Part shown: positions 1 to 64,000 of the stretch, piece by piece
Position numbering within the stretch: the first letter of the stretch is position 1
Layout: the number at the start of each line of letters is the position of its first letter
Source of the DNA: Lachnospiraceae bacterium
GTDB taxonomy: Bacteria; Bacillota; Clostridia; Lachnospirales; Lachnospiraceae
Reading direction: 5' to 3'
Assembly: GCA_900199595.1 (NCBI GenBank)
Contig: FZRB01000009.1
Location: forward strand, 1-64,000
DNA: 64,000 bases
Made by a program: the position numbers and the translations under genes
The notes under the pieces: generated by a model
Database searches by the model: none
What the model was told of the DNA's origin: nothing
The model's input: the letters and a program-made list of their open reading frames with translations, nothing else

Positions 1-419
1 TCCATCGTATAAATATAACCATCTATTACTTCAACTCTAACTCCCTCCGGAAGCTGGAGCTTTTCATAATCCTCATAGGTATATCCACCCTGTGTGAAAA
101 TCTCCCCATAAGAACCCGAGGGATTATCCAGAGCTGAACTGCCTCTTGAAAAAAACTTGTTTGATTCGGCCACATATTCATCACGAACTGTTCTTTCATA
201 AAGATGTTTAAAATCATCCTTACCGGACATATTTTCTTTTAAAAACATTTCAAAATACTTTGAAAGTTTTTCTAAGGTAGCCTTTCTCGGTCTGTCCACG
301 TAGCCTCCGAATATTTTCTGGATAGAGCTTATGGACACATCACCGCAGCCTTTTTGTATCTCTTCATAGGGAATGCCATAGGTTTTTCTGATCTGATCCA
401 TTTCTTCTACCGTAAACAT
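1..419 (-). CDS. XRE-type HTH plus Uma2 family protein, C-terminus cut by window edge
   Basis: The frame is open from the ATG at 419 to the left edge (139 codons), with AGGAGGT seven bases upstream of the start. Residues about 5-55 look like a small helix-turn-helix (SISSIQKIFGG, then RPRKATLEKLSKYF), as in Lachnospiraceae proteins that join an XRE domain to a Uma2 domain. Residues 111-139 carry the usual opening of Uma2/DUF820: YTYEDYEKL followed by RVEVIDGYIY. Uma2 belongs to the PD-(D/E)XK nuclease superfamily; its catalytic residues lie beyond the edge and cannot be checked. Function in the cell is unknown. A run of seven T in frame near residues 89-91 must be read correctly for the frame to hold. 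Confidence 0.75.
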   Translation of the reverse strand, partial: MFTVEEMDQIRKTYGIPYEEIQKGCGDVSISSIQKIFGGYVDRPRKATLEKLSKYFEMFLKENMSGKDDFKHLYERTVRDEYVAESNKFFSRGSSALDNPSGSYGEIFTQGGYTYEDYEKLQLPEGVRVEVIDGYIYTM

Positions 420-539
420 GATATCTACCTCCTGATTACAATATGATCATCATATAGTGTTAAAAGCTCCTTTTGATACCCACATCATAATTTAATTCTT
501 TTTATACCGATATTTTTTATATGTTCCTTATAAATTATT

Positions 540-568
540 ATTTTATCATATTTTTATCATAATATCAA
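540..568 (-). promoter_or_regulatory. Predicted sigma-A promoter of the XRE-Uma2 gene
   Basis: On the minus strand TTGATA (563-568) and TAAAAT (540-545) are 17 bases apart. The leader to the ATG at 419 would be about 115 bases. The surrounding DNA is very AT-rich, so chance matches are possible. Confidence 0.4.
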
Positions 569-634
569 TCAGAGTTCTTATAATATTCAAATTTTATTGA
601 TAATTAAGTTTCTTTGTAGCAACCAGTAAAGCAC

Positions 635-677
635 AAAAAAAGATGACACTTTGAACCTGGTTCAAATGTCATCTTTT
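635..677 (-). terminator. putP terminator; copy 1 of a conserved stem-loop family
   Basis: Stem-loop with outer arms GATGACA / TGTCATC and inner arms TTTGAA / TTCAAA, CCTGG apex and one bulged base. On the minus strand it lies 23 bases after the putP stop and is followed by seven T, so it should work as an intrinsic terminator. The same arms and apex recur near 14.2, 18.4, 23.8, 25.0, 61.2 and 62.1 kb. Confidence 0.8.
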
Positions 678-699
678 AATTATTCTTATTATTTTGTTA

Positions 700-2262
700 T
701 TATGCTGTTTTTTCAGTATTGCCACTCATTACTTCATCAAAGGTCTTTGTGATTTCTTCATCCGGTGCAGGTGTTACAAGACTAACTACTATGATAAAGA
801 TAAGTGCTACGAGGAATGCAGGTGCAAGCTCGTAGAGGTTCCATGCCCCACCCAGAGGACGAACGCAGTACTTCCAGATGAATACCATTGCCATACCTGA
901 GATCATTCCTGCAACAGTACCATACATATTGGTTCTCTTCCAGAACAGTGACATCAGCATAGCAGGTCCGAATACCGCTCCGAAACCGGCCCATGCAAAG
1001 GATACGATATTGAAAACTGAACTTGAAGGATCCCATGCAATAACTACACCGAGAATTGCTACTATTACAAGTGTAAGTCTTGCTGTAAGCATGGCAGCTG
1101 TCTCGCTGAGCTTAACCTTAAATACGTCCTGGATAATGTTTTCTGATACGGCAGATGAAGCTGCAATAAGCTGTGAATCTGCTGTAGACATGGTTGATGC
1201 AAGAATACCTGCTATGATAAGACCGCCGATAAGTGCATAACCGAATCCATTCTGTGATATATGATCAGCCAGAACAACGATAAGTGTTTCAGCCTTTGAA
1301 GCCGATGTAGGATCCTCGATAAGTGAATCAAGAACTCCTGCCTGTGTCATGGCACGACCCACAACTCCGAGGAAGGTAGCAACTCCAAGCGAGATAACAA
1401 CCCATACGGATGCAACTCTTCTTGAAAGCTTAAGCTTATCAGGATTCTCGATAGCCATGAATCTAAGTAAAATGTGTGGCATACCAAAGTATCCAAGACC
1501 CCAGCAGAACATAGTAATCTTATTAAAGAGACCATAAGGATCTCCTGCATTTGTAGAGTTATTAAATGTAGCGCTCATATTCAGATAACCCTGAAGCTGG
1601 TTTGCATTTGAAATAACCGCATCCATTCCGCCGGCCTGATTGATTCCGTAGAAAAGAACGATTATAAGAGCGATACTCATAACGATTGACTGGATAAAGT
1701 CAGTTGTTGATGCAGCAAGGAAACCTCCTGTTGTTGTATATCCAACAATAATGATTGCAGATACGATCATTGCCAGCTGATAATTTACACCAAAGAGCTG
1801 TGCAAAGAGCTTTCCACAAGCCGCAAATCCTGAAGCTGTATAAGGAATAAAGAAAATGATAATTGCAAGTGCTCCGATTAACAGAGTGATATTATTCTTA
1901 TCCTTGAATCTCTTCTTAAAATACTCCGGAAGCGTTATAGCATCCAGCCTGTCAGTATAGTTTCTAAGTCTTTTTGCAGTAAAAAGCCAGTTAAGGTATG
2001 TTCCCACTGCAAGTCCTATAGCAGTCCATCCTGCATCTGCTATACCCGAGAAGTAAGCAAGACCCGGAACACCCATCAAGAGATATGAGCTCATATCCGA
2101 AGCCTCGGCACTCATCGCCGTTACAAAAGGTCCCAGCTTTCTACCACCCAGATAGAAATCTCCGACATCCTTTGTTTTTCTGGAAGCAAGAAAACCGACA
2201 ACCAGCATTCCCGCCAAGTAAACAACTATTGATACAATAATACCAACCTGTGCAACAGTCAT
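700..2262 (-). CDS. putP: Sodium:solute (proline) symporter, PutP-like
   Basis: A 520-residue protein of the sodium:solute symporter family, the normal length for PutP, which imports proline with sodium across the cytoplasmic membrane. About 13 hydrophobic segments run from residue 5 to 510. The N-terminal block FYLGGRKLGPFVTAMSAEAS, followed by a glycine-rich MGVPGLAYFSG stretch, is typical of PutP. GGAGGG lies before the ATG. It is the last gene of a metG-lipoprotein-putP unit (37-base gap to the lipoprotein gene) and is followed by a strong terminator. Substrate is inferred from family resemblance; related members carry other amino acids or pantothenate. Confidence 0.88.
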   Translation of the reverse strand: MTVAQVGIIVSIVVYLAGMLVVGFLASRKTKDVGDFYLGGRKLGPFVTAMSAEASDMSSYLLMGVPGLAYFSGIADAGWTAIGLAVGTYLNWLFTAKRLRNYTDRLDAITLPEYFKKRFKDKNNITLLIGALAIIIFFIPYTASGFAACGKLFAQLFGVNYQLAMIVSAIIIVGYTTTGGFLAASTTDFIQSIVMSIALIIVLFYGINQAGGMDAVISNANQLQGYLNMSATFNNSTNAGDPYGLFNKITMFCWGLGYFGMPHILLRFMAIENPDKLKLSRRVASVWVVISLGVATFLGVVGRAMTQAGVLDSLIEDPTSASKAETLIVVLADHISQNGFGYALIGGLIIAGILASTMSTADSQLIAASSAVSENIIQDVFKVKLSETAAMLTARLTLVIVAILGVVIAWDPSSSVFNIVSFAWAGFGAVFGPAMLMSLFWKRTNMYGTVAGMISGMAMVFIWKYCVRPLGGAWNLYELAPAFLVALIFIIVVSLVTPAPDEEITKTFDEVMSGNTEKTA

Positions 2263-2299
2263 TTATTTTCCCTCCATTTTTTCATTTCTATATTTATAC

Positions 2300-3001
2300 T
2301 TATTCAGCATCAGTAGCCGTAGAAAGATCAGGAGCTACAGACTTAACATCAGTAGCGATAATAGCCTTATCTATATTTCGTAAATCTTCATTTCCTATAT
2401 AGTAGGTATCCTCTGATGTAATGATTCTTACCTTCACGGTTTCAGCATCCTTATACTCTATCTCATTAACAGCATCAGCCAGGATGCCAATGATTCCGGC
2501 GGCAAATTCATATTCGTACTGTTCCTTTGAATAATCATTGTAATAGCCACTTTCAACTGCTTTGTTAAACTCATCTATGTAGTCATACACATCCTGATTA
2601 GTCTGATTAAGAATATTAATCGGCTGAATGGAAACATCAACATAATTAATGTTATTATCCTTATAGGTCTTTCCTACAGTAAATCTCGCCTTGCTGTATA
2701 TTCTCTTAGCCAGATCCACCATCGCCGGCGCCAGCTCTTCATCACCTGATATATCAAGTCCATAATAGGCTGACAGATTATCTGCTAGCCTCGTTACATT
2801 TTGCAGATAAAGAGCCTCTGCATCATCTTCATTTGCACCAGTCAGCTTGACATACTCACCTGTCTGTCCCAGATAATTCGCTGTTATCAGACTCTTGACA
2901 TAGGCTGAATAATGTGATGTTTTTCTGCCACAGCCTGTAAGGCTTATGAGAAATGTAAGGCACAGTATAAGTGCTGTTATTTTTTTTGTGTTTACTATCA
3001 T
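2300..3001 (-). CDS. Predicted lipoprotein of unknown function
   Basis: 233 residues. A basic N-terminus, a hydrophobic stretch and the lipobox LTGC (Cys about residue 23) mark a signal-peptidase-II lipoprotein held on the outer face of the membrane. The mature part is acidic and mostly predicted helix then strand, without repeats or a catalytic motif that I recognise. It resembles the many small Clostridia lipoproteins with a DUF5105-like fold, but I cannot assign a family firmly. GGAG is seven bases upstream of the ATG. It sits 33 bases after metG and 37 bases before putP, so it is probably cotranscribed with both; a functional link is not evident. Confidence 0.75.
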   Translation of the reverse strand: MIVNTKKITALILCLTFLISLTGCGRKTSHYSAYVKSLITANYLGQTGEYVKLTGANEDDAEALYLQNVTRLADNLSAYYGLDISGDEELAPAMVDLAKRIYSKARFTVGKTYKDNNINYVDVSIQPINILNQTNQDVYDYIDEFNKAVESGYYNDYSKEQYEYEFAAGIIGILADAVNEIEYKDAETVKVRIITSEDTYYIGNEDLRNIDKAIIATDVKSVAPDLSTATDAE

Positions 3002-3034
3002 ATAATCTCCATAACGAAGCTTAATAAATTGATC

Positions 3035-5041
3035 TTAGCTAATCATAGATCCGGCCGGTACATCCTTGTCGGCTGTAAGAAGGGCAAGGCGTCCCTCATC
3101 ATCCTCAGCACAAAGAAGCATACCTTCTGATACTACTCCGGCAAGCTTTGCAGGTTCAAGATTGGTTATTACAACAACCTTCTTTCCTACCATATCCTCA
3201 GGACTATAATAGCTCTTGATTCCGGAAACTATCTGGAGTACCTTTCCCTGAACCTGAACCTGTGAACAAAGAAGTTTCTTTGAATTAGGAACTTCCTCAC
3301 ATGAAAGGATTTCTCCTATCTGAAGCTGCATTTTATCAAAATCATCTATGGTCAGAAGTGCTTTCTGAACTGCCTGAACTTTTTTAGGCTCTTTTCTTTC
3401 TGCTTCCTTCTTAGCCTCTTCCTTCTTCCTTTCAGCTTCTGCGTCTACCTCAGGTTCTACTTCTACAGAAGGGAATCTCTTTTCGATTTCATCCAGCATT
3501 TCCTTCATATCTATTCTTGCAAACAGAATTTCAGGATCATCTGTAACTCTTCCACCTGAAGGATAAAGTCCGAACTGACCAAGCTGAGTTACGCCTCTTT
3601 TCTCAGTATTAAGCTGCTTAAGTATTCTTGCTGATGTTTCAGGCATAAATGATTCAAGAAGTGAAGCTCCAATAGCAATACTTTCAACCAGGTTATAAAG
3701 AACCTCGTTAAGTCTTGACTGTTTATCCTCTTCCTTTGCAAGAACCCAAGGCATAGTCTCATCGATATATTTATTGCATCTCTTGAAAAGATTGAATATC
3801 TCAGTAATTGCGTCTGCAACACGAAGTTTATCCATGCAGATATTTACACGAAGTCTCGTATCACCAACAACTCTCTTCAGATCATCATCAACTTCCTCGG
3901 TAACACCGGTTCTTGTAACTACTCCGTCAAAGTATTTATTTGACATGGATATAGTTCTGTTCACAAGATTACCCAGCGTGTTGGCAAGATCTGAATTAAC
4001 TCTCTCTATAAGAAGCTCCCATGAAACTACTCCATCGTTTTCAAATGGCATCTCATGAAGCAGGAAATATCTTACTGCATCAACACCAAAAAGATCTACC
4101 ATATCATCAGCATAGAGTACATTACCACGTGATTTGCTCATTTTGCCATCACTCTGAAGAAGCCATGGGTGACCAAATACCTGCTTAGGAAGTGGAATGT
4201 CCAGGGCCATAAGCATAATAGGCCAGTAAATGGTATGGAATCTTAATATGTCTTTACCTATAAGATGAAGATCTGCAGGCCAGTACTTCTTGAAAAGCTC
4301 ATCTGAATTACCGTCTACATCATATCCGAGTCCGGTGATATAGTTTGATAATGCGTCTATCCATACATAAACTACATGCTTCGGATCAAAGTCTACAGGA
4401 ATCCCCCACTTAAATGAGGTTCTTGAAACACAGAGATCCTGAAGTCCCGGTTTAAGAAATGTATTAACCATCTCATTTTTTCTAGCCTCCGGCTGGATAA
4501 ACTCCGGATGATCCTCTATATACTTAATAAGTCTGGGCGCATATTTACTCATTCTAAAGAAATATGCTTCTTCGGAAGCTTCCTTAACAGGTCTTCCACA
4601 GTCAGGACAGCATCCATCAACCAGCTGACTCTTTGTCCAGAATGATTCACATGGTGTACAGTAAAGTCCATCATAAGAACCCTTATATATATCGCCCTGT
4701 TCATAGAGCTTTCTGAATATCTTCTGTATCTGCTTCTCATGGTCTGCATCTGTAGTTCTGATAAACTTATCATAGGACGTATTCATAAGATCCCAGATAC
4801 GCTTTATCTCTGCAGCCTTCTCGTCTACAAATTCCTTTGGAGTATTAAGCTCTTCAAAGGCTTTTGTCTCAATCTTCTGTCCGTGCTCATCAGTTCCTGT
4901 CTGGAAACGGACATCGTAACCGATAAATCTCTTGTATCTTGCTATACTGTCAGCAAGAACGATTTCGTAAGTATTGCCTATATGAGGCTTTCCCGAAGCA
5001 TAGGCAATCGCTGTTGTAATGTAGTAAGGTTTTTTTGCCAT
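3035..5041 (-). CDS. metG: Methionyl-tRNA synthetase with C-terminal tRNA-binding domain
   Basis: Charges tRNA-Met with methionine in the cytoplasm. The 668-residue protein shows HIGN at 20-23 and KMSKS at 300-304, the two class I synthetase signatures. Zinc-knuckle cysteines are at 128, 131, 144/145 and 148. An anticodon-binding helical region follows, then a Lys/Glu-rich linker (about 535-565) and a C-terminal EMAP/Trbp111-like tRNA-binding domain (about 565-668) that also mediates dimerisation. AAGGAGAAG precedes the ATG. A good promoter lies just upstream and there is no room for a T-box leader (about 100 bases to the murA terminator). Confidence 0.97.
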   Translation of the reverse strand: MAKKPYYITTAIAYASGKPHIGNTYEIVLADSIARYKRFIGYDVRFQTGTDEHGQKIETKAFEELNTPKEFVDEKAAEIKRIWDLMNTSYDKFIRTTDADHEKQIQKIFRKLYEQGDIYKGSYDGLYCTPCESFWTKSQLVDGCCPDCGRPVKEASEEAYFFRMSKYAPRLIKYIEDHPEFIQPEARKNEMVNTFLKPGLQDLCVSRTSFKWGIPVDFDPKHVVYVWIDALSNYITGLGYDVDGNSDELFKKYWPADLHLIGKDILRFHTIYWPIMLMALDIPLPKQVFGHPWLLQSDGKMSKSRGNVLYADDMVDLFGVDAVRYFLLHEMPFENDGVVSWELLIERVNSDLANTLGNLVNRTISMSNKYFDGVVTRTGVTEEVDDDLKRVVGDTRLRVNICMDKLRVADAITEIFNLFKRCNKYIDETMPWVLAKEEDKQSRLNEVLYNLVESIAIGASLLESFMPETSARILKQLNTEKRGVTQLGQFGLYPSGGRVTDDPEILFARIDMKEMLDEIEKRFPSVEVEPEVDAEAERKKEEAKKEAERKEPKKVQAVQKALLTIDDFDKMQLQIGEILSCEEVPNSKKLLCSQVQVQGKVLQIVSGIKSYYSPEDMVGKKVVVITNLEPAKLAGVVSEGMLLCAEDDEGRLALLTADKDVPAGSMIS

Positions 5042-5133
5042 TTTTTCTTCTCCTTTTCGCTTTATTTTTCAGCACTTTGCGGTAAGCTAATGAAACTTTT
5101 ACAAAGTCATAACAGAACAAAGCGCTATGGGAT

Positions 5134-5162
5134 ATTGTATCATATTTGAACGTAAGTGTAAA
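5134..5162 (-). promoter_or_regulatory. Predicted sigma-A promoter of metG-lipoprotein-putP
   Basis: Minus-strand TTTACA (5157-5162) and TACAAT (5134-5139) are spaced by exactly 17 bases, directly after the murA terminator. The metG leader would be roughly 85 bases. Confidence 0.65.
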
Positions 5163-5191
5163 ACGAAAAACACCCCTGAGGGTGTTTTCGT
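5162..5191 (-). terminator. murA intrinsic terminator
   Basis: AACACCC / GGGTGTT stem with a CTGA loop, extended by A-T pairs. On the minus strand a five-T run follows, six bases or so after the murA stop. Confidence 0.8.
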
Positions 5192-5196
5192 CTAAT

Positions 5197-6495
5197 CTAT
5201 ACTGCCTGAAGCTTCAGCTTCTGAACTTCATGTTCATCCTTGGCTATACTCATTATACCTCCGAGAGCACGAATCTTTTCATCAAAGTCTTCATAACCTC
5301 TCTTGATGTACTGTATATCTTCTATTGTACTTACTCCGTTTGCAGAAAGTGCCGCGATAACCAGTGCCGCTCCTGCACGAAGATCAGATGCCACCAGTCT
5401 CGCACCACTGTAGCTCTTTATTCCTGAAATAATAGCTGAATTACCTTCAACTCTTATCTTTGCTCCCATACGTGCCAGCTCTGCCACATATCTGAAGCGG
5501 TTTTCAAAGATACTCTCCGTTACTATACTGGTACCGTTTGAAAGTGCAAGTATCGCAGACATCTGAGCCTGCATATCTGTAGGGAATCCGGGATAAGGAA
5601 GTGTCTTAATCTGTGTTGACTTAAGATCCCCATCAGCCATAACTCTTACAGAATCATCATACTCTATAACATGTGCACCCATTTCAACCAGCTTCGATGA
5701 AATAGCCTCAAGATGCTTTGGAATAACATTCTTAATGAGTACATTTCCGCGTGTGGCAACTGCCATAGCCATAAATGTACCGGCTTCGATCTGATCAGGA
5801 ATGATGGAATATTCAGCACCGTGAAGTTTCTCTACTCCACGAACTCTGATAACATCAGTACCTGCACCCTTTATATTTGCTCCCATGGTATTGAGGAAGT
5901 TGGCCACATCAACTATGTGAGGCTCCTTCGCAGCATTCTCGATGGTTGTCTTTCCCGGACTCAGGGATGCAGCAAGCATGATATTGATGGTTGCTCCGAC
6001 AGAAACTGTATCGAGGTAGATATGCGCGCCTCTCAGTTCTTCTGCTTCGGCAACGATGCTTCCGCCAGGAACTATTTCAGTCTTTGCTCCAAGCTTCTCG
6101 AAGCCCTTGATATGAAGGTCTATAGGACGAGCTCCTATGTCACAGCCACCCGGAAGGGCTACATTTGCATATTTATGCTTACCCAAAAGAGCACCAATCA
6201 GATAATAGGATGCCCTGATCTTACGGATATACTCGTCATCTACAGGCTGTCTTTCACGGATACCCTTACCGCAGATAACTACAGTATGTCTGTCTTTATA
6301 TTCAACTGTTGCTCCGATATTCTCAATAGCCTTAAGCAGGGTTCTTGTATCGGATACATAAGGTACATTCTCTATTAAGACCTTTTCGTCAGTCATAACA
6401 GCTGCAGCAAGTATACCCAGCGCCGCATTTTTTGCTCCTGCTATAACGACTTCACCTTCAAGAGGTTTGCCGCCTCTTATCACATATTGTTCCAT
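5197..6495 (-). CDS. murA: UDP-N-acetylglucosamine 1-carboxyvinyltransferase
   Basis: Transfers enolpyruvate from PEP to UDP-GlcNAc, the first committed step of peptidoglycan synthesis, in the cytoplasm. 432 residues, normal for MurA. The active-site cysteine is at 118 in LPGGCDIGARP, so the enzyme is of the fosfomycin-sensitive Cys type. The KNAALGILAA block at 22-31 binds substrate. It is a single-gene unit with its own promoter and terminator. Bacillota often have two MurA paralogues (MurA/MurZ); which one this is cannot be decided from the window. Confidence 0.96.
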   Translation of the reverse strand: MEQYVIRGGKPLEGEVVIAGAKNAALGILAAAVMTDEKVLIENVPYVSDTRTLLKAIENIGATVEYKDRHTVVICGKGIRERQPVDDEYIRKIRASYYLIGALLGKHKYANVALPGGCDIGARPIDLHIKGFEKLGAKTEIVPGGSIVAEAEELRGAHIYLDTVSVGATINIMLAASLSPGKTTIENAAKEPHIVDVANFLNTMGANIKGAGTDVIRVRGVEKLHGAEYSIIPDQIEAGTFMAMAVATRGNVLIKNVIPKHLEAISSKLVEMGAHVIEYDDSVRVMADGDLKSTQIKTLPYPGFPTDMQAQMSAILALSNGTSIVTESIFENRFRYVAELARMGAKIRVEGNSAIISGIKSYSGARLVASDLRAGAALVIAALSANGVSTIEDIQYIKRGYEDFDEKIRALGGIMSIAKDEHEVQKLKLQAV

Positions 6496-6571
6496 AATAG
6501 AATAATTTTCCTTCGTCGTTAGTTTCGTAAAATATACAGATTTGGTTTACGTAATCTGTTTTAACTTAATT

Positions 6572-6599
6572 ATTATAACACAATTTTCACATTTGTAAA
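6572..6599 (-). promoter_or_regulatory. Predicted sigma-A promoter of murA
   Basis: Minus-strand TTTACA (6594-6599) and TATAAT (6572-6577) are 16 bases apart, about 75 bases before the murA ATG. Confidence 0.6.
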
Positions 6600-6647
6600 T
6601 AAAAATATTACAACAATATTACATTTCCGGTTATTTTCACGCTATTA

Positions 6648-6819
6648 TATGACATACGGATTGCTCCATTGCTAAAGCAATTTCCGCAATCCTGGAAACA
6701 TTCGGAAACCGCTAATTTTCTACGAAAATTGCTATTTCCTCATGTTTCAGCGTGTCATAAAGTCAACAAGCTTTTCTTGCAAGCAAGAACGCTTTTTGAC
6801 TTTTGACGCTTATGTCATA
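6648..6819. repeat. Multi-hairpin palindromic element closed by TATGACATA / TATGTCATA
   Basis: A 172-base non-coding element between the ABC permease stop and the murA promoter. It is framed by a perfect 9-base inverted pair (6648-6656 and 6811-6819). Inside are three nested hairpins: GATTGC..ATTGCT / AGCAAT..GCAATC; GAAACAT..GGAAA..AATTTTC / GAAAATT..TTTCC..ATGTTTC; and a stem AAGTCAA / TTGACTT enclosing CTTGCAAGCAAG. The order suggests either a structured RNA at the 3' end of the ABC operon or a small palindromic repeat (REP/MITE-like). No ORF or transposase is present. Confidence 0.6.
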
Positions 6820-6830
6820 TTACAAATTTG

Positions 6831-8498
6831 TTACATGTTATCAATATTCTGGGCTATTTTGGTAGGAGTCGTCATAATCATACGAACCATAACTGCAGCC
6901 AGCACCATAGCCAGAACTATGTAATATACAGCTATCGGAAGCTTGATCACCTCATACAGAAGGATTCCCAGAACGGCAACCACAAAAGCAATCACCATCA
7001 TAATAGCCATATTGAAAAATGTATTCAGATTACCACGGAGTGCACTGTATTCGTCATCCCACTCCACATAGGGTGAAACACTATCCAGCAGCATACCGAT
7101 AAATATTGCTATTATATGTGCCATCAGCATCATTCCCGCAAATATAAGACAGGTGCTGACAGGAGTTTTCATATATACACAGATTATTATGTCTGTAAGA
7201 AGCAGCATCGGATATGTGAAAAGGATACACACGTCAAACTTCGCTCTTATCTGAGTTTCGTAGGAAACCGGGATAAATTTCAGCAGACTCAGGTGCTGTC
7301 CTTCTCTGGTAAATGCCGTAGACGCCAAAGAATTAAGAGCAGTTGCGATAAATGCTATGGAAAGCATGACTATCAGAAGTATCATGTCTGCCCTGTCCTT
7401 GCCGGAGGCATACATATCTATGAATGCGGCTATTGTGCCCTTGTCCTTTGTAAAATGGAACAGCAGGAAAGCACCTACTGGCCAGAGTACATTTATATAT
7501 GCGCAGTTTCCGGAAAATGCCTTGGTCCTGAGAATTACTCGAAGTTCCTTCTTAAGGCTTGCCATATGCTGGGATTCTACTTTTATATCCTTCGCTGCAA
7601 TACGCGCCTTCTTGGAAGAACCAAGAGAAGCTGCCGTATAAAGTCCCTTCTGATAAAGCGCTTTACCTATAAGATAAAGAACAGCGAGAAGGAATACATT
7701 TCCGATTATATAAAGAAGCAGATACAGGACTGAACTGTCCGAAATAGCTTTAGAAAGCCAGGGCACCGGGAAGAAAACAATATTCAGCGTCTGAAGAAGC
7801 GAATTCTTTCCGCTCCCCAGTGACTCGACATAGTTCTCCATATTTACTTCGCCGATTCCTCTTAAGGAATAAACGAAAAGTGCTGCGAATATAAGCAGAA
7901 ATACCGTTGAGAGTCTGTAGAATATGCCCGTGCTTTTTACTCCACTGAGGCAGGCCATCAGAATGAGGCTGAATATGGCACAGTAAATCATCGGAACCAG
8001 CGGAATCAGAACGACTCCCAGAATAGAACCTATGATTCCCACAGGATGAAGAGCCTGAAGCGCTCCGAGATTTCTTCCTATGGCAAGGAAGTAGCCCACA
8101 AAAACTGCAATTAGAACCAGAAATTCCATTACACTTTCTGCAAAATAAGCATAGAAAAATTTAGCCATCATCAGGTGATGCGTCGGAATTGGAAGAGTCA
8201 CAAAGTGCTCCCTGTCAGAGGAAAAAAACAGAATACTGAAAATGACCAGAATTCCGAATACCATGGAAAAGGCCGACAGTATCTGCAGTTCAAAAAGGAT
8301 TCCGCCGCCGGGGCTTCCTGCTTCAAGAAGCGCTTCTGTCATAACGTAGCTGATAAAGCCTACTATTACAGTACACGGAATCATGATGCCCAGCGCTGCG
8401 ATAAGCGCCAGAACCTTATATAGAGTTCTATCCGGCATCTGCATCTCGGAATTCTTGGAAAGAACTTGCGAGAGCGAGAGGATTTTCTTTATATTCAT
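6831..8498 (-). CDS. ABC exporter permease, about 12 membrane segments
   Basis: A 555-residue integral membrane protein with a short cytoplasmic N-terminus and about 12 hydrophobic segments in two halves, separated by a Lys-rich cytoplasmic loop near residues 290-325. It has the look of large ABC-2-type export permeases of Bacillota rather than importers, and no binding-protein gene is nearby. Its start overlaps the stop of the ATPase gene by one base (TAATG), so the two are translationally coupled and should form one transporter. The substrate is unknown; peptides, lipids and drugs are all handled by this type. Confidence 0.75.
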   Translation of the reverse strand: MNIKKILSLSQVLSKNSEMQMPDRTLYKVLALIAALGIMIPCTVIVGFISYVMTEALLEAGSPGGGILFELQILSAFSMVFGILVIFSILFFSSDREHFVTLPIPTHHLMMAKFFYAYFAESVMEFLVLIAVFVGYFLAIGRNLGALQALHPVGIIGSILGVVLIPLVPMIYCAIFSLILMACLSGVKSTGIFYRLSTVFLLIFAALFVYSLRGIGEVNMENYVESLGSGKNSLLQTLNIVFFPVPWLSKAISDSSVLYLLLYIIGNVFLLAVLYLIGKALYQKGLYTAASLGSSKKARIAAKDIKVESQHMASLKKELRVILRTKAFSGNCAYINVLWPVGAFLLFHFTKDKGTIAAFIDMYASGKDRADMILLIVMLSIAFIATALNSLASTAFTREGQHLSLLKFIPVSYETQIRAKFDVCILFTYPMLLLTDIIICVYMKTPVSTCLIFAGMMLMAHIIAIFIGMLLDSVSPYVEWDDEYSALRGNLNTFFNMAIMMVIAFVVAVLGILLYEVIKLPIAVYYIVLAMVLAAVMVRMIMTTPTKIAQNIDNM

Positions 8499-9220
8499 TA
8501 TTTTTCTCCCACCATCTCGATAAAAATAGCCTCAAGATCCTTGCCCGGGTTCTGTGCAGTCAGATCCTCCACAGTTCCCTGGTACAGGTTTTTACCATGA
8601 TTAATTATCATGATACGGTCACAGAGCTTCTCTGCCACCTCAAGTACATGGGTAGAAAAAAGGACTGCATTTCCTTTAGCTGCATGTTCCTTCATCATCT
8701 GCTTTAATTCGTAAGCAGCCGTAGGATCAAGTCCTGTCATAGGTTCGTCAAGGATCCATGCGGGAGGATTATGGATGAGCGCTGCAATGACCATGGTCTT
8801 CTGTCTCATACCATGGGAGTATTCCTTCATTGGGCGTCCCAGAGAGTCCTTTATGCCAAAACGCTCTGCCAGCTCATTTATCCTTTCTTCCCTCATATCC
8901 ATGGGAACCTTGTAGAGATTAGCTATATAATTGATGTATTCGATACCGGTTAACTGAAGAAGAATATCCGGATTATCAGCCACATAAGCGAAGCTTTCCT
9001 TTGCCTTGATAGGCTCACCGACTATATCAAAACCATTGATGGTAGCCTTACCTTCTGTGGGTTTTAAAATTCCCGTAAGCATTTTGATACAGGTGGTCTT
9101 GCCTGCGCCGTTCGGTCCTGCAAAGCCCACTATTTCTCCGGGTTTGATCTCAAAGGACAGGCTGTCCACTGCCTTAAAATCCTTCCCATATACCATTGAA
9201 AGATTTTCTGCTTTTATCAT
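8498..9220 (-). CDS. ABC transporter ATP-binding protein
   Basis: 240 residues. Walker A GPNGAGKTT is near residue 35-43, a signature-like YSHGMRQK near 137-144, Walker B WILDEPMTGLDP near 155-166 and the switch histidine in STHVLE near 190. The sequence resembles the CcmA/NatA branch of exporter ATPases. It energises the permease encoded immediately downstream. The gene starts 31 bases after pyrI, so it is probably transcribed from the pyr unit. Confidence 0.9.
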   Translation of the reverse strand: MIKAENLSMVYGKDFKAVDSLSFEIKPGEIVGFAGPNGAGKTTCIKMLTGILKPTEGKATINGFDIVGEPIKAKESFAYVADNPDILLQLTGIEYINYIANLYKVPMDMREERINELAERFGIKDSLGRPMKEYSHGMRQKTMVIAALIHNPPAWILDEPMTGLDPTAAYELKQMMKEHAAKGNAVLFSTHVLEVAEKLCDRIMIINHGKNLYQGTVEDLTAQNPGKDLEAIFIEMVGEK

Positions 9221-9251
9221 TTTTTAACTCCTTAATAAAACTGTAACGGGA

Positions 9252-9665
9252 TTATTTCGATTCACAATACTCACATCTGTAGATTCTTTTTTCCTCATCG
9301 GTAAGATTGAATATATGAGGAATATTCGGCTCTATAGCCGTTATACATCTCGGATTCTTACATTTCTTAATATTTACAAGACGCTTCGGAAGGTCAACCT
9401 TCTTCTTCTCTATGGTCACGCCGTCCTTTATGATACTTACCGTTACACCCGGATCGATGTAGCCAATGACATCAAGGTTGATATCATATTCATCCTTATC
9501 TACTTTGATGATATCTTTCTTGCCCATCTTCTCTGACTTAACATTCTGCATCATCGCCACACTGCAGTCCAGCTTATCCAGTCCCAAATCATAATATATT
9601 TTCATCGCATTTCCTGCGGTGATATGATCAAGAACTATTCCGTTCTGTATGCTATCTATTTTCAT
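9252..9665 (-). CDS. pyrI: Aspartate carbamoyltransferase regulatory subunit
   Basis: 137 residues, slightly shorter than enterobacterial PyrI (about 153). It binds nucleotide effectors and holds catalytic PyrB trimers together. The zinc site that contacts PyrB is visible as C102, C107, C131 and C134 (KCKNPRC and YRCEYC). The N-terminal ISIQNGIVLDHI-type allosteric strand is present as DSIQNGIVLDHI. Its usual neighbour pyrB is upstream but separated from it by the secreted-protein gene at 9680-10537, with only 14 bases between that gene and pyrI. Confidence 0.95.
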   Translation of the reverse strand: MKIDSIQNGIVLDHITAGNAMKIYYDLGLDKLDCSVAMMQNVKSEKMGKKDIIKVDKDEYDINLDVIGYIDPGVTVSIIKDGVTIEKKKVDLPKRLVNIKKCKNPRCITAIEPNIPHIFNLTDEEKRIYRCEYCESK

Positions 9666-9679
9666 GGTTTACTTCCTTT

Positions 9680-10537
9680 CTATTGCTTATCAAAATACGA
9701 TTTTCCACTGTCCGGTCTGAAATATGTTCTAATATATCCATCTGTGGATACCACCACAAAATCATTTGTTGCTTCCAGATAGTAGCAGTCATCACCATCT
9801 TCTTTTTCCGTCTTGTGAAGTGATTCAGGATTTAAAACTACATCGGAAGCTGCTGCCTCGTACTCCTCAGCACTTGCAAAGCCCATACTTTTTCCATGTT
9901 TATCATAATGCTGTTTGAGATAGTAATCACTTCTGAATCTGTATACTTTTATAGTAGTTACAGTTTTTACATCTGACCATTCAGAGTAATATTTTTTTCC
10001 TTTTACCTCTGCATAAGTTCTTATCTTTACATAGTAATTGGAACCACCCTCAAGTCCTTTGACGATGTAAGAATTAACCTTGCCTATGTAAAATGTATTC
10101 TTATCAGAAAAATCTTTATTCTTACTGTAAGCTATCTGATATCCACTCAACTGTTTGTTTACTTTAGTCCAGTTGAGAGAAAAGCCTTCCTTTTCGGCCT
10201 GTATATCCTGTATTTCAGTCTTCTGTGGATTGATTGTAAAATATACGGTTTTACTTCCGCTGTATTTTCCCTTCAGCTTAATCTTAACCGAATACTTTCC
10301 GACTTTTTTCCTGCCTGAAGCATATTTTACAGTATAATTCTTTGAAGAAAGCTTCTTTCCTTTATATCTGACCTTAACCTTAGGCTTACAGGCCTTTCCG
10401 GTATATTCATATGAACTGTCAGAAAGAGTAACCTTGACATTTGAAGCAGCTTCGCTTTGAACAGGATATGAAAACTGCATTCCCAATATCATGATTAACA
10501 CTAAGAAAAGCGCCAATAATCTTTTATTATTCTTCAT
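9680..10537 (-). CDS. Secreted Ig/FnIII protein with toxin-like (BECR-type) C-terminal domain
   Basis: 285 residues, preceded by GGAGGAG. Residues 1-31 form a signal peptide (hydrophobic core, SEAAS cleavage region). Residues about 33-104 are a bacterial Ig-like strand domain, rich in Lys and Tyr; about 106-196 fit fibronectin type III (LNWTKV, YYVKIRTYAEVKG, SEWSDV). The last 80 residues (H210, KHG at 213-215, H241-K-T, GDD at 248-250, IRTYF at 269-273) look like the HxxKHG..RTYF pattern of C-terminal domains in the barnase-EndoU-colicin-RelE (BECR) nuclease group seen on phage and exported proteins. That assignment is from memory of the pattern and is tentative. No immunity gene is obvious. 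It lies between pyrB and pyrI, in the same direction. Confidence 0.7.
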   Translation of the reverse strand: MKNNKRLLALFLVLIMILGMQFSYPVQSEAASNVKVTLSDSSYEYTGKACKPKVKVRYKGKKLSSKNYTVKYASGRKKVGKYSVKIKLKGKYSGSKTVYFTINPQKTEIQDIQAEKEGFSLNWTKVNKQLSGYQIAYSKNKDFSDKNTFYIGKVNSYIVKGLEGGSNYYVKIRTYAEVKGKKYYSEWSDVKTVTTIKVYRFRSDYYLKQHYDKHGKSMGFASAEEYEAAASDVVLNPESLHKTEKEDGDDCYYLEATNDFVVVSTDGYIRTYFRPDSGKSYFDKQ

Positions 10538-10600
10538 ACCACTCCTCCTGTACGATCATATAAGTCTCATCACAAATGACATGATTTTCATATTTAGTGA

Positions 10601-11521
10601 TCAGTCCACGTCCAGTCCAATGAGGCGGCTGATCAGAGCCATTCTCGCAAATTTACCGTACTTAACCTGACGGAAATAGCAGGCTCTCGGATCATTATCC
10701 ACTGACGGAGATATCTCATTTACTCTCGGAAGTGGATGAAGCACTATCATATCTTCCTTTGCCAGCTTCATCTTCTTGCTGTCAAGTATATAGGTATCTT
10801 TGAGTCTTACGTAATCAGCCTCATTGAAGAATCTCTCACGCTGAACTCTTGTCATATAGAGCATATCCAGCTTGCCGATGTTATCTTCAAGTGATGAAAC
10901 CTCTTCATATTCAAGTCCAGCAGGTTCTATAACCTCAGATATTATATAGTCCGGAACCTTCAATTCCGGAGGTGATATCAATACAAATTTTATTCCTTTA
11001 TATCTGGACATGGCCTTTATAAGTGAGTGAACTGTACGTCCGAACTTCAGGTCTCCGCAGAGTCCTATGACCATGTTATCCAGTCTGCCTTTTTCTTTCT
11101 TGATTGTTACCAGGTCCGTCAATGTCTGGGTAGGATGATTATGTCCTCCGTCACCTGCATTGATAAGTGGTACCGGAGAAAACATGGAAGCCAGCTTCGG
11201 CGCACCCTCGTTAGGATGTCTCATGGCTATTACATCTGCAAAGCAGCCTACTGTTCTTACAGTATCTTCTACGCTTTCACCTTTGGATACTGAGGAGTCA
11301 TTAGCTGAAGAGAAGCCGATTACATTTCCACCCAGATCCAGCATAGCTGATTCAAAGCTGAGGCGGGTTCTTGTGGAGGGTTCATAGAACAGCGTTGCTA
11401 TTTTCTTACCCTTTGCTGCCTCTCTGTATTTTTCAGGATTGTCGTACATTTTCTCAGCGAGTTCAAGGATATCATCCAGTTCCTCGAGGGAAAGATCCAT
11501 AGGATCGATCAAATGTTTCAT
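10601..11521 (-). CDS. pyrB: Aspartate carbamoyltransferase catalytic subunit
   Basis: Condenses carbamoyl phosphate with aspartate, the committed step of pyrimidine synthesis. 306 residues from the chosen ATG at 11521, which has AGAGG seven bases upstream; an in-frame earlier start at 11575 would run through the palindrome at 11549-11578 and is unlikely. The carbamoyl-phosphate motif STRTR is at 49-53 and the aspartate-side [10 protein letters not shown] is near the C-terminus. The perfect palindrome just upstream acts as a terminator or attenuator, and no promoter is visible between it and pyrB. Confidence 0.95.
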
Positions 11522-11548
11522 ACTTTTACCTCTTTCTATACTCTTATA

Positions 11549-11578
11549 AAAATGACGTGTGATATCACACGTCATTTT
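11549..11578 (-). terminator. Perfect 30-base palindrome between carbamoyltransferase gene and pyrB
   Basis: The two 15-base arms (centre between 11563 and 11564, GATATC apex) pair without a mismatch. On the minus strand five T follow. It lies five bases after the stop at 11583 and about 28 bases before the pyrB ATG, so it can terminate the upstream transcript or attenuate pyrB. Its perfect symmetry would also allow a dimeric protein to bind. Confidence 0.7.
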
Positions 11579-11582
11579 ATCA

Positions 11583-12518
11583 TTAACATTTTTTCAGCAA
11601 ATAATACATAACCGCTTTCTCAGCATGGCGTCTGTTTTCTGCTTCGTCGAGAATTGTTTCCATATGTTTTTTCTCAACAGATTCAGAAATTTCAAAACCG
11701 ACATGCATCGGCATGTCATGAAATACAAGTGCCTCTGAACCCTCAAGGAATTCATCATTTATCTGATAAGGCATCATCTTTGCAAGTGTTTCTTCCTTTT
11801 GCTGCTTATATGCAGGATTATTGAAGAACTCCATATCTACCCAGGTATCAGTATAGATAACCTGCATCTTCTTTGCATATTCCTTAGCCTCTTCCATAGA
11901 CATGGTAGGATCAAGCTCTACATAATGTCCTGTAGCCTTTGCAGCCTCATAGAAATCAGGACCGCAGGCAGTATTATTAACAAGCGGTGTAAGTCCATAG
12001 ATAGTACCCTTCTTCATCTTTGAGAAGAATTCAACAAGTGAATTAAACACATTGTTCTTTGCTCCAATGAACATGAAGTTAACATTCAGATCACCAAACT
12101 TCTCTATGATAGTAAGAGCATCTGCAAGAATCTGGCATGGATGATAGGAACTGTCACAGCCATTGATAAAAGGAACCGTTACATTTTCCCCAAACAGCTC
12201 TACAGTCTCGTTCTTAACAAGACGTGCCATGATAATATCAACATTTCTGCAGACATACTTGATCTCGGATATAGGTTCACCCAGAACGAAGTTGGAATCC
12301 TCCCAGAGCTGATTGAAGTATGAACCACCAAGCTCTGTTATTCCTGTTGCAAAGGAAAGAAATGTTCTGGTTGAGGTCTTCTCAAACAGAGAATAAAGCT
12401 TCTTACCCTTCAGACTGTCAGCGTACTTATCAGGATCTTTCTTCATATCCTGAGCTATTTCAAGTATCTCCATAAGCTCCTCAGGTGAGAAGTTTTTGAA
12501 ATTCAGCATGTTTTTCAT
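11583..12518 (-). CDS. Ornithine-carbamoyltransferase-like enzyme with altered substrate motifs
   Basis: 311 residues. The carbamoyl-phosphate site is kept: STRT at 49-52 and HPCQ at 126-129. The amino-acid side is not that of ArgF: the usual HCLPAH reads HDMPMH (267-272), losing the catalytic-site cysteine, and the SMG ornithine loop reads VDME (227-230). The C-terminal [10 protein letters not shown] is typical of the ornithine branch. So it is a carbamoyltransferase, but the acceptor may not be ornithine; a YgeW-like or putrescine-type acceptor is conceivable. No other arg gene is nearby. AGAGG precedes the ATG. It lies between metK and pyrB in the same direction. Confidence 0.8.
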
Positions 12519-12553
12519 GTATTTTACCTCTTTGTAAGATTGTATTTTCGTAG

Positions 12554-12585
12554 AAAAACTCCTGTGAGCTTAAGCCCACAGGAGT
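12554..12585 (-). terminator. metK intrinsic terminator
   Basis: Arms ACTCCTGTG / CACAGGAGT extended by GCTT / AAGC with one mismatch (12558-12585), followed on the minus strand by five T (12554-12558). It is about 38 bases after the metK stop. Confidence 0.75.
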
Positions 12586-12623
12586 CATTATACAATAAAG
12601 TTAAAATAGTATTCAACAGTTTT

Positions 12624-13811
12624 TTACAAGTAGCTTGCAAGCTTCTGAGCCATGTCGGTATGCTCCCACGGAACGTCGATATCCGTACGGCCAAAGTGTC
12701 CGTAAGCTGCAGTCTGTTTGTAGATAGGACGACGCAGGTCAAGCATCTTGATGATGCCGGCCGGTCTTAAGTCGAAGTTCTCACGAATGATCTCAACTAT
12801 CTTCTCGTCAGAAATCTTTCCTGTACCAAATGTATCCACCATGATAGATGTCGGCTTAGCTACACCAATTGCATATGAAAGCTGGATTTCACATTTATCA
12901 GCAATACCTGCTGCTACGATATTTTTAGCAACATATCTTGCTGCATAGGATGCAGAACGGTCAACCTTTGTGGGGTCCTTTCCGGAAAATGCACCACCGC
13001 CGTGACGTGCATAACCTCCATAGGTATCAACGATGATCTTTCTCCCCGTAAGTCCTGAGTCACCGTTAGGTCCTCCTATTACGAAACGGCCTGTAGGATT
13101 AATGAAGTATTTTGTATCTTCATCAATCATATCCGAAGGAAGCACAGGTTCAAACACATATTTCTTTATATCCTCATGAATCTTTTCCTGAGATACATCC
13201 TCACTGTGCTGTGTTGAAAGAACAACTGTATCAATTCTGAAAGGCTTGCCCTCTTCATCATACTCTATAGTAACCTGTGTCTTTCCGTCAGGTCTGAGAT
13301 AGTCAAGTGTTCCGTTCTTTCTCACTTCTGTAAGCTTAAGTGAAAGCTTATGAGCAAGTGATATAGGATAAGGCATGAGCTCCGGAGTCTCATTAGTTGC
13401 ATAACCGAACATAAGTCCCTGATCTCCTGCGCCGATGGCCTCTATCTCCTCATCAGACATCTGATTTTCTCTTGCTTCAAGAGCCCTGTTAACTCCCATA
13501 GCTATATCAGCAGACTGTTCATCTATGGCCGTTATAACTCCACAGGTATCACAGTCAAATCCATACTTGGCTCTGTCATAGCCTATCTCTCTGATTGTCT
13601 CTCTTGCTATCCTCTGAATATCCACATATGCTTCTGTGGTAATTTCTCCCATAACCATTACAAGTCCTGTGGTACAGGTTGTCTCACAGGCTACACGACT
13701 ATTGGGATCCTGTCTGATCAGTTCATCCAGAACAGCGTCTGATATCTGATCACAGATCTTATCGGGATGTCCTTCAGTTACTGATTCCGATGTAAAAAAT
13801 CTTCTTTCCAT
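12624..13811 (-). CDS. metK: S-adenosylmethionine synthetase
   Basis: Makes SAM from methionine and ATP in the cytoplasm. 395 residues from the ATG at 13811, which has AAGGAGAG five bases upstream; an in-frame TTG 15 bases earlier is inside the ribosome site and rejected. [13 protein letters not shown] near the N-terminus, the GAGDQG loop and [16 protein letters not shown] are standard MetK motifs. A complete SAM-I riboswitch with a terminator precedes the gene, so high SAM should shut it off. Confidence 0.97.
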
Positions 13812-13869
13812 TATCTCTCCTTTCAAATTTTACAATCGAGTAGGGGCTTTTGTTCATTATCGTGCAAAG

Positions 13870-13897
13870 AAATCCGGCTGTGAGCACAGCCGGATTT
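13870..13897 (-). terminator. Expression-platform terminator of the metK SAM riboswitch
   Basis: Stem AAATCCGGCTGTG / CAGCCGGATTT with an AGCA-type loop, 28 bases after the aptamer P1 on the minus strand. The trailing T tract is weak (TTTC). It is the probable off-state structure. Confidence 0.78.
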
Positions 13898-13924
13898 GAG
13901 TTACTAAATAAATATTCAAATCCC

Positions 13925-14035
13925 CTTATTGCTCACGATACTTTTACCGTGCTCAGGCTGGCACCTTCGTGCGAATAATCGCTATCGGGTTGCCGTGGCT
14001 TCAACGTCCCCTGTGACTCCACCACTCTGAATAAG
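13925..14035 (-). promoter_or_regulatory. SAM-I (S-box) riboswitch aptamer controlling metK
   Basis: On the minus strand the P1 arms CTTATT (14030-14035) and AATAAG (13925-13930) close the aptamer. Between them are the S-box landmarks in order: AGAGTGGTGGAG, GGGAC, TGAAGCCACGGCAACC, GGTGCCA..CCTGAGCAC and a GATAC-like 3' part. The gene that follows makes SAM, as expected for feedback control. Confidence 0.94.
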
Positions 14036-14096
14036 AGTTGCCGAATAACATATAGTTAATTCAGACGTATAATAAGTTACAACACAAATGTTTTTC

Positions 14097-14102
14097 TGTC
14101 AA
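14097..14102 (-). promoter_or_regulatory. Possible -35 box of the metK leader transcript
   Basis: A perfect TTGACA on the minus strand, about 65 bases before the riboswitch. The -10 partner at 17 bases (TAACTT) is poor, so only the -35 element is convincing. Confidence 0.35.
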
Positions 14103-14144
14103 CACAGAAATATATTTTCCACCACCCCAAACTAATGAATTTCT

Positions 14145-14173
14145 TTGCATTTAGCATATATATGTAATATACT
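14145..14173 (+). promoter_or_regulatory. Predicted sigma-A promoter of the HIT-epimerase unit
   Basis: TTGCAT (14145-14150) and TATACT (14168-14173) are 17 bases apart. Transcription would start near 14180, placing the conserved stem-loop (14195-14236) at the very start of the leader. Confidence 0.58.
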
Positions 14174-14194
14174 ATATATACTTTTTTAAAATCG

Positions 14195-14236
14195 AAAAAA
14201 GATGACACTTTGAACCTGGTTCACCTGTCATCTTTT
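14195..14236 (+). repeat. Conserved stem-loop family, copy 2, in the leader of the HIT gene
   Basis: Same outer arms (GATGACA / TGTCATC) and TTTGAACCTGGTTC core as the other copies, but the inner right arm is eroded (CACC). It lies between divergent transcription units, upstream of a gene rather than behind one, so it cannot be a normal 3' terminator. It could attenuate the HIT transcript. Confidence 0.75.
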
Positions 14237-14263
14237 ACGAATATTTCAAGGGGGAATGTAGCG

Positions 14264-14686
14264 ATGATTAAAGACGATTGTATCTTTTGCAAACTTGCAA
14301 ATGGAGTTTTTCCAACAAATAAAATATATGAGGACGAAGATTTTTCTGTAATCCTTGACGCAAGTCCGGCAAATCCGGGACACAGCCTTATCATTCCGAA
14401 GCAGCATTTTGACTGCCTCTTCAGACTTGATGATGATATTGCCGCAAAGGTAATGCCGCTTGCTAAGAAGATCGGAGCTGCTATAAAAGCAGAAACCGGA
14501 GCAGACGGAATAAATGTAGTTCAGAATAATGGTACTGCTGCAGGACAGACAGTTTTCCATTTCCATACACATATCATTCCAAGATTCGATAATGATAATG
14601 TAGGAGTTGGCTGGAGACAGCTTACACCTGATGATGAAGAACAGAAGGCACTTGCAGCTAAGCTGAGCGAAAAGCTTGGAGCTTAA
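14264..14686 (+). CDS. HIT family nucleotide-binding protein
   Basis: 140 residues from the ATG at 14264, preceded by AAGGGGG; a longer reading from 14210 would translate the stem-loop and is rejected. HFHTHIIP is the histidine-triad motif of nucleotide hydrolases and transferases, with the middle of the triad acting as nucleophile. An N-terminal CIFC pair, common in HinT-type proteins that bind zinc, is at residues 6-9. Likely role: hydrolysis of AMP-lysine or adenosine phosphoramidate-type substrates. It is 26 bases ahead of the epimerase gene and probably cotranscribed with it. Confidence 0.93.
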   Translation: MIKDDCIFCKLANGVFPTNKIYEDEDFSVILDASPANPGHSLIIPKQHFDCLFRLDDDIAAKVMPLAKKIGAAIKAETGADGINVVQNNGTAAGQTVFHFHTHIIPRFDNDNVGVGWRQLTPDDEEQKALAAKLSEKLGA

Positions 14687-14712
14687 TCGGGATTCTTTAC
14701 GGAGGTATTGAA

Positions 14713-15723
14713 ATGGCATATTCCGCAACTAAAACAGATTATAAAGGCAAGGAAGTTGTCGAGCTGAAAGCAGGAAGATATAAAGCTATAATCGCCCCAT
14801 TTCTGGGAAGCAACATCCTTTATATGAAGGATATAGAAAATGATATCAACTTCTTCAGATACGATGAATCCCTTTCTATCGAAGAGCTCAAAGCTAGTCC
14901 TGAGGTTTATGGATTCCCTACTCTTCTCTATGCTAACAGACTGAAGGATGGAGTAATGAAGACCAGCGACGGCGAATATCATTTTCCTATAACCTGTAAG
15001 GAAGAAAACACTTCTCTTCATGGTTTTCTTCACAAGAGAGAACATACTATAACTGAAGCTTCTTCTACTGAAACAAATGCAACCTGCAAAACAGAATATG
15101 TTTATGATGAGAACGATCCGTTCTTTGAGACATTTCCTGTAAGCTTCAAAGCAGAATTCGAATTCAAGCTTTCTGATGATGGTATGTTTTATAATGTAAC
15201 CATTACTAACACATCAGAAAAAATGCTTCCTTATGGTATATGTAATCACACAACTATAAACGGACCTTTTACTTCAGATGGCGAACCTCTTGATACAAGA
15301 CTCTTTGTAACCATCGGTGATAAATGGCCTCTTAATCAGAGAAATCTTCCGACTTGTGACTTTGTGGCTCTGGATAATCACGACAGACAGTATCTTACCG
15401 GCTCCATGATTCCGGTTAAGCATATAATTAATAACGATGTTTACAACTGTGAAACCTATGATGTGGACAGTCTTCCATTCAGAGGTGCTATTGTATCAGA
15501 GTTAAAAACCGGAAAGGAAATCAGATACGAGGTTGATAACAACTTCAAGTTCTGGGTTCTCTGGAATGATGGTGGTGAAAAAGGATATTTCTGTCCTGAA
15601 CCCACCACCTGGATGATTGATGCACCTAACCTTCCTCTGCCGGGAGAGGAATCAGGCTATGAGGAACTGGGACCCGGGGAATTCAAAACTGTATATGAAC
15701 ATATCTACAGCAATGTTAAATAA
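14713..15723 (+). CDS. Aldose 1-epimerase family protein (GalM-like)
   Basis: 336 residues, GGAGG before the ATG. The GalM beta-sandwich signatures are visible: NRLKDG (near residue 76), SLHGFLHKRE (near 105), NHTTINGPF (near 180, histidine acid) and CPEPTTWMIDAPN near the C-terminus with the glutamate base. It should interconvert alpha and beta anomers of a hexose. Just downstream is cellobiose phosphorylase, whose product and substrate anomers make mutarotation useful, although an own promoter and terminator separate the two genes. Which sugar is used is not evident. Confidence 0.88.
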   Translation: MAYSATKTDYKGKEVVELKAGRYKAIIAPFLGSNILYMKDIENDINFFRYDESLSIEELKASPEVYGFPTLLYANRLKDGVMKTSDGEYHFPITCKEENTSLHGFLHKREHTITEASSTETNATCKTEYVYDENDPFFETFPVSFKAEFEFKLSDDGMFYNVTITNTSEKMLPYGICNHTTINGPFTSDGEPLDTRLFVTIGDKWPLNQRNLPTCDFVALDNHDRQYLTGSMIPVKHIINNDVYNCETYDVDSLPFRGAIVSELKTGKEIRYEVDNNFKFWVLWNDGGEKGYFCPEPTTWMIDAPNLPLPGEESGYEELGPGEFKTVYEHIYSNVK

Positions 15724-15733
15724 CAGATTATAA

Positions 15734-15765
15734 GGCCCGATTCAAGTGAATCGGGTCTTTTTTTT
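15734..15765 (+). terminator. Terminator after the aldose epimerase gene
   Basis: Ten-pair stem (GGCCCGATTC / GAATCGGGTC with one G-T) and AAGT loop, followed by eight T. It lies 11 bases after the stop. Confidence 0.88.
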
Positions 15766-15789
15766 GATATTAATGACAAGTGTTTTTCC

Positions 15790-15818
15790 TTGTTAATTAT
15801 CCGGAATTATAGTATAAT
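15790..15818 (+). promoter_or_regulatory. Predicted sigma-A promoter of cellobiose phosphorylase
   Basis: TTGTTA (15790-15795) and consensus TATAAT (15813-15818) are 17 bases apart, giving a leader of about 65 bases. No clear catabolite-control site was seen nearby. Confidence 0.68.
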
Positions 15819-15889
15819 TTCATCAAGTTGCTGTATAAAATTGCAGCCTGTTTTTACGATAAAACAAGAAAGGAAAAGGTATATCACTT

Positions 15890-18340
15890 ATGAAATTCGG
15901 TTATTTCGATGATGCAAAACGCGAGTATGTCATCACATCTCCAAGAACTCCTTATCCATGGATCAACTATCTTGGAACTGAAGGATTCTTCTCACTCATT
16001 TCTAACACTGCAGGAGGATATCATTTCTATAAGGATGCTCGTCTGAGACGTATCACACGTTATCGTTATAATAATATCCCTGTTGATATGGGTGGTCGTT
16101 ACTTCTATATCAATGATGAAGATACAGTATGGAATCCGGGTTGGTCACCTGTTAAAGCAAATCTTGATTTTTATGAGTGCCGTCATGGTATGGGTTATAC
16201 CATTATTACCGGTAAGAAAAAAGAACTTAAGGCTGAGGTAACATTCTTTGTTCCTCAGGGTGAAAATGCTGAAATACAGAAGGTTGTTCTCAAGAACGAG
16301 GGCACTTCTCCGAAGAGCTTCACTCTTTTCTCATTCCTTGAGTGGTGTCTGTGGAATGCTGAGGATGACTCAACAAACTTCCAGAGAAACTTCAATACAG
16401 GTGAAGTTGAGGTTGAAGGTTCTACACTTTTCCATAAAACAGAATATAAAGAGCGTCGCGATCATTTCGCATTCTATACTGTTAATGCAGATATTGATGG
16501 TTATGACTGTGACAAAGAAAGCTTTATGGGTCTTTACAATGGATTTGACAGACCTGATGCTGTTTTCGCTAATAAGTCCAATAATTCAAAGGCTGACGGC
16601 TGGTCACCTATTGCTTCACATTCACTTAAGCTGTCTCTCGCTCCAGGTGAAGAGAAGGTTCTTATCTTCATGCTCGGATATGTTGAGAATGGAACAGACA
16701 AATGGAATGCTGACGGCAGCATGAATAAATCCAAAGCTTATGCAATGATAGAAAAATACAATACTGCAGATAAGGTTGACGCAGCATTTAAGAAGAATGT
16801 CGATATGTGGAACGACCTTCTTTCAAAATACACAGTTAAAACTCCTGATGAGAAGGTTGACCGTATGGTTAACATCTGGAATCAGTATCAGTGTATGGTT
16901 ACATTTAACATGTCAAGATCTGCTTCATACTTTGAATCAGGTATCGGACGTGGAATGGGCTTCCGTGATTCTAATCAGGATCTTCTCGGATTCGTTCATC
17001 AAATTCCTGACAGAGCTCGTGAGAGAATTCTTGATCTTGCTGCAACACAGTTTGAAGATGGTGGATGTTTCCATCAGTATCAGCCGCTTACTAAGAAGGG
17101 AAATGATACTCTCGGAGGAAACTTCTCAGATGATCCTATGTGGATGATCATGTCTACAGCAGCATATATTAAGGAAACCGGCGATTATTCAATTCTGGAT
17201 GAAATGGTTCCTTATCGTAATGATGAATCTCTGGCTCAGCCAATGATGCACCACCTGAAGCAGTCCTTCTACAAGGTTGCTAAGGAGACCGGTCCTCACG
17301 GACTTCCACTTTCTATGAGAGCTGACTGGAATGACTGTCTGAATCTTTCCTGCTGGTCAGATACACCGGGAGAAAGCTTCCAGACCTATACCTCACCTAA
17401 GTATGGTGATAAGGGCTTCTCAGATGTAGCAGAATCTATCTTTGTTGCAACACTCTTTACCTATGCAGGTCCTGAATATGTTGCTCTTTGCAAATATAAG
17501 GGTGACGATGCTGAAGCAAATGCTGCTCAGGCTGAGATTGATAAGATGAAGGATACTATCAAGAAGTTCGGCTGGGATGGTGACTGGTTCATCAGAGCAT
17601 ATGATGACCTGGGACGTAAAGTTGGTTCCAAGGAATGCGAAGAAGGAAAGATCTTTATCGAGCCTCAGGGCTTCGGTATCATGTCAGATATCGGAAAGGA
17701 AGAAGGCTGGGATAAGAAGGTTATAGATGCTGTTGAAGAAAGACTCGGATGCAAGTACGGTCTCGTACTTAATAATCCTGCTTTCACAAAGTATTATATC
17801 GAATACGGTGAGATCTCAACATATCCTGCAGGATATAAGGAGAATGCCGGAGTATTCTGTCATAACAACGCATGGATGATATGTGCAGCTGCTTATGCCG
17901 GACAGGGCGACAAGGCATTTGACTGGTATTCACGTATAGCTCCTGCTTTCCTCGAAGATATATCAGATCTTCACAGAACAGAGCCTTATGTATATGCACA
18001 GATGGTTGCAGGTAAGGATGCAGGACGTCAGGGAGAAGCTAAAAACTCATGGCTTACCGGTACTGCTGCATGGAACTTCGTTGCAATCAGCCAGTACATC
18101 CTTGGTATCACTCCTGACTGGGACGGACTTAAGGTAGACCCTTCAATTCCATCAGCATGGGACGGCTTCACAGCTTCCCGTCAGTTCCGCGGTGATACAT
18201 ATGAAATCGAAGTAAAGAATCCTGACCATGTATGTAAGGGTGTTAAGAGTCTTACTATAGATGGCAAAGCTGTAGACGGATGTGTAATTCCGTTCGTAGG
18301 CGACGGAGCAGCTCATAAAGTTGAAGTTGTTTTAGGATAG
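15890..18340 (+). CDS. Cellobiose phosphorylase, GH94
   Basis: 816 residues, the usual length for GH94 cellobiose phosphorylase. It splits cellobiose with phosphate into glucose 1-phosphate and glucose in the cytoplasm, saving ATP. The N-terminal beta-sandwich (about 1-290) is followed by an (alpha/alpha)6 barrel. The catalytic acid is Asp482 in ADWNDCLN (478-485). [11 protein letters not shown] (354-364) and EPQGFG are further GH94 blocks. No signal peptide, so substrate must be imported; no cellobiose transporter is in the window. AGGAAAAGG precedes the ATG. Cellodextrin phosphorylase is the main alternative, but the length and motifs fit cellobiose better. Confidence 0.93.
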
Positions 18341-18348
18341 CATATACC

Positions 18349-18376
18349 GTGCACATCGCTTTCAGCGATGTGGCAC
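18349..18376 (+). other. Stem-loop after cellobiose phosphorylase stop
   Basis: GTGC..ACATCGCT pairs with AGCGATGT..GCAC around a short loop, with one bulge and no T tract. It sits between the stop and the bidirectional terminator and may protect the 3' end. Confidence 0.5.
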
Positions 18377-18382
18377 AATAAC

Positions 18383-18426
18383 AAAAAAGATGACAGTTTG
18401 AACCTGGTTCAACTGTCATCTTTTTT
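18383..18426. terminator. Bidirectional terminator; copy 3 of the conserved stem-loop family
   Basis: A-tract, GATGACAGTTTGAACC arm, TGG apex, matching arm and six T. With A and T tracts on both sides it should end both the converging cellobiose phosphorylase and acpP transcripts. Confidence 0.85.
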
Positions 18427-18457
18427 ATAGTTCATGTCAACCGAAACTAGCTATGCT

Positions 18458-18694
18458 CTATTCTTCAACTCCCAGTTCTTTCAGAAGTTTGATTAAATCC
18501 TCTACTGTTTCTATATCATTCACTCTGTCCTGTGGCATCTCGATATTGAACTCTTCTTCAAGTGCCATAACCAGATCATAAAGATCAAGCGAATCCACTG
18601 CAAGGTCATCCTTAAAGGCCGTATCCATTGTTACATCCTGTGGCTGTATGGACAGATGATCCATCATTATTTCTACCAGCTTGTCAAATATCAT
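18458..18694 (-). CDS. acpP: Acyl carrier protein
   Basis: 78 residues, acidic, helical. The phosphopantetheine serine is S35 in AVDSLDL. AAGGAG precedes the ATG and a promoter lies 110 bases upstream. It may serve fatty-acid synthesis, but standing alone next to a surface-polymer locus with two acyltransferases it could also be a dedicated carrier; the sequence itself looks like the general AcpP type. It ends against the bidirectional terminator. Confidence 0.92.
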   Translation of the reverse strand: MIFDKLVEIMMDHLSIQPQDVTMDTAFKDDLAVDSLDLYDLVMALEEEFNIEMPQDRVNDIETVEDLIKLLKELGVEE

Positions 18695-18803
18695 AACTTA
18701 ATCTCCTTTACATTCTTCTCCAAGTAATCCTATTCTGAAATCATGCAATCGCCGAACCCTCTGCCACGCAAAACTGTTCAGCATGACCTAATAGACACAT
18801 ATA

Positions 18804-18832
18804 ATTTACAATACCACTACTATGTTGTCAAT
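18804..18832 (-). promoter_or_regulatory. Predicted sigma-A promoter of acpP
   Basis: Minus-strand TTGACA (18827-18832) and TAAATT (18804-18809) are 17 bases apart, in the gap between the YidC-sulfatase gene and acpP. Confidence 0.6.
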
Positions 18833-18886
18833 ATGTTATCTGCTTATTTTTTTCTTCTTTTCCCGGAACGACAGACCATATCATTC

Positions 18887-21742
18887 TTAGTAGTACCCTA
18901 TAAATTCCCAGTTCTTTTTTTTGTGAACATTCTTATCACCACTGAGTCTGAACCAGAAATCAGGGACGAAGGTATTGCCGTTGTTCTTTTCTGTATCCCA
19001 CACTCTGCCCCATATGAGTTCAAGACTGTCCTGATTCTTGTAATCACTGTTTATAGCCTTGCCTGTAAATGGATTGGTAGGATTATCAATGACATCCTTA
19101 AAAGCAATAGTCGGTACATCTGCATTTGTCATAAAAGTTTTGTCATCAAATGTGAAGCCCTTAGCATTGAAATCTTTTACAAACAATACGCAGTTATATT
19201 CAAGCATATCGAACTCCTTAATAGATTTTTCCTGCTTGTATGGACGTTGCACTTTCAGGATAAGCTTTTTATTCTCACGAAGCTTCCATGCATGATCAGA
19301 AACTATGATTATTTTGGTATTATCATAAACTCCCTGTTCTCTAAGATAATCGAACCACTGGCCAAGCTTAATCATAGCACACATATTAACATGATAATGA
19401 AGAACAGTATTCATCCTCTTCATCTTGAGCTTTCTGCCGTCCATGCTTTTTCTGGTCTTATGCTCCTTATCGAACTTGGTATTATCCACCGTTTCTGCCG
19501 GCATGTATTCCGGTTCCTGAAGTATCATAGGTCCGTGAGTCATATCATTACTCATCATGAGAAATGTATTCTTATTTCCTTCAGCTATCTCAGTTATATT
19601 GGGCATGCTGTCCAAAACATTGTAACTGTTCATAAAGGTTGGATCGTAGCCCGTAGCCTTTGATATACCATCTCTGGTCTGACCGGACATATTCAGCGCC
19701 TCGTGATTAGCCAATGAACAGTAATTACCAAAATCATACATAGTCGGCTGAACCAGCAGCGGAATAGTCTTGAATACCGAATAACAGAAGAAATTTCTCT
19801 TAAGAAGATCATCTATTTCATCCTTATTGGCCTCACTGTAATTAACCCTGCCCATGGTTATATATGCTTTAATATTCGGGTAGTCATCATATATACTAAG
19901 ATCCGGAATCCACTGGTAGCCTGCGTAGGTCGGATCACATACGGTAACATCAAAGCCTGCATTATCAAATGTAACCGGCATCACCTTAAGCGCTTCATTC
20001 TGCTTATCCACCAGTCTTTCTTTATCTCTTTTATTATTCTCCGTTGGCACATATTCATAACCGCCATAAAGTCCCGGCGTTCCATAATTAGTTTTATGTC
20101 CAAAGGTTATGGTGTTGTAATAATATGTGAAACCATCGAACTTTTCCTTAAGCTCAGGCTTTTCTTCAATGACAAATGGAATCATGTATCCACACATTCG
20201 ATCCATCATGATAACAACAACATTTTGTCCCTCTTTACTAAGTGTAAGCGTCGGAACCTCCTGTGATCTCTTACCCAGTTCTTCTATTTCCTTATAGTCC
20301 GTACTGATCTTGTAAATATTCTTGATACTCATAATGCTCATAGCTATAACGCCGGCAGTAAGGAGTGAAAGAACAATTCTTTTATTCCATTTATAAAGCG
20401 CCGCACATACGAGGATTACTCCAAATATTGCAGCGAAGTTAATCAGGTATTCTTTCTTTGTGTATATCGAAAATTCCTCATACTTAAGGAATGAGGATAG
20501 TATTCCCAGATCAGTTTTAAAGAACATAAAGTCTATTACAAATATGGCTGAGACGCACCACGTAGCAAGAGCAAATATTATCTTGCCGGTTTTGTCAGCC
20601 AGATAATAGAATATGCCCATCCAAACGAGAAAATAACCTGCAGCCAGGAAAAATGTATAAACCACGTATCTTATTGGAGAATGGATAACAGATACATCTA
20701 TAAATTCCGCAGTTGATGCAGCAATAACATTACTCGGGATGAAAAGTCCAAGCAGTATGCAGAGGAAAACTCCCGAAAGAATAAATATCCTCTTAAAGGA
20801 ATTATCCTTCTCGGCATTTCTTATCTTTTCGCCAAGATCTGCCTTCTCAAATGGCTTCAGGATAAGCAGCACCAGTGGCATTATCAAAAGAATGGCAAAT
20901 GTCGCCAGGAAGAATTTCATTCTCTTTGAATAGGCAGGTGAAGCCAGTACAAATACCAGCAGCGCTGCACCGGCTATACCAAAAAGCACAGCCAGCACTT
21001 TCTTTGGTTGCTTTATCTTATAGAATACATTTTTCAAAAGCGAAAAAATGTTGTTAAGGGTCCAGTAAAATGCAAGGCCTGAAGGTGACTGATACAGAAA
21101 TACTAAAAATACCAGCGCCATACCATACATCTGGATCTTACTCTTCAGTGATAGATTCTTGGAATATATCATGGCCGAAGCAATATTTATAACAGTCATG
21201 AGAATCGGCAGAATGTTTATGCTGAAACCACCGATTTTAATAAGCCCATCCGGCTGGCCGAGATCTGCAATAGGACCAAGGGATGCGCCTTGTAATATAT
21301 ATAGATTTGAAAGGAAATGATATGCCGCGATAAAGAAAGGTATCTCAAGCAGCAGCGAAAGTGAACCACGAAGCGCATAGCTTGGCTTGTAATCATTCTG
21401 CCTATAGAAGGTCTGAAGCATCATAAAGCGCTCATCACCCTTAAATGCTTTTTTGATATGCTTTACCCATTTACCAAGTCTTTCTTCAACCTCTCTCTCC
21501 TCTGCCTGCATGGCATCTGCACGCTTATACAGAGGAAGCACAAGAAAATTCATAGCAAGACTAAGTGCAATAATAGAAAGCCCCGGTACTCCTATTACCT
21601 TATTGGCATTATAAAATATAACCTCAAATAAAAGCTCCAAAGGCTTTATTAATAACGTATACAGATAGATAGATATATTCAATTTATCTGTTCTCCATTC
21701 TACAAACTTTTTGTTACTTACATCGATAGATATGGTAATCAC
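18887..21742 (-). CDS. YidC/Oxa1-like domain fused to membrane sulfatase-fold transferase
   Basis: 951 residues. The first 240 residues match the YidC/Oxa1 core: a first segment ending FLVLPLYKRA (66-75), a cytoplasmic helical hairpin, an EIPFFIAAYHFLS segment, and PSGLAFYWTLNN (220-231), the classic PAGLxLYW block. The arginine normally found in the first core segment aligns with Asn65. Several more membrane segments follow (about 247-470), then an extracellular alkaline-phosphatase/sulfatase domain: metal Asp514 in VVIMMD, candidate nucleophile Thr551 or Thr555 in KTNYGTP, His736, and D816-H817 in VSDHA. Such domains transfer phosphoglycerol or phosphoethanolamine, or cleave sulfate. The GTG start (AGAGG upstream) overlaps the previous gene by 29 bases; a TTG at 21682 with GGAGA is the alternative. 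Confidence 0.85.
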   Translation of the reverse strand: MITISIDVSNKKFVEWRTDKLNISIYLYTLLIKPLELLFEVIFYNANKVIGVPGLSIIALSLAMNFLVLPLYKRADAMQAEEREVEERLGKWVKHIKKAFKGDERFMMLQTFYRQNDYKPSYALRGSLSLLLEIPFFIAAYHFLSNLYILQGASLGPIADLGQPDGLIKIGGFSINILPILMTVINIASAMIYSKNLSLKSKIQMYGMALVFLVFLYQSPSGLAFYWTLNNIFSLLKNVFYKIKQPKKVLAVLFGIAGAALLVFVLASPAYSKRMKFFLATFAILLIMPLVLLILKPFEKADLGEKIRNAEKDNSFKRIFILSGVFLCILLGLFIPSNVIAASTAEFIDVSVIHSPIRYVVYTFFLAAGYFLVWMGIFYYLADKTGKIIFALATWCVSAIFVIDFMFFKTDLGILSSFLKYEEFSIYTKKEYLINFAAIFGVILVCAALYKWNKRIVLSLLTAGVIAMSIMSIKNIYKISTDYKEIEELGKRSQEVPTLTLSKEGQNVVVIMMDRMCGYMIPFVIEEKPELKEKFDGFTYYYNTITFGHKTNYGTPGLYGGYEYVPTENNKRDKERLVDKQNEALKVMPVTFDNAGFDVTVCDPTYAGYQWIPDLSIYDDYPNIKAYITMGRVNYSEANKDEIDDLLKRNFFCYSVFKTIPLLVQPTMYDFGNYCSLANHEALNMSGQTRDGISKATGYDPTFMNSYNVLDSMPNITEIAEGNKNTFLMMSNDMTHGPMILQEPEYMPAETVDNTKFDKEHKTRKSMDGRKLKMKRMNTVLHYHVNMCAMIKLGQWFDYLREQGVYDNTKIIIVSDHAWKLRENKKLILKVQRPYKQEKSIKEFDMLEYNCVLFVKDFNAKGFTFDDKTFMTNADVPTIAFKDVIDNPTNPFTGKAINSDYKNQDSLELIWGRVWDTEKNNGNTFVPDFWFRLSGDKNVHKKKNWEFIGYY

Positions 21743-23804
21743 CCATATCCTCTAATAGTTCCAAACGTTCATCATCAATAACAGAACTTGAAAAAACATA
21801 CCTCACATCAAGTTTCTTTAAATCATCATATGTCAAATAAACTCTGAAACAGTCCTGATCAATCAGCTTAAACTTCTGACTGACAGAGGAATCATTTATA
21901 TACTCCGTCTCTATATGAGCATAACGGTTATATATCTTATAATTATCCGTAACACCTTTTTCTTTGGACTTGGAATCATTTGACGTATCTATGTTTTTCC
22001 ATCTTTCTATATCCGGATAAACATTTGTACTATTAATGGTTCTTATCCCCTTTAAAAGAAGAGCATTTGTAATCGGATAATTACATCCCTCAACTATCCA
22101 CAGTGCATCTCTGTCCTGCTCAGATATCTCTGCAGCCTTTTGAAGCTCCGGGATGGCATCTACTGATTGTACACCCAAACGTATAGGATTTACAAGTAAT
22201 CCTGAAAAGAAAATCATAAATATCAGTACCATCTGCCAGAACACCTTTATTCCTTTGCAAATCTGGGTTCCGAAATTATCACCGCTCCCGATATGAACAA
22301 ATGCATATTGAAGAAAACCATAAATGATAATCGTAAACAGAACAAAGGATACCGCAAGAATCTTCAGGGAGAAATATCCCGGATTAATGCTCCTTGTTAT
22401 TATAACTGCTACCATTGATATAACAGCTGATATAACAAGCATGGTAATGTATACGAATGCAGATACTTCGTTATGTGTTTTTTCCAGAGCTTCAAAACTG
22501 GATTTTATAATCGATACAGACCTTATCAGCATCAAAAAACTCACAAAGCTAAATATAACCAATGCCCTGTTCGCAGTTGAATAACCGAGAAGAGACAGCT
22601 TTGCCACCACATCGGGAACGCCGATCGCCGCATATGTAAACAGAACTATACTGATCACAAAAAGAACATTTGCAAGTACATCGGTCTTTTTATTCTTTAA
22701 CACATAAAACAGATATAAAATATGTCCCAGCGGAAACAAGTCTATAAAATATGCAGACTCACAGACATTATAGTAAGGTGATGCATTTCTATGAGCATAC
22801 CATATTTCAGATATATAATTAAACAAATGTCTTCCGGCTCCTCCACCGGTTTCAAATCTTCTTCCTGGATAGGATGTATTCATTATAAGTGATATAGCTT
22901 CCGCAGATTTATTATATACAAGATACAGACTAAAGCTCAGGATACCGGCAAGAACAACAACCAGACATACATCTGTTATTCTTTCTCTTTTAACATCAGA
23001 ATCATTCGAAGCTGTACCGTATCTCTTCCTATCATCCCATAACTGCCACAGGATAAGAGCCAGTATCACATATGCCATTGGAACCATCCAGGCAGGATAA
23101 AGCGTAAGAATAAATGTACCTGCACACAGCATGATACCAATCGCATAGATAATCTTATACAGAATGACTCTTTTGAAAGAAATATCCGATTTATCTGACC
23201 TGTTATCTCTAGATTTATTGACATTAAGATATTTGTTTAATAATACTATCGACAACTGAGCGGCAATCAGCATTTCTACAAATCCATTTACGGCAAACCA
23301 CCACTGCACTGCGGGTGCCAGCGTTGTCATCAATGAATATATAACAGAAAGTCTTCTATCATCATCCGTAATAAGACGCGCGAATTCAAAGGAAACCATC
23401 AAAAGCACTATAAATCTTCCGCACCAGAAAAATGCCATTCCCTGAGCAATAGGAAGGAACAGATAACCTATCTGAAATGGTCTGAATAGCATAAGAATGG
23501 AACGAACTGGCTGCCCATAAGTAATAAAAGCATCTGTTTTAGCGCCTCTGATAACGGAACTAAAATAAGAAAAGCTTCCGGCCGGGTCTCTGTACTGTGC
23601 CCAGGTCATGGGAGTAAAGGTTCCAAATTCATCACTCCTGATCTGTCTCGATACGCCAAAAAGAACATCCTTATCAGCTTGTCCGAACTGTTCAACCAGA
23701 CAGCCTATAGAGGAACCATTCAGCCCAACAAAAACACAGGCTGCAAATATAATAGCAGCCATAATGTATCGATATTTAAAAACTTTATCCATATATTTAT
23801 TCAT
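21714..23804 (-). CDS. Large polytopic membrane protein, putative glycopolymer enzyme
   Basis: About 696 residues with roughly 12-13 hydrophobic segments and a C-terminal soluble part (about 560-696). After the first segment comes an extracellular loop containing GVSRQIRSDEFGTFTP, a pattern I associate with a Clostridia membrane family (DUF7657-like) found in polysaccharide loci, and the overall plan resembles GT-C transferases or polymerases. No catalytic residue can be named with confidence. The annotated start at 23804 (MNKYMDKVF) avoids reading the stem-loop at 23823-23864, which an upstream in-frame start would translate. The ribosome site is weak. A Wzy-like polymerase role is inference. 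Confidence 0.7.
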   Translation of the reverse strand: MNKYMDKVFKYRYIMAAIIFAACVFVGLNGSSIGCLVEQFGQADKDVLFGVSRQIRSDEFGTFTPMTWAQYRDPAGSFSYFSSVIRGAKTDAFITYGQPVRSILMLFRPFQIGYLFLPIAQGMAFFWCGRFIVLLMVSFEFARLITDDDRRLSVIYSLMTTLAPAVQWWFAVNGFVEMLIAAQLSIVLLNKYLNVNKSRDNRSDKSDISFKRVILYKIIYAIGIMLCAGTFILTLYPAWMVPMAYVILALILWQLWDDRKRYGTASNDSDVKRERITDVCLVVVLAGILSFSLYLVYNKSAEAISLIMNTSYPGRRFETGGGAGRHLFNYISEIWYAHRNASPYYNVCESAYFIDLFPLGHILYLFYVLKNKKTDVLANVLFVISIVLFTYAAIGVPDVVAKLSLLGYSTANRALVIFSFVSFLMLIRSVSIIKSSFEALEKTHNEVSAFVYITMLVISAVISMVAVIITRSINPGYFSLKILAVSFVLFTIIIYGFLQYAFVHIGSGDNFGTQICKGIKVFWQMVLIFMIFFSGLLVNPIRLGVQSVDAIPELQKAAEISEQDRDALWIVEGCNYPITNALLLKGIRTINSTNVYPDIERWKNIDTSNDSKSKEKGVTDNYKIYNRYAHIETEYINDSSVSQKFKLIDQDCFRVYLTYDDLKKLDVRYVFSSSVIDDERLELLEDMGDYHIYRCK

Positions 23805-23822
23805 ATTCGTTATGCATCTTCC

Positions 23823-23864
23823 AAAAGATGACAGTCGAACCAGGTTCAAACTGTCATCTTTTTT
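23823..23864 (-). repeat. Conserved stem-loop family, copy 4, between glf and membrane protein gene
   Basis: Minus-strand reading: six A, GATGACAGTTTGAACC arm, TGG apex, TTCGACTGTCATC arm, four T. It lies between two same-direction genes, eight bases after glf. Confidence 0.8.
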
Positions 23865-23872
23865 ATGTAAAC

Positions 23873-25000
23873 CTAGTCGAGTGATTCTTCTAATGCCTTC
23901 AGGATCACCTGATCCATGTCATAGTATTTGTATTCACCAAGGCGTCCGCCGAAGATAACCCTGTTTTCTTTTTCAGCAAGCTTATGATACTCCTGATACA
24001 ACTTCTGATTACGCTCATCATTAACAGGGTAGTAGGGTTCATCTCCTACCTTCCACTCTGAACTGTACTCCTTAGATATAACCGTTTTCGGAATATTCCT
24101 GCCATTTTCATCTTTGCCAAACTCAAACCATTTATGTTCTATTATTCTGGTATAAGGAGTTTCACTGTCTGTATAATTTATCACAGCATTATGCTGATAA
24201 TCAGCCTCATCAAGAAGCTCCTCCTCGAATCTTACTGAACGATACTGAAGAGCTCCAAGTCTATACCCAAAGTATGCATCAATAGGTCCTGTATAAACTA
24301 TGGTATCTGCCAGCTCATCGTACGTATTTTTATTTGCAAGATAATCAACTCCTAGTCTTACCTCTATACCCTCCAGCATTCTTTCCACAAGCCCGGTATA
24401 TCCGCCTATGGGAATGCCCTGATACTTTGCATTGAAATAGTTATTATCATATTCAAATCTTACCGGCAGTCTCTTTATAATAAAGCTTGGCAGCTCATTA
24501 CAAGGTCTGCCCCACTGTTTCTCAGTATAGCCTTTTATGAGCTTTTCATAGATTTCTCTTCCCACAAGAGATACAGCCTGCTGTTCCAGATTCTGAGGAA
24601 CAAAACCTTCACCACCAAATTCTTCGATGGATTTTTGTCTGTCTTCCTCTATCTTAGCCTTTGCTTCCTCAGGAGTGGTAACTCCCCACATCTGATGGAA
24701 GGTGTTCATATTGAAGGGAAGGTTATACATCTCACCCTTATAATTTGCGATGGGGGAATTGATGTAATCGTTAAACGCAGCAAAACGATTTATATATTCC
24801 CACGCCACGTCGCTGTTTGTATGAAATATATGTGCGCCATACTTATGAACATTAATTCCTTCTGTTCTTTCCGTATATATATTACCGGCTATATGATTTC
24901 TCTTTTCTATTACCAGAACAGTCTTTCCAGCAGCTTTGGCACGTTCTGCAAATACCGCACCATAAAGACCGGCTCCGACAACCAGATAATCGTAATGCAT
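23873..25000 (-). CDS. glf: UDP-galactopyranose mutase
   Basis: 375 residues, the normal length. Interconverts UDP-galactopyranose and UDP-galactofuranose with reduced FAD in the cytoplasm. The FAD-binding VVGAGLYGAVFAERA is at the N-terminus, KYGAHIFHT and KQWGRP are substrate-site blocks, and the C-terminal GGRLGEYKYYDMDQ is typical. GAGGGA precedes the ATG. It shows that the polymer made by this locus probably contains galactofuranose. Conserved stem-loops flank the gene on both sides. Confidence 0.96.
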   Translation of the reverse strand: MHYDYLVVGAGLYGAVFAERAKAAGKTVLVIEKRNHIAGNIYTERTEGINVHKYGAHIFHTNSDVAWEYINRFAAFNDYINSPIANYKGEMYNLPFNMNTFHQMWGVTTPEEAKAKIEEDRQKSIEEFGGEGFVPQNLEQQAVSLVGREIYEKLIKGYTEKQWGRPCNELPSFIIKRLPVRFEYDNNYFNAKYQGIPIGGYTGLVERMLEGIEVRLGVDYLANKNTYDELADTIVYTGPIDAYFGYRLGALQYRSVRFEEELLDEADYQHNAVINYTDSETPYTRIIEHKWFEFGKDENGRNIPKTVISKEYSSEWKVGDEPYYPVNDERNQKLYQEYHKLAEKENRVIFGGRLGEYKYYDMDQVILKALEESLD

Positions 25001-25011
25001 GCTATTCCCTC

Positions 25012-25054
25012 AAAAGATGACAGTTTGAATCAGGTTCGATTGTCATCTTTTTTT
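25012..25054 (-). repeat. Conserved stem-loop family, copy 5, between GT61 gene and glf
   Basis: Arms GATGACA / TGTCATC and inner TTTGAATC / GGTTCGA with several substitutions relative to other copies. On the minus strand the T tract after it is four long, while seven A stand before it. Confidence 0.78.
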
Positions 25055-26983
25055 CTATTTGCCTGTGAGTTTTCTAAGAGGTTTAGTAATCTTCCAGGAT
25101 TTGGAATTTAATACTTCTTTACGTTCCTTCTCGCTTTTATTAAGCTTTTCCTGAGTCTTCTCAAGCTTATTTTCAAGGTCCTCTATCCGCTTCAATAATT
25201 CTCTGTTTTCTGCGTTCAGTTCATACTGCTTAGTACCATAATCAAATCTTGACAGATATTCTCCTCGAAGCACCTTATTCAAAGTAACTATAAGATCAAA
25301 TATATCGTACTTGGATATAGATCTGAATCTCTGCGGATCACTGAAATTCTCAGTATATTTTATCAGATAATCATATAGAAGGCTCTTATCCATCTGCACC
25401 TCATCCTCGGTATAGGAGATACCCTTAGCCTTAAGATATTCTATAAAGCACGTCGATGGACCAAATAAAAACACACTGTCCACATGACTATCCGGAAGGA
25501 AATTATAAAGTGCATCTACATATGAAACATCCAGACGTCTCATTTCATCTATCATATACTGTGGAACCAGATAACTGTTAATGGATCTTCTTAATATAGT
25601 CAGCTTAGTTCCCGGCTTACAGAATAGTCCCAGATGTGACAGGGTTCCTTCTGAGCAAACAACCTCTCTGGCCCCCTTCATATATGCTATCTGATCTTCT
25701 ATAGGATGCTGCTCAGGAGAAATAACAGTAAAGCCTCTCCTTTTGAAAAACTCCTCCAAATATTCTTCATTAAGTCCATCATTTGCACCGTCATATCTGG
25801 TAAAGCTTCTCCTGGTAAGATACAGTTTTTCATCACTTTTTTCCTGAACAGAAGATAACATCTTATCGTATATAAGATTACATTTATCATGATAATCACT
25901 GAATAATATGAAGGACTGTTCCGGAATAACCACGCTTCTAAAACGGGTCGGTTTTTTGATAACCATAATTCTGCCGGGATTTATCCCAAGAAGTCTGAAA
26001 AATGTATCATTATATTCATCGGATTCGGGAAGGATCACAAATGCAATTCTGCCGTTCTTCCGAGTGTTCTCGTTACTGTCTGAGGTCTCCGCCTGATCAT
26101 CCACCAGATACCAGAGTCTGGACATGGTTTCGATCATCATATGTCCAAAACGTCTGTTTCCCGGAAATATAACACCACCGAAGATTACATCCTCATCTAC
26201 ATACTCTATCTCACTATCATTTACTTCATATCCTTCAAGCACAGTCATATTAGTCTGCTTATCAAACTTACGCTTCAGACCGGCTACAAAACTGCCGTTT
26301 TCATCGCAGACTCCACCAGCAAATATTCCGTCCCTGCTGTCAGTATCAATCGTCTTCAGCGGAAGGATAAGTCCTTTATCAACAGTCTTTACTTCCAGAT
26401 CCCGCTCTATACGGGAGTTAATTGAAGATTTTTCTGCATTTCTGAACTTACTGCCGATATAAAGAAATGAATTATCAAGGTGATCATTAAACACCTTTAC
26501 TCTTTCATCTGCCCTCTTAAGAATATCCTCCTGATCAAGAGAGTCCTTCGGAGCAGAAAAAAACTGAATTCCTGTTATGTAATTATCAACATCTTTCAAC
26601 TCTCCACAGACTGTCCCGTCTGAAGCAAAATCAGTCCATCCGGTTTTGTTCAGATAAACGCGGTAGCATATACTTCTGCTTTCTTCCTCTTTAATTCTGA
26701 TACTGATATAATATCCTGTTTTATCTTCAAAACGGAAAACCGATCCGGTTTTTTTATAATTTTCGTCAGCTATCTTTAAACCGGATATATCGTTTTTATC
26801 AAAGCTTTTAAACTCTTCCAGCTGCTCATCCGGTTTGATACTTCCTATCATATACTCCAGCTTCATATCCGGAGCATCAAAACTAAATGCCATAAGACTG
26901 TTTCCTTCACAGATTACGGCATCATATTCATTTCTCCGGGTAGTCCAGCCCACTTCTTTAAATCTGTATCTGCATGTGATCAT
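25055..26983 (-). CDS. GT61-family (DUF563) glycosyltransferase with C-terminal coiled coil
   Basis: 642 residues, cytoplasmic. The N-terminal 230 residues are strand-rich and unassigned. The GT61 core follows: GGVIFPGNRRFGHMMIETMS (about 270-289), LYLTRRSFTRYDG and the acceptor-side block GAREVVCSEGTLSHL. Residues about 580-625 form a coiled coil (Glu/Lys/Leu heptads), ending in SKSWKITKPLRKL, a short tail found on many Bacillota surface-polymer glycosyltransferases. It starts immediately after the flavoredoxin stop codon and is followed by a conserved stem-loop and glf. The sugar it transfers is unknown; galactofuranose is only a suggestion from the neighbouring gene. Confidence 0.82.
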   Translation of the reverse strand: MITCRYRFKEVGWTTRRNEYDAVICEGNSLMAFSFDAPDMKLEYMIGSIKPDEQLEEFKSFDKNDISGLKIADENYKKTGSVFRFEDKTGYYISIRIKEEESRSICYRVYLNKTGWTDFASDGTVCGELKDVDNYITGIQFFSAPKDSLDQEDILKRADERVKVFNDHLDNSFLYIGSKFRNAEKSSINSRIERDLEVKTVDKGLILPLKTIDTDSRDGIFAGGVCDENGSFVAGLKRKFDKQTNMTVLEGYEVNDSEIEYVDEDVIFGGVIFPGNRRFGHMMIETMSRLWYLVDDQAETSDSNENTRKNGRIAFVILPESDEYNDTFFRLLGINPGRIMVIKKPTRFRSVVIPEQSFILFSDYHDKCNLIYDKMLSSVQEKSDEKLYLTRRSFTRYDGANDGLNEEYLEEFFKRRGFTVISPEQHPIEDQIAYMKGAREVVCSEGTLSHLGLFCKPGTKLTILRRSINSYLVPQYMIDEMRRLDVSYVDALYNFLPDSHVDSVFLFGPSTCFIEYLKAKGISYTEDEVQMDKSLLYDYLIKYTENFSDPQRFRSISKYDIFDLIVTLNKVLRGEYLSRFDYGTKQYELNAENRELLKRIEDLENKLEKTQEKLNKSEKERKEVLNSKSWKITKPLRKLTGK

Positions 26984-27658
26984 CTATCTTGTCACCTTCT
27001 CAAAATCACTGGCAGGATGCTTGCACCATGGACATATAAAATCCTCCGGGAGCTCTTCCCCTTCGTATTCATATCCACATATAGTACATCTCCAGATTGT
27101 TACACCTTTGTCATTCTCATTCTTCTCAAGTGTTCCAACCTTTTCACCCACCGCTATATCCGCCGGCTTCGGCTTTATATTATCCTGATAATATGCATAG
27201 GTAGCAGACGGAACATCACTCAGGACTTCCATATCTGTTACCGCACAAATAAACAACGTATGTGTACCCAGATCAACTGTCTGCTCAACATTTCCTGATA
27301 TAAATGCATTTGTGCCATCTTTGATATATGTAATACCATTTGCCGACACATCATACATACCGGATGCACCGGGTCCCTCATAGTCAGCAAACTTATCCAC
27401 TTCTCTTCCTGACTGGAATCCAAATCTCTTGAACACATCAAAGGATGCATCCTCACTTAATATTGAGATATTAAAAACTTTAGACTCCATCAGCATATCA
27501 TGAGTGTAATTCAGTTTATTAACCGCAAATGCTATCTGGTTTGGTTCTGTTGTAACCTGTATAGCCGTATTGGTTATACATCCATTATCTTTATCCCCGA
27601 CCTTTGTTGTAAGTACAAAAAGTCCGTACGACAGTTTATACATTGCTTTTTTATCCAT
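26984..27658 (-). CDS. Flavin reductase-rubredoxin fusion (Hrb-like flavoredoxin)
   Basis: 224 residues, cytoplasmic. Residues 1-165 fit the FMN-binding flavin reductase/flavoredoxin fold (MYKLSYGLFVLTTK, then ITNTAIQVT). Residues 172-224 form a short rubredoxin with four iron-ligand cysteines in WRCTICGYEYEG and FICPWCKHP. Similar fusions (high-molecular-weight rubredoxin, Hrb) pass electrons in the oxygen or nitric-oxide defence of anaerobic Clostridia. GGGGG precedes the ATG. It lies in the polymer locus with no redox partner nearby, 119 bases after the DUF2142 gene and directly joined to the GT61 gene. Confidence 0.9.
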   Translation of the reverse strand: MDKKAMYKLSYGLFVLTTKVGDKDNGCITNTAIQVTTEPNQIAFAVNKLNYTHDMLMESKVFNISILSEDASFDVFKRFGFQSGREVDKFADYEGPGASGMYDVSANGITYIKDGTNAFISGNVEQTVDLGTHTLFICAVTDMEVLSDVPSATYAYYQDNIKPKPADIAVGEKVGTLEKNENDKGVTIWRCTICGYEYEGEELPEDFICPWCKHPASDFEKVTR

Positions 27659-27777
27659 AAATGTAACCCCCTGACTTTCTAGATTTCAGAAAAATCATTT
27701 TCATCATTGTAACACTGAACCAATCATCAGCTATAATAGATTTTACCTCATTACAGCTAAATTTAAAATGTATTTTT

Positions 27778-29772
27778 TTAGTGAATATAGGACCTGCATA
27801 ATTCAGCCAGCATATCCATTATTCCTATTCCCATTAATAAAGTTATTTTTTCTCTGTATTGTTTTATTGAGTTTGTAACCTTAACCATAGATATGAGCAG
27901 CATGGCAAAAATAAGTACCGGAAGGAAATATCTGGTCTGAAGTCCCTCTATACTCTCGCCGCCAACCGGAGTAAAACCGACATAGAGCGACGCCATAATA
28001 AGAAGTGAGCATATAACAAATATTATAATGCATAATACTGTAAGCTTCCTCTTATCCCTTTTTTCTGTAAATGGATATCTGTCAGGTTCAAGTGAAGAAC
28101 CAAATACAGTCATTATTCCAATAAATGAGGTTATAAAGCTTAACCCTCTGGAGTTGCTGAAGCCTTCTATATGAGGGAACATATTCTCTGATATATAATC
28201 CAGAAATACACGGATAGTTTCGGGTATATGACTGAAAACATAACTGATCTGACGGGATACATTTACATCTCCATTCCTGTCCTCAACAAATGGAAATCTC
28301 TTCAGCAGATAAACCTGCCATACAAGAAATCCGACGAATATCAGAGTAATAACTGCACTTAAAATCAAACGTCCATGCTTACTGTATTTATCCTTCGGAA
28401 TAAGCAATATTAGCAGAAGGATTGGAGAATATATCAGATATTTGACTGAAATAAGCATCACCGCTGTTAGAACCAGTGCCACCTTCTCTTTCATAGTCAG
28501 CTTATACTGATTACCTTTGTCAAAGAAATGTCTTAAACAGATAGAGGTATAAAGAAGTGATGCTGAGAGCACCATGGGATCGATTGAAAATGAGCCTGCC
28601 AGCCATACACTTACAGGAAGACAGGAAATCACAAAAAACATCCCTTTATAATACTTTGCTTTTTTTATTGCAAAATAACATAGTGTTACATATATAAGAT
28701 ATGTGATAAGCCTCCCTGAAAGAACTGCAAAAAGAACCGGAAGTCCAAGAAGTCTGCAGATCAGAAGAATTACTGCAGCAAATGTATGATTTACCGGGAT
28801 TGCCGAAGACATGTAAGGATGAATATAGAATTCTTTTTCAGAATCAAAGGTCTTTAACCATTTATCAGGATTTTGATAGAAGCTTTTTATGCTGAGTTTT
28901 CCGTTATCTATATATTCCGAAAAATTAACCGGTACATTTCCTCCGATACGGCCAACAAAGGTAGTGTCATAAAAGTCTCCCTGACTTATCATATATGATC
29001 TGAAAAAATGTGTTGACTCGTCAATAACATGAGGGAACGGATTAATAAACAGAACCAGAATTCCCAGGAGAAAGGCCAGTCTTATAAAGTTCTTTTCATA
29101 GGAAGAAGTAATGGTGAGCGCAAAAACAAAAGAAAGAATAATAACGATGATCCAGCATGTTATCTGAAGAATCTGAAGTCCGTTATCGAGATATCCCACT
29201 TTGATTCTTAGAGTCCCACCAAGCTCATCACCATTAACAGTAGCACTCCTGCTGCTCAGGTCCTTAGCACGATACCAGACACTCACTCCCTTTGTGGGAT
29301 CATTTACCGTGGATGTGAGTCTTACAGTAAAGGTCCTTCCTTTAGAGCCCTCAACATCATCAAAAGATATCTTGTAAAAACTCTTATCTCCGAGTTCTGA
29401 CATATCAACCTTTTCTTCTGTGATTATTTTCCCTGATTCGGAAAGCAGAGTAAACAGAACCTTCCCATAGCGTTTTTCGCCAAAGGTATCGAAACAAAGC
29501 GACACTTCGCACATATTATCCTGCAACGCCTTAAACTCCTGCTCAACGATCATATCCGAGCTTATGGGATCTATAACACTCAGTATCTCTCCCGTACCGA
29601 TCTCCGATCCTGTAACCTGCTTATCCCCTGAATTAAATGGACGCATAACAAATATAATCATAGCCCAGAAAAGGGCTATGATTATAAAGAAAGAAATATT
29701 TATTTTGAAGTCTTTTTTGAAGCGAATACCATCAATCATTTTTTTCTTTTTTATCATCACCATGATAATCAT
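27778..29772 (-). CDS. DUF2142 family membrane protein
   Basis: Up to 664 residues. One N-terminal membrane segment is followed by a strand-rich extracellular domain (about 50-195), then about 10 hydrophobic segments. The block NPFPHVIDESTHFFRSYMIS after the second segment is the DUF2142 hallmark, in a GT-C-like plan. In many loci this family accompanies a DPM-like GT2 and DUF2304, as here, suggesting lipid-linked sugar transfer outside the membrane. The start is uncertain: GTG/ATG choices at 29772, 29757 and 29739 exist and the first overlaps the previous gene by 41 bases. Confidence 0.8.
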   Translation of the reverse strand: MIIMVMIKKKKMIDGIRFKKDFKINISFFIIIALFWAMIIFVMRPFNSGDKQVTGSEIGTGEILSVIDPISSDMIVEQEFKALQDNMCEVSLCFDTFGEKRYGKVLFTLLSESGKIITEEKVDMSELGDKSFYKISFDDVEGSKGRTFTVRLTSTVNDPTKGVSVWYRAKDLSSRSATVNGDELGGTLRIKVGYLDNGLQILQITCWIIVIILSFVFALTITSSYEKNFIRLAFLLGILVLFINPFPHVIDESTHFFRSYMISQGDFYDTTFVGRIGGNVPVNFSEYIDNGKLSIKSFYQNPDKWLKTFDSEKEFYIHPYMSSAIPVNHTFAAVILLICRLLGLPVLFAVLSGRLITYLIYVTLCYFAIKKAKYYKGMFFVISCLPVSVWLAGSFSIDPMVLSASLLYTSICLRHFFDKGNQYKLTMKEKVALVLTAVMLISVKYLIYSPILLLILLIPKDKYSKHGRLILSAVITLIFVGFLVWQVYLLKRFPFVEDRNGDVNVSRQISYVFSHIPETIRVFLDYISENMFPHIEGFSNSRGLSFITSFIGIMTVFGSSLEPDRYPFTEKRDKRKLTVLCIIIFVICSLLIMASLYVGFTPVGGESIEGLQTRYFLPVLIFAMLLISMVKVTNSIKQYREKITLLMGIGIMDMLAELCRSYIH

Positions 29773-30094
29773 TCATCATCGCAACTATCTGTGCCATCTT
29801 ACGGATACGGGCAGACATTCTCGAGAGAGTTACCGTAAGTATGAAAAGAATTACAATAGCAAATATAAATCCTATGAAAAATATCATGTTAACCGGATCG
29901 TAAATTCCCAGAGCTTTTGCAAGAGCATTCATAGCCTGTGGTATACAATCCAGGATTCCTACTCCGATAAGCAGAATAAACCATGACAACGCATACTTTA
30001 ATTCCAGACTTCTTTTTCTTACCATATTTACTACAAATATAAATGCAAGAATTATCAATATGCCGAGAATCAATTGCAATTTAAATGTAATCAT
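29732..30094 (-). CDS. DUF2304 family small membrane protein
   Basis: 120 residues with three membrane segments and a basic C-terminal tail. GGAGGGAG precedes the ATG. DUF2304 proteins are regularly encoded next to polyprenyl-phosphate glycosyltransferases and are thought to help anchor or move the lipid-linked sugar; the biochemical role is not established. It lies 18 bases after the DPM-like gene and overlaps the DUF2142 gene, so the three form a coupled set. Confidence 0.85.
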   Translation of the reverse strand: MITFKLQLILGILIILAFIFVVNMVRKRSLELKYALSWFILLIGVGILDCIPQAMNALAKALGIYDPVNMIFFIGFIFAIVILFILTVTLSRMSARIRKMAQIVAMMNDYHGDDKKEKND

Positions 30095-30112
30095 TCAAAC
30101 TCCCTCCCACTG

Positions 30113-30802
30113 TCATCTGATCTTTTCTATTAATATAGCAAGAGTAACCTTAATCATGTAATAAACCTGATTCTTCATCGAAGAGATTGATGAAACCCCT
30201 TCCTCTCTCGCTCTCATTTTAACAGGCATCTCTATTACTTTTCTCTTGTGTCTGATAAGTCTCATAGTACTTTCAGGTTCCGGATAATCTCTGGGATATT
30301 CATTCGCAAACATTTCGATTGTCTTTTTATTGCACATTCTCATTCCGGATGTGGGATCAGTTATCGTAACACCTGACAATAATTTAATCAGCTTGGTAAA
30401 ATAATTAATCCCGGCACGTCTCAACTTTGAAGACTGAAATCCTTCCTTATCGATGAATCTGGAACCAATTACCATATCAGCTTCATTTTCAACAAGAAAA
30501 TCTGCCATCTTGTTAAGATAGCTGGCATCGTGCTGACCATCACCGTCAAACTGAACCGCAATATCATATCCATTACGATAAGCATAAAGGTATCCTGTCT
30601 GAACTGCACCGCCTATTCCCAGATTAATCGGAAGATTTAAAACATTAAATCCATTATACAGACATATATCCATGGTATTATCCTTGGAGCAGTCATTTAT
30701 AATTACATAATCAAAACCAGGTGCATTTTTAAGAATATCATTTACAGTTTTAACAATGCTGTCCTTCTCATTATACGCCGGTATAATTGCAATCTTCTTC
30801 AT
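30113..30802 (-). CDS. DPM1-like GT2 glycosyltransferase (polyprenyl-phosphate sugar synthase)
   Basis: 229 residues. AIIPAYNEKDSI opens the GT2 fold, and FDGDGQHD supplies the DxD-type metal and nucleotide-sugar motif. TDPTSGMRM is typical of the dolichyl/undecaprenyl-phosphate mannosyl- or glucosyltransferase branch. There is no membrane segment of its own, which fits pairing with the DUF2304 protein. GAGGT lies six bases before the ATG at 30802; the in-frame GTG one codon earlier is less likely. Product: a polyprenyl-phosphate sugar for the DUF2142 protein, by inference. Confidence 0.88.
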   Translation of the reverse strand: MKKIAIIPAYNEKDSIVKTVNDILKNAPGFDYVIINDCSKDNTMDICLYNGFNVLNLPINLGIGGAVQTGYLYAYRNGYDIAVQFDGDGQHDASYLNKMADFLVENEADMVIGSRFIDKEGFQSSKLRRAGINYFTKLIKLLSGVTITDPTSGMRMCNKKTIEMFANEYPRDYPEPESTMRLIRHKRKVIEMPVKMRAREEGVSSISSMKNQVYYMIKVTLAILIEKIR

Positions 30803-30854
30803 CACATGACCTCAAGTTATTAACGAATTAATCTGTGCTTAATTCTAACAGAAA

Positions 30855-30884
30855 CAGACAGCTTTCACAATGGAAAACTGTCTG
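30855..30884 (-). terminator. Possible terminator between GT2 genes
   Basis: CAGACAGCTTTC pairs with GAAAACTGTCTG (one mismatch), after the stop of the gene at 30892. The T tract on the minus strand is short (TTTCTGTT), so termination may be partial. Confidence 0.45.
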
Positions 30885-30891
30885 CATCATA

Positions 30892-31680
30892 CTATAATTC
30901 ATTTGATTTTTCAGATTTAGTATAAACCTTATTAATCACCTTAGCTATAGGACGGGGCCAGAATTTACAAAACATTTCATAATTCTCAGCAATTCTACCA
31001 CCTTTTTCAAGTGTCTTGGTAGTTGTCGACTCTTCATGTATTCTATGATACATAAGAGGCTTAGGTACATATATAAAGTCTCCTTTTTCTCTAGAAAGCT
31101 TTTCCCACGCTTCCCAGTCTTCACAACAAATAAAATGATTTCTAAATAACGGCTGTTCTATATTTCTAATAGCATACATAACCGAAGGGCAGCAAATTGC
31201 ATCCCCAATAGAAAGAACTCTACGTCTAATAAATCTACTTCCTTTAAATAGCCTTAGTTTTAGCGGAAACAGCATAAGCTTTTTTATTTTTAACATTTTT
31301 ACTTCTGTTGTTTTCTCACCATTTCTTATTTCTCCATAATCAGAAAAAATAATGAGCGGTCTTTTTGATCCTTTTATATATTTAATAAATGTTTCTGTAT
31401 ATTCCGGTTCATAAATATCATCTTGATGAGCTATTGTTGCAAGCTTCGTATCTACTTTACTAAGCGCATAATTCCAATCCTGCGTTATTCCACTTTCTCC
31501 TTCATTTACATATAAAGGTATATCGTACTTCCCCGCCAACATATTTATATATTCATTCGGCGTAGAGGTTTCCATTATTATTTTAGACTTTACCGTTTGA
31601 CTCAATAATGATTGAACACATTCCTCTAAATACTCACTCTCTTTATATGCACAAATAACAAATGTATGACAATAACTCAT
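30892..31680 (-). CDS. GT2 family glycosyltransferase
   Basis: 262 residues from the ATG at 31680, which has GGAG six bases upstream; an ATG 12 bases earlier overlaps that ribosome site. THTFVICAYKESEYLEEC-like opening (HTFVICAYKESEYLEE) and AHQDDIYEP, an HxDD variant of the metal motif, mark a GT2 enzyme. ICCEDWEAWEKL and a late histidine block (YHRIHEES) complete the family pattern. Base composition is lower in G+C than in the housekeeping region. Acceptor and donor unknown. Confidence 0.82.
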   Translation of the reverse strand: MSYCHTFVICAYKESEYLEECVQSLLSQTVKSKIIMETSTPNEYINMLAGKYDIPLYVNEGESGITQDWNYALSKVDTKLATIAHQDDIYEPEYTETFIKYIKGSKRPLIIFSDYGEIRNGEKTTEVKMLKIKKLMLFPLKLRLFKGSRFIRRRVLSIGDAICCPSVMYAIRNIEQPLFRNHFICCEDWEAWEKLSREKGDFIYVPKPLMYHRIHEESTTTKTLEKGGRIAENYEMFCKFWPRPIAKVINKVYTKSEKSNEL

Positions 31681-31716
31681 TTTATACTCCATTTTATATA
31701 GAAAAGACTTTTATAT

Positions 31717-32748
31717 CTACAAGAATAATTCTTTAATATCAACTTGTATACGCGCTATCACTTCCTTTAATACCGGCACCATTGTATAATTTGCAATAAG
31801 TATTACCACTCCAGTATAAAGCATTGCTTGTATTGTATTATCAATAACAATATTTAATCCGATCATCAATGCTATTTGTCCCAAAATAGACTTTACTAAA
31901 TATTCACAGCCACATAGATACAAACTATTTATACCTATTTTTTTAATAATACTGTTTTTACATATAATACATGAAATTTGTATAACTAAATAAATTAATA
32001 CTAATGACGTAATAATCCCATCAATCAACGATGATACTCTTCCATTACCAAATACAATAATAAACAGATTCCATTTAAAATATACAGCTCCAGAATATAA
32101 AACAGCAAAAACAAAAAATAAGTATCTGACAATAATTATTCGTTTATCATTGCTGTTCAAAAAAGCATTTATATTTTCAAAACTCATCCATCCAATACAA
32201 TAAAAGACCATATACTTTAATGCACTATCGATATTATAATACCAAGATGGTTCTTTTAGAGTAATTCTTATTAAAAAATTCAAACCAATACAAATAATTA
32301 ATATTAAATATTTATACTTGATTATCCTCCTCAAAACAGCAAATAACGTTTCCAAAACAAATAAACAAGTTAAAAACCATAATCCACTTTCTAAATAAAA
32401 ACTATTTCTAATTCCACCTTTTATTATTATTATCAAATGATTTTTTATATAAGAATAATCCCCTTTACCAACAGCTTCATAAGCGAGAACAATAAAACAA
32501 AATATAAAATATGGGATAATTATGTTAATAAATTTCTTTAAAACTAAATCATTTATTTTAACATTATCATTTCGGTTTTCCAGACAACCTGATAAATAGA
32601 AAAACAATGGAACATGAAACAAGAATACCCAATTATAGGCTAAACCAGCTCGTTCTGCCAAATGACCTAAATATATAAAAAATATGCCTATCGCTTTAGC
32701 AACATCTATCCACTCTACCCTACTTTTTATGTTTTTTTCTTCACTCAT
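31717..32748 (-). CDS. Acyltransferase 3 family membrane O-acyltransferase
   Basis: 343 residues, about 10 hydrophobic segments. The family markers are DVAKAIGIFFIYLGH (catalytic-type histidine in the first segment) and FLFHVPLFFYLSG. These enzymes move acetyl or other acyl groups across the membrane onto sugars. GAGAGA precedes the ATG. It is in a strikingly AT-rich stretch together with the next acyltransferase gene; the pair are distant relatives rather than recent copies. Confidence 0.84.
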   Translation of the reverse strand: MSEEKNIKSRVEWIDVAKAIGIFFIYLGHLAERAGLAYNWVFLFHVPLFFYLSGCLENRNDNVKINDLVLKKFINIIIPYFIFCFIVLAYEAVGKGDYSYIKNHLIIIIKGGIRNSFYLESGLWFLTCLFVLETLFAVLRRIIKYKYLILIICIGLNFLIRITLKEPSWYYNIDSALKYMVFYCIGWMSFENINAFLNSNDKRIIIVRYLFFVFAVLYSGAVYFKWNLFIIVFGNGRVSSLIDGIITSLVLIYLVIQISCIICKNSIIKKIGINSLYLCGCEYLVKSILGQIALMIGLNIVIDNTIQAMLYTGVVILIANYTMVPVLKEVIARIQVDIKELFL

Positions 32749-32772
32749 CTTTTATTCTCTCTCATTTATAAT

Positions 32773-33777
32773 TTAGTCTTTACGAAAGATAAAACTAGTA
32801 ATATTATCAATTATAAAACCATATATTTTCTGAATTATTTCTATAGAAGCTATCCATATAATAAAAACACAAAAAATAATCATAATAATGAAGTTTACTA
32901 TTGAATTATTACTAAATTTTAGATAATGATCTATTAAAACATATAATGATGGAGATAAAAAAGTTGATATTGCATATACTAATATGGAATTCTTTCCAAC
33001 TCTTGAAAAAAACAATCCCTTGTTAGGTACTAAACCTACTATTGCCATTCCCATAACAATTGCAATTACATAATAAACTATACGCCAAAGCATTCCCTCA
33101 ATATTCCCAAATCCTTGATGAGCATATGTTAACCTTATGCTATGAATTGCGTAAGGAAAAAAATGCGCTGGTATTATACCTGCTATTAATATAATTATTA
33201 AGAACAGCTTATTAAAACCACGTATCTTGTTTATCAATTCTTCGGAAGCAGCTAACCCAAGTACAAAAAACGGAAGAAGAGAAAACACCGCTCCATATCC
33301 CGTATGAAAATCATCAAACCTCGTTAGACTAATTATCAACCCCAAAAGAACGGAAACAATTATAGGTTTTTTCAATTTTATTATATCCTTTGCAAATATC
33401 TTCCAAAAAAAGGTTGCAAGCAAATAATAAAAAGCTGAAGATGGGAGTATTATAGAGTAATTAAATACATTCGCATTAAATGTGGCCAGCTTTAGTTTTA
33501 TCATTATTGATGCCATTAAAACATAGACACTTTGAAACAAAATATACGGAATCAGTATTTTCTTTACGGCATTATCTCTGCTTTTCTCAACATTTTTAGA
33601 AAAAAAACCGGTAATAAAAGCAAACATAGGCATATGAAATAGATATATATATTTCATAATATCATACTCAATTATATTTTTATTATTACTGCAATATACA
33701 TCTAATACATGTCCAAAGGCAACGAAAAAAAGCATAAGCCCTTTTATATTATCAAATACTATGTTTCTTTCTTTCAT
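32773..33777 (-). CDS. Acyltransferase 3 family membrane O-acyltransferase
   Basis: 334 residues, about 10 hydrophobic segments. FDNIKGLMLFFVAFGHVLD and FHMPMFAFITGFF are the family blocks (histidine in the first segment, then the FHMP turn), similar to WecH or OafA-type O-acetyltransferases without the extra SGNH domain. Located 19 bases after a LicD gene and 24 bases before the second acyltransferase gene. Likely acetylates a sugar of the polymer; target unknown. Confidence 0.84.
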   Translation of the reverse strand: MKERNIVFDNIKGLMLFFVAFGHVLDVYCSNNKNIIEYDIMKYIYLFHMPMFAFITGFFSKNVEKSRDNAVKKILIPYILFQSVYVLMASIMIKLKLATFNANVFNYSIILPSSAFYYLLATFFWKIFAKDIIKLKKPIIVSVLLGLIISLTRFDDFHTGYGAVFSLLPFFVLGLAASEELINKIRGFNKLFLIIILIAGIIPAHFFPYAIHSIRLTYAHQGFGNIEGMLWRIVYYVIAIVMGMAIVGLVPNKGLFFSRVGKNSILVYAISTFLSPSLYVLIDHYLKFSNNSIVNFIIMIIFCVFIIWIASIEIIQKIYGFIIDNITSFIFRKD

Positions 33778-33796
33778 AGCTTAACAATGTCCCCGT

Positions 33797-34669
33797 TCAA
33801 TCCTGATTCAATTCTGAACCATCAATAAATCTTATATACTCTGCAGCCTGGTTCCATCTTTTATTCTCAGGTGGTAACTCCATATAGTTATCTCCATAGA
33901 AATTTTTTAGATAGTACTTCCCACCAGTAGGAACCTGAATGGTTGAATCCTCAAATTTCACCTCTTTGGTACCGGATAACCACGATTTTTTATACATACT
34001 GAAAACATCACAGAACGAACCAACATAATTGTTATATTTACCGGTATAACGTCTGCACATTTTATCATACATACCAGCAAGGCGGAGAGAATCAAGCCTA
34101 AACACTTTGAGCAAATTCCGAATAAATAGCTTAACTATTTTCTTTACTGTCCCTTTTATTCCTCCTCCGAATACAATTACTCTTTTACAAGATGCTATAC
34201 CAAATAACGCCTTAAGTATTTCAGCCTTAAAATACATATTACGTATTTTTTTCTTATCATCCGGAAGATCATAGAAAGGAAATATCTCTACAAAAATACC
34301 CATATTATCTCTTCCGTCAGCCTTTGCGATCGGAGATATAAACTTAGAGTCCTTGTAATAAAACTTCGTAACAAAGCTGTAGTAATCTTCAGGATTTTTT
34401 TCAAGAGCGTATAGACCGAATTCTTCATATTCTTCAGGTGGTATTTGAAGAAACTTATCATAATCATCTATAAGCATTCCGAGATCAAGATCATCATCCC
34501 AAGGAATATACCCCTTATGTCTTACCGCACCAAGCAATGTTCCTGCAACAGCAAAGTAAGAAATATCATGCTTTTTACATAGTTCATCCAGCTTATTTAA
34601 AACAAAAAGCATATCATGATGCAGCTTATTTAATTCATCATCCTCATACTGTCTAAAGGTTGTTTTCAT
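33797..34669 (-). CDS. LicD family phosphotransferase
   Basis: 290 residues. GTLLGAVRHKGYIPWDDDLD (about 44-63) is the LicD nucleotidyltransferase-fold signature; the DDDxD aspartates bind metal. LicD proteins move phosphocholine or related phospho-groups from a CDP carrier to glycans. The first four bases overlap the end of the cytidylyltransferase gene (ATGA), so the transferase and its probable donor-making enzyme are translationally coupled. It is one of three LicD genes in the locus, and the one tied directly to the aminotransferase-cytidylyltransferase pair. Confidence 0.9.
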   Translation of the reverse strand: MKTTFRQYEDDELNKLHHDMLFVLNKLDELCKKHDISYFAVAGTLLGAVRHKGYIPWDDDLDLGMLIDDYDKFLQIPPEEYEEFGLYALEKNPEDYYSFVTKFYYKDSKFISPIAKADGRDNMGIFVEIFPFYDLPDDKKKIRNMYFKAEILKALFGIASCKRVIVFGGGIKGTVKKIVKLFIRNLLKVFRLDSLRLAGMYDKMCRRYTGKYNNYVGSFCDVFSMYKKSWLSGTKEVKFEDSTIQVPTGGKYYLKNFYGDNYMELPPENKRWNQAAEYIRFIDGSELNQD

Positions 34670-35391
34670 TGTCCGATTTTCTCTCCTTCAATACCTCTAT
34701 ATTCAAGAATTCTCTTATAATCCTCTATATAGTCAACCTCTGCCCAAAAGAACCCTTTTATGTCTTCTATATATACACTGTCAGACTCACTTATGTTATA
34801 AACAACATTCTCCCACCACACGCTATGCTGCTGGGTTCTTATCATCTCTTCCAACTTGTCACGGAATCTTTTTATAAATTCAAAATCAAATGTTCCGACT
34901 CCAATATATTCTCCAGATGTCTCCTCAGCAGTAAGTTCCTTGCCATACTTTTTCAGAATTCCATTTTCATAATAGAACTTATAATCAGCCTCTTCCTTAC
35001 GACTACCATCCGCAAACATAACCGGAGACTTAGGTTCATTTATTATACGGTCAAAAAGCTCATCCTGTAAAAAAACATCTCCATTCATTATCATATAGCT
35101 GTCTTCCTGCTTCATGAAATCCTTTGCAAACCATATAGAAGCAATACTGTTAGTTACATCATAAAAAGGATTTTCATAATAGGAGATATCATAGTCCTTA
35201 AGCTTTTCTCTGATATGCTTATTATTGTATCCCAGAACAATAGCTATATCATGAATTCCCTTACTCTTTAATTTCTTAATAGTATATTCAATCAAAGAAA
35301 TCCCACCGATATCAACCGTACACTTAGGTCTCCCTGCAAGATATCTGCTTATTCTCGTACCACGTCCAGCGGCAAGTATTATTACTCTCAT
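34666..35391 (-). CDS. LicC/PntC-like cytidylyltransferase
   Basis: 241 residues. LAAGRGTRI (6-14), PKCTVDIGG and MNGDVFL are nucleotidyltransferase motifs; YENPFYDVTNSIASIWFA is the substrate-side block seen in phosphocholine/phosphonate cytidylyltransferases (LicC, PntC). It probably makes a CDP-activated small amine. Stop and start codons overlap by four bases with both neighbours. Because an aminotransferase precedes it and no choline kinase or choline importer is present, CDP-aminoethylphosphonate or another amino-alcohol donor is an option. Confidence 0.85.
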   Translation of the reverse strand: MRVIILAAGRGTRISRYLAGRPKCTVDIGGISLIEYTIKKLKSKGIHDIAIVLGYNNKHIREKLKDYDISYYENPFYDVTNSIASIWFAKDFMKQEDSYMIMNGDVFLQDELFDRIINEPKSPVMFADGSRKEEADYKFYYENGILKKYGKELTAEETSGEYIGVGTFDFEFIKRFRDKLEEMIRTQQHSVWWENVVYNISESDSVYIEDIKGFFWAEVDYIEDYKRILEYRGIEGEKIGQ

Positions 35392-36461
35392 AGTATTTCT
35401 CTCCTGACAAGATCATTTAAAGCCTTTATCAGTATATCATTATCTTCCGGCTTAAGAGCCCCTATATGACCAACACGAAATATCTCATGTTTAAGACTTC
35501 CTCCATTAGGACATATCCATATTCCATATTCATCCTTCAAGGATTCAAATGCAGAATATGCATCCTTTCCCTCTGTCACCTTTAAGGTGGTAACGGCATT
35601 AGACATGTTATTCGAGAAAAATACAAGCGGAAGATCCTTTATTTTGGATCTGAAATCCTCTGCAAGATTCTTCACTCTTTCAATTTCTTTATCCACTCCT
35701 ATTTCTTCTACTCTTTTTAATCTTTCATGAATCTGAAGAAGTATTCCGACAGCAGGAGTAAATGGAGTCTGCCCTCTCTCACCATTTGAAAGCATGCTCT
35801 TAAAATCAAGATACATGCATGTGGTTTTATTACTATTAACTCTTTCAAGAGCCGCCTCATCTAATACAACTAAAGACACTCCGGGAGGAACAGCTAGAGC
35901 CTTCTGTGAACCAGTAATCATAACATTCACCCCCCACTCCTGCATTCTGAATTCATCTGCCATGAAAGAAGAGATAGCGTCTACTACCAAAAACAGATTA
36001 TTTTTTTTGCAATAATCACTTATTAATTCAGGATTGTAATAAACGCCGGTAGAAGTCTCATGAATATTAACAATAAACCCGGTATAATGAGAACCATCAT
36101 AATTACTCAGATCTTCAGATGTCAGGGTATGTCCAGGAGTAAGCTTTATCTCTGTATAATCAATATTATGAATCCTGCAGATTTCCACAAACCTTTCTCC
36201 GAAGCTTCCGCCATTGACAACCAATACGCGATCACCTTCGTTAAAACAATTAATTACTGTCGCCTCCATTGAGGCTGTACCGGAACCTGTAACAAAGCAT
36301 ACTCTTGAGGCAGCAGAAGCCCCTGCAAAAGTTTTCACTATACTTTCATTTTCAAGCATTATTTTTGAAAACTCCGGTGTTCTGAAATACGGAACCTGTT
36401 CTTTCCCCATTTCGAGAATGTAGTCCTCGCTCATAACAGGACCTACTGTAAAGTTTATCAT
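35388..36461 (-). CDS. Class V aminotransferase, AGT/AEP-transaminase branch
   Basis: 357 residues, PLP enzyme. The cofactor lysine is K187 in TGSQKALAVPPG, with D161 in LVVDAISSF. TVGPVMSE at the N-terminus and VTGSGTASMEA (58-68) are typical of the alanine-glyoxylate / 2-aminoethylphosphonate-pyruvate transaminase group. The coupled cytidylyltransferase and LicD suggest that it makes the amino compound used for glycan decoration. Phosphonate genes pepM and ppd are not in this window, so the substrate remains open; serine-, alanine- or AEP-linked chemistry are all possible. Confidence 0.85.
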   Translation of the reverse strand: MINFTVGPVMSEDYILEMGKEQVPYFRTPEFSKIMLENESIVKTFAGASAASRVCFVTGSGTASMEATVINCFNEGDRVLVVNGGSFGERFVEICRIHNIDYTEIKLTPGHTLTSEDLSNYDGSHYTGFIVNIHETSTGVYYNPELISDYCKKNNLFLVVDAISSFMADEFRMQEWGVNVMITGSQKALAVPPGVSLVVLDEAALERVNSNKTTCMYLDFKSMLSNGERGQTPFTPAVGILLQIHERLKRVEEIGVDKEIERVKNLAEDFRSKIKDLPLVFFSNNMSNAVTTLKVTEGKDAYSAFESLKDEYGIWICPNGGSLKHEIFRVGHIGALKPEDNDILIKALNDLVRREIL

Positions 36462-36493
36462 CTTTATCTTGTCTCCTTTTATTGAGAGAATTA

Positions 36494-37360
36494 TTAATCT
36501 TTCTTAAAGCTTAGTTTATACGGATAATGATTTCTTCTTTTATCTTCCGGAGGAAGTGTCATATAATCCCCGTATTCCCTTTCCAGGTTGTTTTCTATCC
36601 TGTTAGGAAACTTAAGATCAATATCCTCAAAACGAAGCTTCTTAAGCGGATATATATCTTCTATGTAATGAATATTCATATACGCCGTGGTATCACACAA
36701 AAAATCAATCCTTTTCGTTTCTCCAGACTTATTATACTGAGTGCTAACAGCCTTGCACATATTATAAAGCCATTTTTTTGAAACGTTAAATTTCTTCAAA
36801 GCAAAATGAATAAGTCGGCATATCTTCGATATTATCTTTGCCTTGATTCCATCTACCGGAAGCACAGGATCTGGGATACTCCTGAGTATCAGAAGCTTGC
36901 TCCAGAAAAATGCCTGAATAGACTGACGTCTGAATTTCCTATCATCATCCGGGACTTTATCCAAAGGATATATATCAAGGAATATTCCAAAAGGACATCC
37001 TTCTATATCCTTAAGCGGCCACTCTATGAACTCCGTTCCTTTCATGACCCATCTTGTTGTAAGAAGAGGATAATTCGGATAATTCTCTCCGTTAAGAACT
37101 ATGTATTTATCAGCATATTCCTTTTGGGCTATCTTAACAAATCTTTCATGATCCGCCCTTGGCATGGCAACATCGATATCATCATCCCACGGAATAAATC
37201 CACCATGTCTGATGGCACCGATACCTGTTCCCGCTATTCCAAAGTATGTAATATTATGCTTATCACAAAGCTCGACAAAATCCCTTAGTATTTCAAGTTC
37301 TGTCAGCTGAACCTTCCTTAATGTCTCATTATCATATTGTTTATCAGATATCTGACCCAT
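36494..37360 (-). CDS. LicD family phosphotransferase
   Basis: 288 residues. GTGIGAIRHGGFIPWDDDID (about 43-62) is the LicD signature. Only about 30 bases separate it from the aminotransferase gene downstream, so it may share the same decoration pathway. It resembles the LicD at 33797-34669 in length and layout, and both end in a PPE(D/N)KR block near the C-terminus, so they are paralogues. Confidence 0.9.
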   Translation of the reverse strand: MGQISDKQYDNETLRKVQLTELEILRDFVELCDKHNITYFGIAGTGIGAIRHGGFIPWDDDIDVAMPRADHERFVKIAQKEYADKYIVLNGENYPNYPLLTTRWVMKGTEFIEWPLKDIEGCPFGIFLDIYPLDKVPDDDRKFRRQSIQAFFWSKLLILRSIPDPVLPVDGIKAKIISKICRLIHFALKKFNVSKKWLYNMCKAVSTQYNKSGETKRIDFLCDTTAYMNIHYIEDIYPLKKLRFEDIDLKFPNRIENNLEREYGDYMTLPPEDKRRNHYPYKLSFKKD

Positions 37361-37404
37361 ATTAAACTGCCTTTCTTAATGAATAACAATTCCCGAACAA
37401 GATG

Positions 37405-38442
37405 CTACTTAAATCTGAACGGACTATATATAAAATCACTTATCTTAAGCATATTCAAAAGCATAAAGTACCGTCTATGCAGATAGAGATACAGTATTAT
37501 ATATATCTTTTTATTATATTTAAAGACCTCTATACCGTATTTTTTTAAATCCTCTCCCGTAAATACAGCCTGTCTCTGAAAAGCGGAAAGAAACCTTGAC
37601 TTTTTGTTGAAAGGTATTTTCGCACTTTTATAATTAAGATGCTGAATCATGGGATAAACGTATTGTTCAGTAAAGCACTTTGCCCTGACAATAGGATCAA
37701 CCGGTCCTTCCAGACTTTTTATATATTTTTCCTCCAATTTCAAACATTTAAAAAGAGACGAAAAATAATTCTTATCAAACTTGGCCGTGGTACTGTGTTG
37801 ATTTCTCATTTCCCAAACATAATAAACCTTTGAATTAAATCCCAGCACCTTACAAAAAGGAAGTATGCTCAGATTAAAGGCCAGATCCTCATTTCCGAAT
37901 CTCATGCTTTCATCGAAGGTTATATTATTCTTACGGATTATATCACCTCTGTATAACGCATTCCATACCGCATTACTGCTTCTTATAACAGAATACTGAT
38001 CATTATAATCCTTATCTATAATTGTATCTGGAATGATAATGTGATTCTGAAAAACCTTGCCATTTTCATTGGTTATTCTTTTGGCTCTGCTATATCTCAT
38101 CAGATCGACATTATTTTTCTTAGCCAGCTTATAATTATCCATAAGAAGCCCCGGAAGAAACTTATCATCATTATCGCAAAATGTAATATATTCTCCCTTT
38201 GCCAGCTTTAAGCCCTCATTTCTTGCAGAACAGATTCCTCCGTTAACCTTATGAAGTGCTATAATACGGCTATCTTTCTTCGAATATTCATCACAGATCA
38301 AACCGCTTGTATCCTTTGAACCATCATCGACAAGTATCAGTTCATAATTCGTAAAGGACTGCTCAAGTATCGAATCAATTGCAGATGATAAATACTTCTC
38401 CGAATTATATACAGGCATTATTATTGAAATATCTGGTTTCAT
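37405..38442 (-). CDS. GT2 family glycosyltransferase
   Basis: 345 residues. SIIMPVYNSEKYLSSAIDS opens the GT2 fold, VDDGSKD binds the nucleotide and FCDNDDKFLPG is the metal motif. The C-terminal 120 residues are helical and basic, probably lying on the membrane. Donor and acceptor unknown. Confidence 0.88.
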   Translation of the reverse strand: MKPDISIIMPVYNSEKYLSSAIDSILEQSFTNYELILVDDGSKDTSGLICDEYSKKDSRIIALHKVNGGICSARNEGLKLAKGEYITFCDNDDKFLPGLLMDNYKLAKKNNVDLMRYSRAKRITNENGKVFQNHIIIPDTIIDKDYNDQYSVIRSSNAVWNALYRGDIIRKNNITFDESMRFGNEDLAFNLSILPFCKVLGFNSKVYYVWEMRNQHSTTAKFDKNYFSSLFKCLKLEEKYIKSLEGPVDPIVRAKCFTEQYVYPMIQHLNYKSAKIPFNKKSRFLSAFQRQAVFTGEDLKKYGIEVFKYNKKIYIILYLYLHRRYFMLLNMLKISDFIYSPFRFK

Positions 38443-38468
38443 AAATGATTTCCTTTTATAAACTTTAC

Positions 38469-39434
38469 CTATACCTTATGACGAAAAACCGCCCAGGATA
38501 GATTGATATTATCCGTTATATTATTAGTTTTAAAAAACTTGTGGAAGGCTACAACTCGTTTAAATCTGTTTGAAGAACTACACATTTCTAAGTACTTGTC
38601 GTAGTACAATCTGTCTTCTGCTTTCATCCTGTCTCCAAAGCATTTGAAGAATTCTCCATTCTGCTTTTTTCTTTTTCTCAAACGTTTAAGAGATTTTTCC
38701 ATTGTTTTATGATATCTCTTCACAGGAGAATCAAATAAATGCACAATGGCATTAAATGTATCTTTAACAAATGAAGGTCTTTTTATTGCCCCTATCGTAT
38801 TATTCGAATGTTGTCTGTAAAGATGAAGACTTTCATCCACCTTAAATATATTACCAAAAAACGTTGAGTACATCACAATCCACCAGTCATGCATAAAACA
38901 TTGCCGAGGAAGTATTCCAATAGCTTCCCTAAGATAGTCATCAATCAGCATGACGCATCCCGGAACATAATTATTCATCAAGATGAATTCCTTTTTGTTT
39001 GAATAATGAATATCTGTTATAAAGCTTTCTGATTTAGTATTCAAATCAGAATCTACAACCTTCAAATCACAGTAAACAAGACAGTTTTCTGTGTGAACCT
39101 CATCATATTTTTTTACAAGCTTCTCTGCCTTTTCCGGAAGCCAGACATCATCCTGATCGGTAAACATATATAGCTCTGCCTTAGGGCAGATATCAAAAAG
39201 GTAAAGGAAATTCTGCTTTGCGCCCCCAAGTTTTTTGTCCCTGTTGAGTAAAACAATCTTATCAGGATACTGCCTGCAATAATCATCGATTATATTCACT
39301 GTATCATCAGTAGAACAGTCATCACTTATATAAAGCATCCAATCCTGATAGGTCTGATTTATAATAGAATCAATCTGTTCTTTTATGAATTTCTCACCAT
39401 TATATGTAGCCATCATTATATGGACTCTAGCCAT
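38469..39434 (-). CDS. GT2 family glycosyltransferase, rhamnosyltransferase-like
   Basis: 321 residues. IMMATYNGEKFIKEQIDS and FTDQDDVWLPEKAEKL are the marks of the alpha-rhamnosyltransferase-like GT2 branch, though that branch also uses other sugars. Its start overlaps the end of the flippase gene by eight bases, so the two are coupled. rfbC near 62.1 kb could belong to a rhamnose-type donor pathway, but the other rml genes are not here. Confidence 0.88.
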   Translation of the reverse strand: MARVHIMMATYNGEKFIKEQIDSIINQTYQDWMLYISDDCSTDDTVNIIDDYCRQYPDKIVLLNRDKKLGGAKQNFLYLFDICPKAELYMFTDQDDVWLPEKAEKLVKKYDEVHTENCLVYCDLKVVDSDLNTKSESFITDIHYSNKKEFILMNNYVPGCVMLIDDYLREAIGILPRQCFMHDWWIVMYSTFFGNIFKVDESLHLYRQHSNNTIGAIKRPSFVKDTFNAIVHLFDSPVKRYHKTMEKSLKRLRKRKKQNGEFFKCFGDRMKAEDRLYYDKYLEMCSSSNRFKRVVAFHKFFKTNNITDNINLSWAVFRHKV

Positions 39435-40887
39435 TTATCTTTCTCCTCAAAATCTTTCTCGCTTCATCAAGAAGCCCTAGGAAGAATTCACTTTTCATAA
39501 GCCACAATACTATAAAATATCCCATAGTTCCGAATATAACTTCTACGAAAATACATGCAATATTATTAGTCAGATTCAGTGCACGCATAATCAACCATAC
39601 TACCGGATAAGACAATGCTGCAATCACATCCTTATAGACATCAGTGAATATATCTTTCATATCCATAAGCTTTTTTGAATATACGATACATACAATAAAT
39701 ATTACCATTTCGGTAATAACCGTAGCAACTGCAGCTCCGTTCTGTGCCCAAAAGGGAATAAATAATGAATTTAAAATAAAATTAGTTGCCGCTCCCAACA
39801 AAGTGGCAACGAAAGACCATTTTTCTTTTTTAAACGGCATAAATATCTGATAAGCAATAAAGCCGTTCATAATTGAACAAAACAAATTCGGAAGAATTAT
39901 CTTCATAGTAATGGATGCATCTACAAACTTTGCTCCGCTGACAATCATTATTACATTTTTAGAAACAAAGAACAAACCTGTTATAGTAGGTATTGTTGCA
40001 AACATCAGATATTGCATCGTACTTTTGACAAGCTTTCTGAATTCCTTCATATCTTTATTTCCAATATATATAGCAAGCCTGGGAAGAGTCACACCGCTAA
40101 TTGCAGTAATAAAGGTACTCAACGCAGTATTAATCTGTGTTGCTGCAGAATAAAGTCCACTGTAATGATCTCCTTTTATCATAGAAATCATGATAACATC
40201 CATATTCAGATATATCTTGGTAGCAAGAGTCATTCCAAAGATAATGAGTATCGGTTTCATATGATGAAGTATTTTTAAACCTTTAAACCCAACCTTCCAA
40301 TCAATATAATGTCTACTATGAATAAGATTGAAAATAGATGAACCCGTAGTCGAAATAACAGTCAGAAGTATATATTTATTAGTATCTTCTTTACTCTTTA
40401 CTAATATGAATAGAAGTACAAAAGAAATAACCTGGAAAACAATTGCCCGGATTGTGATATATAAAAAATCCTCATATATTGAATAAAGCCATTCCATGCT
40501 GATAACGCTAAAAAGGAGAACGGCGCTGTATAGTACCAGCTCACTTTTATAAGGTTTAAACTTAGGAATAAATAAAAGCCCAACCAAGATTATATATGAT
40601 ATAACCATCGAAGTCATGTTTATGATAAGCATTTCCCTAGAAAAAACACTTATTTTATGCTTATCCTCTCTCAGTTTTGTTCCTTCGCGGATAGCATAAG
40701 TACTGAGTCCCAGCGAAGCAATCAATTGTAGATATACTATTACTGATGAAACAAATCGAACCTTTCCCATGCCCTCAGTCAGAAGTATCCTGCTGGCATA
40801 TGAAAAAGTGAGCAATGGAAAAAGAATCGTTGTTGTTATTCTAATGTAATTTAATATGATATTAACTTTTAATGATTTTATTTCCAT
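39427..40887 (-). CDS. Wzx-like polysaccharide flippase
   Basis: About 486 residues with 12-14 hydrophobic segments in the MATE/MVF-superfamily pattern. It should flip undecaprenyl-diphosphate-linked repeat units across the membrane. The start at 40887 (MEIKSLKVN) has GGTGG at a good distance; the in-frame GTG nine bases earlier overlaps it. LNYIRITTTILFPLLTFSYA is the usual O-antigen flippase opening. A flippase beside the ABC exporter further along the locus indicates two export routes. Confidence 0.9.
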   Translation of the reverse strand: MEIKSLKVNIILNYIRITTTILFPLLTFSYASRILLTEGMGKVRFVSSVIVYLQLIASLGLSTYAIREGTKLREDKHKISVFSREMLIINMTSMVISYIILVGLLFIPKFKPYKSELVLYSAVLLFSVISMEWLYSIYEDFLYITIRAIVFQVISFVLLFILVKSKEDTNKYILLTVISTTGSSIFNLIHSRHYIDWKVGFKGLKILHHMKPILIIFGMTLATKIYLNMDVIMISMIKGDHYSGLYSAATQINTALSTFITAISGVTLPRLAIYIGNKDMKEFRKLVKSTMQYLMFATIPTITGLFFVSKNVIMIVSGAKFVDASITMKIILPNLFCSIMNGFIAYQIFMPFKKEKWSFVATLLGAATNFILNSLFIPFWAQNGAAVATVITEMVIFIVCIVYSKKLMDMKDIFTDVYKDVIAALSYPVVWLIMRALNLTNNIACIFVEVIFGTMGYFIVLWLMKSEFFLGLLDEARKILRRKING

Positions 40888-40912
40888 TTTTACCACCGAG
40901 GTATCAATATCA

Positions 40913-43606
40913 TTATATGTTCTTATTTACTATAATAATTACAATATACAAAAGCATATAAACATAATTTATTGAATTAAACAACAAGGTATTATTAATC
41001 AATTTGATTTTTTTATTTTCCTCAAATGATATATTCTTGGAAAGCGAAATAAACGGAAGCATTAGTATTGGTATGAAATATCTTCCCTGGACTCCGGCTA
41101 TGGCGTTATTATCAATTGATGTTGACGCCACAAGCATAGATAAAAGCACCAATCCAAGACACCCCAAAAATGCAAAGCCTACAAGAACCCTGACAAAAAC
41201 ACCATATTTTATATTTTTACTTCTATCAACATATCCCAGTATCAAAAGAACAACTATAATAATTATTACGTTCCACCAAGAAATCATATAATTCAGGGAT
41301 CCCAGTCTTCCTCCCAACATTGTATCAATATAATAATCTGTTTTATCAACAAATGTATTGATAAAAAGCATAAGAGTCATAACCGGATCATTTATTATAT
41401 CTGATAAAGTATACATACTCTCGCCATTAAATCCATTTACATTGGCCACCTGCTGAACATGCATTCTGTTGATCATACTTATAATATTGTTTTGCAAATA
41501 AGAAATAATGATAAAAAGACCAACACTTAAAAAATATATTACCTTCTTCTTATCAACTCCATTCTTTATAGGAATAATAAACAAAATCAGAAGAAGAGGT
41601 AGATAAACCCCACCCTTAACGCTGGCAAGAGTCATAGTTAAAATCAGCATAATTACAGCATCTGTTCTTGACACTTTTTCATTCGTTGCTATATATCGAT
41701 AACAATAAGCAATAAACAAAAATGCAAAGGCATTCAATATACAGTCATAAGAAAAAGAAGCTGCCTGCTGAAGCGAAATTGGAAGCGTGGCGATAACAGC
41801 CAACACACCTTTCTTATCTGGCAGAATTTTAATCGAAGCATATGTCAGTAACACATAAGATATAAGATTAAACAAACGACCAAGCAGAAGCATCATATAT
41901 GTATTCATACAAAGCAGTCTGGCAAAGGTAATACCTATTGCTGCAGGAAGATAGAATATTACTCCTGCATTACTGATGGCATCAGTTCCATAGCTTTCCT
42001 CAAGACTCACGTCAACCTTGTCATCTAGGATAGAATAATATATCTTTCGATACATATGCATATCAGCTGCATGTTCATTAGCATATTCAGTTTCTATATC
42101 ATCTTTTCTTTTATATAGATAACTGATTCTATTGCTGTCCTCAATTCCAAGAATATGATTTGATATTTTGTAAGCTGTGTCAACATGTGAATTTTCATCC
42201 GGAACCACATATACAGGAATAATAAACAAATATAATAGTCCAAACAAAAACGCCAGTCTGAGAAACGCCTTTTCGACAGAAATCTGTCTGATTATAAAAA
42301 CATACCATATGGTAAAGAGCACGATATAAATAGCAAGAATATATAATGCATATATTCTGATAAAGAATCCGTTATCCTTATAATTCGCCGTAATAAGCGG
42401 TGTTAAACCTTGTCTAGCTCCATTTATAAAGCATTCCGATTTTGTTGATACATCTCCGCATCTGATAAATAAAGATTCATCCTTAAAATCTATTGGTTCT
42501 ATAATTAGTTTTATTTTTTTGTTCTTGGATTTTGTAAACTCCTTTTGAAAATTTATAATAATATCTGAGTAGTCTTCTGAGATACCTCCGACTTTTATTA
42601 TTGAATCATTGTAAACATATTTTCCCGTTTTTTCCTCAACCAATACGCGGATTGCTGAGTTCTTTTTCAAGTTAGTTCCTTTTACTCTAAGAGTAATTGA
42701 TGACAGATAATTCTGATCGGCAGTGAATATCTGACACAATTCCTTTGTATTCGAATCAATAACAAGTTCACAAATGTTCTTAGGTTTTTTAAGTACTTCT
42801 ACGCATTCCTTGTCTATGAGCAATTCCCGCACGTACCACTTATATATAAAGAAAGCAAACCCCATATATATAAGCGAAATCACCATAAAAACAATAATTC
42901 TTTTGTGTTTTGCAAAAAAGTGTCTACTAATGTCTACTATTCTAGTTTCTTTCTTTCCCTTTTGTATATCTTTAGCTTTATTCGTATCAGTCATTGGCCA
43001 AAAATATGCAAGAAGAAGCATCAGCAAAACAACTAAACCCTTAACGAAACATGAGCTATTGATATTTTGTTTAGTAAGATATACGGCCGATAAAACAAGA
43101 ACACTCTCCTTTGTTACACCATTTATCGAAAACTTAGATTTATAATTTGAGTTTTTACTAGTACAAAGGTAAGGAATCGTTCTTATGTTTTCTCCTGTGA
43201 TTATCAGTGTGACTTCTCTGTTCTTTGATTGCTCCACAGGAAGTTCAACAAACAAACCCGAGTTTACTGCTTCATTGCGAAGTATCATCTCATTTTTAAC
43301 AATAACATCCTTGGTTTTAGTATCTAATAATGTAAAGATTATCTTTTCATCAACAAAGTTTTTACTGTAAGTCGAAAGCTTAACCGAAACTCCCTGAAAA
43401 TTCTCTCTGTTAATTTTGAATGTAGTTTTTAGCTCAGATCCTTTGGTAATGCCTATCTGTCCATCAATTGTCGTTCCGTATTTTTCACTCGACCAGTCTT
43501 CTTTCTCCTGGAACCCAAAATAGCAGCTAATGATTATGATCATCGCTGCTGCTATAATGTAGAGTGGTTTTCTATGTTTAGTTGTGAAATCTTTTATTTT
43601 TTCCAT
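40913..43606 (-). CDS. Long DUF2142 family membrane protein
   Basis: 897 residues. An N-terminal membrane segment (about 14-30) leads to a strand-rich extracellular domain, two more segments, a second strand-rich domain (about 265-405), and then some 10-11 hydrophobic segments. VPDENSHVDTAYKISNHI is the DUF2142 core block (DE(S/N)xH). Compared with the copy at 27778-29772, it has an extra N-terminal strand domain of the same type, which suggests domain duplication. Probably a GT-C-like transferase acting outside the membrane. AT-rich compared with its neighbours. Confidence 0.8.
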   Translation of the reverse strand: MEKIKDFTTKHRKPLYIIAAAMIIIISCYFGFQEKEDWSSEKYGTTIDGQIGITKGSELKTTFKINRENFQGVSVKLSTYSKNFVDEKIIFTLLDTKTKDVIVKNEMILRNEAVNSGLFVELPVEQSKNREVTLIITGENIRTIPYLCTSKNSNYKSKFSINGVTKESVLVLSAVYLTKQNINSSCFVKGLVVLLMLLLAYFWPMTDTNKAKDIQKGKKETRIVDISRHFFAKHKRIIVFMVISLIYMGFAFFIYKWYVRELLIDKECVEVLKKPKNICELVIDSNTKELCQIFTADQNYLSSITLRVKGTNLKKNSAIRVLVEEKTGKYVYNDSIIKVGGISEDYSDIIINFQKEFTKSKNKKIKLIIEPIDFKDESLFIRCGDVSTKSECFINGARQGLTPLITANYKDNGFFIRIYALYILAIYIVLFTIWYVFIIRQISVEKAFLRLAFLFGLLYLFIIPVYVVPDENSHVDTAYKISNHILGIEDSNRISYLYKRKDDIETEYANEHAADMHMYRKIYYSILDDKVDVSLEESYGTDAISNAGVIFYLPAAIGITFARLLCMNTYMMLLLGRLFNLISYVLLTYASIKILPDKKGVLAVIATLPISLQQAASFSYDCILNAFAFLFIAYCYRYIATNEKVSRTDAVIMLILTMTLASVKGGVYLPLLLILFIIPIKNGVDKKKVIYFLSVGLFIIISYLQNNIISMINRMHVQQVANVNGFNGESMYTLSDIINDPVMTLMLFINTFVDKTDYYIDTMLGGRLGSLNYMISWWNVIIIIVVLLILGYVDRSKNIKYGVFVRVLVGFAFLGCLGLVLLSMLVASTSIDNNAIAGVQGRYFIPILMLPFISLSKNISFEENKKIKLINNTLLFNSINYVYMLLYIVIIIVNKNI

Positions 43607-43613
43607 TTCACTA

Positions 43614-44897
43614 TTACCTAAGTTCTTCCACCATGATTACAGGCTGTTTTTCAAAGCTATATGTCACCATGTCGTCTGATTTCACGCCGTCTTCCATTAT
43701 CTCGTCTCGTTCTTCATCAATTAATCTTTTGGTCTGTCCTGCAACATATCCTTTGACTTTTATACTGCTTCCTGTAAGGAATCTATCCATTACATCTCCC
43801 TCATATATGAGAGTGTAAAGCTCTTCGGGTGAGCTTTCCGGATATGCAGTTATGGTAAAGGTAAGACCTGTTTTTGATATGTTATTTATTATAAATGTAT
43901 CATTTATCTCTGCCATATTTGAAAAATAAGGATTGTCACAGAGAATATCATAAGATACCACGTGGCCATCTGAAACAGCATCTGCAGCCATATTGCCACT
44001 TGATGCACTTTCAACATCCTCTGATCTTACAATCAGAAATGGCATTATCTTTGAAAGCTTATTTCCGTATCCATCATTATCAGTATAGACATTATACTTT
44101 GTAAGTCCCATATAATATCCATAAACCCTTACCTTTTCGCCCTGCTTCAGGTTCGGGATATAAGCCTGCTCTGACGTAAGTCCATAGGTATTATCATATG
44201 TTCCGTACACCATACCGACAGAATCTGTATTTATTCTGAAATAGCTGCTTTCTGCAGTGTCGCCAAAGAACTCTACTACACCATCTACATATATATATGT
44301 GTTATAATATCCCTCTTTTTTTATCAGCTTCTCTGTCAGAGGTTTTGCTTCATCCATAATCTCTGACATCGGTGTAGCATTTATATAGTATTCTGTAGAA
44401 ACCTTCTTACCATTCTCGTATATATCGCTGCGGGCATAAGGAATATCCATGTCATAAATAGTCTCTACAAAGCTTCCAGCCTGCCCCTTTTCAGCCTCAG
44501 AAGCCGAGGCATATTTTCTGACACGCCCATTACGTTTTCCTTCAAGAAACTGTCCTTCCTCAATGGTGCCGTCGGTATAAGTAATTCTTCCCTCACCAGA
44601 GAAAAGGCCTTTCTCCCATTCACCATCATATATAAGCGTATTTCTTTCACCGGTGAAGGTTCCTTTGCCATTTGGCTGTGTATTCTGGAAATCTCCATCA
44701 TATACACCTTTAAAGGTTGTTCCATCCCATACCAGCTCATGCTTTATATTTTCATGGTAAACCTCTGTAGGCGGATGGTATGTCAGGCGAAAACGAAGCA
44801 CCATTATACCAAATGTAATGAAGAAAAGAAGAACAACTGTTGCAGCTATTTTCTTCCATGGGATATGAAATTGTTCTTTCTTGTCTTTTTTATTCAT
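43614..44897 (-). CDS. Membrane-anchored MORN-repeat protein
   Basis: 427 residues, one membrane segment (about 13-31), the rest outside. Residues about 45-125 hold three or four MORN-type repeats (YDGDFQNTQPNGKGTF, YDGEWEKGLFSGEGRITY, EEGQFLEGKRNGRV). The C-terminal 240 residues contain two strand-rich modules around VDGVVEFFGDTAESSYFR and the terminal VKGYVAGQTKRL that look OB-fold-like. It is a paralogue of the next gene upstream with the same order of parts. MORN repeats are binding or scaffolding elements; no enzyme motif seen. It is seven bases ahead of the long DUF2142 gene. Confidence 0.8.
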   Translation of the reverse strand: MNKKDKKEQFHIPWKKIAATVVLLFFITFGIMVLRFRLTYHPPTEVYHENIKHELVWDGTTFKGVYDGDFQNTQPNGKGTFTGERNTLIYDGEWEKGLFSGEGRITYTDGTIEEGQFLEGKRNGRVRKYASASEAEKGQAGSFVETIYDMDIPYARSDIYENGKKVSTEYYINATPMSEIMDEAKPLTEKLIKKEGYYNTYIYVDGVVEFFGDTAESSYFRINTDSVGMVYGTYDNTYGLTSEQAYIPNLKQGEKVRVYGYYMGLTKYNVYTDNDGYGNKLSKIMPFLIVRSEDVESASSGNMAADAVSDGHVVSYDILCDNPYFSNMAEINDTFIINNISKTGLTFTITAYPESSPEELYTLIYEGDVMDRFLTGSSIKVKGYVAGQTKRLIDEERDEIMEDGVKSDDMVTYSFEKQPVIMVEELR

Positions 44898-44939
44898 AAT
44901 CTAATAATAATGCCCTTCAACCATCAGCCTAGCTGACAT

Positions 44940-46328
44940 TTATTTCTTCTTTCTCTTAAATACATGTATGGCAGGATATATGTCATACTCATAAGTAAAT
45001 ACTGTCTGACTATAATCAACCTTTATTCCACTATTCTTTTCAGATAATAAATACTGTTTATCCTTATTCTCATAATAGGATTCTTTATCTTCATCCTTGA
45101 TTCTTTTATACTGTCCATCCAGATATCCGGACACCTTGATTACATCTCCGGACTTTATTATTTCATCATCCGATGAATTGAAGAATAAAGTATAAAGTTC
45201 CTGCTGTGATTCATCAAGATCCTCTTGTTCCTTTGGAAATGATATCAGATATAATTTCTTTCCTATCCTTATGACTTCCTTTACCACGTATTTGCCGGAA
45301 ACCCATCTGGTATAATTTTCATAAGGAGTATTCAGAAGCTCCTGATAAGATATCTCTCTTTTTTCATCTGAATCATTTTTCTCTGATTTGTCTGTCTCGA
45401 CTTTTTCTTCAGATCTAGGAGCTTCCTCAAGAACATATCCGGAAATTGGTTTAATTACCGGATACTCAAATCCATAAGCATCTGAATCCTTGAATACACA
45501 GCATTTTGATATATCGGAAAATGTACCATATATCTTTACTTTATCTCCCACCTTTAATGTAGGCATATTAACCTGTTTAAGATATTTACCAAGACTGTTT
45601 GAGTAGCTTCCTATTACCATTCCGATACTGTCTGTATCGATTCTGAAGTATTCGCTTTCTGCTGTTTCTCCTGAGAAGCATACCGTGCCTTCTACATAGA
45701 CAGTTTTATCAATATATGTTTTTTCTGAAATCACTTCCGGTGTAAGCTCCATAGCTTTCTTCTCAATACTTTTAAGAGTCTTACCCTTATAGTACCATTT
45801 CGTTTTAGCCTCTACTCCATCCTCGTAATAAATCCTGCAGCCATATAAAGTATTTTCATTATATCTGGCAACGGTATATGTATTTTCGTTCTCATATTCC
45901 TTTACCATTCCATGTCTTTTACCGCCTTCATATGAACCCTTCTCATATGAGCCATCTATATATGTTATCTTTCCGCTGCCATCGAATTTGCCTTTTTTCC
46001 ATGCGCCTGAATATGTAAGTTTCTCGTCATCACTGACAAAAACGCCCTTACCGTGGGGCTTTTCATTTTTCATCTTTCCCTTGTATATTCCGGTATATTC
46101 CTTACCCTGCCACTTAACGGTTATCTGGGTTGATTTAGCATCAGTAACAGGAGCATCTGTATCCGTAGCGTCAGTTGCGCTGGAGCTGTTTGCATCAGAA
46201 AGAAGCCCTTTGCTCTTTGCCAGGGCTATTCCTCCAAAAACGGTGCACACAAAAAGAATGGTACAGATAATCCATACCATATTACTCTTTTTTGAATTCT
46301 CATCTATTTCAGTATCATTATTACTCAT
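44940..46328 (-). CDS. Membrane-anchored MORN-repeat protein
   Basis: 462 residues: membrane segment at about 18-36, then an acidic Ser/Thr/Asp-rich linker, MORN-type repeats (about 75-150: YTGIYKGKMKNEKPHGKGVF, YSGAWKKGKFDGSGKITY, EKGSYEGGKRHGMV), and a C-terminal region with two strand modules (VEGTVCFSGETAESEYFR and VSGYLDGQYKRI). The arrangement is the same as in the gene at 43614-44897, pointing to tandem duplication. It has its own predicted promoter. Role unknown; surface scaffold is an inference. Confidence 0.8.
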   Translation of the reverse strand: MSNNDTEIDENSKKSNMVWIICTILFVCTVFGGIALAKSKGLLSDANSSSATDATDTDAPVTDAKSTQITVKWQGKEYTGIYKGKMKNEKPHGKGVFVSDDEKLTYSGAWKKGKFDGSGKITYIDGSYEKGSYEGGKRHGMVKEYENENTYTVARYNENTLYGCRIYYEDGVEAKTKWYYKGKTLKSIEKKAMELTPEVISEKTYIDKTVYVEGTVCFSGETAESEYFRIDTDSIGMVIGSYSNSLGKYLKQVNMPTLKVGDKVKIYGTFSDISKCCVFKDSDAYGFEYPVIKPISGYVLEEAPRSEEKVETDKSEKNDSDEKREISYQELLNTPYENYTRWVSGKYVVKEVIRIGKKLYLISFPKEQEDLDESQQELYTLFFNSSDDEIIKSGDVIKVSGYLDGQYKRIKDEDKESYYENKDKQYLLSEKNSGIKVDYSQTVFTYEYDIYPAIHVFKRKKK

Positions 46329-46426
46329 AATAAATAAGGTAATTCCTTTTGATTATAATTCGTATCTAAACAAGTATTAAATTTTAGTAAACTTCGCTGT
46401 AAAAAAGATTAAACAACTAAATAATA

Positions 46427-46455
46427 ATTATACCATATTATCAATGTTAATCCAA
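46427..46455 (-). promoter_or_regulatory. Predicted sigma-A promoter inside the polymer locus, before the MORN genes
   Basis: Minus-strand TTGGAT (46450-46455) and TATAAT (46427-46432) are 17 bases apart in the 171-base gap, which holds nothing else recognised. It would drive the MORN-DUF2142-flippase part of the locus. Confidence 0.6.
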
Positions 46456-46499
46456 CTTATTAAAATATATTGTCATTAACGCAAATAGTAATAATAGCA

Positions 46500-48638
46500 T
46501 CAATACGTCACCGTATCCACTATCATTTGCAGTTTTTTATCATATACAACCACATTTATTCCATCTTCATCAGGAGAATAATCCTTCTGGTTTATTATTA
46601 TCTTTGATACCCCATCACCACTGATAATATCATATCCCAGTCCCTGCAAATGGATACTGTCGGAGTTCTGATCTGAATCAGATATATTACCATCATCTAT
46701 AACTGCCGCATAAGGCTTTATTTCTTCAGACGCTTTTGCAGACATATATATCACTGTATTTTCTCTATTTTTGTAATGCTCGATATACTTGGAAAGCTTA
46801 TCCGACTCTGCTGCCTCATCATCCTCAGAGTTTTCGTCAGTTTTTTCTTCAGTATTTCCATCAACACTGCCATTTTCTATATCTATTTTCAAATGCACTG
46901 CTTCTCTATAATTCTTAACCCTCTCATTATATAGATACAGCTTCTTAAGTTCAGGGCTTAGTTCCTCGAACTGCTTTCCGTCCTCAAGCGCTTTGGCAAG
47001 GGCGGTTTCTGTATCAAAGGATTCTCTTTCTGAAGCTTCCCAGGTATCAAAATATGTATCATCAACTATAGTCTCTGAATCATTATCATATACTACTATA
47101 TTGATTCCTCTCTTATTCCAGGAATAGTCTTCGCCATCTATTTTGATATTTGATACATCTCCACTGTTAGAACTTCCGCTGTTAATAGTATACTGAATCC
47201 CCTTAGGAAAACGTCCTGTATATCCTATTGCATCTCCATTCGATAGTTCTTTGTTCTCTGACTGATCTGAAAGCTTTTCATAGACAGCTCTTTCATACTT
47301 TACATTTCCCTTTTCAAAAACTCCCAGATATGAAGCTTTATCATCTATCTGTGAAAGAGCTGTAAGACCGGTCTCTGAAAGCTTGCTACGGTTAGTTTCG
47401 TCAAGTCTTCTGCCGGCACTTCCCCTTACACTGATCAGAGCGGTAAAATTACCTCCCTCAGAGAGTACTGACATATAATCCCCTATCGAAGTCGTTTCTT
47501 TAAGCCTGATTACAGTTTCTATTTTCTCCTGATACTCAGCCAGCTGGCTGTCCATGTATAAATAATCCGATTTCCCACGCACATCCGTGGCACCGCACTC
47601 TTCGGTCAGATACTTTCCGAACCAGTCGGTCAGTTTCTTTGCGCCATAGTAATTATTATGCTTCTTATTTTCAGCGTCTGTTGCAGGATTGTAACCAATA
47701 TCATCAATAAGCGGTTCAAATACAAAATCAATAAACTCTACGCCCTCGCTGTCAGCCAGTGCCTGGATAGAAAAATGTTCCTTATTTCCCCAGTTACCCA
47801 CAGAAGGCGTCTTATACATTATAAGCTTAATGCCCTTATCATTGCAGAATTTCACAAGCTCCTTAAAGTATTTCTCAGACTTCTCATGAACATCTACCCT
47901 GGCCTCTACATTTGTATTTACCACACTTGTGGAAAGAGGCATTTCCTCATAAGTTCCTTCATTGAAGATTCTCTTGGTTCTGAGATTGTAGCCTCTCAGA
48001 TAGCTTCTCGGCTTATAGTTCAGTTTATGAAAATCCGTCCTTCCTAATTCTGCCCATCTGGAATGATACGTGAGAAGGGGAAATGTATAGCCCAGCACCG
48101 CTCCCATTCCATTTGACGCTTCGTTAATTGCCTCACGCTTAACAGCTGAATACTTCATTCCGTTAAGAGCCTTTTCATAGAAGCCCTTACCAACATCACG
48201 TCTCATCATGGACACATCGAAAACAACTGTTTTCAGAGTATCCGGGTGAAGTCTGTAGGCCTCCTTAACCCAATAATAAGAAGCCAGTACCGGCTGTGCC
48301 TCAGAGGTTATGCTGTAAGCACATATACCGTAATTTTCATAAAGCTCCATTGGAGTTATTCCTACTGAAGTCATGCTGGCACCCACAAAGAGTGTTTCTA
48401 TACGGTTCTTCGGTTCCTCATAGAAGCCTGCCGTTGCATCCTCGTTAGTGGACTCATATGCAGCCACCTCTCCCACTTCATCAATGGAGAGCGGACTTCC
48501 TTCTCCGTCACCGATTGCATCCTCAGACAGCCAGACCGGTCTGAAGAAGATATTTGCGAACACAAAAAGAGCCAGAAAGATTAGGCCGAACATGAATATC
48601 TTTGCAATTGTCTGCAAGGTCTTTTTCATACTATCCAT
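46500..48638 (-). CDS. Membrane-anchored SGNH-like protein with two repeated ILEI-type C-terminal modules
   Basis: 712 residues. A membrane segment (about 11-31) anchors an extracellular SGNH-hydrolase-like domain (about 80-350): the serine block is FVGASM with S88, and a late HNNYYGAKKL fits the block with the catalytic histidine. This layout recalls DltD/AlgX-type O-acylation helpers. After a linker come two related modules, each ending in a GINIVVYD / GINVVVYD strand followed by ETIVDD or QMIVDT; they resemble the ILEI/FAM3-like domain of some glycan enzymes. An acidic Glu/Asp stretch separates them. With two acyltransferases in the locus, a role in polymer acylation is a reasonable inference. 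Confidence 0.75.
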   Translation of the reverse strand: MDSMKKTLQTIAKIFMFGLIFLALFVFANIFFRPVWLSEDAIGDGEGSPLSIDEVGEVAAYESTNEDATAGFYEEPKNRIETLFVGASMTSVGITPMELYENYGICAYSITSEAQPVLASYYWVKEAYRLHPDTLKTVVFDVSMMRRDVGKGFYEKALNGMKYSAVKREAINEASNGMGAVLGYTFPLLTYHSRWAELGRTDFHKLNYKPRSYLRGYNLRTKRIFNEGTYEEMPLSTSVVNTNVEARVDVHEKSEKYFKELVKFCNDKGIKLIMYKTPSVGNWGNKEHFSIQALADSEGVEFIDFVFEPLIDDIGYNPATDAENKKHNNYYGAKKLTDWFGKYLTEECGATDVRGKSDYLYMDSQLAEYQEKIETVIRLKETTSIGDYMSVLSEGGNFTALISVRGSAGRRLDETNRSKLSETGLTALSQIDDKASYLGVFEKGNVKYERAVYEKLSDQSENKELSNGDAIGYTGRFPKGIQYTINSGSSNSGDVSNIKIDGEDYSWNKRGINIVVYDNDSETIVDDTYFDTWEASERESFDTETALAKALEDGKQFEELSPELKKLYLYNERVKNYREAVHLKIDIENGSVDGNTEEKTDENSEDDEAAESDKLSKYIEHYKNRENTVIYMSAKASEEIKPYAAVIDDGNISDSDQNSDSIHLQGLGYDIISGDGVSKIIINQKDYSPDEDGINVVVYDKKLQMIVDTVTY

Positions 48639-48699
48639 TTAGTTGAGATTCTACGTTTCACTCAAAATGACTTTCCTATTTTTATAAATTAAATACAGA

Positions 48700-49920
48700 T
48701 TAATTCGACATCAGTTTCTCAAGTTCTTCTACGATTCTCTCGCAGGCTTTTCCATCTTCATAACATCCCTTGTCATCAAGAAATGCCCTGACACCGGTTC
48801 TGTATGAAGCTTCTTCAAACTGGGTAATAGCCTTTTCCAGTTCCTGCTGACTCTTTGCAACAGGGAATGGAGTTGTATCTATGGAATAATAGAAACCTCT
48901 CTCCTGATCATAAAGTTCAAGGTCCGGAGTATATAAGAATATGGGTCTTTCGGTTAACATAAAATCAAAAACCCAACTGGAATAATCAGAAATCCCTATA
49001 TCTATTCCCGGAAGCAGCTCCTGCATATCTCCGTAGAAAGAGCCATCCTTCAGCCATTCGTTTTCTTTAAATCCCCAGGCTGCACGATCTTTATTATGGG
49101 CTCTTACGATGATTATCACTTCTTTGTTATATTTCTTTTCAAGAACTTTCTTTAAGCTCTCAAAATCTAGTGGAACATACTTCGATGAATTCTCCCTGAA
49201 GGTCGGCGCATAGAGAACTATCAGCTTCTCATTTCCACCGTCTATATCAAAGTATCTTTCAACCTTACGTCTCTTCTCCTTCATTCTCTCTTCATTGAAG
49301 AAGATATCATTTCTTGCGTGTCCGAACTTAAGGAATGGAACATCCTTCCAGAAGGTTTCCCTGAATACATTTTCCTCAAATGTACTGTTGGTTATACAGT
49401 AATCTGTCACATTATTTGCCTTGGCCGCACGGTTCATCCACTTGCGGTTTCCGCCCAGACGCTTGATTCCGAGGCTTCCGTGCCAGGTATTGAGGTAATA
49501 CTGTCCCTTTGATTTAGGCATGCCGTACCAGACCATATTCAGGGCATTGTCAATCCATATCTTGGAGGTAGCCATGGCATCATACATAGCCTTGGTTCTG
49601 AACTCAACCAGCTTCACCTCTGGCGGATAGTGACGTCTCGTCTCAGCAAATGTATACTCGTTGTCATATACCGAATAGATTTCCACATCCTTCTTTTGTC
49701 TGATAAGTTCCTCAACTATATAGCGGGGATTGCATGAGAAATCCTTGTCGTAAGACATCACGAATATTCTGTTGTTTTTAATCTTCTTCGGCTTTCCATA
49801 GTAGAGCTTCCTGGCAATCCAGCCTACAGCTGAATCAACCTTAAGTCGTCTGTCGAAGAAGTCGAATCCGTGCCGGAAGAAATTTCCCTGCACAAGATAC
49901 GTAATCATTTTGTTGGACAT
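48700..49920 (-). CDS. CDP-glycerol glycerophosphotransferase family protein (TagB-like)
   Basis: 406 residues. TWHGSLGIKRLGG (about 143-155), GHARND, YAPTFRENS and the C-terminal DYSSWVFDFMLTERP are motifs of the teichoic-acid glycerophosphotransferase family (TagB/TagF). It is short, like TagB, without the N-terminal GT2-like part of the enzyme at 50934-53708. It should add glycerol- or ribitol-phosphate from a CDP donor to a lipid-linked acceptor on the inner membrane face. Confidence 0.88.
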   Translation of the reverse strand: MSNKMITYLVQGNFFRHGFDFFDRRLKVDSAVGWIARKLYYGKPKKIKNNRIFVMSYDKDFSCNPRYIVEELIRQKKDVEIYSVYDNEYTFAETRRHYPPEVKLVEFRTKAMYDAMATSKIWIDNALNMVWYGMPKSKGQYYLNTWHGSLGIKRLGGNRKWMNRAAKANNVTDYCITNSTFEENVFRETFWKDVPFLKFGHARNDIFFNEERMKEKRRKVERYFDIDGGNEKLIVLYAPTFRENSSKYVPLDFESLKKVLEKKYNKEVIIIVRAHNKDRAAWGFKENEWLKDGSFYGDMQELLPGIDIGISDYSSWVFDFMLTERPIFLYTPDLELYDQERGFYYSIDTTPFPVAKSQQELEKAITQFEEASYRTGVRAFLDDKGCYEDGKACERIVEELEKLMSN

Positions 49921-49954
49921 TTTTATTTTCCATTTCTATATATTGTTTTAGCTA

Positions 49955-50923
49955 TTACAGTATGAACGGCTTATATACTATATGCTTCTCCTTATCTGCA
50001 TCCTCCGGTATCTGCATATAATCCCCATACAGCTTTGTAAGATACTTATCGTACGCTCTCGGAATGGCGCATTTCATATCACCAAAATCCATTTCAACCG
50101 TTTCAACCAGTTCGCTTCTCTTATACAGTTCTCCGAAGAAATGTTTTCTTCCGCATGGAGTAGTCACATACTTTGACCTGTTATTTCGGCACATACCGTT
50201 CCAGCGGTTGGCCAGTCTGGTCCAGAAGTTTATAGGCAGAACAGCCAGCGGCATACCCAGAAGAATCTTTATAATAAAAACCTTGCGGACCTTTTTAATA
50301 TATTCACGATCAATCTGGAAAGAATCTGATTCTTCTTCATCTCTTAAAGAATGATGCAGATTATTATCATTAACAAGCTTCATCATCATCTTCCGGTCTC
50401 TCCAGAACTTTCTGCAGGAAAGCAGAAGTCCCAGTGCCAGAGAGCCAAAGCCATGTATTTTTCTGAGTACAGGATTATCAAATGTATTCTCTATGATAAA
50501 TATATCGATAAATGCACCGCATTCATCAGTATAATAATCCTCCCTGGTTTTAACCGAGGTACATTTAAGTCTTACTCTTGAAAAAAGCAGTGCCAGATTA
50601 TCCGTCTCTTCGGGGGTATGTATCCAGTATTTCTTTCCCATTTTCTTCTTAAAGAGACGTCTGAACTTTTCATAATCACGTCGGGGCATGTTAATGTCTA
50701 TATCATCATCCCAGGGAATGATTGCCCCGTGGCGGACCGCACCAAGAACACTGCCTCCACCAAGCTCGTAACGAATGTTGTACTTTTTACAAAAACGTAC
50801 TATATCTCTTAGTATATCGTACAGAGTATTCTGGAGACTAAGCAGCTGCTCATCAGTTAATTCAATTGTATCCTTCGAGCAAAGATGCTTGAAGGCATCT
50901 ACGGTTGATAGTGAGTAATTCAT
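49955..50923 (-). CDS. LicD family phosphotransferase
   Basis: 322 residues. GSVLGAVRHGAIIPWDDDID (about 54-73) is the LicD signature; a late PRAYDKYLTKLYGDYM is also typical. It sits between the two CDP-glycerol-transferase-family genes, 11 bases after the longer one, and may decorate their product. It is more distant from the other two LicD proteins than they are from each other. Confidence 0.9.
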   Translation of the reverse strand: MNYSLSTVDAFKHLCSKDTIELTDEQLLSLQNTLYDILRDIVRFCKKYNIRYELGGGSVLGAVRHGAIIPWDDDIDINMPRRDYEKFRRLFKKKMGKKYWIHTPEETDNLALLFSRVRLKCTSVKTREDYYTDECGAFIDIFIIENTFDNPVLRKIHGFGSLALGLLLSCRKFWRDRKMMMKLVNDNNLHHSLRDEEESDSFQIDREYIKKVRKVFIIKILLGMPLAVLPINFWTRLANRWNGMCRNNRSKYVTTPCGRKHFFGELYKRSELVETVEMDFGDMKCAIPRAYDKYLTKLYGDYMQIPEDADKEKHIVYKPFIL

Positions 50924-50933
50924 GACACCTCAT

Positions 50934-53708
50934 TTATAATTTTACAGCTGCCTCGTACACTCTCTTGCAGGCATTCTGGTCATTATAAGGGAAGAATGCA
51001 TCTATAGTCTTCTTATAATTCTCATCCAGTTTGCAGTCATTTTCCATAGCCTTTATCAGCTGATCCACCAGCTCATCATTTGTCCTGCATACCGGACCGA
51101 AGCCTGTATCCTCTTCGTCATATTGTGGTGGAAGCTCTGCAGGATGGAAATAAACAAGCGGTCTTCTCATATAAGCAAAATCAAACTGTATTCCGGAGTA
51201 ATCGGTAACCATAAGTGCTGACTCCTTCAGCATCTTTTCATAATTAGCCTTTACACCCGGTACTATATCCACGAAACTGTTCTTATCATAATCTCCGGCC
51301 TGCGGGCTGAGTATCGGATGAACCAGATAGATTATCCTGTAGCCTGTTTTTTTAGCAGCATCTATCAGTCTCTTGTCGTTGATAAGTGAATTGTATATTT
51401 TATAGTATGTAGTTCTTTTAAAGTTTACACTGTATTCGTGCTGCTTACCCTTCTCATTGGTACCTGCAGTAACATTTCTTCTCCAGGTCGGAGTAATGAG
51501 TATCTGCTTCTTCGGAGTTCCTACAAGACCATCATATCTTGGTGCACCTGTAAGGGTTATCATATCCTGTGTATAACCATAGATAGGTTTCATGATATTC
51601 TCCACTTCCTTAGGAGAAACACAGAAATAATGCTTTGTATTATCATAGAATCTGTTCTGATACTGAGCTATTTTCTGTATTGTCAGTCCATGCTGCAGAC
51701 ACACTACCTTAGCCTTAAAAAGATCTCTTACATATATATCAGTTGAAAGCAGGAAACCCATATACTGCTTTATATCAATTCTTGTGGCAAAAAGCATATC
51801 TGCCTTAAGGCACTTTAGTCTGGTCTTAAATGTATTAAATGGAAGAAGCGTTTTATATTTTTTACTAAGCTCCTTATATTCATTTGTATCCTTATTGATT
51901 ATGTAGTATGTATCAATATCCTTAACATTTTTATTCATGTACTCATAGAAGTACTGACCGTTATCACCGCCCTTAAAGAGCTGATCGTAGGTTATCCAGA
52001 TAGGCTTCTTATTCTCTGGAGCTCCGCCTATACTGTCTTCGGATGTCTTTCTGAATGCCCTGCCGAGTTTAACAGCCATTCTGAGAAACAGCATCTCAAG
52101 AACCTTCTTTTTACCAAATTTCTTTCTTCCGTGTTTTGCAATACCATACATCATTTTAAACTCATGTCTGAGATGATTACCTATGGTCTTAGGTTCAATA
52201 TTCAGCTGCTTTTTATCATCATCATAACTCATTATTCTGTTACTGAATATCCAATAACACTCAGGAACCTTGGTAGTCAGTCTGGACTGCATGGATATAA
52301 AGTAAATGCCGGTTCTTACCTTAGCATTTTCATATGAGTATTCAAAATATATCTTGTCTTTCTTTTTCAGTTCTTTTACAGGAACAGCTACTCTAAATGC
52401 GTAGCCCTTCTTTATCGTTTTACCAAACTGTCTTACGTGAGTATATACATCAATTCTTTCTACAGGCAGCCTCTTCTTTCCAAAGCATACCTCAAGAAGA
52501 ACCTTATCAAAATCGGCATAGTAAATATTTGCCAGCTCGCCCTCTATGATAAGATTATTTCCGTCAAAATTGACGGTCTTGAAATTAACTATTGCCTTAT
52601 CGAATCTCTCTATGATTATCCCTTTACACTCAGCAAACCAACCATCAGGATTGTCATAAGCTTCTCCGGCAGTTTTTTTGTCCAGCTTCACAGCCTTTGC
52701 GCAGAGTGACATATCATCATACTTAAGTCGAAGAAACTTAATTGACATGAATCTTGGAACAGTTCTTCTATGTGTCCACTTACACTGAACTATTATCTCA
52801 TCATCCATAAGTCTCAGAGCTTCAGTAAGAAGTCGGAAGAATTCATCTACCTCCTCATTCATTATGATATTTTTATTTCTGTCATTTGCATTCTGTGTGA
52901 TCTTCAGCTGAATTAGCTCTAAGATACCACCCTGTATAACAGGAGATTCCCGACGTTCTCTGAGAAGTGGAAGATAATAATCCCTGAGCTCCGGGATGTA
53001 ATATTCTTTGTCATACATAGGTCTGTAATTATAGAAATCATTTGGCAGATAATCAGTAATAAGAACCTTTTCCCGAAGGATATAATACTTTTTCACCTTG
53101 TCATAAACTCTGATCAGGAAAAGCTCCTCACCTGTTTTGACTTTTTCATCAAATCTGATATCTCCAATTGATTCTCTGTTAATGATAACAGCATCAAGGG
53201 TAAGGCTTAAGTGAAATGGATTCTCATACGAATCATATACCCTATCCAGATCACTGAAATATATCTGATTGAACCTCTTGCCATCCACCTCCTGAAATGG
53301 CCAGTAGGATACCATATCAACCGAATTTTTATCAATAGCTTCAAATGCTGCATTAAAACATTCCGTCTCCGCTTTAACTCCGGGACGGGAAAACAGGATA
53401 TATCCGGATTTTACTTCCTCAAGTCCCTTATTGTAACAGCGCATTCTTAATGAATCAGCCGGTACATTTTTTAAGTCATCGATATCAGAAGTTTTTCTTA
53501 CATCTACCTTAATATCCTTGGAATCCTGAGTAAATCTCTTGATCCACTTGTGAGACATATCATTATCCGCAGCATCATAAATAATCACACTAAGGTCATA
53601 TGCATCCGGTGATTTTGAAGCACCTGAAAAAGCAGGAACCTCTCCGGTCATTCCCACATCTATCGTATCATTTTCTATTACTATTATTCTTGTTAATTCT
53701 TTACTCAT
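50934..53708 (-). CDS. TagF-like CDP-glycerol glycerophosphotransferase with N-terminal GT2-like domain
   Basis: 924 residues. The N-terminal 260 residues have a GT2-like layout (YNKGLEEVKSGYILF, TGEELFLI) but lack a clean DxD and may be inactive. The middle 230 residues are mixed strand and helix. The C-terminal 400 residues are the polymerase-type domain: CLQHGLTIQKIA, GAPRYDGL, ITPTWRRN, DYSGIQFDFAYMRRP and YFHP. It likely elongates a poly(glycerol- or ribitol-phosphate) chain. Its start overlaps the cytidylyltransferase stop by four bases, tying donor synthesis to polymerisation. Confidence 0.88.
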   Translation of the reverse strand: MSKELTRIIVIENDTIDVGMTGEVPAFSGASKSPDAYDLSVIIYDAADNDMSHKWIKRFTQDSKDIKVDVRKTSDIDDLKNVPADSLRMRCYNKGLEEVKSGYILFSRPGVKAETECFNAAFEAIDKNSVDMVSYWPFQEVDGKRFNQIYFSDLDRVYDSYENPFHLSLTLDAVIINRESIGDIRFDEKVKTGEELFLIRVYDKVKKYYILREKVLITDYLPNDFYNYRPMYDKEYYIPELRDYYLPLLRERRESPVIQGGILELIQLKITQNANDRNKNIIMNEEVDEFFRLLTEALRLMDDEIIVQCKWTHRRTVPRFMSIKFLRLKYDDMSLCAKAVKLDKKTAGEAYDNPDGWFAECKGIIIERFDKAIVNFKTVNFDGNNLIIEGELANIYYADFDKVLLEVCFGKKRLPVERIDVYTHVRQFGKTIKKGYAFRVAVPVKELKKKDKIYFEYSYENAKVRTGIYFISMQSRLTTKVPECYWIFSNRIMSYDDDKKQLNIEPKTIGNHLRHEFKMMYGIAKHGRKKFGKKKVLEMLFLRMAVKLGRAFRKTSEDSIGGAPENKKPIWITYDQLFKGGDNGQYFYEYMNKNVKDIDTYYIINKDTNEYKELSKKYKTLLPFNTFKTRLKCLKADMLFATRIDIKQYMGFLLSTDIYVRDLFKAKVVCLQHGLTIQKIAQYQNRFYDNTKHYFCVSPKEVENIMKPIYGYTQDMITLTGAPRYDGLVGTPKKQILITPTWRRNVTAGTNEKGKQHEYSVNFKRTTYYKIYNSLINDKRLIDAAKKTGYRIIYLVHPILSPQAGDYDKNSFVDIVPGVKANYEKMLKESALMVTDYSGIQFDFAYMRRPLVYFHPAELPPQYDEEDTGFGPVCRTNDELVDQLIKAMENDCKLDENYKKTIDAFFPYNDQNACKRVYEAAVKL

Positions 53709-54457
53709 AGATCTATATGAAGCTCCTCCGCAAACATCTTAAACTGATCATAGAAATAATCTGCTCTCAGTCTTTCCAGATCCTCTGGTGTTGTAACTTT
53801 GATGTTGTTTCTCTCTCCGATATAAAGTCTTACCTCTTCTCCAAGCTCTATAAATAACTCGCTTGATGAAACCGGATTGGTTATTCCTCTTTTTTCAGCC
53901 TCACTGTGTGCCCAGAGAATTTTTTCCATGGTATATCCCTGAGGGGCTTGTGTAATATACATAGAGCTTCTCTTATAGCTCTTCATACATTTCTCACCAT
54001 CATCACTATATAGAAGTGAATCTATGCTCGGTGTCACTGGAACAGCAGTACCACACTCTCTCGCAATTCTTATACAGTCGGATATAAGCTTCTCAGAAAG
54101 CATTGGTCTTACACCGTCACATATGAGGATTATATCATCAGGAGCTGTAGCAACCTTTGCAGTTTCAACCACTCCGTTATGAATGGATTCATAACCTGTT
54201 TCACCACCCGGAACTACACTTCTCACCTTCTGAACCTTGAACTTTTCTATCAGCTCATTCAGATAGTCTATCCAGTCAGCCTTGCATGCAACTACGATAT
54301 CATCCACCTCAGGATGATTTGCAAAATGTTCCATAGTTCTGATAATTATCGGCTTTCCGCCAACTACCAGAAACTGCTTAGGCATATCACTTGATTTCAT
54401 TCTAGTACCGACACCGCCGGCAAAAAGCATTGCAGTAACCAATTTTATTTCCTCCAT
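53705..54457 (-). CDS. IspD/TarI-family cytidylyltransferase
   Basis: 250 residues. LFAGGVGTRM (11-20) with PKQFL is the CTP-binding motif, and CDGVRPMLS and PSSELFIELG fit the IspD/TarI family. In a teichoic-acid setting and coupled to a CDP-polyol transferase gene, CDP-ribitol synthesis (TarI) is more likely than isoprenoid synthesis (IspD), but the TarJ reductase partner and a TagD-type gene are absent from the window. So the donor polyol is not settled. Confidence 0.85.
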   Translation of the reverse strand: MEEIKLVTAMLFAGGVGTRMKSSDMPKQFLVVGGKPIIIRTMEHFANHPEVDDIVVACKADWIDYLNELIEKFKVQKVRSVVPGGETGYESIHNGVVETAKVATAPDDIILICDGVRPMLSEKLISDCIRIARECGTAVPVTPSIDSLLYSDDGEKCMKSYKRSSMYITQAPQGYTMEKILWAHSEAEKRGITNPVSSSELFIELGEEVRLYIGERNNIKVTTPEDLERLRADYFYDQFKMFAEELHIDL

Positions 54458-55852
54458 CTACTTCAACTTCTCGGAATTAATCATTCCTCCAAATACAGTC
54501 ATAAAGATTATCTTAATATCCAGCCACAGTGTCCAGTTCTCTATATACCATATATCGTGCTCTATACGCTCCTTAATACTTGTGTCACCCCTCAGTCCGT
54601 TAACCTGTGCCCAGCCTGTTATACCGGGGCGGACCTGCTGTCTTACAAGATAAAGAGGTATCTCTTCCTTGAACTGATCAACAAAAAATGGAATCTCGGG
54701 ACGAGGCCCCACCAGACTCATATCTCCCACCAAAACATTGAAGAATTGTGGAAGCTCATCCAGACTGAACTTTCTGATAAAGCTTCCGAACTTTGTCTTT
54801 CTCGGATCTGTATCAGTGCTCCAGGCCGTCTCTTCCTTATCATTCTCTCTCATGCTTCTGAATTTCAGCATAGTGAATTCTTTTTTATTAAGTCCGACTC
54901 TTTTTTGTTTAAAAAGTACTCCGCCGGGACCGCCTGTAACCTTAACACCCACTGCTACAAAAAGCATAAAAGGAGATGTCAGAATAATAAGTATCAGACT
55001 GCAGATAATATCAAACATTCTTTTAATTGTGGCATTGAATACATTATCAAGCGGTATCGAACGAACGTTTATTATTCTCGAATCACCGATGGTATCAATA
55101 GTCGGATGTGCCGGCATATAATCATTAAAATACGGAATGATACACGGTTTTATACCGGACTTGTCACATGCAGCAAGTATCTTTTTCATAAACTGTACTT
55201 CATGTATTTCAAGTGCTATAACGACTTCGTCTATACCGGTTCTGTCAAGTATCTTGTCTATCTCTTCATAGGTTCCGAGTCTTTTTCCAAGACCTTCCTT
55301 GTCAATCTTGCTGACATAGCCATCTACTGTATATCCCAGCTCCGGTTGGGCCTTAAGCCCCGCCAGATATTCTCTGGCCAGATCTCCATCCCCCACCAGA
55401 ACCACATGCTTCTGATTATATCCTTTCTTTCGATAATATCTGAGGGTATATCTTAAAACTACACGTTTCGCAATCAACAGGCCGGACGAAAGTACAAAGT
55501 AAATAATTATCGCAATACGGGAGAAATCGACTATTCTTGTAAAATAGAGAAATGCCATCAAAAGGAGTATGGACATGAAGCCAACCTCCAGAATCCTCTC
55601 TATTTCTCTGTAAAGCCTTGTTCTTCTTGTAACGGAATAAATGTGAGCAAAATAGAAAAATATCAGTTCAACTATGGCAAAAAGCGCTGCAGCAGTAAAA
55701 TAGTTTCTGTTCCATGCTATTTCAAGCTTCGGCCGCTTGCCATACATGATATAAAATCTTATATAGGTAGCAATCATGTAAGACAGGAAGAGGATTGCGC
55801 CATCTACCAAAGCATTTATTAAGTTGAGGATACGTTGATTTTCTCTTATCAT
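54458..55852 (-). CDS. Priming polyprenyl-phosphate glycosylphosphotransferase (WbaP/CpsE type)
   Basis: 464 residues. Four or five membrane segments in the first 135 residues, a Rossmann-like cytoplasmic domain (about 145-265), a further hydrophobic hairpin, and the catalytic C-terminal part with KQKRVGLNKKEFTMLKFRSM, SLDELPQFFNVLVGDMSLVG, PRPEIP and RPGITGWAQVNG. It attaches the first sugar phosphate to undecaprenyl phosphate. This is the natural starting enzyme for the polymer of the locus. Directly adjacent to the cytidylyltransferase gene. Confidence 0.95.
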   Translation of the reverse strand: MIRENQRILNLINALVDGAILFLSYMIATYIRFYIMYGKRPKLEIAWNRNYFTAAALFAIVELIFFYFAHIYSVTRRTRLYREIERILEVGFMSILLLMAFLYFTRIVDFSRIAIIIYFVLSSGLLIAKRVVLRYTLRYYRKKGYNQKHVVLVGDGDLAREYLAGLKAQPELGYTVDGYVSKIDKEGLGKRLGTYEEIDKILDRTGIDEVVIALEIHEVQFMKKILAACDKSGIKPCIIPYFNDYMPAHPTIDTIGDSRIINVRSIPLDNVFNATIKRMFDIICSLILIILTSPFMLFVAVGVKVTGGPGGVLFKQKRVGLNKKEFTMLKFRSMRENDKEETAWSTDTDPRKTKFGSFIRKFSLDELPQFFNVLVGDMSLVGPRPEIPFFVDQFKEEIPLYLVRQQVRPGITGWAQVNGLRGDTSIKERIEHDIWYIENWTLWLDIKIIFMTVFGGMINSEKLK

Positions 55853-55864
55853 ATAGCCCTCATT

Positions 55865-58800
55865 TTATATGGTTATTACCTCAGGAGTCGGATATTTCTT
55901 ATCTTCGTACAGCACGCTGATACTGTAGGTTCCTTCCTCTATCAGAGACTTGTCAAACCTCGTAATGAAGCCTGCAAACTCTATGGAGGTTTCACTCTTA
56001 TACTTTTCTGCTACATCTGTTCTTCTTTTCTTGGATGTAGTCACTACATATGTTCTATCCGAATGAACCTCTGAAGAATCAGAGGATATTTCACTATGTT
56101 CCACTTTCTCCAGCAGAACCTCGACCTTCATATCAAGATTATATAGACTTCCCGGCTCGAAGGCCCAGCCTTCTATAACAATATCTCCATCCAGGCGTGC
56201 CATATCGATCTCGCATAGGATATTATTTCCCTTTTTAATCGTTTCATCACCCTGGAGTATTCTTACCTCATATACATTAAAACGTTCAAATGCATAGTCC
56301 GAGTCTGTTTTTATCTTTGTCAGATATGGATTATAATACGGATCCATATCCTCCAGCTCAGGATGCTTCGCATACAGCTTATTCTTTTCAGCAATAAGTC
56401 TGTTTATCTTTTCTTCATCTATATCAAGTCCTCTGGAAAGTGACTCATGATGATAAAGCACTGCATCATTTCTTATAACGTTTTTATATCCTGCTTCAAA
56501 AAGCTTAAAGCACAGTTCAACATCATTATAGGCAACAGGAAGTTCTTCATCAAAACCACCAGAACGTCTGAACTTATCCCTTCCAACCATCAGGCAGGCT
56601 CCAGTAAGTGCAAGTACGTTTCTGTCGATTCTATTAAAGCCAAAGTAGAGCTCCTGTCCGTCATCCATATGCGAAAACAGATGTAAAGGATTACGTCCTC
56701 TGCATATAATACCATCATGCTGGATCAGCTTGGTTTCGGGATAGAGGAGCTTTGCTCCCACAGCACCTGTCCCCGGCTGAGAAGCCTGTCCAAGCATCCG
56801 TCCAAGCCATATATCATCAGAAGCCTCAATATCGTCATTCAGAAACAGAAGATATTTTCCCGATGACTTCTCTGCTCCAAGATTGCACATTTTTGAAAAG
56901 TTAAATTCCTGAGGTTCATATATATAATCAATCCCAAGAAGCTCTGATTTTTCTTTTCCGGAATGTTCTCTTTCTGCTTCAGTTATTACTGACTTAATCA
57001 TTTCTTCTACTGCTTTTTTGTTTTCAGGAGTACTTCCGTTATCAACTATGATTATCTCATAGCCATATACACCCTTATGCTTCTTTGAGGTTATGCTCCG
57101 GATACATTTTTCCAGAACCTTAGGATTATCCTTCGATAAGATAATAATACTTATCATGTCGTCAGACTTTGTCGCATATATAACGTGAAGCCTTTTTTCG
57201 CTGTCCTCATTTATCTCTGCACGAATACTATTCTTCCTCAGATACTTTTCCAGAGCAGCCAGATCTGTATAAACTCCAAAGGATTCTGTATGATAAAGGA
57301 CTCTTGGAATATGTCTGATACCACCTTTTCCGGATATTGAAAGAACCATTCTGTATAGAGCGCAGTGAGAAAGCTCATACATCAGATCTACACCGGAACC
57401 ACTTTTCTTTATAAAATCCTTAACTATAGACGCTTTAAAGACTCCCATTGTGCCCGTGTAGCCTGAGGAATAAAATGTATCCACTGAAAAATCAGGCTTC
57501 ATAAAGCCGGCTTCGCGAACTCCATTTTCATTCTGGATGTCTTCATCTGAATAAATATAAGTAACATCCCTGTCACCATTTATTACACCAACGATTTCAG
57601 AAAGAGCATTCGGTGAAAGAGTATCGCCCTTTCTTATGAACAGTATATATTCACCTGAAGCCGAATCAATTGATGTTATTTCATGATTTGTGTATCGGCT
57701 CTCTTTTACTGAATCAATAGTTTTATCAGCGATACCTCTCCTGTCATCTGTATCGTAGAGCACCACCGAAATAAGCGGATTATATCTATAGCTGGAAGGA
57801 ATCTTATACTCGCTGTCACATTTACGGATCCAGGTATTATAGTCTCCTTCCACCTCATCAACCAGCTCTCTCATACGTCTCTCACGATAATTTATATAAT
57901 CACCTGACGCTGCAGCTCTCTGATTAATTGCGCCATACAATTTTGATTTTCCAATCATATGTATCTTGTGGAAGCTCTTGTTCAGTCTTTCACGGCTTGT
58001 TCTTTTTTCATGACCTTCATTTGATGCTCTGTATCTTTCAAGATACAGTCTTTCCTTATTCTTACCGAACACGTATTCCTGGAAGCTTTCTTCCATACTG
58101 TCAAAAATAGCTATTTCCAGCTCTCCAAAGCCGAACATCTTCATAAATTCTTCTTTTGAAGCTCTTTTATGAAGAGCCTTTTCATTTTCACCATAGAAAA
58201 CAGCCAGAGCACGGTATTTCAGGAAGCTGAATGGAATAGGAAAATCAAACATCCATTCATAATCAAGACAATATATGCCATCATCTGCCTTAATAAAATT
58301 ATTAAATACAGAATCATAATTTGATGATACAAGTGCCTTAATCTTTTTTCCTGTCCTGGATGCAACCGTCTTCAGCCCGGTTATATTTCCTGAGCCAAAT
58401 ACTTTTCCAAATTCCTTTGTGCCCTCAAATGTACTGAAATACTCATCATTTATATCAAACATTATATCCAGCGCATGTGACAATTTATTCTTTATTACGT
58501 CCAGAGTATCTTTCGACACATCCACTCCGGATGCAAGCACATCACCTTCAAGATATGGAAATAAAATGTCCTCATCTTTTTTCTTACCACTTAAAATTTT
58601 TATCTGTTTATAATATTTTGCCCCCGTACTGTCCGTTGAAGCTTTTCTGTTCAGCATATCACTATTTATCTGAAGTCTGTCTATAAACTCATCGGAAAGC
58701 ATTGTCAGGGGATGCTTAACTACATATTTTCTTCCATCCTTAGTTTCCTTTATGTATGTAGCCGTCTGAAATTCAGGTTTCCTGAAATTGTTAAACCTGG

Positions 58801-59479
58801 CATAGATCAGCTTATCTTCTGAACGTCCTTCTTCTCTATATTCTTTTTCACACACCAAAAGATATGATGCCGACTTTCCGGAATCAGCATCACTGAATAC
58901 TTCCAAGGGCAGAATATGATCCGGTGAAGGATAATAGATATTTCTGATTTTAAAGCCTCTTGCGGCTATCATATCCTTTATCTCTTCCAGGCTTGGAATC
59001 TCATCCGGTTTTTTCGGACTCCATACTGCCTCGGCATATTTATTCTCCACAGCAATAAAGATAGTACCTGTCGGCTTCAGAAAATGCACTGCAGTGTCAA
59101 GATTTTCCGGAGTAAAACAGTCTATCATAGTCACATAGTCATACGAATGATCCACCGGTTTATCAACTGTTATATCACGAATAGGAATCTGATCATAACC
59201 GGCAGCTCTGAGCCTGGTATTTATGATCTCCTGCTTCTCTATATCAGTCTCAACAGGAGTTACATTTAATCTATGTTCAACAAAAAACTCAGTAAAGATT
59301 CCTGTTCCGGCGCCCAGTTCAAGAACCTTTTCACCTTCCCGGAAGCTATACCACCTTAATATATTCCGTCTTACCGGAGACATATTGTAGAGGTATTCCC
59401 AATCATTTTCCTTTGAAAGGAAGGTGTCAGGATCAATACCATGAGAATATATATTTTTCATTCTTTTGAATGGATTCAT
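55865..59479 (-). CDS. Multidomain methyltransferase / kinase-like / GT2 glycosyltransferase
   Basis: 1204 residues. Residues about 40-190 form a class I SAM methyltransferase (VLELGAGTG at 52-60, MIDCFTPEN). Residues about 210-480 look like a protein- or aminoglycoside-kinase-type fold: a KYVVKHPL lysine strand, and a YCLDYEWMFDFPIPF block like a metal aspartate. Residues about 590-720 hold a degenerate GT2 fragment (VLYDTDDRRG, YIYSDEDI) and about 770-1050 a full GT2 domain (SIIILSKDNPKVLEKC, LFLNDDIEASDD). The last 130 residues are strand-rich. The 3'-end of the gene before it holds a repeat-rich leader. A methylating, chain-capping glycosyltransferase paired with the Wzt exporter is an inference. 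Confidence 0.8.
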   Translation of the reverse strand: MNPFKRMKNIYSHGIDPDTFLSKENDWEYLYNMSPVRRNILRWYSFREGEKVLELGAGTGIFTEFFVEHRLNVTPVETDIEKQEIINTRLRAAGYDQIPIRDITVDKPVDHSYDYVTMIDCFTPENLDTAVHFLKPTGTIFIAVENKYAEAVWSPKKPDEIPSLEEIKDMIAARGFKIRNIYYPSPDHILPLEVFSDADSGKSASYLLVCEKEYREEGRSEDKLIYARFNNFRKPEFQTATYIKETKDGRKYVVKHPLTMLSDEFIDRLQINSDMLNRKASTDSTGAKYYKQIKILSGKKKDEDILFPYLEGDVLASGVDVSKDTLDVIKNKLSHALDIMFDINDEYFSTFEGTKEFGKVFGSGNITGLKTVASRTGKKIKALVSSNYDSVFNNFIKADDGIYCLDYEWMFDFPIPFSFLKYRALAVFYGENEKALHKRASKEEFMKMFGFGELEIAIFDSMEESFQEYVFGKNKERLYLERYRASNEGHEKRTSRERLNKSFHKIHMIGKSKLYGAINQRAAASGDYINYRERRMRELVDEVEGDYNTWIRKCDSEYKIPSSYRYNPLISVVLYDTDDRRGIADKTIDSVKESRYTNHEITSIDSASGEYILFIRKGDTLSPNALSEIVGVINGDRDVTYIYSDEDIQNENGVREAGFMKPDFSVDTFYSSGYTGTMGVFKASIVKDFIKKSGSGVDLMYELSHCALYRMVLSISGKGGIRHIPRVLYHTESFGVYTDLAALEKYLRKNSIRAEINEDSEKRLHVIYATKSDDMISIIILSKDNPKVLEKCIRSITSKKHKGVYGYEIIIVDNGSTPENKKAVEEMIKSVITEAEREHSGKEKSELLGIDYIYEPQEFNFSKMCNLGAEKSSGKYLLFLNDDIEASDDIWLGRMLGQASQPGTGAVGAKLLYPETKLIQHDGIICRGRNPLHLFSHMDDGQELYFGFNRIDRNVLALTGACLMVGRDKFRRSGGFDEELPVAYNDVELCFKLFEAGYKNVIRNDAVLYHHESLSRGLDIDEEKINRLIAEKNKLYAKHPELEDMDPYYNPYLTKIKTDSDYAFERFNVYEVRILQGDETIKKGNNILCEIDMARLDGDIVIEGWAFEPGSLYNLDMKVEVLLEKVEHSEISSDSSEVHSDRTYVVTTSKKRRTDVAEKYKSETSIEFAGFITRFDKSLIEEGTYSISVLYEDKKYPTPEVITI

Positions 59480-59512
59480 ATAATTTAACCTTTTAATGTC
59501 TGTGTTTGCATC

Positions 59513-59585
59513 TTTTCAGAAATACGCATTTTATTTTTTTCAGAAATACGCCCATTTTATTCTTTTCAGAAATACGCCCATTCAT
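59513..59585. repeat. Three short direct repeats, TTTTCAGAAATACGC type
   Basis: TTTTCAGAAATACGC followed by an ATTTTATT or ATTCATT tail occurs three times in a row (from about 59513, 59537 and 59563), period about 25. The third copy runs into the first 92-base repeat unit. Confidence 0.75.
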
Positions 59586-59666
59586 TCGGGACGTCCGCGC
59601 TTCGCGCTCTACTGTCTGCTTCGCAGACGCCTCCCTCATGTATGTGCGGTTCCTGCTTCGCAGGAA
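59575..59666. repeat. 92-base repeat unit A with three hairpins
   Basis: Holds three stem-loops sharing a GCTTCGC apex: GCGCTTCGCGC, GTCTGCTTCGCAGAC and TTCCTGCTTCGCAGGAA. It is nearly identical to unit B, 131 bases further on. Non-coding; lies between the 1204-residue transferase gene and wzt. Confidence 0.85.
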
Positions 59667-59705
59667 TCATGAATCAGTCGGGAGTTACCTACTGTTCAAA
59701 AACCT

Positions 59706-59797
59706 CGCCCATTCATTCGGGACGTCCGCGCTTCGCGCTCTACTGTCTGCTTCGCAGACACCTCCCTCATGTATGTGCGGTTCCTGCTTCGCAGGAA
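59706..59797. repeat. 92-base repeat unit B with three hairpins
   Basis: Matches unit A at all positions but one (CAGACG versus CAGACA). The 39-base spacer between the units differs. The near-identity points to a recent duplication or to selection on the structure. Confidence 0.85.
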
Positions 59798-59800
59798 CAC

Positions 59801-59859
59801 TAGAAAATCATAAACAGCCCTTTGCTTGCAAGCAATCACGGTCTGTTTCTAATTTTCTA
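59801..59859 (-). repeat. Imperfect hairpin covering the stop codon of the ABC ATPase gene
   Basis: TAGAAAATCATAAACAG (59801-59817) pairs imperfectly with CTGTTTCTAATTTTCTA (59843-59859), enclosing the inner stem TTGCTTGCAAGCAA. The right arm includes the TAG stop. No T tract follows, so a processing or stability role is likelier than termination. The inner stem shares CTTGCAAGCAA with the element at 6648-6819. Confidence 0.6.
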
Positions 59860-61155
59860 TGATTTCTGAATAGTAACCTTTGAATTCATGTCGTAAAACC
59901 CTACCGTATTCTTATTCGATACTACTGATATCAGGAGGACATCGTACATTCTGTCATGCACCGTCAGTTCTCCATTCACAAAGCTGGTGCAGCTGATTGA
60001 AAGCAGATAGTCTCCTCCCTGAAGAAACATTTCCTGTTCAAAATCCACTATGTATACATCACCTTTTTTTGCAAGTCCCACTCCCGCATTTTCATACATA
60101 GTATTTGTTCCTGTTATGTCCTGTCCCTTCAGAGTTTTGAAGGTATATGTAAAAATAGGATCCTGAACATCCTCAAAAAATTCAACCTTATATTTTATGT
60201 GAAATTTAAAACCTTTGATCAGTGTGGCAGAAAGATTACCCTGTTCATCCATTATGGCGAAGTCTGTTATCTTCGCATCCATGATGCCGTATTCATCCAG
60301 CTTAGGATTTATCTGGAAGCTGTCCTTCCATTTCTTTTCACCATCTGCTGCCGAATCATCCCTTAAGCCGCCTGCCACATAGGTTCCTTCTTCCTGAGCT
60401 TTTATATCCTTAACTGACATTCCCGACATCAGCTTCTTGTAACGGTTGATGGTTTCTCCTGGAGTTCCTTCTCCTACATTTATTCCATGATCAAGAAGAA
60501 TGGCTTTGCTGCAGTATCTTTCAATACTTGAAAGGTCATGACTTACAAAAAGAATAGTCTTTCCTCTTTCCTTAAAGTCCTCAAACTTCTTGAAGCACTT
60601 ATTCTGGAAAAATGCGTCACCTACCGAAAGCGCCTCATCTACTATGAGAATCTCCGGATCGATATTAATTGCCACCGCAAAGGCAAGCCTTACGAACATA
60701 CCTGATGAATAGGTCTTAACAGGCTGATAAACAAAATCACCGATATCGGCGAATTCCAGAATATCATCCAGTCTTGAGTCTATTTCCTCCTTGGAAAAAC
60801 CGATCATAGTTCCATTCAGATATATATTTTCAATACCCGTATAGAGACTGTTAAATCCGGCTCCAAGCTCCAGAAGTGCCGAGATACGTCCATCTATGTC
60901 AACACTTCCCGAAGTCGGACTCAAAACCCCGGTTATGATTTTGAGCATGGTGGACTTACCTGCACCGTTGGTACCTATGATTCCGACACAGTCACCCTTC
61001 TTTACCTCGAAGCTCACATCCTTAAGAGCGTGATGCTCACGATACTTTATGCCATGTCTGAATCCCAGCATACCCAGGGCACGGTCCGTATTCGTCTCAT
61101 AAAGGTTGTATATCTTGGAGACATTATTCACTTTTATTGCGATATCATTAGCCAT
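59857..61155 (-). CDS. wzt: Polysaccharide ABC exporter ATPase with Wzt-type C-terminal domain
   Basis: 432 residues. Walker A GTNGAGKST (61-69), signature YSSGMFVRLA, Walker B ILIVDEALSVGDAFFQ and switch LFVSHDL are the marks of the TagH/Wzt/KpsT branch. Residues about 275-432 form a strand-rich C-terminal domain like the carbohydrate-binding part of Wzt, which recognises a terminal modification of the finished chain. The 1204-residue protein just downstream, with a methyltransferase domain, is a candidate for adding such a mark. It works with the permease encoded upstream; a conserved stem-loop lies between the two genes. Confidence 0.92.
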   Translation of the reverse strand: MANDIAIKVNNVSKIYNLYETNTDRALGMLGFRHGIKYREHHALKDVSFEVKKGDCVGIIGTNGAGKSTMLKIITGVLSPTSGSVDIDGRISALLELGAGFNSLYTGIENIYLNGTMIGFSKEEIDSRLDDILEFADIGDFVYQPVKTYSSGMFVRLAFAVAINIDPEILIVDEALSVGDAFFQNKCFKKFEDFKERGKTILFVSHDLSSIERYCSKAILLDHGINVGEGTPGETINRYKKLMSGMSVKDIKAQEEGTYVAGGLRDDSAADGEKKWKDSFQINPKLDEYGIMDAKITDFAIMDEQGNLSATLIKGFKFHIKYKVEFFEDVQDPIFTYTFKTLKGQDITGTNTMYENAGVGLAKKGDVYIVDFEQEMFLQGGDYLLSISCTSFVNGELTVHDRMYDVLLISVVSNKNTVGFYDMNSKVTIQKS

Positions 61156-61172
61156 AAATTATATTTCCTACC

Positions 61173-61215
61173 AAAAGGTGACACTTGAACTTTTGTTCAA
61201 AGTGTCATCTTTTTT
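61173..61215 (-). repeat. Conserved stem-loop family, copy 6, between wzm and wzt
   Basis: GGTGACACTTGAAC / GTTCAAAGTGTCATC arms (one G-T pair, one bulge) with a TTTT loop in place of CTGG. On the minus strand only four T follow, whereas six A stand before it. Termination here would cut the exporter ATPase from its permease, so it is at most partial. Confidence 0.75.
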
Positions 61216-61222
61216 GATGTTT

Positions 61223-62041
61223 TTAAAGTACGTCTGCAAAGTATTCGCGGAGTTTGTTAAATATTCTGACTCCGAACCAGAACATGAAGAAGGTCACTGC
61301 CCAGAAGTAAAGCGTCCACCAAAGACCGCTGCCTTCCCAGAACCATCTCTTGTAAAGCATACTGTCTCTGAAGCCATTTACTATATAAAACATTGGATTG
61401 ATCTTAAATATCATAAGCATCTTCGGACTGAGCATTTTCTCAGCATCCCACATAATGGGAGTGAGCCATACACCTATCTGCAGCACGAATATACTGATGA
61501 TCTGAGTAAGATCACGAAGAAATACATTTATAGCCGCAGTGAGATAAACCAGTCCCAGTGCAAAGATAATATTGCAGATGATATAATAAACCAGTTGCAG
61601 AGCATAAACCGTCGGCGCAAATCCCATACATATGCACAGGATTATCGAAAATACAATAAAGAATATATGCACAAACAGAGCCGACAGCACCTTAACAAAC
61701 GGAAGGATATCGATATTGAACATTACCTTCTTAACCAGATAATCATAATCGATCAGCGCACCCGTTCCACCATTCAGAGCCTCGGCAAAGAAAAACCACG
61801 GAACTATACCCACAACAATAAAAAGCACAAATGGGTATTCCTGATTCTGATCTGATCTGAATCCCACAGTGAAAATGAACCAGTAAACAAGAATAGTAAC
61901 TATCGGCTGAATAAATGCCCATACCATTCCGAGATACGATCCTGCATATTTAGTTCTGAAGTCATTTTTCGCAAGGGTAAATGCCAGCTTACGATTCTTG
62001 AAGAGTTCAACCGGAATTGATTCTCTTTTGTTCCTGTTCAT
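61223..62041 (-). CDS. wzm: Polysaccharide ABC exporter permease
   Basis: 272 residues with six membrane segments in the ABC-2 pattern. An amphipathic N-terminus (ELFKNRKLAFTLAKNDFRTK) precedes YAGSYLGMVWAFIQPI, the typical Wzm/TagG/KpsM opening, and WLTPIMWDAE lies before the late segments. It moves a completed lipid-linked polymer across the membrane together with the Wzt-like ATPase. Conserved stem-loops stand on both sides of the gene. Confidence 0.93.
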   Translation of the reverse strand: MNRNKRESIPVELFKNRKLAFTLAKNDFRTKYAGSYLGMVWAFIQPIVTILVYWFIFTVGFRSDQNQEYPFVLFIVVGIVPWFFFAEALNGGTGALIDYDYLVKKVMFNIDILPFVKVLSALFVHIFFIVFSIILCICMGFAPTVYALQLVYYIICNIIFALGLVYLTAAINVFLRDLTQIISIFVLQIGVWLTPIMWDAEKMLSPKMLMIFKINPMFYIVNGFRDSMLYKRWFWEGSGLWWTLYFWAVTFFMFWFGVRIFNKLREYFADVL

Positions 62042-62077
62042 GTATGTAACTCTCTTTTACTTATTCTATGAATGACC

Positions 62078-62117
62078 GGTGACATTTTGAACCTGATTCA
62101 AAGTGTCACCTTTTTTT
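62078..62117. repeat. Conserved stem-loop family, copy 7, with T tract on the opposite strand
   Basis: GGTGACATTTTGAA and TTCAAAGTGTCACC arms with a CCTGA apex. Seven T follow on the plus strand only; on the minus strand, the coding direction of rfbC and wzm, the hairpin is followed by GGTCATT. It therefore cannot be an intrinsic terminator for these genes. Confidence 0.8.
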
Positions 62118-62119
62118 GC

Positions 62120-62707
62120 TCAGATTCCTCTTTCTTCTCTGTATGCCTTGATTCCGCCCCATACTCTGTCCTTGTCAGAAAGTGTCAGTTCATCCTCTGT
62201 CATACCATCCGGAAGCGGCCATTCAACTCCGATATCCGGATCATTCCATAGAAGTCCGCCCTCATCATTAGGATGATAAAAATCTGTACATTTATAACAG
62301 AACTCAGCATAATCAGACAGTACTATAAATCCGTGAGCGAAATTCTTCGGAATAAAGAACTGCTTCTTATTCTCCTCAGACAGTCTCACACCATACCACA
62401 TACCAAAAGTTTTGCTGCCTTCTCTAAGATCAACGGCAACATCGAAAACTTCACCCTTTATAACTCTTACCAGCTTGTCCTGAGGAAACTCTTTCTGAAA
62501 ATGTAATCCTCTCAGAACGCCCTTCTTTGAAGCACTCTGATTGTCCTGCACAAACTCATAAGGTATACCTGCTTCAGTCATATCATTCTTATTATAGGTC
62601 TCCATAAAATAGCCTCTTGCATCACCAAACACAGTGGGTGTTATCACCTTAAGGCCTTCTATCTCGATTCCGTTTTTTTCGCAGTTTTCAACAGTTATTT
62701 TTCCCAT
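62120..62707 (-). CDS. rfbC: dTDP-4-dehydrorhamnose 3,5-epimerase-like protein
   Basis: 195 residues, cupin fold, as usual for RmlC. The catalytic histidine lies in VLRGLHFQ, the partner aspartate in DVAVDLREG, and the tyrosine in FCYKCTDFY. It epimerises a dTDP-4-keto-6-deoxy sugar on the way to dTDP-rhamnose or a related deoxysugar. No rmlA, rmlB or rmlD is recognised in the window, so the other steps are coded elsewhere or the neighbouring SDR gene replaces RmlD. Confidence 0.93.
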   Translation of the reverse strand: MGKITVENCEKNGIEIEGLKVITPTVFGDARGYFMETYNKNDMTEAGIPYEFVQDNQSASKKGVLRGLHFQKEFPQDKLVRVIKGEVFDVAVDLREGSKTFGMWYGVRLSEENKKQFFIPKNFAHGFIVLSDYAEFCYKCTDFYHPNDEGGLLWNDPDIGVEWPLPDGMTEDELTLSDKDRVWGGIKAYREERGI

Positions 62708-62776
62708 TTTTCTCCTTCCCGGGATTCATCTGTCCCTCTCGTTATTTATATCGATATCTATCTGTGATTTACCCAA

Positions 62777-63757
62777 TTAAATAGTCATATGCTCACGAGC
62801 CCATTCGACAGTCTTTTTTATACCCTCTTCAAATGTGGTTTCCGGCACAAATCCTGTATCTGCCACCAGCTCCGTTATATCAGCTTCCAGATGCATCACC
62901 TGATTTTTGTCATATTCTCTTTCTCCGATCCCCACATCAAGTGTCGGATCGATGGCATCTCTTATGGCATAGATATACTCTCTCAGAAGTCTGCCCTCGC
63001 CTGAACCGATTGTATAACACTTTTGATTCAGCCCCATTTCTGCCAGTGCGATAAATGCCTTGGCCAGATCTTCAACATAGATATAATCCCATATCTGCTC
63101 AGCAGGAGTGAAACTCATCTTCTCCCCATGCAGCATGGTATTAATTGCCGACATAACCATCGTTGATGAATTATCACCCGGACCATAGCTGCTTACAATT
63201 CTTCCCCAGACATGCCTTATGCCCAGATTCTCACATTCCAGCTGGGACAGCCTGCATGCTGCAAGCTTTGCAACACCATACCCTGTTTTAGGATCCTTCG
63301 GAAGTTCATCTGTAAGCTTAGCACTTGCAATTCCAAACTCTGCCTGAGAGCCCGCACCCACAAATGCCTTGCATCCGGTTTCATAAGCCAGATGAACCGC
63401 ATCCACAGTTGCCTTTATATTAATAGCCTGCTTAGAAGCATCATTTCTGCCCGGGCCAAATGTATGCGCCCAGCCGAAATGAAAGAAAGCATCATGCTCC
63501 CAGCCCAGCTTATCTCTTAATGTTCTGAGTTCTGACAGATCACAGTCAAACAGTTTAAGGGTTCCATGCTCTCTGTTTTCATCATCAGAGCTGTTATCTG
63601 CTTCGATCTTGTCCTTCTCCACAAGATCCTCCAGATACTCAAGATTCTCAGACATGGGTCTTGTTATTGCAGTTACATTAACGCCCTGTCTCAGTAGAAG
63701 TCTTGTTACTTCCGCTCCTATCATTCCGGTTGCACCGGTAATTATCACATCTTTCAT
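62777..63757 (-). CDS. NAD(P)-dependent epimerase/dehydratase (extended SDR)
   Basis: 326 residues. TGATGMIGAEV (8-18) is the dinucleotide-binding loop; GAGSQAEFG and YGVAKLAA (Tyr-xxx-Lys) form the SDR active site. WDYIYVEDLAKAF and YTIGSGE are late family blocks of nucleotide-sugar enzymes. An acidic insertion sits near residues 50-65. The sequence fits 4-reductases or 4-epimerases such as CDP-abequose or dTDP-deoxysugar reductases; a partnership with the RfbC protein is likely, but the exact product is open. Confidence 0.85.
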   Translation of the reverse strand: MKDVIITGATGMIGAEVTRLLLRQGVNVTAITRPMSENLEYLEDLVEKDKIEADNSSDDENREHGTLKLFDCDLSELRTLRDKLGWEHDAFFHFGWAHTFGPGRNDASKQAINIKATVDAVHLAYETGCKAFVGAGSQAEFGIASAKLTDELPKDPKTGYGVAKLAACRLSQLECENLGIRHVWGRIVSSYGPGDNSSTMVMSAINTMLHGEKMSFTPAEQIWDYIYVEDLAKAFIALAEMGLNQKCYTIGSGEGRLLREYIYAIRDAIDPTLDVGIGEREYDKNQVMHLEADITELVADTGFVPETTFEEGIKKTVEWAREHMTI

Positions 63758-63808
63758 ACAATACCTTTTAATAAATCTATCCTAATACTTGTTTATCAGT
63801 AATTAATC

Positions 63809-64000
63809 CTACAGCTTCTTAATTCTGTCGATTGCTTCTACAGTATTTTCAAAGCTTCCAAATGCTGTCAGTCTAAAATGTCCTTCACCGCTTGGACCGA
63901 ATCCCGATCCCGGAGTTCCGACTACATTCGCTTCCTTAAGCAGATAATCGAAGAAATCCCAGCTTGTCATATTGTCAGGAGTTTTAAGCCAGATGTACGG
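63809..64000 (-). CDS. dapL: LL-diaminopimelate aminotransferase, C-terminal fragment
   Basis: Only the last 63 codons are in the window, ending at the TAG at 63809-63811; the rest lies beyond the right edge. [36 protein letters not shown] and the terminal AIDRIKKL match the end of DapL, a PLP enzyme that converts tetrahydrodipicolinate to LL-diaminopimelate for lysine and peptidoglycan. It is 51 bases upstream of the SDR gene in the same direction; a functional link with the polymer locus is not implied. Confidence 0.9.

Follow-up and report, generated by a model that had tools for sequence, protein, structure and literature searches.

YidC/Oxa1/Alb3 proteins (PF02096), exemplified by B. halodurans and E. 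coli YidC and by chain OX of a human mitoribosome entry, presumably OXA1L, form a fold superfamily built on a five-helix transmembrane (TM) core with a cytosolic helical hairpin. This fold is not known to have a proven role in physiological lipid scrambling. In vitro, and also in silico, E. coli YidC and other insertases are reported to scramble lipids (PMC10491306). The positive groove residue of E. coli YidC is dispensable if residue 517 is hydrophilic or aromatic (PMC8920935).

A second set of membrane proteins, LtaS/LtaP, EptA/EptC/MCR-1 and PbgA/YejM, combines TM helices with a sulfatase-fold domain bearing D/E, T and D-H metal-site residues. LtaS, EptA and GacH transfer headgroups from lipid donors, and GacH is of the same fold family as the enzyme domain described below. 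GacH places glycerol phosphate on the streptococcal group A carbohydrate, and a gacH-T530A construct has been mentioned (PMC8807736). Lic phosphocholine and Pnt phosphonate tailoring involve nucleotidyl activation of small surface headgroups, with LicD-like phosphotransferases named among their enzymes (PMC6697681).

The window, a 64,000-nucleotide stretch of a Lachnospiraceae contig (FZRB01000009.1), encodes a protein that resembles both YidC and the sulfatase-fold membrane proteins. This gene, here called A, is organized as follows (residues in the 951-aa numbering of an open frame that reaches upstream to a GTG at 21742):

18887..21682, minus strand: fusion gene A (YidC core, seven TM helices and sulfatase-fold domain), 931 aa from the likely TTG start, matching homologue lengths
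21011..21664, minus strand: YidC/Oxa1 five-TM core, residues 27-244
21548..21550, minus strand: Asn65 codon, position of the insertase groove arginine by alignment
20813..21007, minus strand: linker of two TM helices, residues 246-310 by structure model, poorly conserved (mean column identity 0.26)
20270..20800, minus strand: five-TM PbgA/LtaS-like membrane part, residues 315-491 by structure model
18890..20248, minus strand: sulfatase-fold domain, predicted outside, residues 499-951 by structure model, PF00884 below cut-off
20201..20203, minus strand: Asp514, predicted metal ligand, in 113/113 aligned A proteins
20090..20092, minus strand: Thr551, predicted nucleophile, in 113/113
19535..19537, minus strand: His736, predicted active-site residue, in 113/113
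19292..19297, minus strand: Asp816-His817, predicted metal ligands, in 113/113

These assignments confirm what the preliminary description observed and support its interpretation in part, with a real YidC-fold domain with core and hairpin joined to an LtaS/EptA/PbgA-like part in which the sulfatase fold follows TM helices; the enzyme part is predicted to face outward. Loops assigned to the inside contain 24% K+R versus 4.6% outside, and two short inside loops (197-198 and 382-384) carry little or no positive charge. In a structure comparison that re-ranked Foldseek's PDB candidates, PbgA (6xlp) aligned to residues 301..951 of the model with an overall rmsd of 15.5 Å, indicating that domain orientation differs. 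Pfam Sulfatase (PF00884) scores 22.3 bits, below its cut-off of 25. The LtaS/EptA-like metal and nucleophile residues are present (D514, T551, D816, H817 and H736), with roles presumed by analogy with these enzymes and from the fold match. Relative to YidC/Oxa1/Alb3 proteins, A has Asn, Gln or Ser at the groove arginine, its own tree group, and an additional seven TM helices and sulfatase-fold domain; relative to the LtaS, EptA and PbgA groups, its additions are the YidC core at the N-terminus and the pair of linker helices. The surroundings of A are polymer genes, as had been claimed, and not the rnpA-yidC-jag housekeeping context. The enzyme part probably adds phosphate-containing groups to surface sugars. 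GacH likewise decorates an exported cell-wall glycan with a phospho-headgroup (PMC8807736), but the genes for headgroups close to A suggest choline, phosphonate or other groups.

A fusion of this kind could also arise from a sequencing or assembly error joining two genes. This explanation, whose probability is vanishingly small, is refuted by the recurrence of A as a single open frame: 15 family genomes encode 19 such proteins, and 77 of the 78 loci from a genome collection encode 97. The collection was scanned at contig level with A, which gave at least 593 pattern matches, at least 583 of them encoding some relative (not necessarily the whole fusion); since only the best 80 were taken, the 78 loci represent the closest relatives and not an even sample. 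A was detected in 16 of 299 family genomes. A broad phylum signal was rejected, as only 3 of 398 sampled phylum genomes contained A at E 1e-60. These two surveys and the YidC-B profile survey described below scored no more than two candidate places in a genome, and another survey behind the A/B co-occurrence no more than six, so copy numbers are lower bounds. One scan of viral contigs with the A protein gave no pattern match, leaving viral spread unsupported. One frame that runs off its contig (L095) was left out of alignment A2.

A is closely linked to a second gene, B, which encodes a membrane-anchored, CDP-headgroup-transferase-like protein of PF04464 (35-55 bits against a cut-off of 22.1 in four scanned proteins, one a fragment). 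B is present in 66 of the 78 A-loci (best 80 of at least 583 relatives) and directly adjacent to A on the same strand in 63 of them. At one locus (L043) the B gene is apparently masked by a longer antisense frame, and the count of 66 may therefore be a lower bound. Across the 299 family genomes, 16 have A, 15 have B and 15 have both (Fisher p 2e-24); in the window's own genome, B is on a different contig from A. Homologues of B are named in PDB and NCBIfam as teichoic-acid or capsule polymerases and transferases, which suggests that B may act on a lipid-linked glycan and not make a donor lipid.

Genes for headgroup activation accompany part of the A-loci. Counting at A-loci alone (best 80 of at least 583 relatives), choline-kinase-type genes occur near 18 of 78 and any lic-type gene near 25, seven of these 25 having a nucleotidyltransferase or permease cluster only; each cluster took its name from a single scanned representative or from reading. 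At 30 of these 78 loci at least one of the headgroup-activation genes sought was found, and at 48 none was. Schwartzia succinivorans DSM 10502 has homologues of PEP mutase, Ppd and PhnW in one stretch with A and B, and Butyrivibrio sp. MB2005 is another isolate with these two genes. Lic-type and phosphonate-type genes near part of the A-loci, and of the YidC-B loci below, resemble the Lic and Pnt systems, with the difference that, among the 11 genomes whose A locus contains licA and licB, 8 yielded no LicD (these 8 look like small metagenome-assembled genomes of untold completeness). The sole PF04464 match is one B-sized protein in four of the eight, and five have at least two CDP-alcohol phosphotransferase (PF01066) genes, which could use CDP-choline.

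Asn65 occupies the position of the insertase arginine, as the preliminary description had reported, and 113 aligned A proteins have Asn (110), Gln (2) or Ser (1) there, none of them positively charged. This substitution had been taken as a sign of a changed role. However, of 25 aligned housekeeping YidCs from this family only 5 have Arg, the others having Tyr (8), Lys (8), Asn (3) or Val (1). A positive groove charge is thus absent from 12 of 25 and is a weak criterion for insertase function. Together with the dispensability described in PMC8920935, this control rules out arginine loss as proof of a new role. Alternatively, A might have retained YidC activity as an additional protein insertase, its sulfatase serving regulation or quality control; its YidC fold is intact in the model, the TM6 motif is kept in the alignment, and the groove arginine can be dispensable (PMC8920935). 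We regard this as improbable, as the A core forms a group apart from housekeeping YidC with 100/100 support, headgroup genes lie near part of the A-loci, and a further PF02096 protein of housekeeping size is present in 15 of 16 A-genomes. The housekeeping YidC of family genomes adjoins rnpA and jag at every one of the 25 loci tested. Identical rows were kept once in the tree, and L144 and L133, whose N-termini are cut or mis-set, were excluded.

A sister system was found in which the YidC core is fused to a B-type enzyme rather than to the sulfatase. hhalign identifies the C-terminal part of this YidC-B fusion as a homologue of B (99.9%, E 7e-32); in L002 it has no PF04464 match at E 0.01, and its profile homology to B is 99.9%. 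Profile matches occurred in 3 of the 398 sampled phylum genomes, one without the YidC part. Surroundings were inspected at one locus each in 11 of the 14 genomes having such a frame. A stand-alone sulfatase homologous to that of A (E 5e-10 to 2e-20) is adjacent or one gene off in 7 of these 11 loci, and no such homologue is seen in the other 4. All seven keep D514, T551, H736, D816 and H817, and five exceed the Pfam Sulfatase cut-off. The YidC core is fused to the predicted outer enzyme in the window and to the presumed inner one in the sister system.

Within A, conservation peaks in the YidC core, whose mean column identity is 0.63 compared with 0.49 for the sulfatase and 0.35 for the five-TM part. 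Pairwise identity across 14 genomes (one A copy per genome; G109 and G052 left out) is 57.6% for the A core versus 45.2% for housekeeping YidC, and higher for A in 85 of 91 pairs. Because of this conservation, a passive form of the membrane chassis proposed in the preliminary description is unlikely. An alternative in which the core is a passive anchor from a chance gene fusion and A simply an LtaS/GacH-like decorating enzyme would fit the resemblance of the sulfatase part and its five TM helices to complete stand-alone proteins, and the existence of stand-alone sulfatases in the sister system. We give it little credence, given a core more constrained than the housekeeping YidC of the same genomes, the separate fusion of YidC to the partner enzyme, and the lack of any close homologue of the sulfatase part without a core in 299 genomes (E 1e-10, at most two places per genome). 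The distant stand-alone sulfatases of the sister system are not caught by that search.

A further shared element is a one-helix protein or domain, designated YIDP. It was found in 11 of 11 YidC-B loci, as a small protein in ten and fused to the sulfatase in the eleventh; 67 of 69 B proteins also have it close to the N-terminus (L073, L086 and L101 were left out of alignment A3). B and the C-terminal part of YidC-B belong to or resemble the GT-B family of TagF/TarL/TarF/Cps3D-type enzymes (PF04464); they differ in that B has the conserved YIDP N-terminus and the sister protein a YidC core in its place. A tblastn search of plasmids with one YIDP protein gave no match. These observations raise the possibility, appreciable though on balance doubtful, that the core acts as a dedicated insertase or as a platform for docking that receives the YIDP segment, whether free or N-terminal in B or in the sulfatase, and thereby tethers inner B to the outer sulfatase, with no lipid moved by the core. 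Small YidC clients have a signal-peptide-like start and a short outer tail, and several YIDP proteins, by reading, have both. One of three YIDP proteins scanned scores just above the Pfam cut-off for inovirus coat protein B (24.6 vs 23.5 bits), another falling below. Moreover, where B and the core are fused, a gene of its own encodes the helix, as if it were normally core-bound. However, YIDP aligns with the B N-terminus over a short, motif-anchored stretch (profile match 94%), and docking by itself does not explain fusion to enzymes that would act on opposite faces, although scaffolding could do so.

The reciprocal fusion of the core to inner or outer enzyme suggests instead a modular relay, and it is quite possible, if slightly short of probable, that A is the outer half of one that moves phosphate or phosphonate headgroups onto a surface glycopolymer. 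We infer its substrates and step order as follows. Headgroups (phosphocholine, CMP-activated phosphonates, perhaps phosphoethanolamine or glycerol phosphate) would come from activated cytosolic nucleotides. B, the cytosolic GT-B PF04464-type enzyme (module 1), would take the headgroup from CDP-X or CMP-X and put it onto a lipid carrier. In the membrane, the YidC core and the one-helix YIDP segment (modules 2 and 3) would follow, the groove of the core acting as a conduit that lets the headgroup-lipid cross while docking both enzymes. The TM-anchored outer sulfatase-fold enzyme (module 4), if an active transferase, would pass the headgroup to the glycan. The idea of a lipid- or polymer-handling channel, which the preliminary description had coupled to the chassis, is plausible, strengthened by the partner swap and by the lipid scrambling of YidC described in PMC10491306.

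B plus A, or YidC-B plus sulfatase, might replace LicD. More tentatively, an Oxa1-superfamily core may have left protein insertion and become a headgroup-relay conduit, one machine then making, flipping and installing phosphocholine or phosphonate on surface glycans without LicD. If so, the YidC fold would have a further cellular function, the transport of lipids or headgroups instead of proteins, and LicD-independent decoration of surfaces with phosphocholine or phosphonate would occur in a set of mostly gut and rumen bacteria. The natural fusion to likely lipid-headgroup enzymes makes purposeful scrambling by an Oxa1 protein directly testable and gives a testable function to genes likely to be annotated as insertase or hypothetical. 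The fusion with a sulfatase fold was undescribed in the titles and abstract openings retrieved by a non-exhaustive search; together, fusion A, its linkage to B and the reciprocal YidC-B fusion suggest an undescribed transmembrane relay.

One genome (G695) has phosphonate-type genes next to a B-like enzyme and a pair of distant sulfatase-like membrane proteins, in a 14-kb stretch with no YidC-like or YIDP protein, indicating that the YidC module is not needed everywhere for such a pairing. Phosphonate-type genes, of the PEP-mutase type, are also present in 5 of the 11 YidC-B loci.

The fusion of a YidC core to a sulfatase-fold domain, hereafter A, and two associated features of the window are located as follows.

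18887..21682, minus strand: A, with YidC core, linker with two transmembrane helices, five-helix part and sulfatase-fold domain (951-aa residue numbering)
21714-23849, same strand: gene for a membrane-protein-like product (DUF7657 and DUF7654), immediately upstream of A, about 30 bases before its likely start
33797-37360 and 49955-50923: three LicD genes, with a LicC-like gene and a class V (AEP-transaminase-like) aminotransferase gene between two of them

A is a real protein family. It was matched in 18 of 299 Lachnospiraceae genomes (E 1e-10), 16 of which carry the fusion, and 19 full-length A proteins from 15 of the family's genomes align; the fusion of one genome (G052) is shorter than the others, with a low-scoring sulfatase part. 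The remaining two matches are an ordinary YidC (G097) and, in G081, an 88-aa open frame with 46% identity to A residues 26-103 (L021 1501-1713), looking like the remnant of a lost A gene; a UDP-galactopyranose-mutase-like gene is found in the same locus. In a phylum-wide sample, A is present in 3 of 398 genomes. A scan of a collection of genome contigs yielded at least 583 stretches coding for a relative of the query; 78 A-loci were obtained from the 80 best of these. Of these best-match loci, 77 contain at least one near-full-length fusion in a single ORF (97 in all), and in the 78th the fusion is interrupted by a contig end. Their sources are mainly gut and rumen Clostridia, with one case each labelled Schwartzia, Solobacterium, Eggerthellaceae and actinobacterium. 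One tandem array (L052 66-16042) holds four full-length A copies, two cut copies and one copy of the partner gene B in 16 kb.

Judged from alignments, the YidC core is strongly constrained. Mean column identity within A is 0.63 for the YidC core, 0.49 for the sulfatase domain, 0.35 for the five transmembrane helices and 0.26 for the linker. Across 14 genomes with both proteins (one A copy per genome; G052 and G109 excluded), mean pairwise identity is 57.6% for A's core versus 45.2% for the housekeeping core, and the former is higher in 85 of 91 genome pairs; this gap could be inflated by gene transfer, although the within-A column identities are not affected in this way. Fifteen of the 16 A-genomes, all but the 84%-complete G052, encode an additional PF02096 protein of housekeeping size.

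The predicted sulfatase active-site residues D514, T551, H736, D816 and H817 are unchanged in all 113 non-identical A proteins. Four of them (D514, T551, D816 and H817) presumably correspond to the LtaS/EptA metal site, as judged from the fold match and the known residues of these enzymes. The replacement of the insertase groove arginine (by Asn65 in A) noted in the preliminary description is real, since the site holds Asn in 110, Gln in two and Ser in one of the 113 proteins. As a sign of a changed role, it does not hold up. At the same site, 25 aligned housekeeping YidCs of the family (L001 and 24 of L138-L162, with L144 left out) have Tyr (8), Lys (8), Arg (5), Asn (3) or Val (1), so that a positive residue is absent from 12 and the arginine itself is found in only five. 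Their identity as housekeeping proteins was controlled by gene context, with rnpA and jag flanking the gene in 25 of 25 tested loci (L138-L162). These proteins contradict the strict conservation of a positive groove residue stated in PMC8920935, which also describes this residue as dispensable in E. coli YidC if residue 517 is hydrophilic or aromatic. Because of this variation and dispensability, the arginine change alone is no proof of a changed role.

The partner of A is B, a membrane-anchored PF04464-type protein of ~420 aa that starts with YIDPGTGSM or similar. B is present in 66 of the 78 best-match A-loci and is the immediate same-strand neighbor of A in 63. In the family set of 299 genomes, B (E below 1e-170) occurs in 15, all of which carry A (Fisher p 2e-24, uncorrected for relatedness); in G215, the sole A-genome without B, a contig ends at the A gene. 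In the window genome, B is on a different contig, unlinked to A (L134 5598-8635), behind a nucleotidyltransferase-aminotransferase fusion that has homologues in five A-loci.

The window genome also encodes a second YidC fusion (L002), which consists of a YidC core and a B-type domain. By hhalign, its C-terminal part is a homologue of B (99.9%, E 7e-32, 24% identity), the match beginning past B's YIDP helix. Frames of this YidC-B size (594-729 aa) were found with a B profile in 14 of the 299 family genomes, and PF02096 lies in the same frame in all ten covered by the PF02096 search. In a maximum-likelihood tree of YidC domains, A cores (39 rows, 100/100), YidC-B cores (7, 100/99) and housekeeping proteins (25, 98/98) each form one group; the A and YidC-B branches are both long, so their relative placement is not settled by the tree.

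One YidC-B locus from each of 11 genomes was compared. Seven contain a free-standing sulfatase that is a homologue of the outer domain of A (E 5e-10 to 2e-20) on the same strand, adjoining the fusion or one gene off; all seven sulfatases retain D514, T551, H736, D816, H817 and K856, and five exceed the Pfam Sulfatase cut-off. A small one-helix YIDP protein is present in ten loci, and in the eleventh (L176) YIDP is fused to the sulfatase front. Run against 15,872 ORFs of the loci collected, a profile built from these ten proteins gave 20 matches at E 0.1, 19 from YidC-B loci (several counted twice) and one B protein; against B N-termini it scored 94% (E 1e-7), the match being short and motif-anchored. 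Thus, the four modules are arranged as YIDP-B plus YidC-sulfatase in the A-type system, and as YidC-B plus YIDP plus sulfatase, or YidC-B plus YIDP-sulfatase, in the sister loci; in four of the 11, YidC-B and YIDP were seen and a sulfatase homologue was not. This reshuffling among fusions and free genes is the strongest evidence that YidC, B, YIDP and sulfatase form one system.

Genes for headgroup activation (phospho- or phosphono-groups, e.g. phosphocholine) accompany part of these loci. At least one of those sought occurs in 30 of the 78 best-match A-loci, and none of them in 48. Twenty-five of the 78 contain a lic-type gene of any sort (kinase, EamA-type permease, LicC-like nucleotidyltransferase or fusions; one scanned representative per gene cluster), 18 a choline-kinase-type gene, and 12 a lic-type gene immediately adjoining A or B; two, including that of Schwartzia, contain PEP mutase. 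A cytidylyltransferase gene lies between B and A in G052. At L046 2583-4376, a winged helix is fused to a LicC-like nucleotidyltransferase and a choline kinase; this protein belongs to a cluster found in nine of the 78. PEP-mutase-type and TPP-enzyme genes occur in five of the 11 YidC-B loci, and a nucleotidyltransferase-aminotransferase gene in three more. The YidC-B stretch of the window genome encodes a nucleotidyltransferase-cytidylyltransferase-PEP mutase fusion, an iron alcohol dehydrogenase and a TPP enzyme, by reading a putative phosphonopyruvate decarboxylase. At L135 5347-7356, a 669-aa nucleotidyltransferase, cytidylyltransferase-like and PEP mutase protein is part of a phosphonate-type gene run adjoining YidC-B.

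In eight of the 11 genomes whose A locus contains licA and licB, LicD was not found, an absence weakened by their appearance as small MAGs of unstated completeness. In four of the eight, a B-sized protein is the single PF04464 match. Each encodes 0 to 4 PF01066 proteins (at least two in five of the eight), some of which could use CDP-choline, and this counts against a LicD-free reading. The window locus itself contains, besides the three LicD, LicC-like and class V aminotransferase genes, UDP-galactopyranose mutase, TagF-like, IspD/TarI-like and, by reading, TagGH-like ABC export genes, so the setting of A in the window is a glycopolymer pathway equipped with decoration genes of its own.

Our preferred reading is a relay in which B or the YidC-B enzyme would attach a headgroup to a lipid on the inner side of the membrane, the YidC core and YIDP helix would bind the enzymes together and let the headgroup-lipid cross, and transfer of the headgroup to an exported glycan would fall to the sulfatase-fold domain. 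We infer the crossing step from the fusion of the core to an inner-face enzyme in one system and an outer-face enzyme in the other, and from the in vitro lipid scrambling described for Oxa1 proteins including E. coli YidC (PMC10491306). The main rival is that the YIDP helix is docked or inserted, with no movement of lipid.

All modules except YIDP can be placed in or near known families, and phosphotransferases that use lipid donors at the outer face are an established kind (LtaS, EptA, GacH). Among the titles and abstract openings listed, from largely open-access literature, none describes YidC-sulfatase or YidC-B fusions; the relay may be categorically new.

A caution for the relay comes from G695, where a B-like enzyme has as neighbors two distant sulfatase-like membrane proteins and genes of phosphonate type, and no YidC-like or YIDP protein was found in the 14-kb stretch. 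The pairing of enzymes occurs there with no YidC module, at least in the vicinity. At L184 3194-12224, from a distant family of the phylum, phosphonate-type genes are accompanied by a YidC-free B-like enzyme and then two sulfatase-like membrane proteins.
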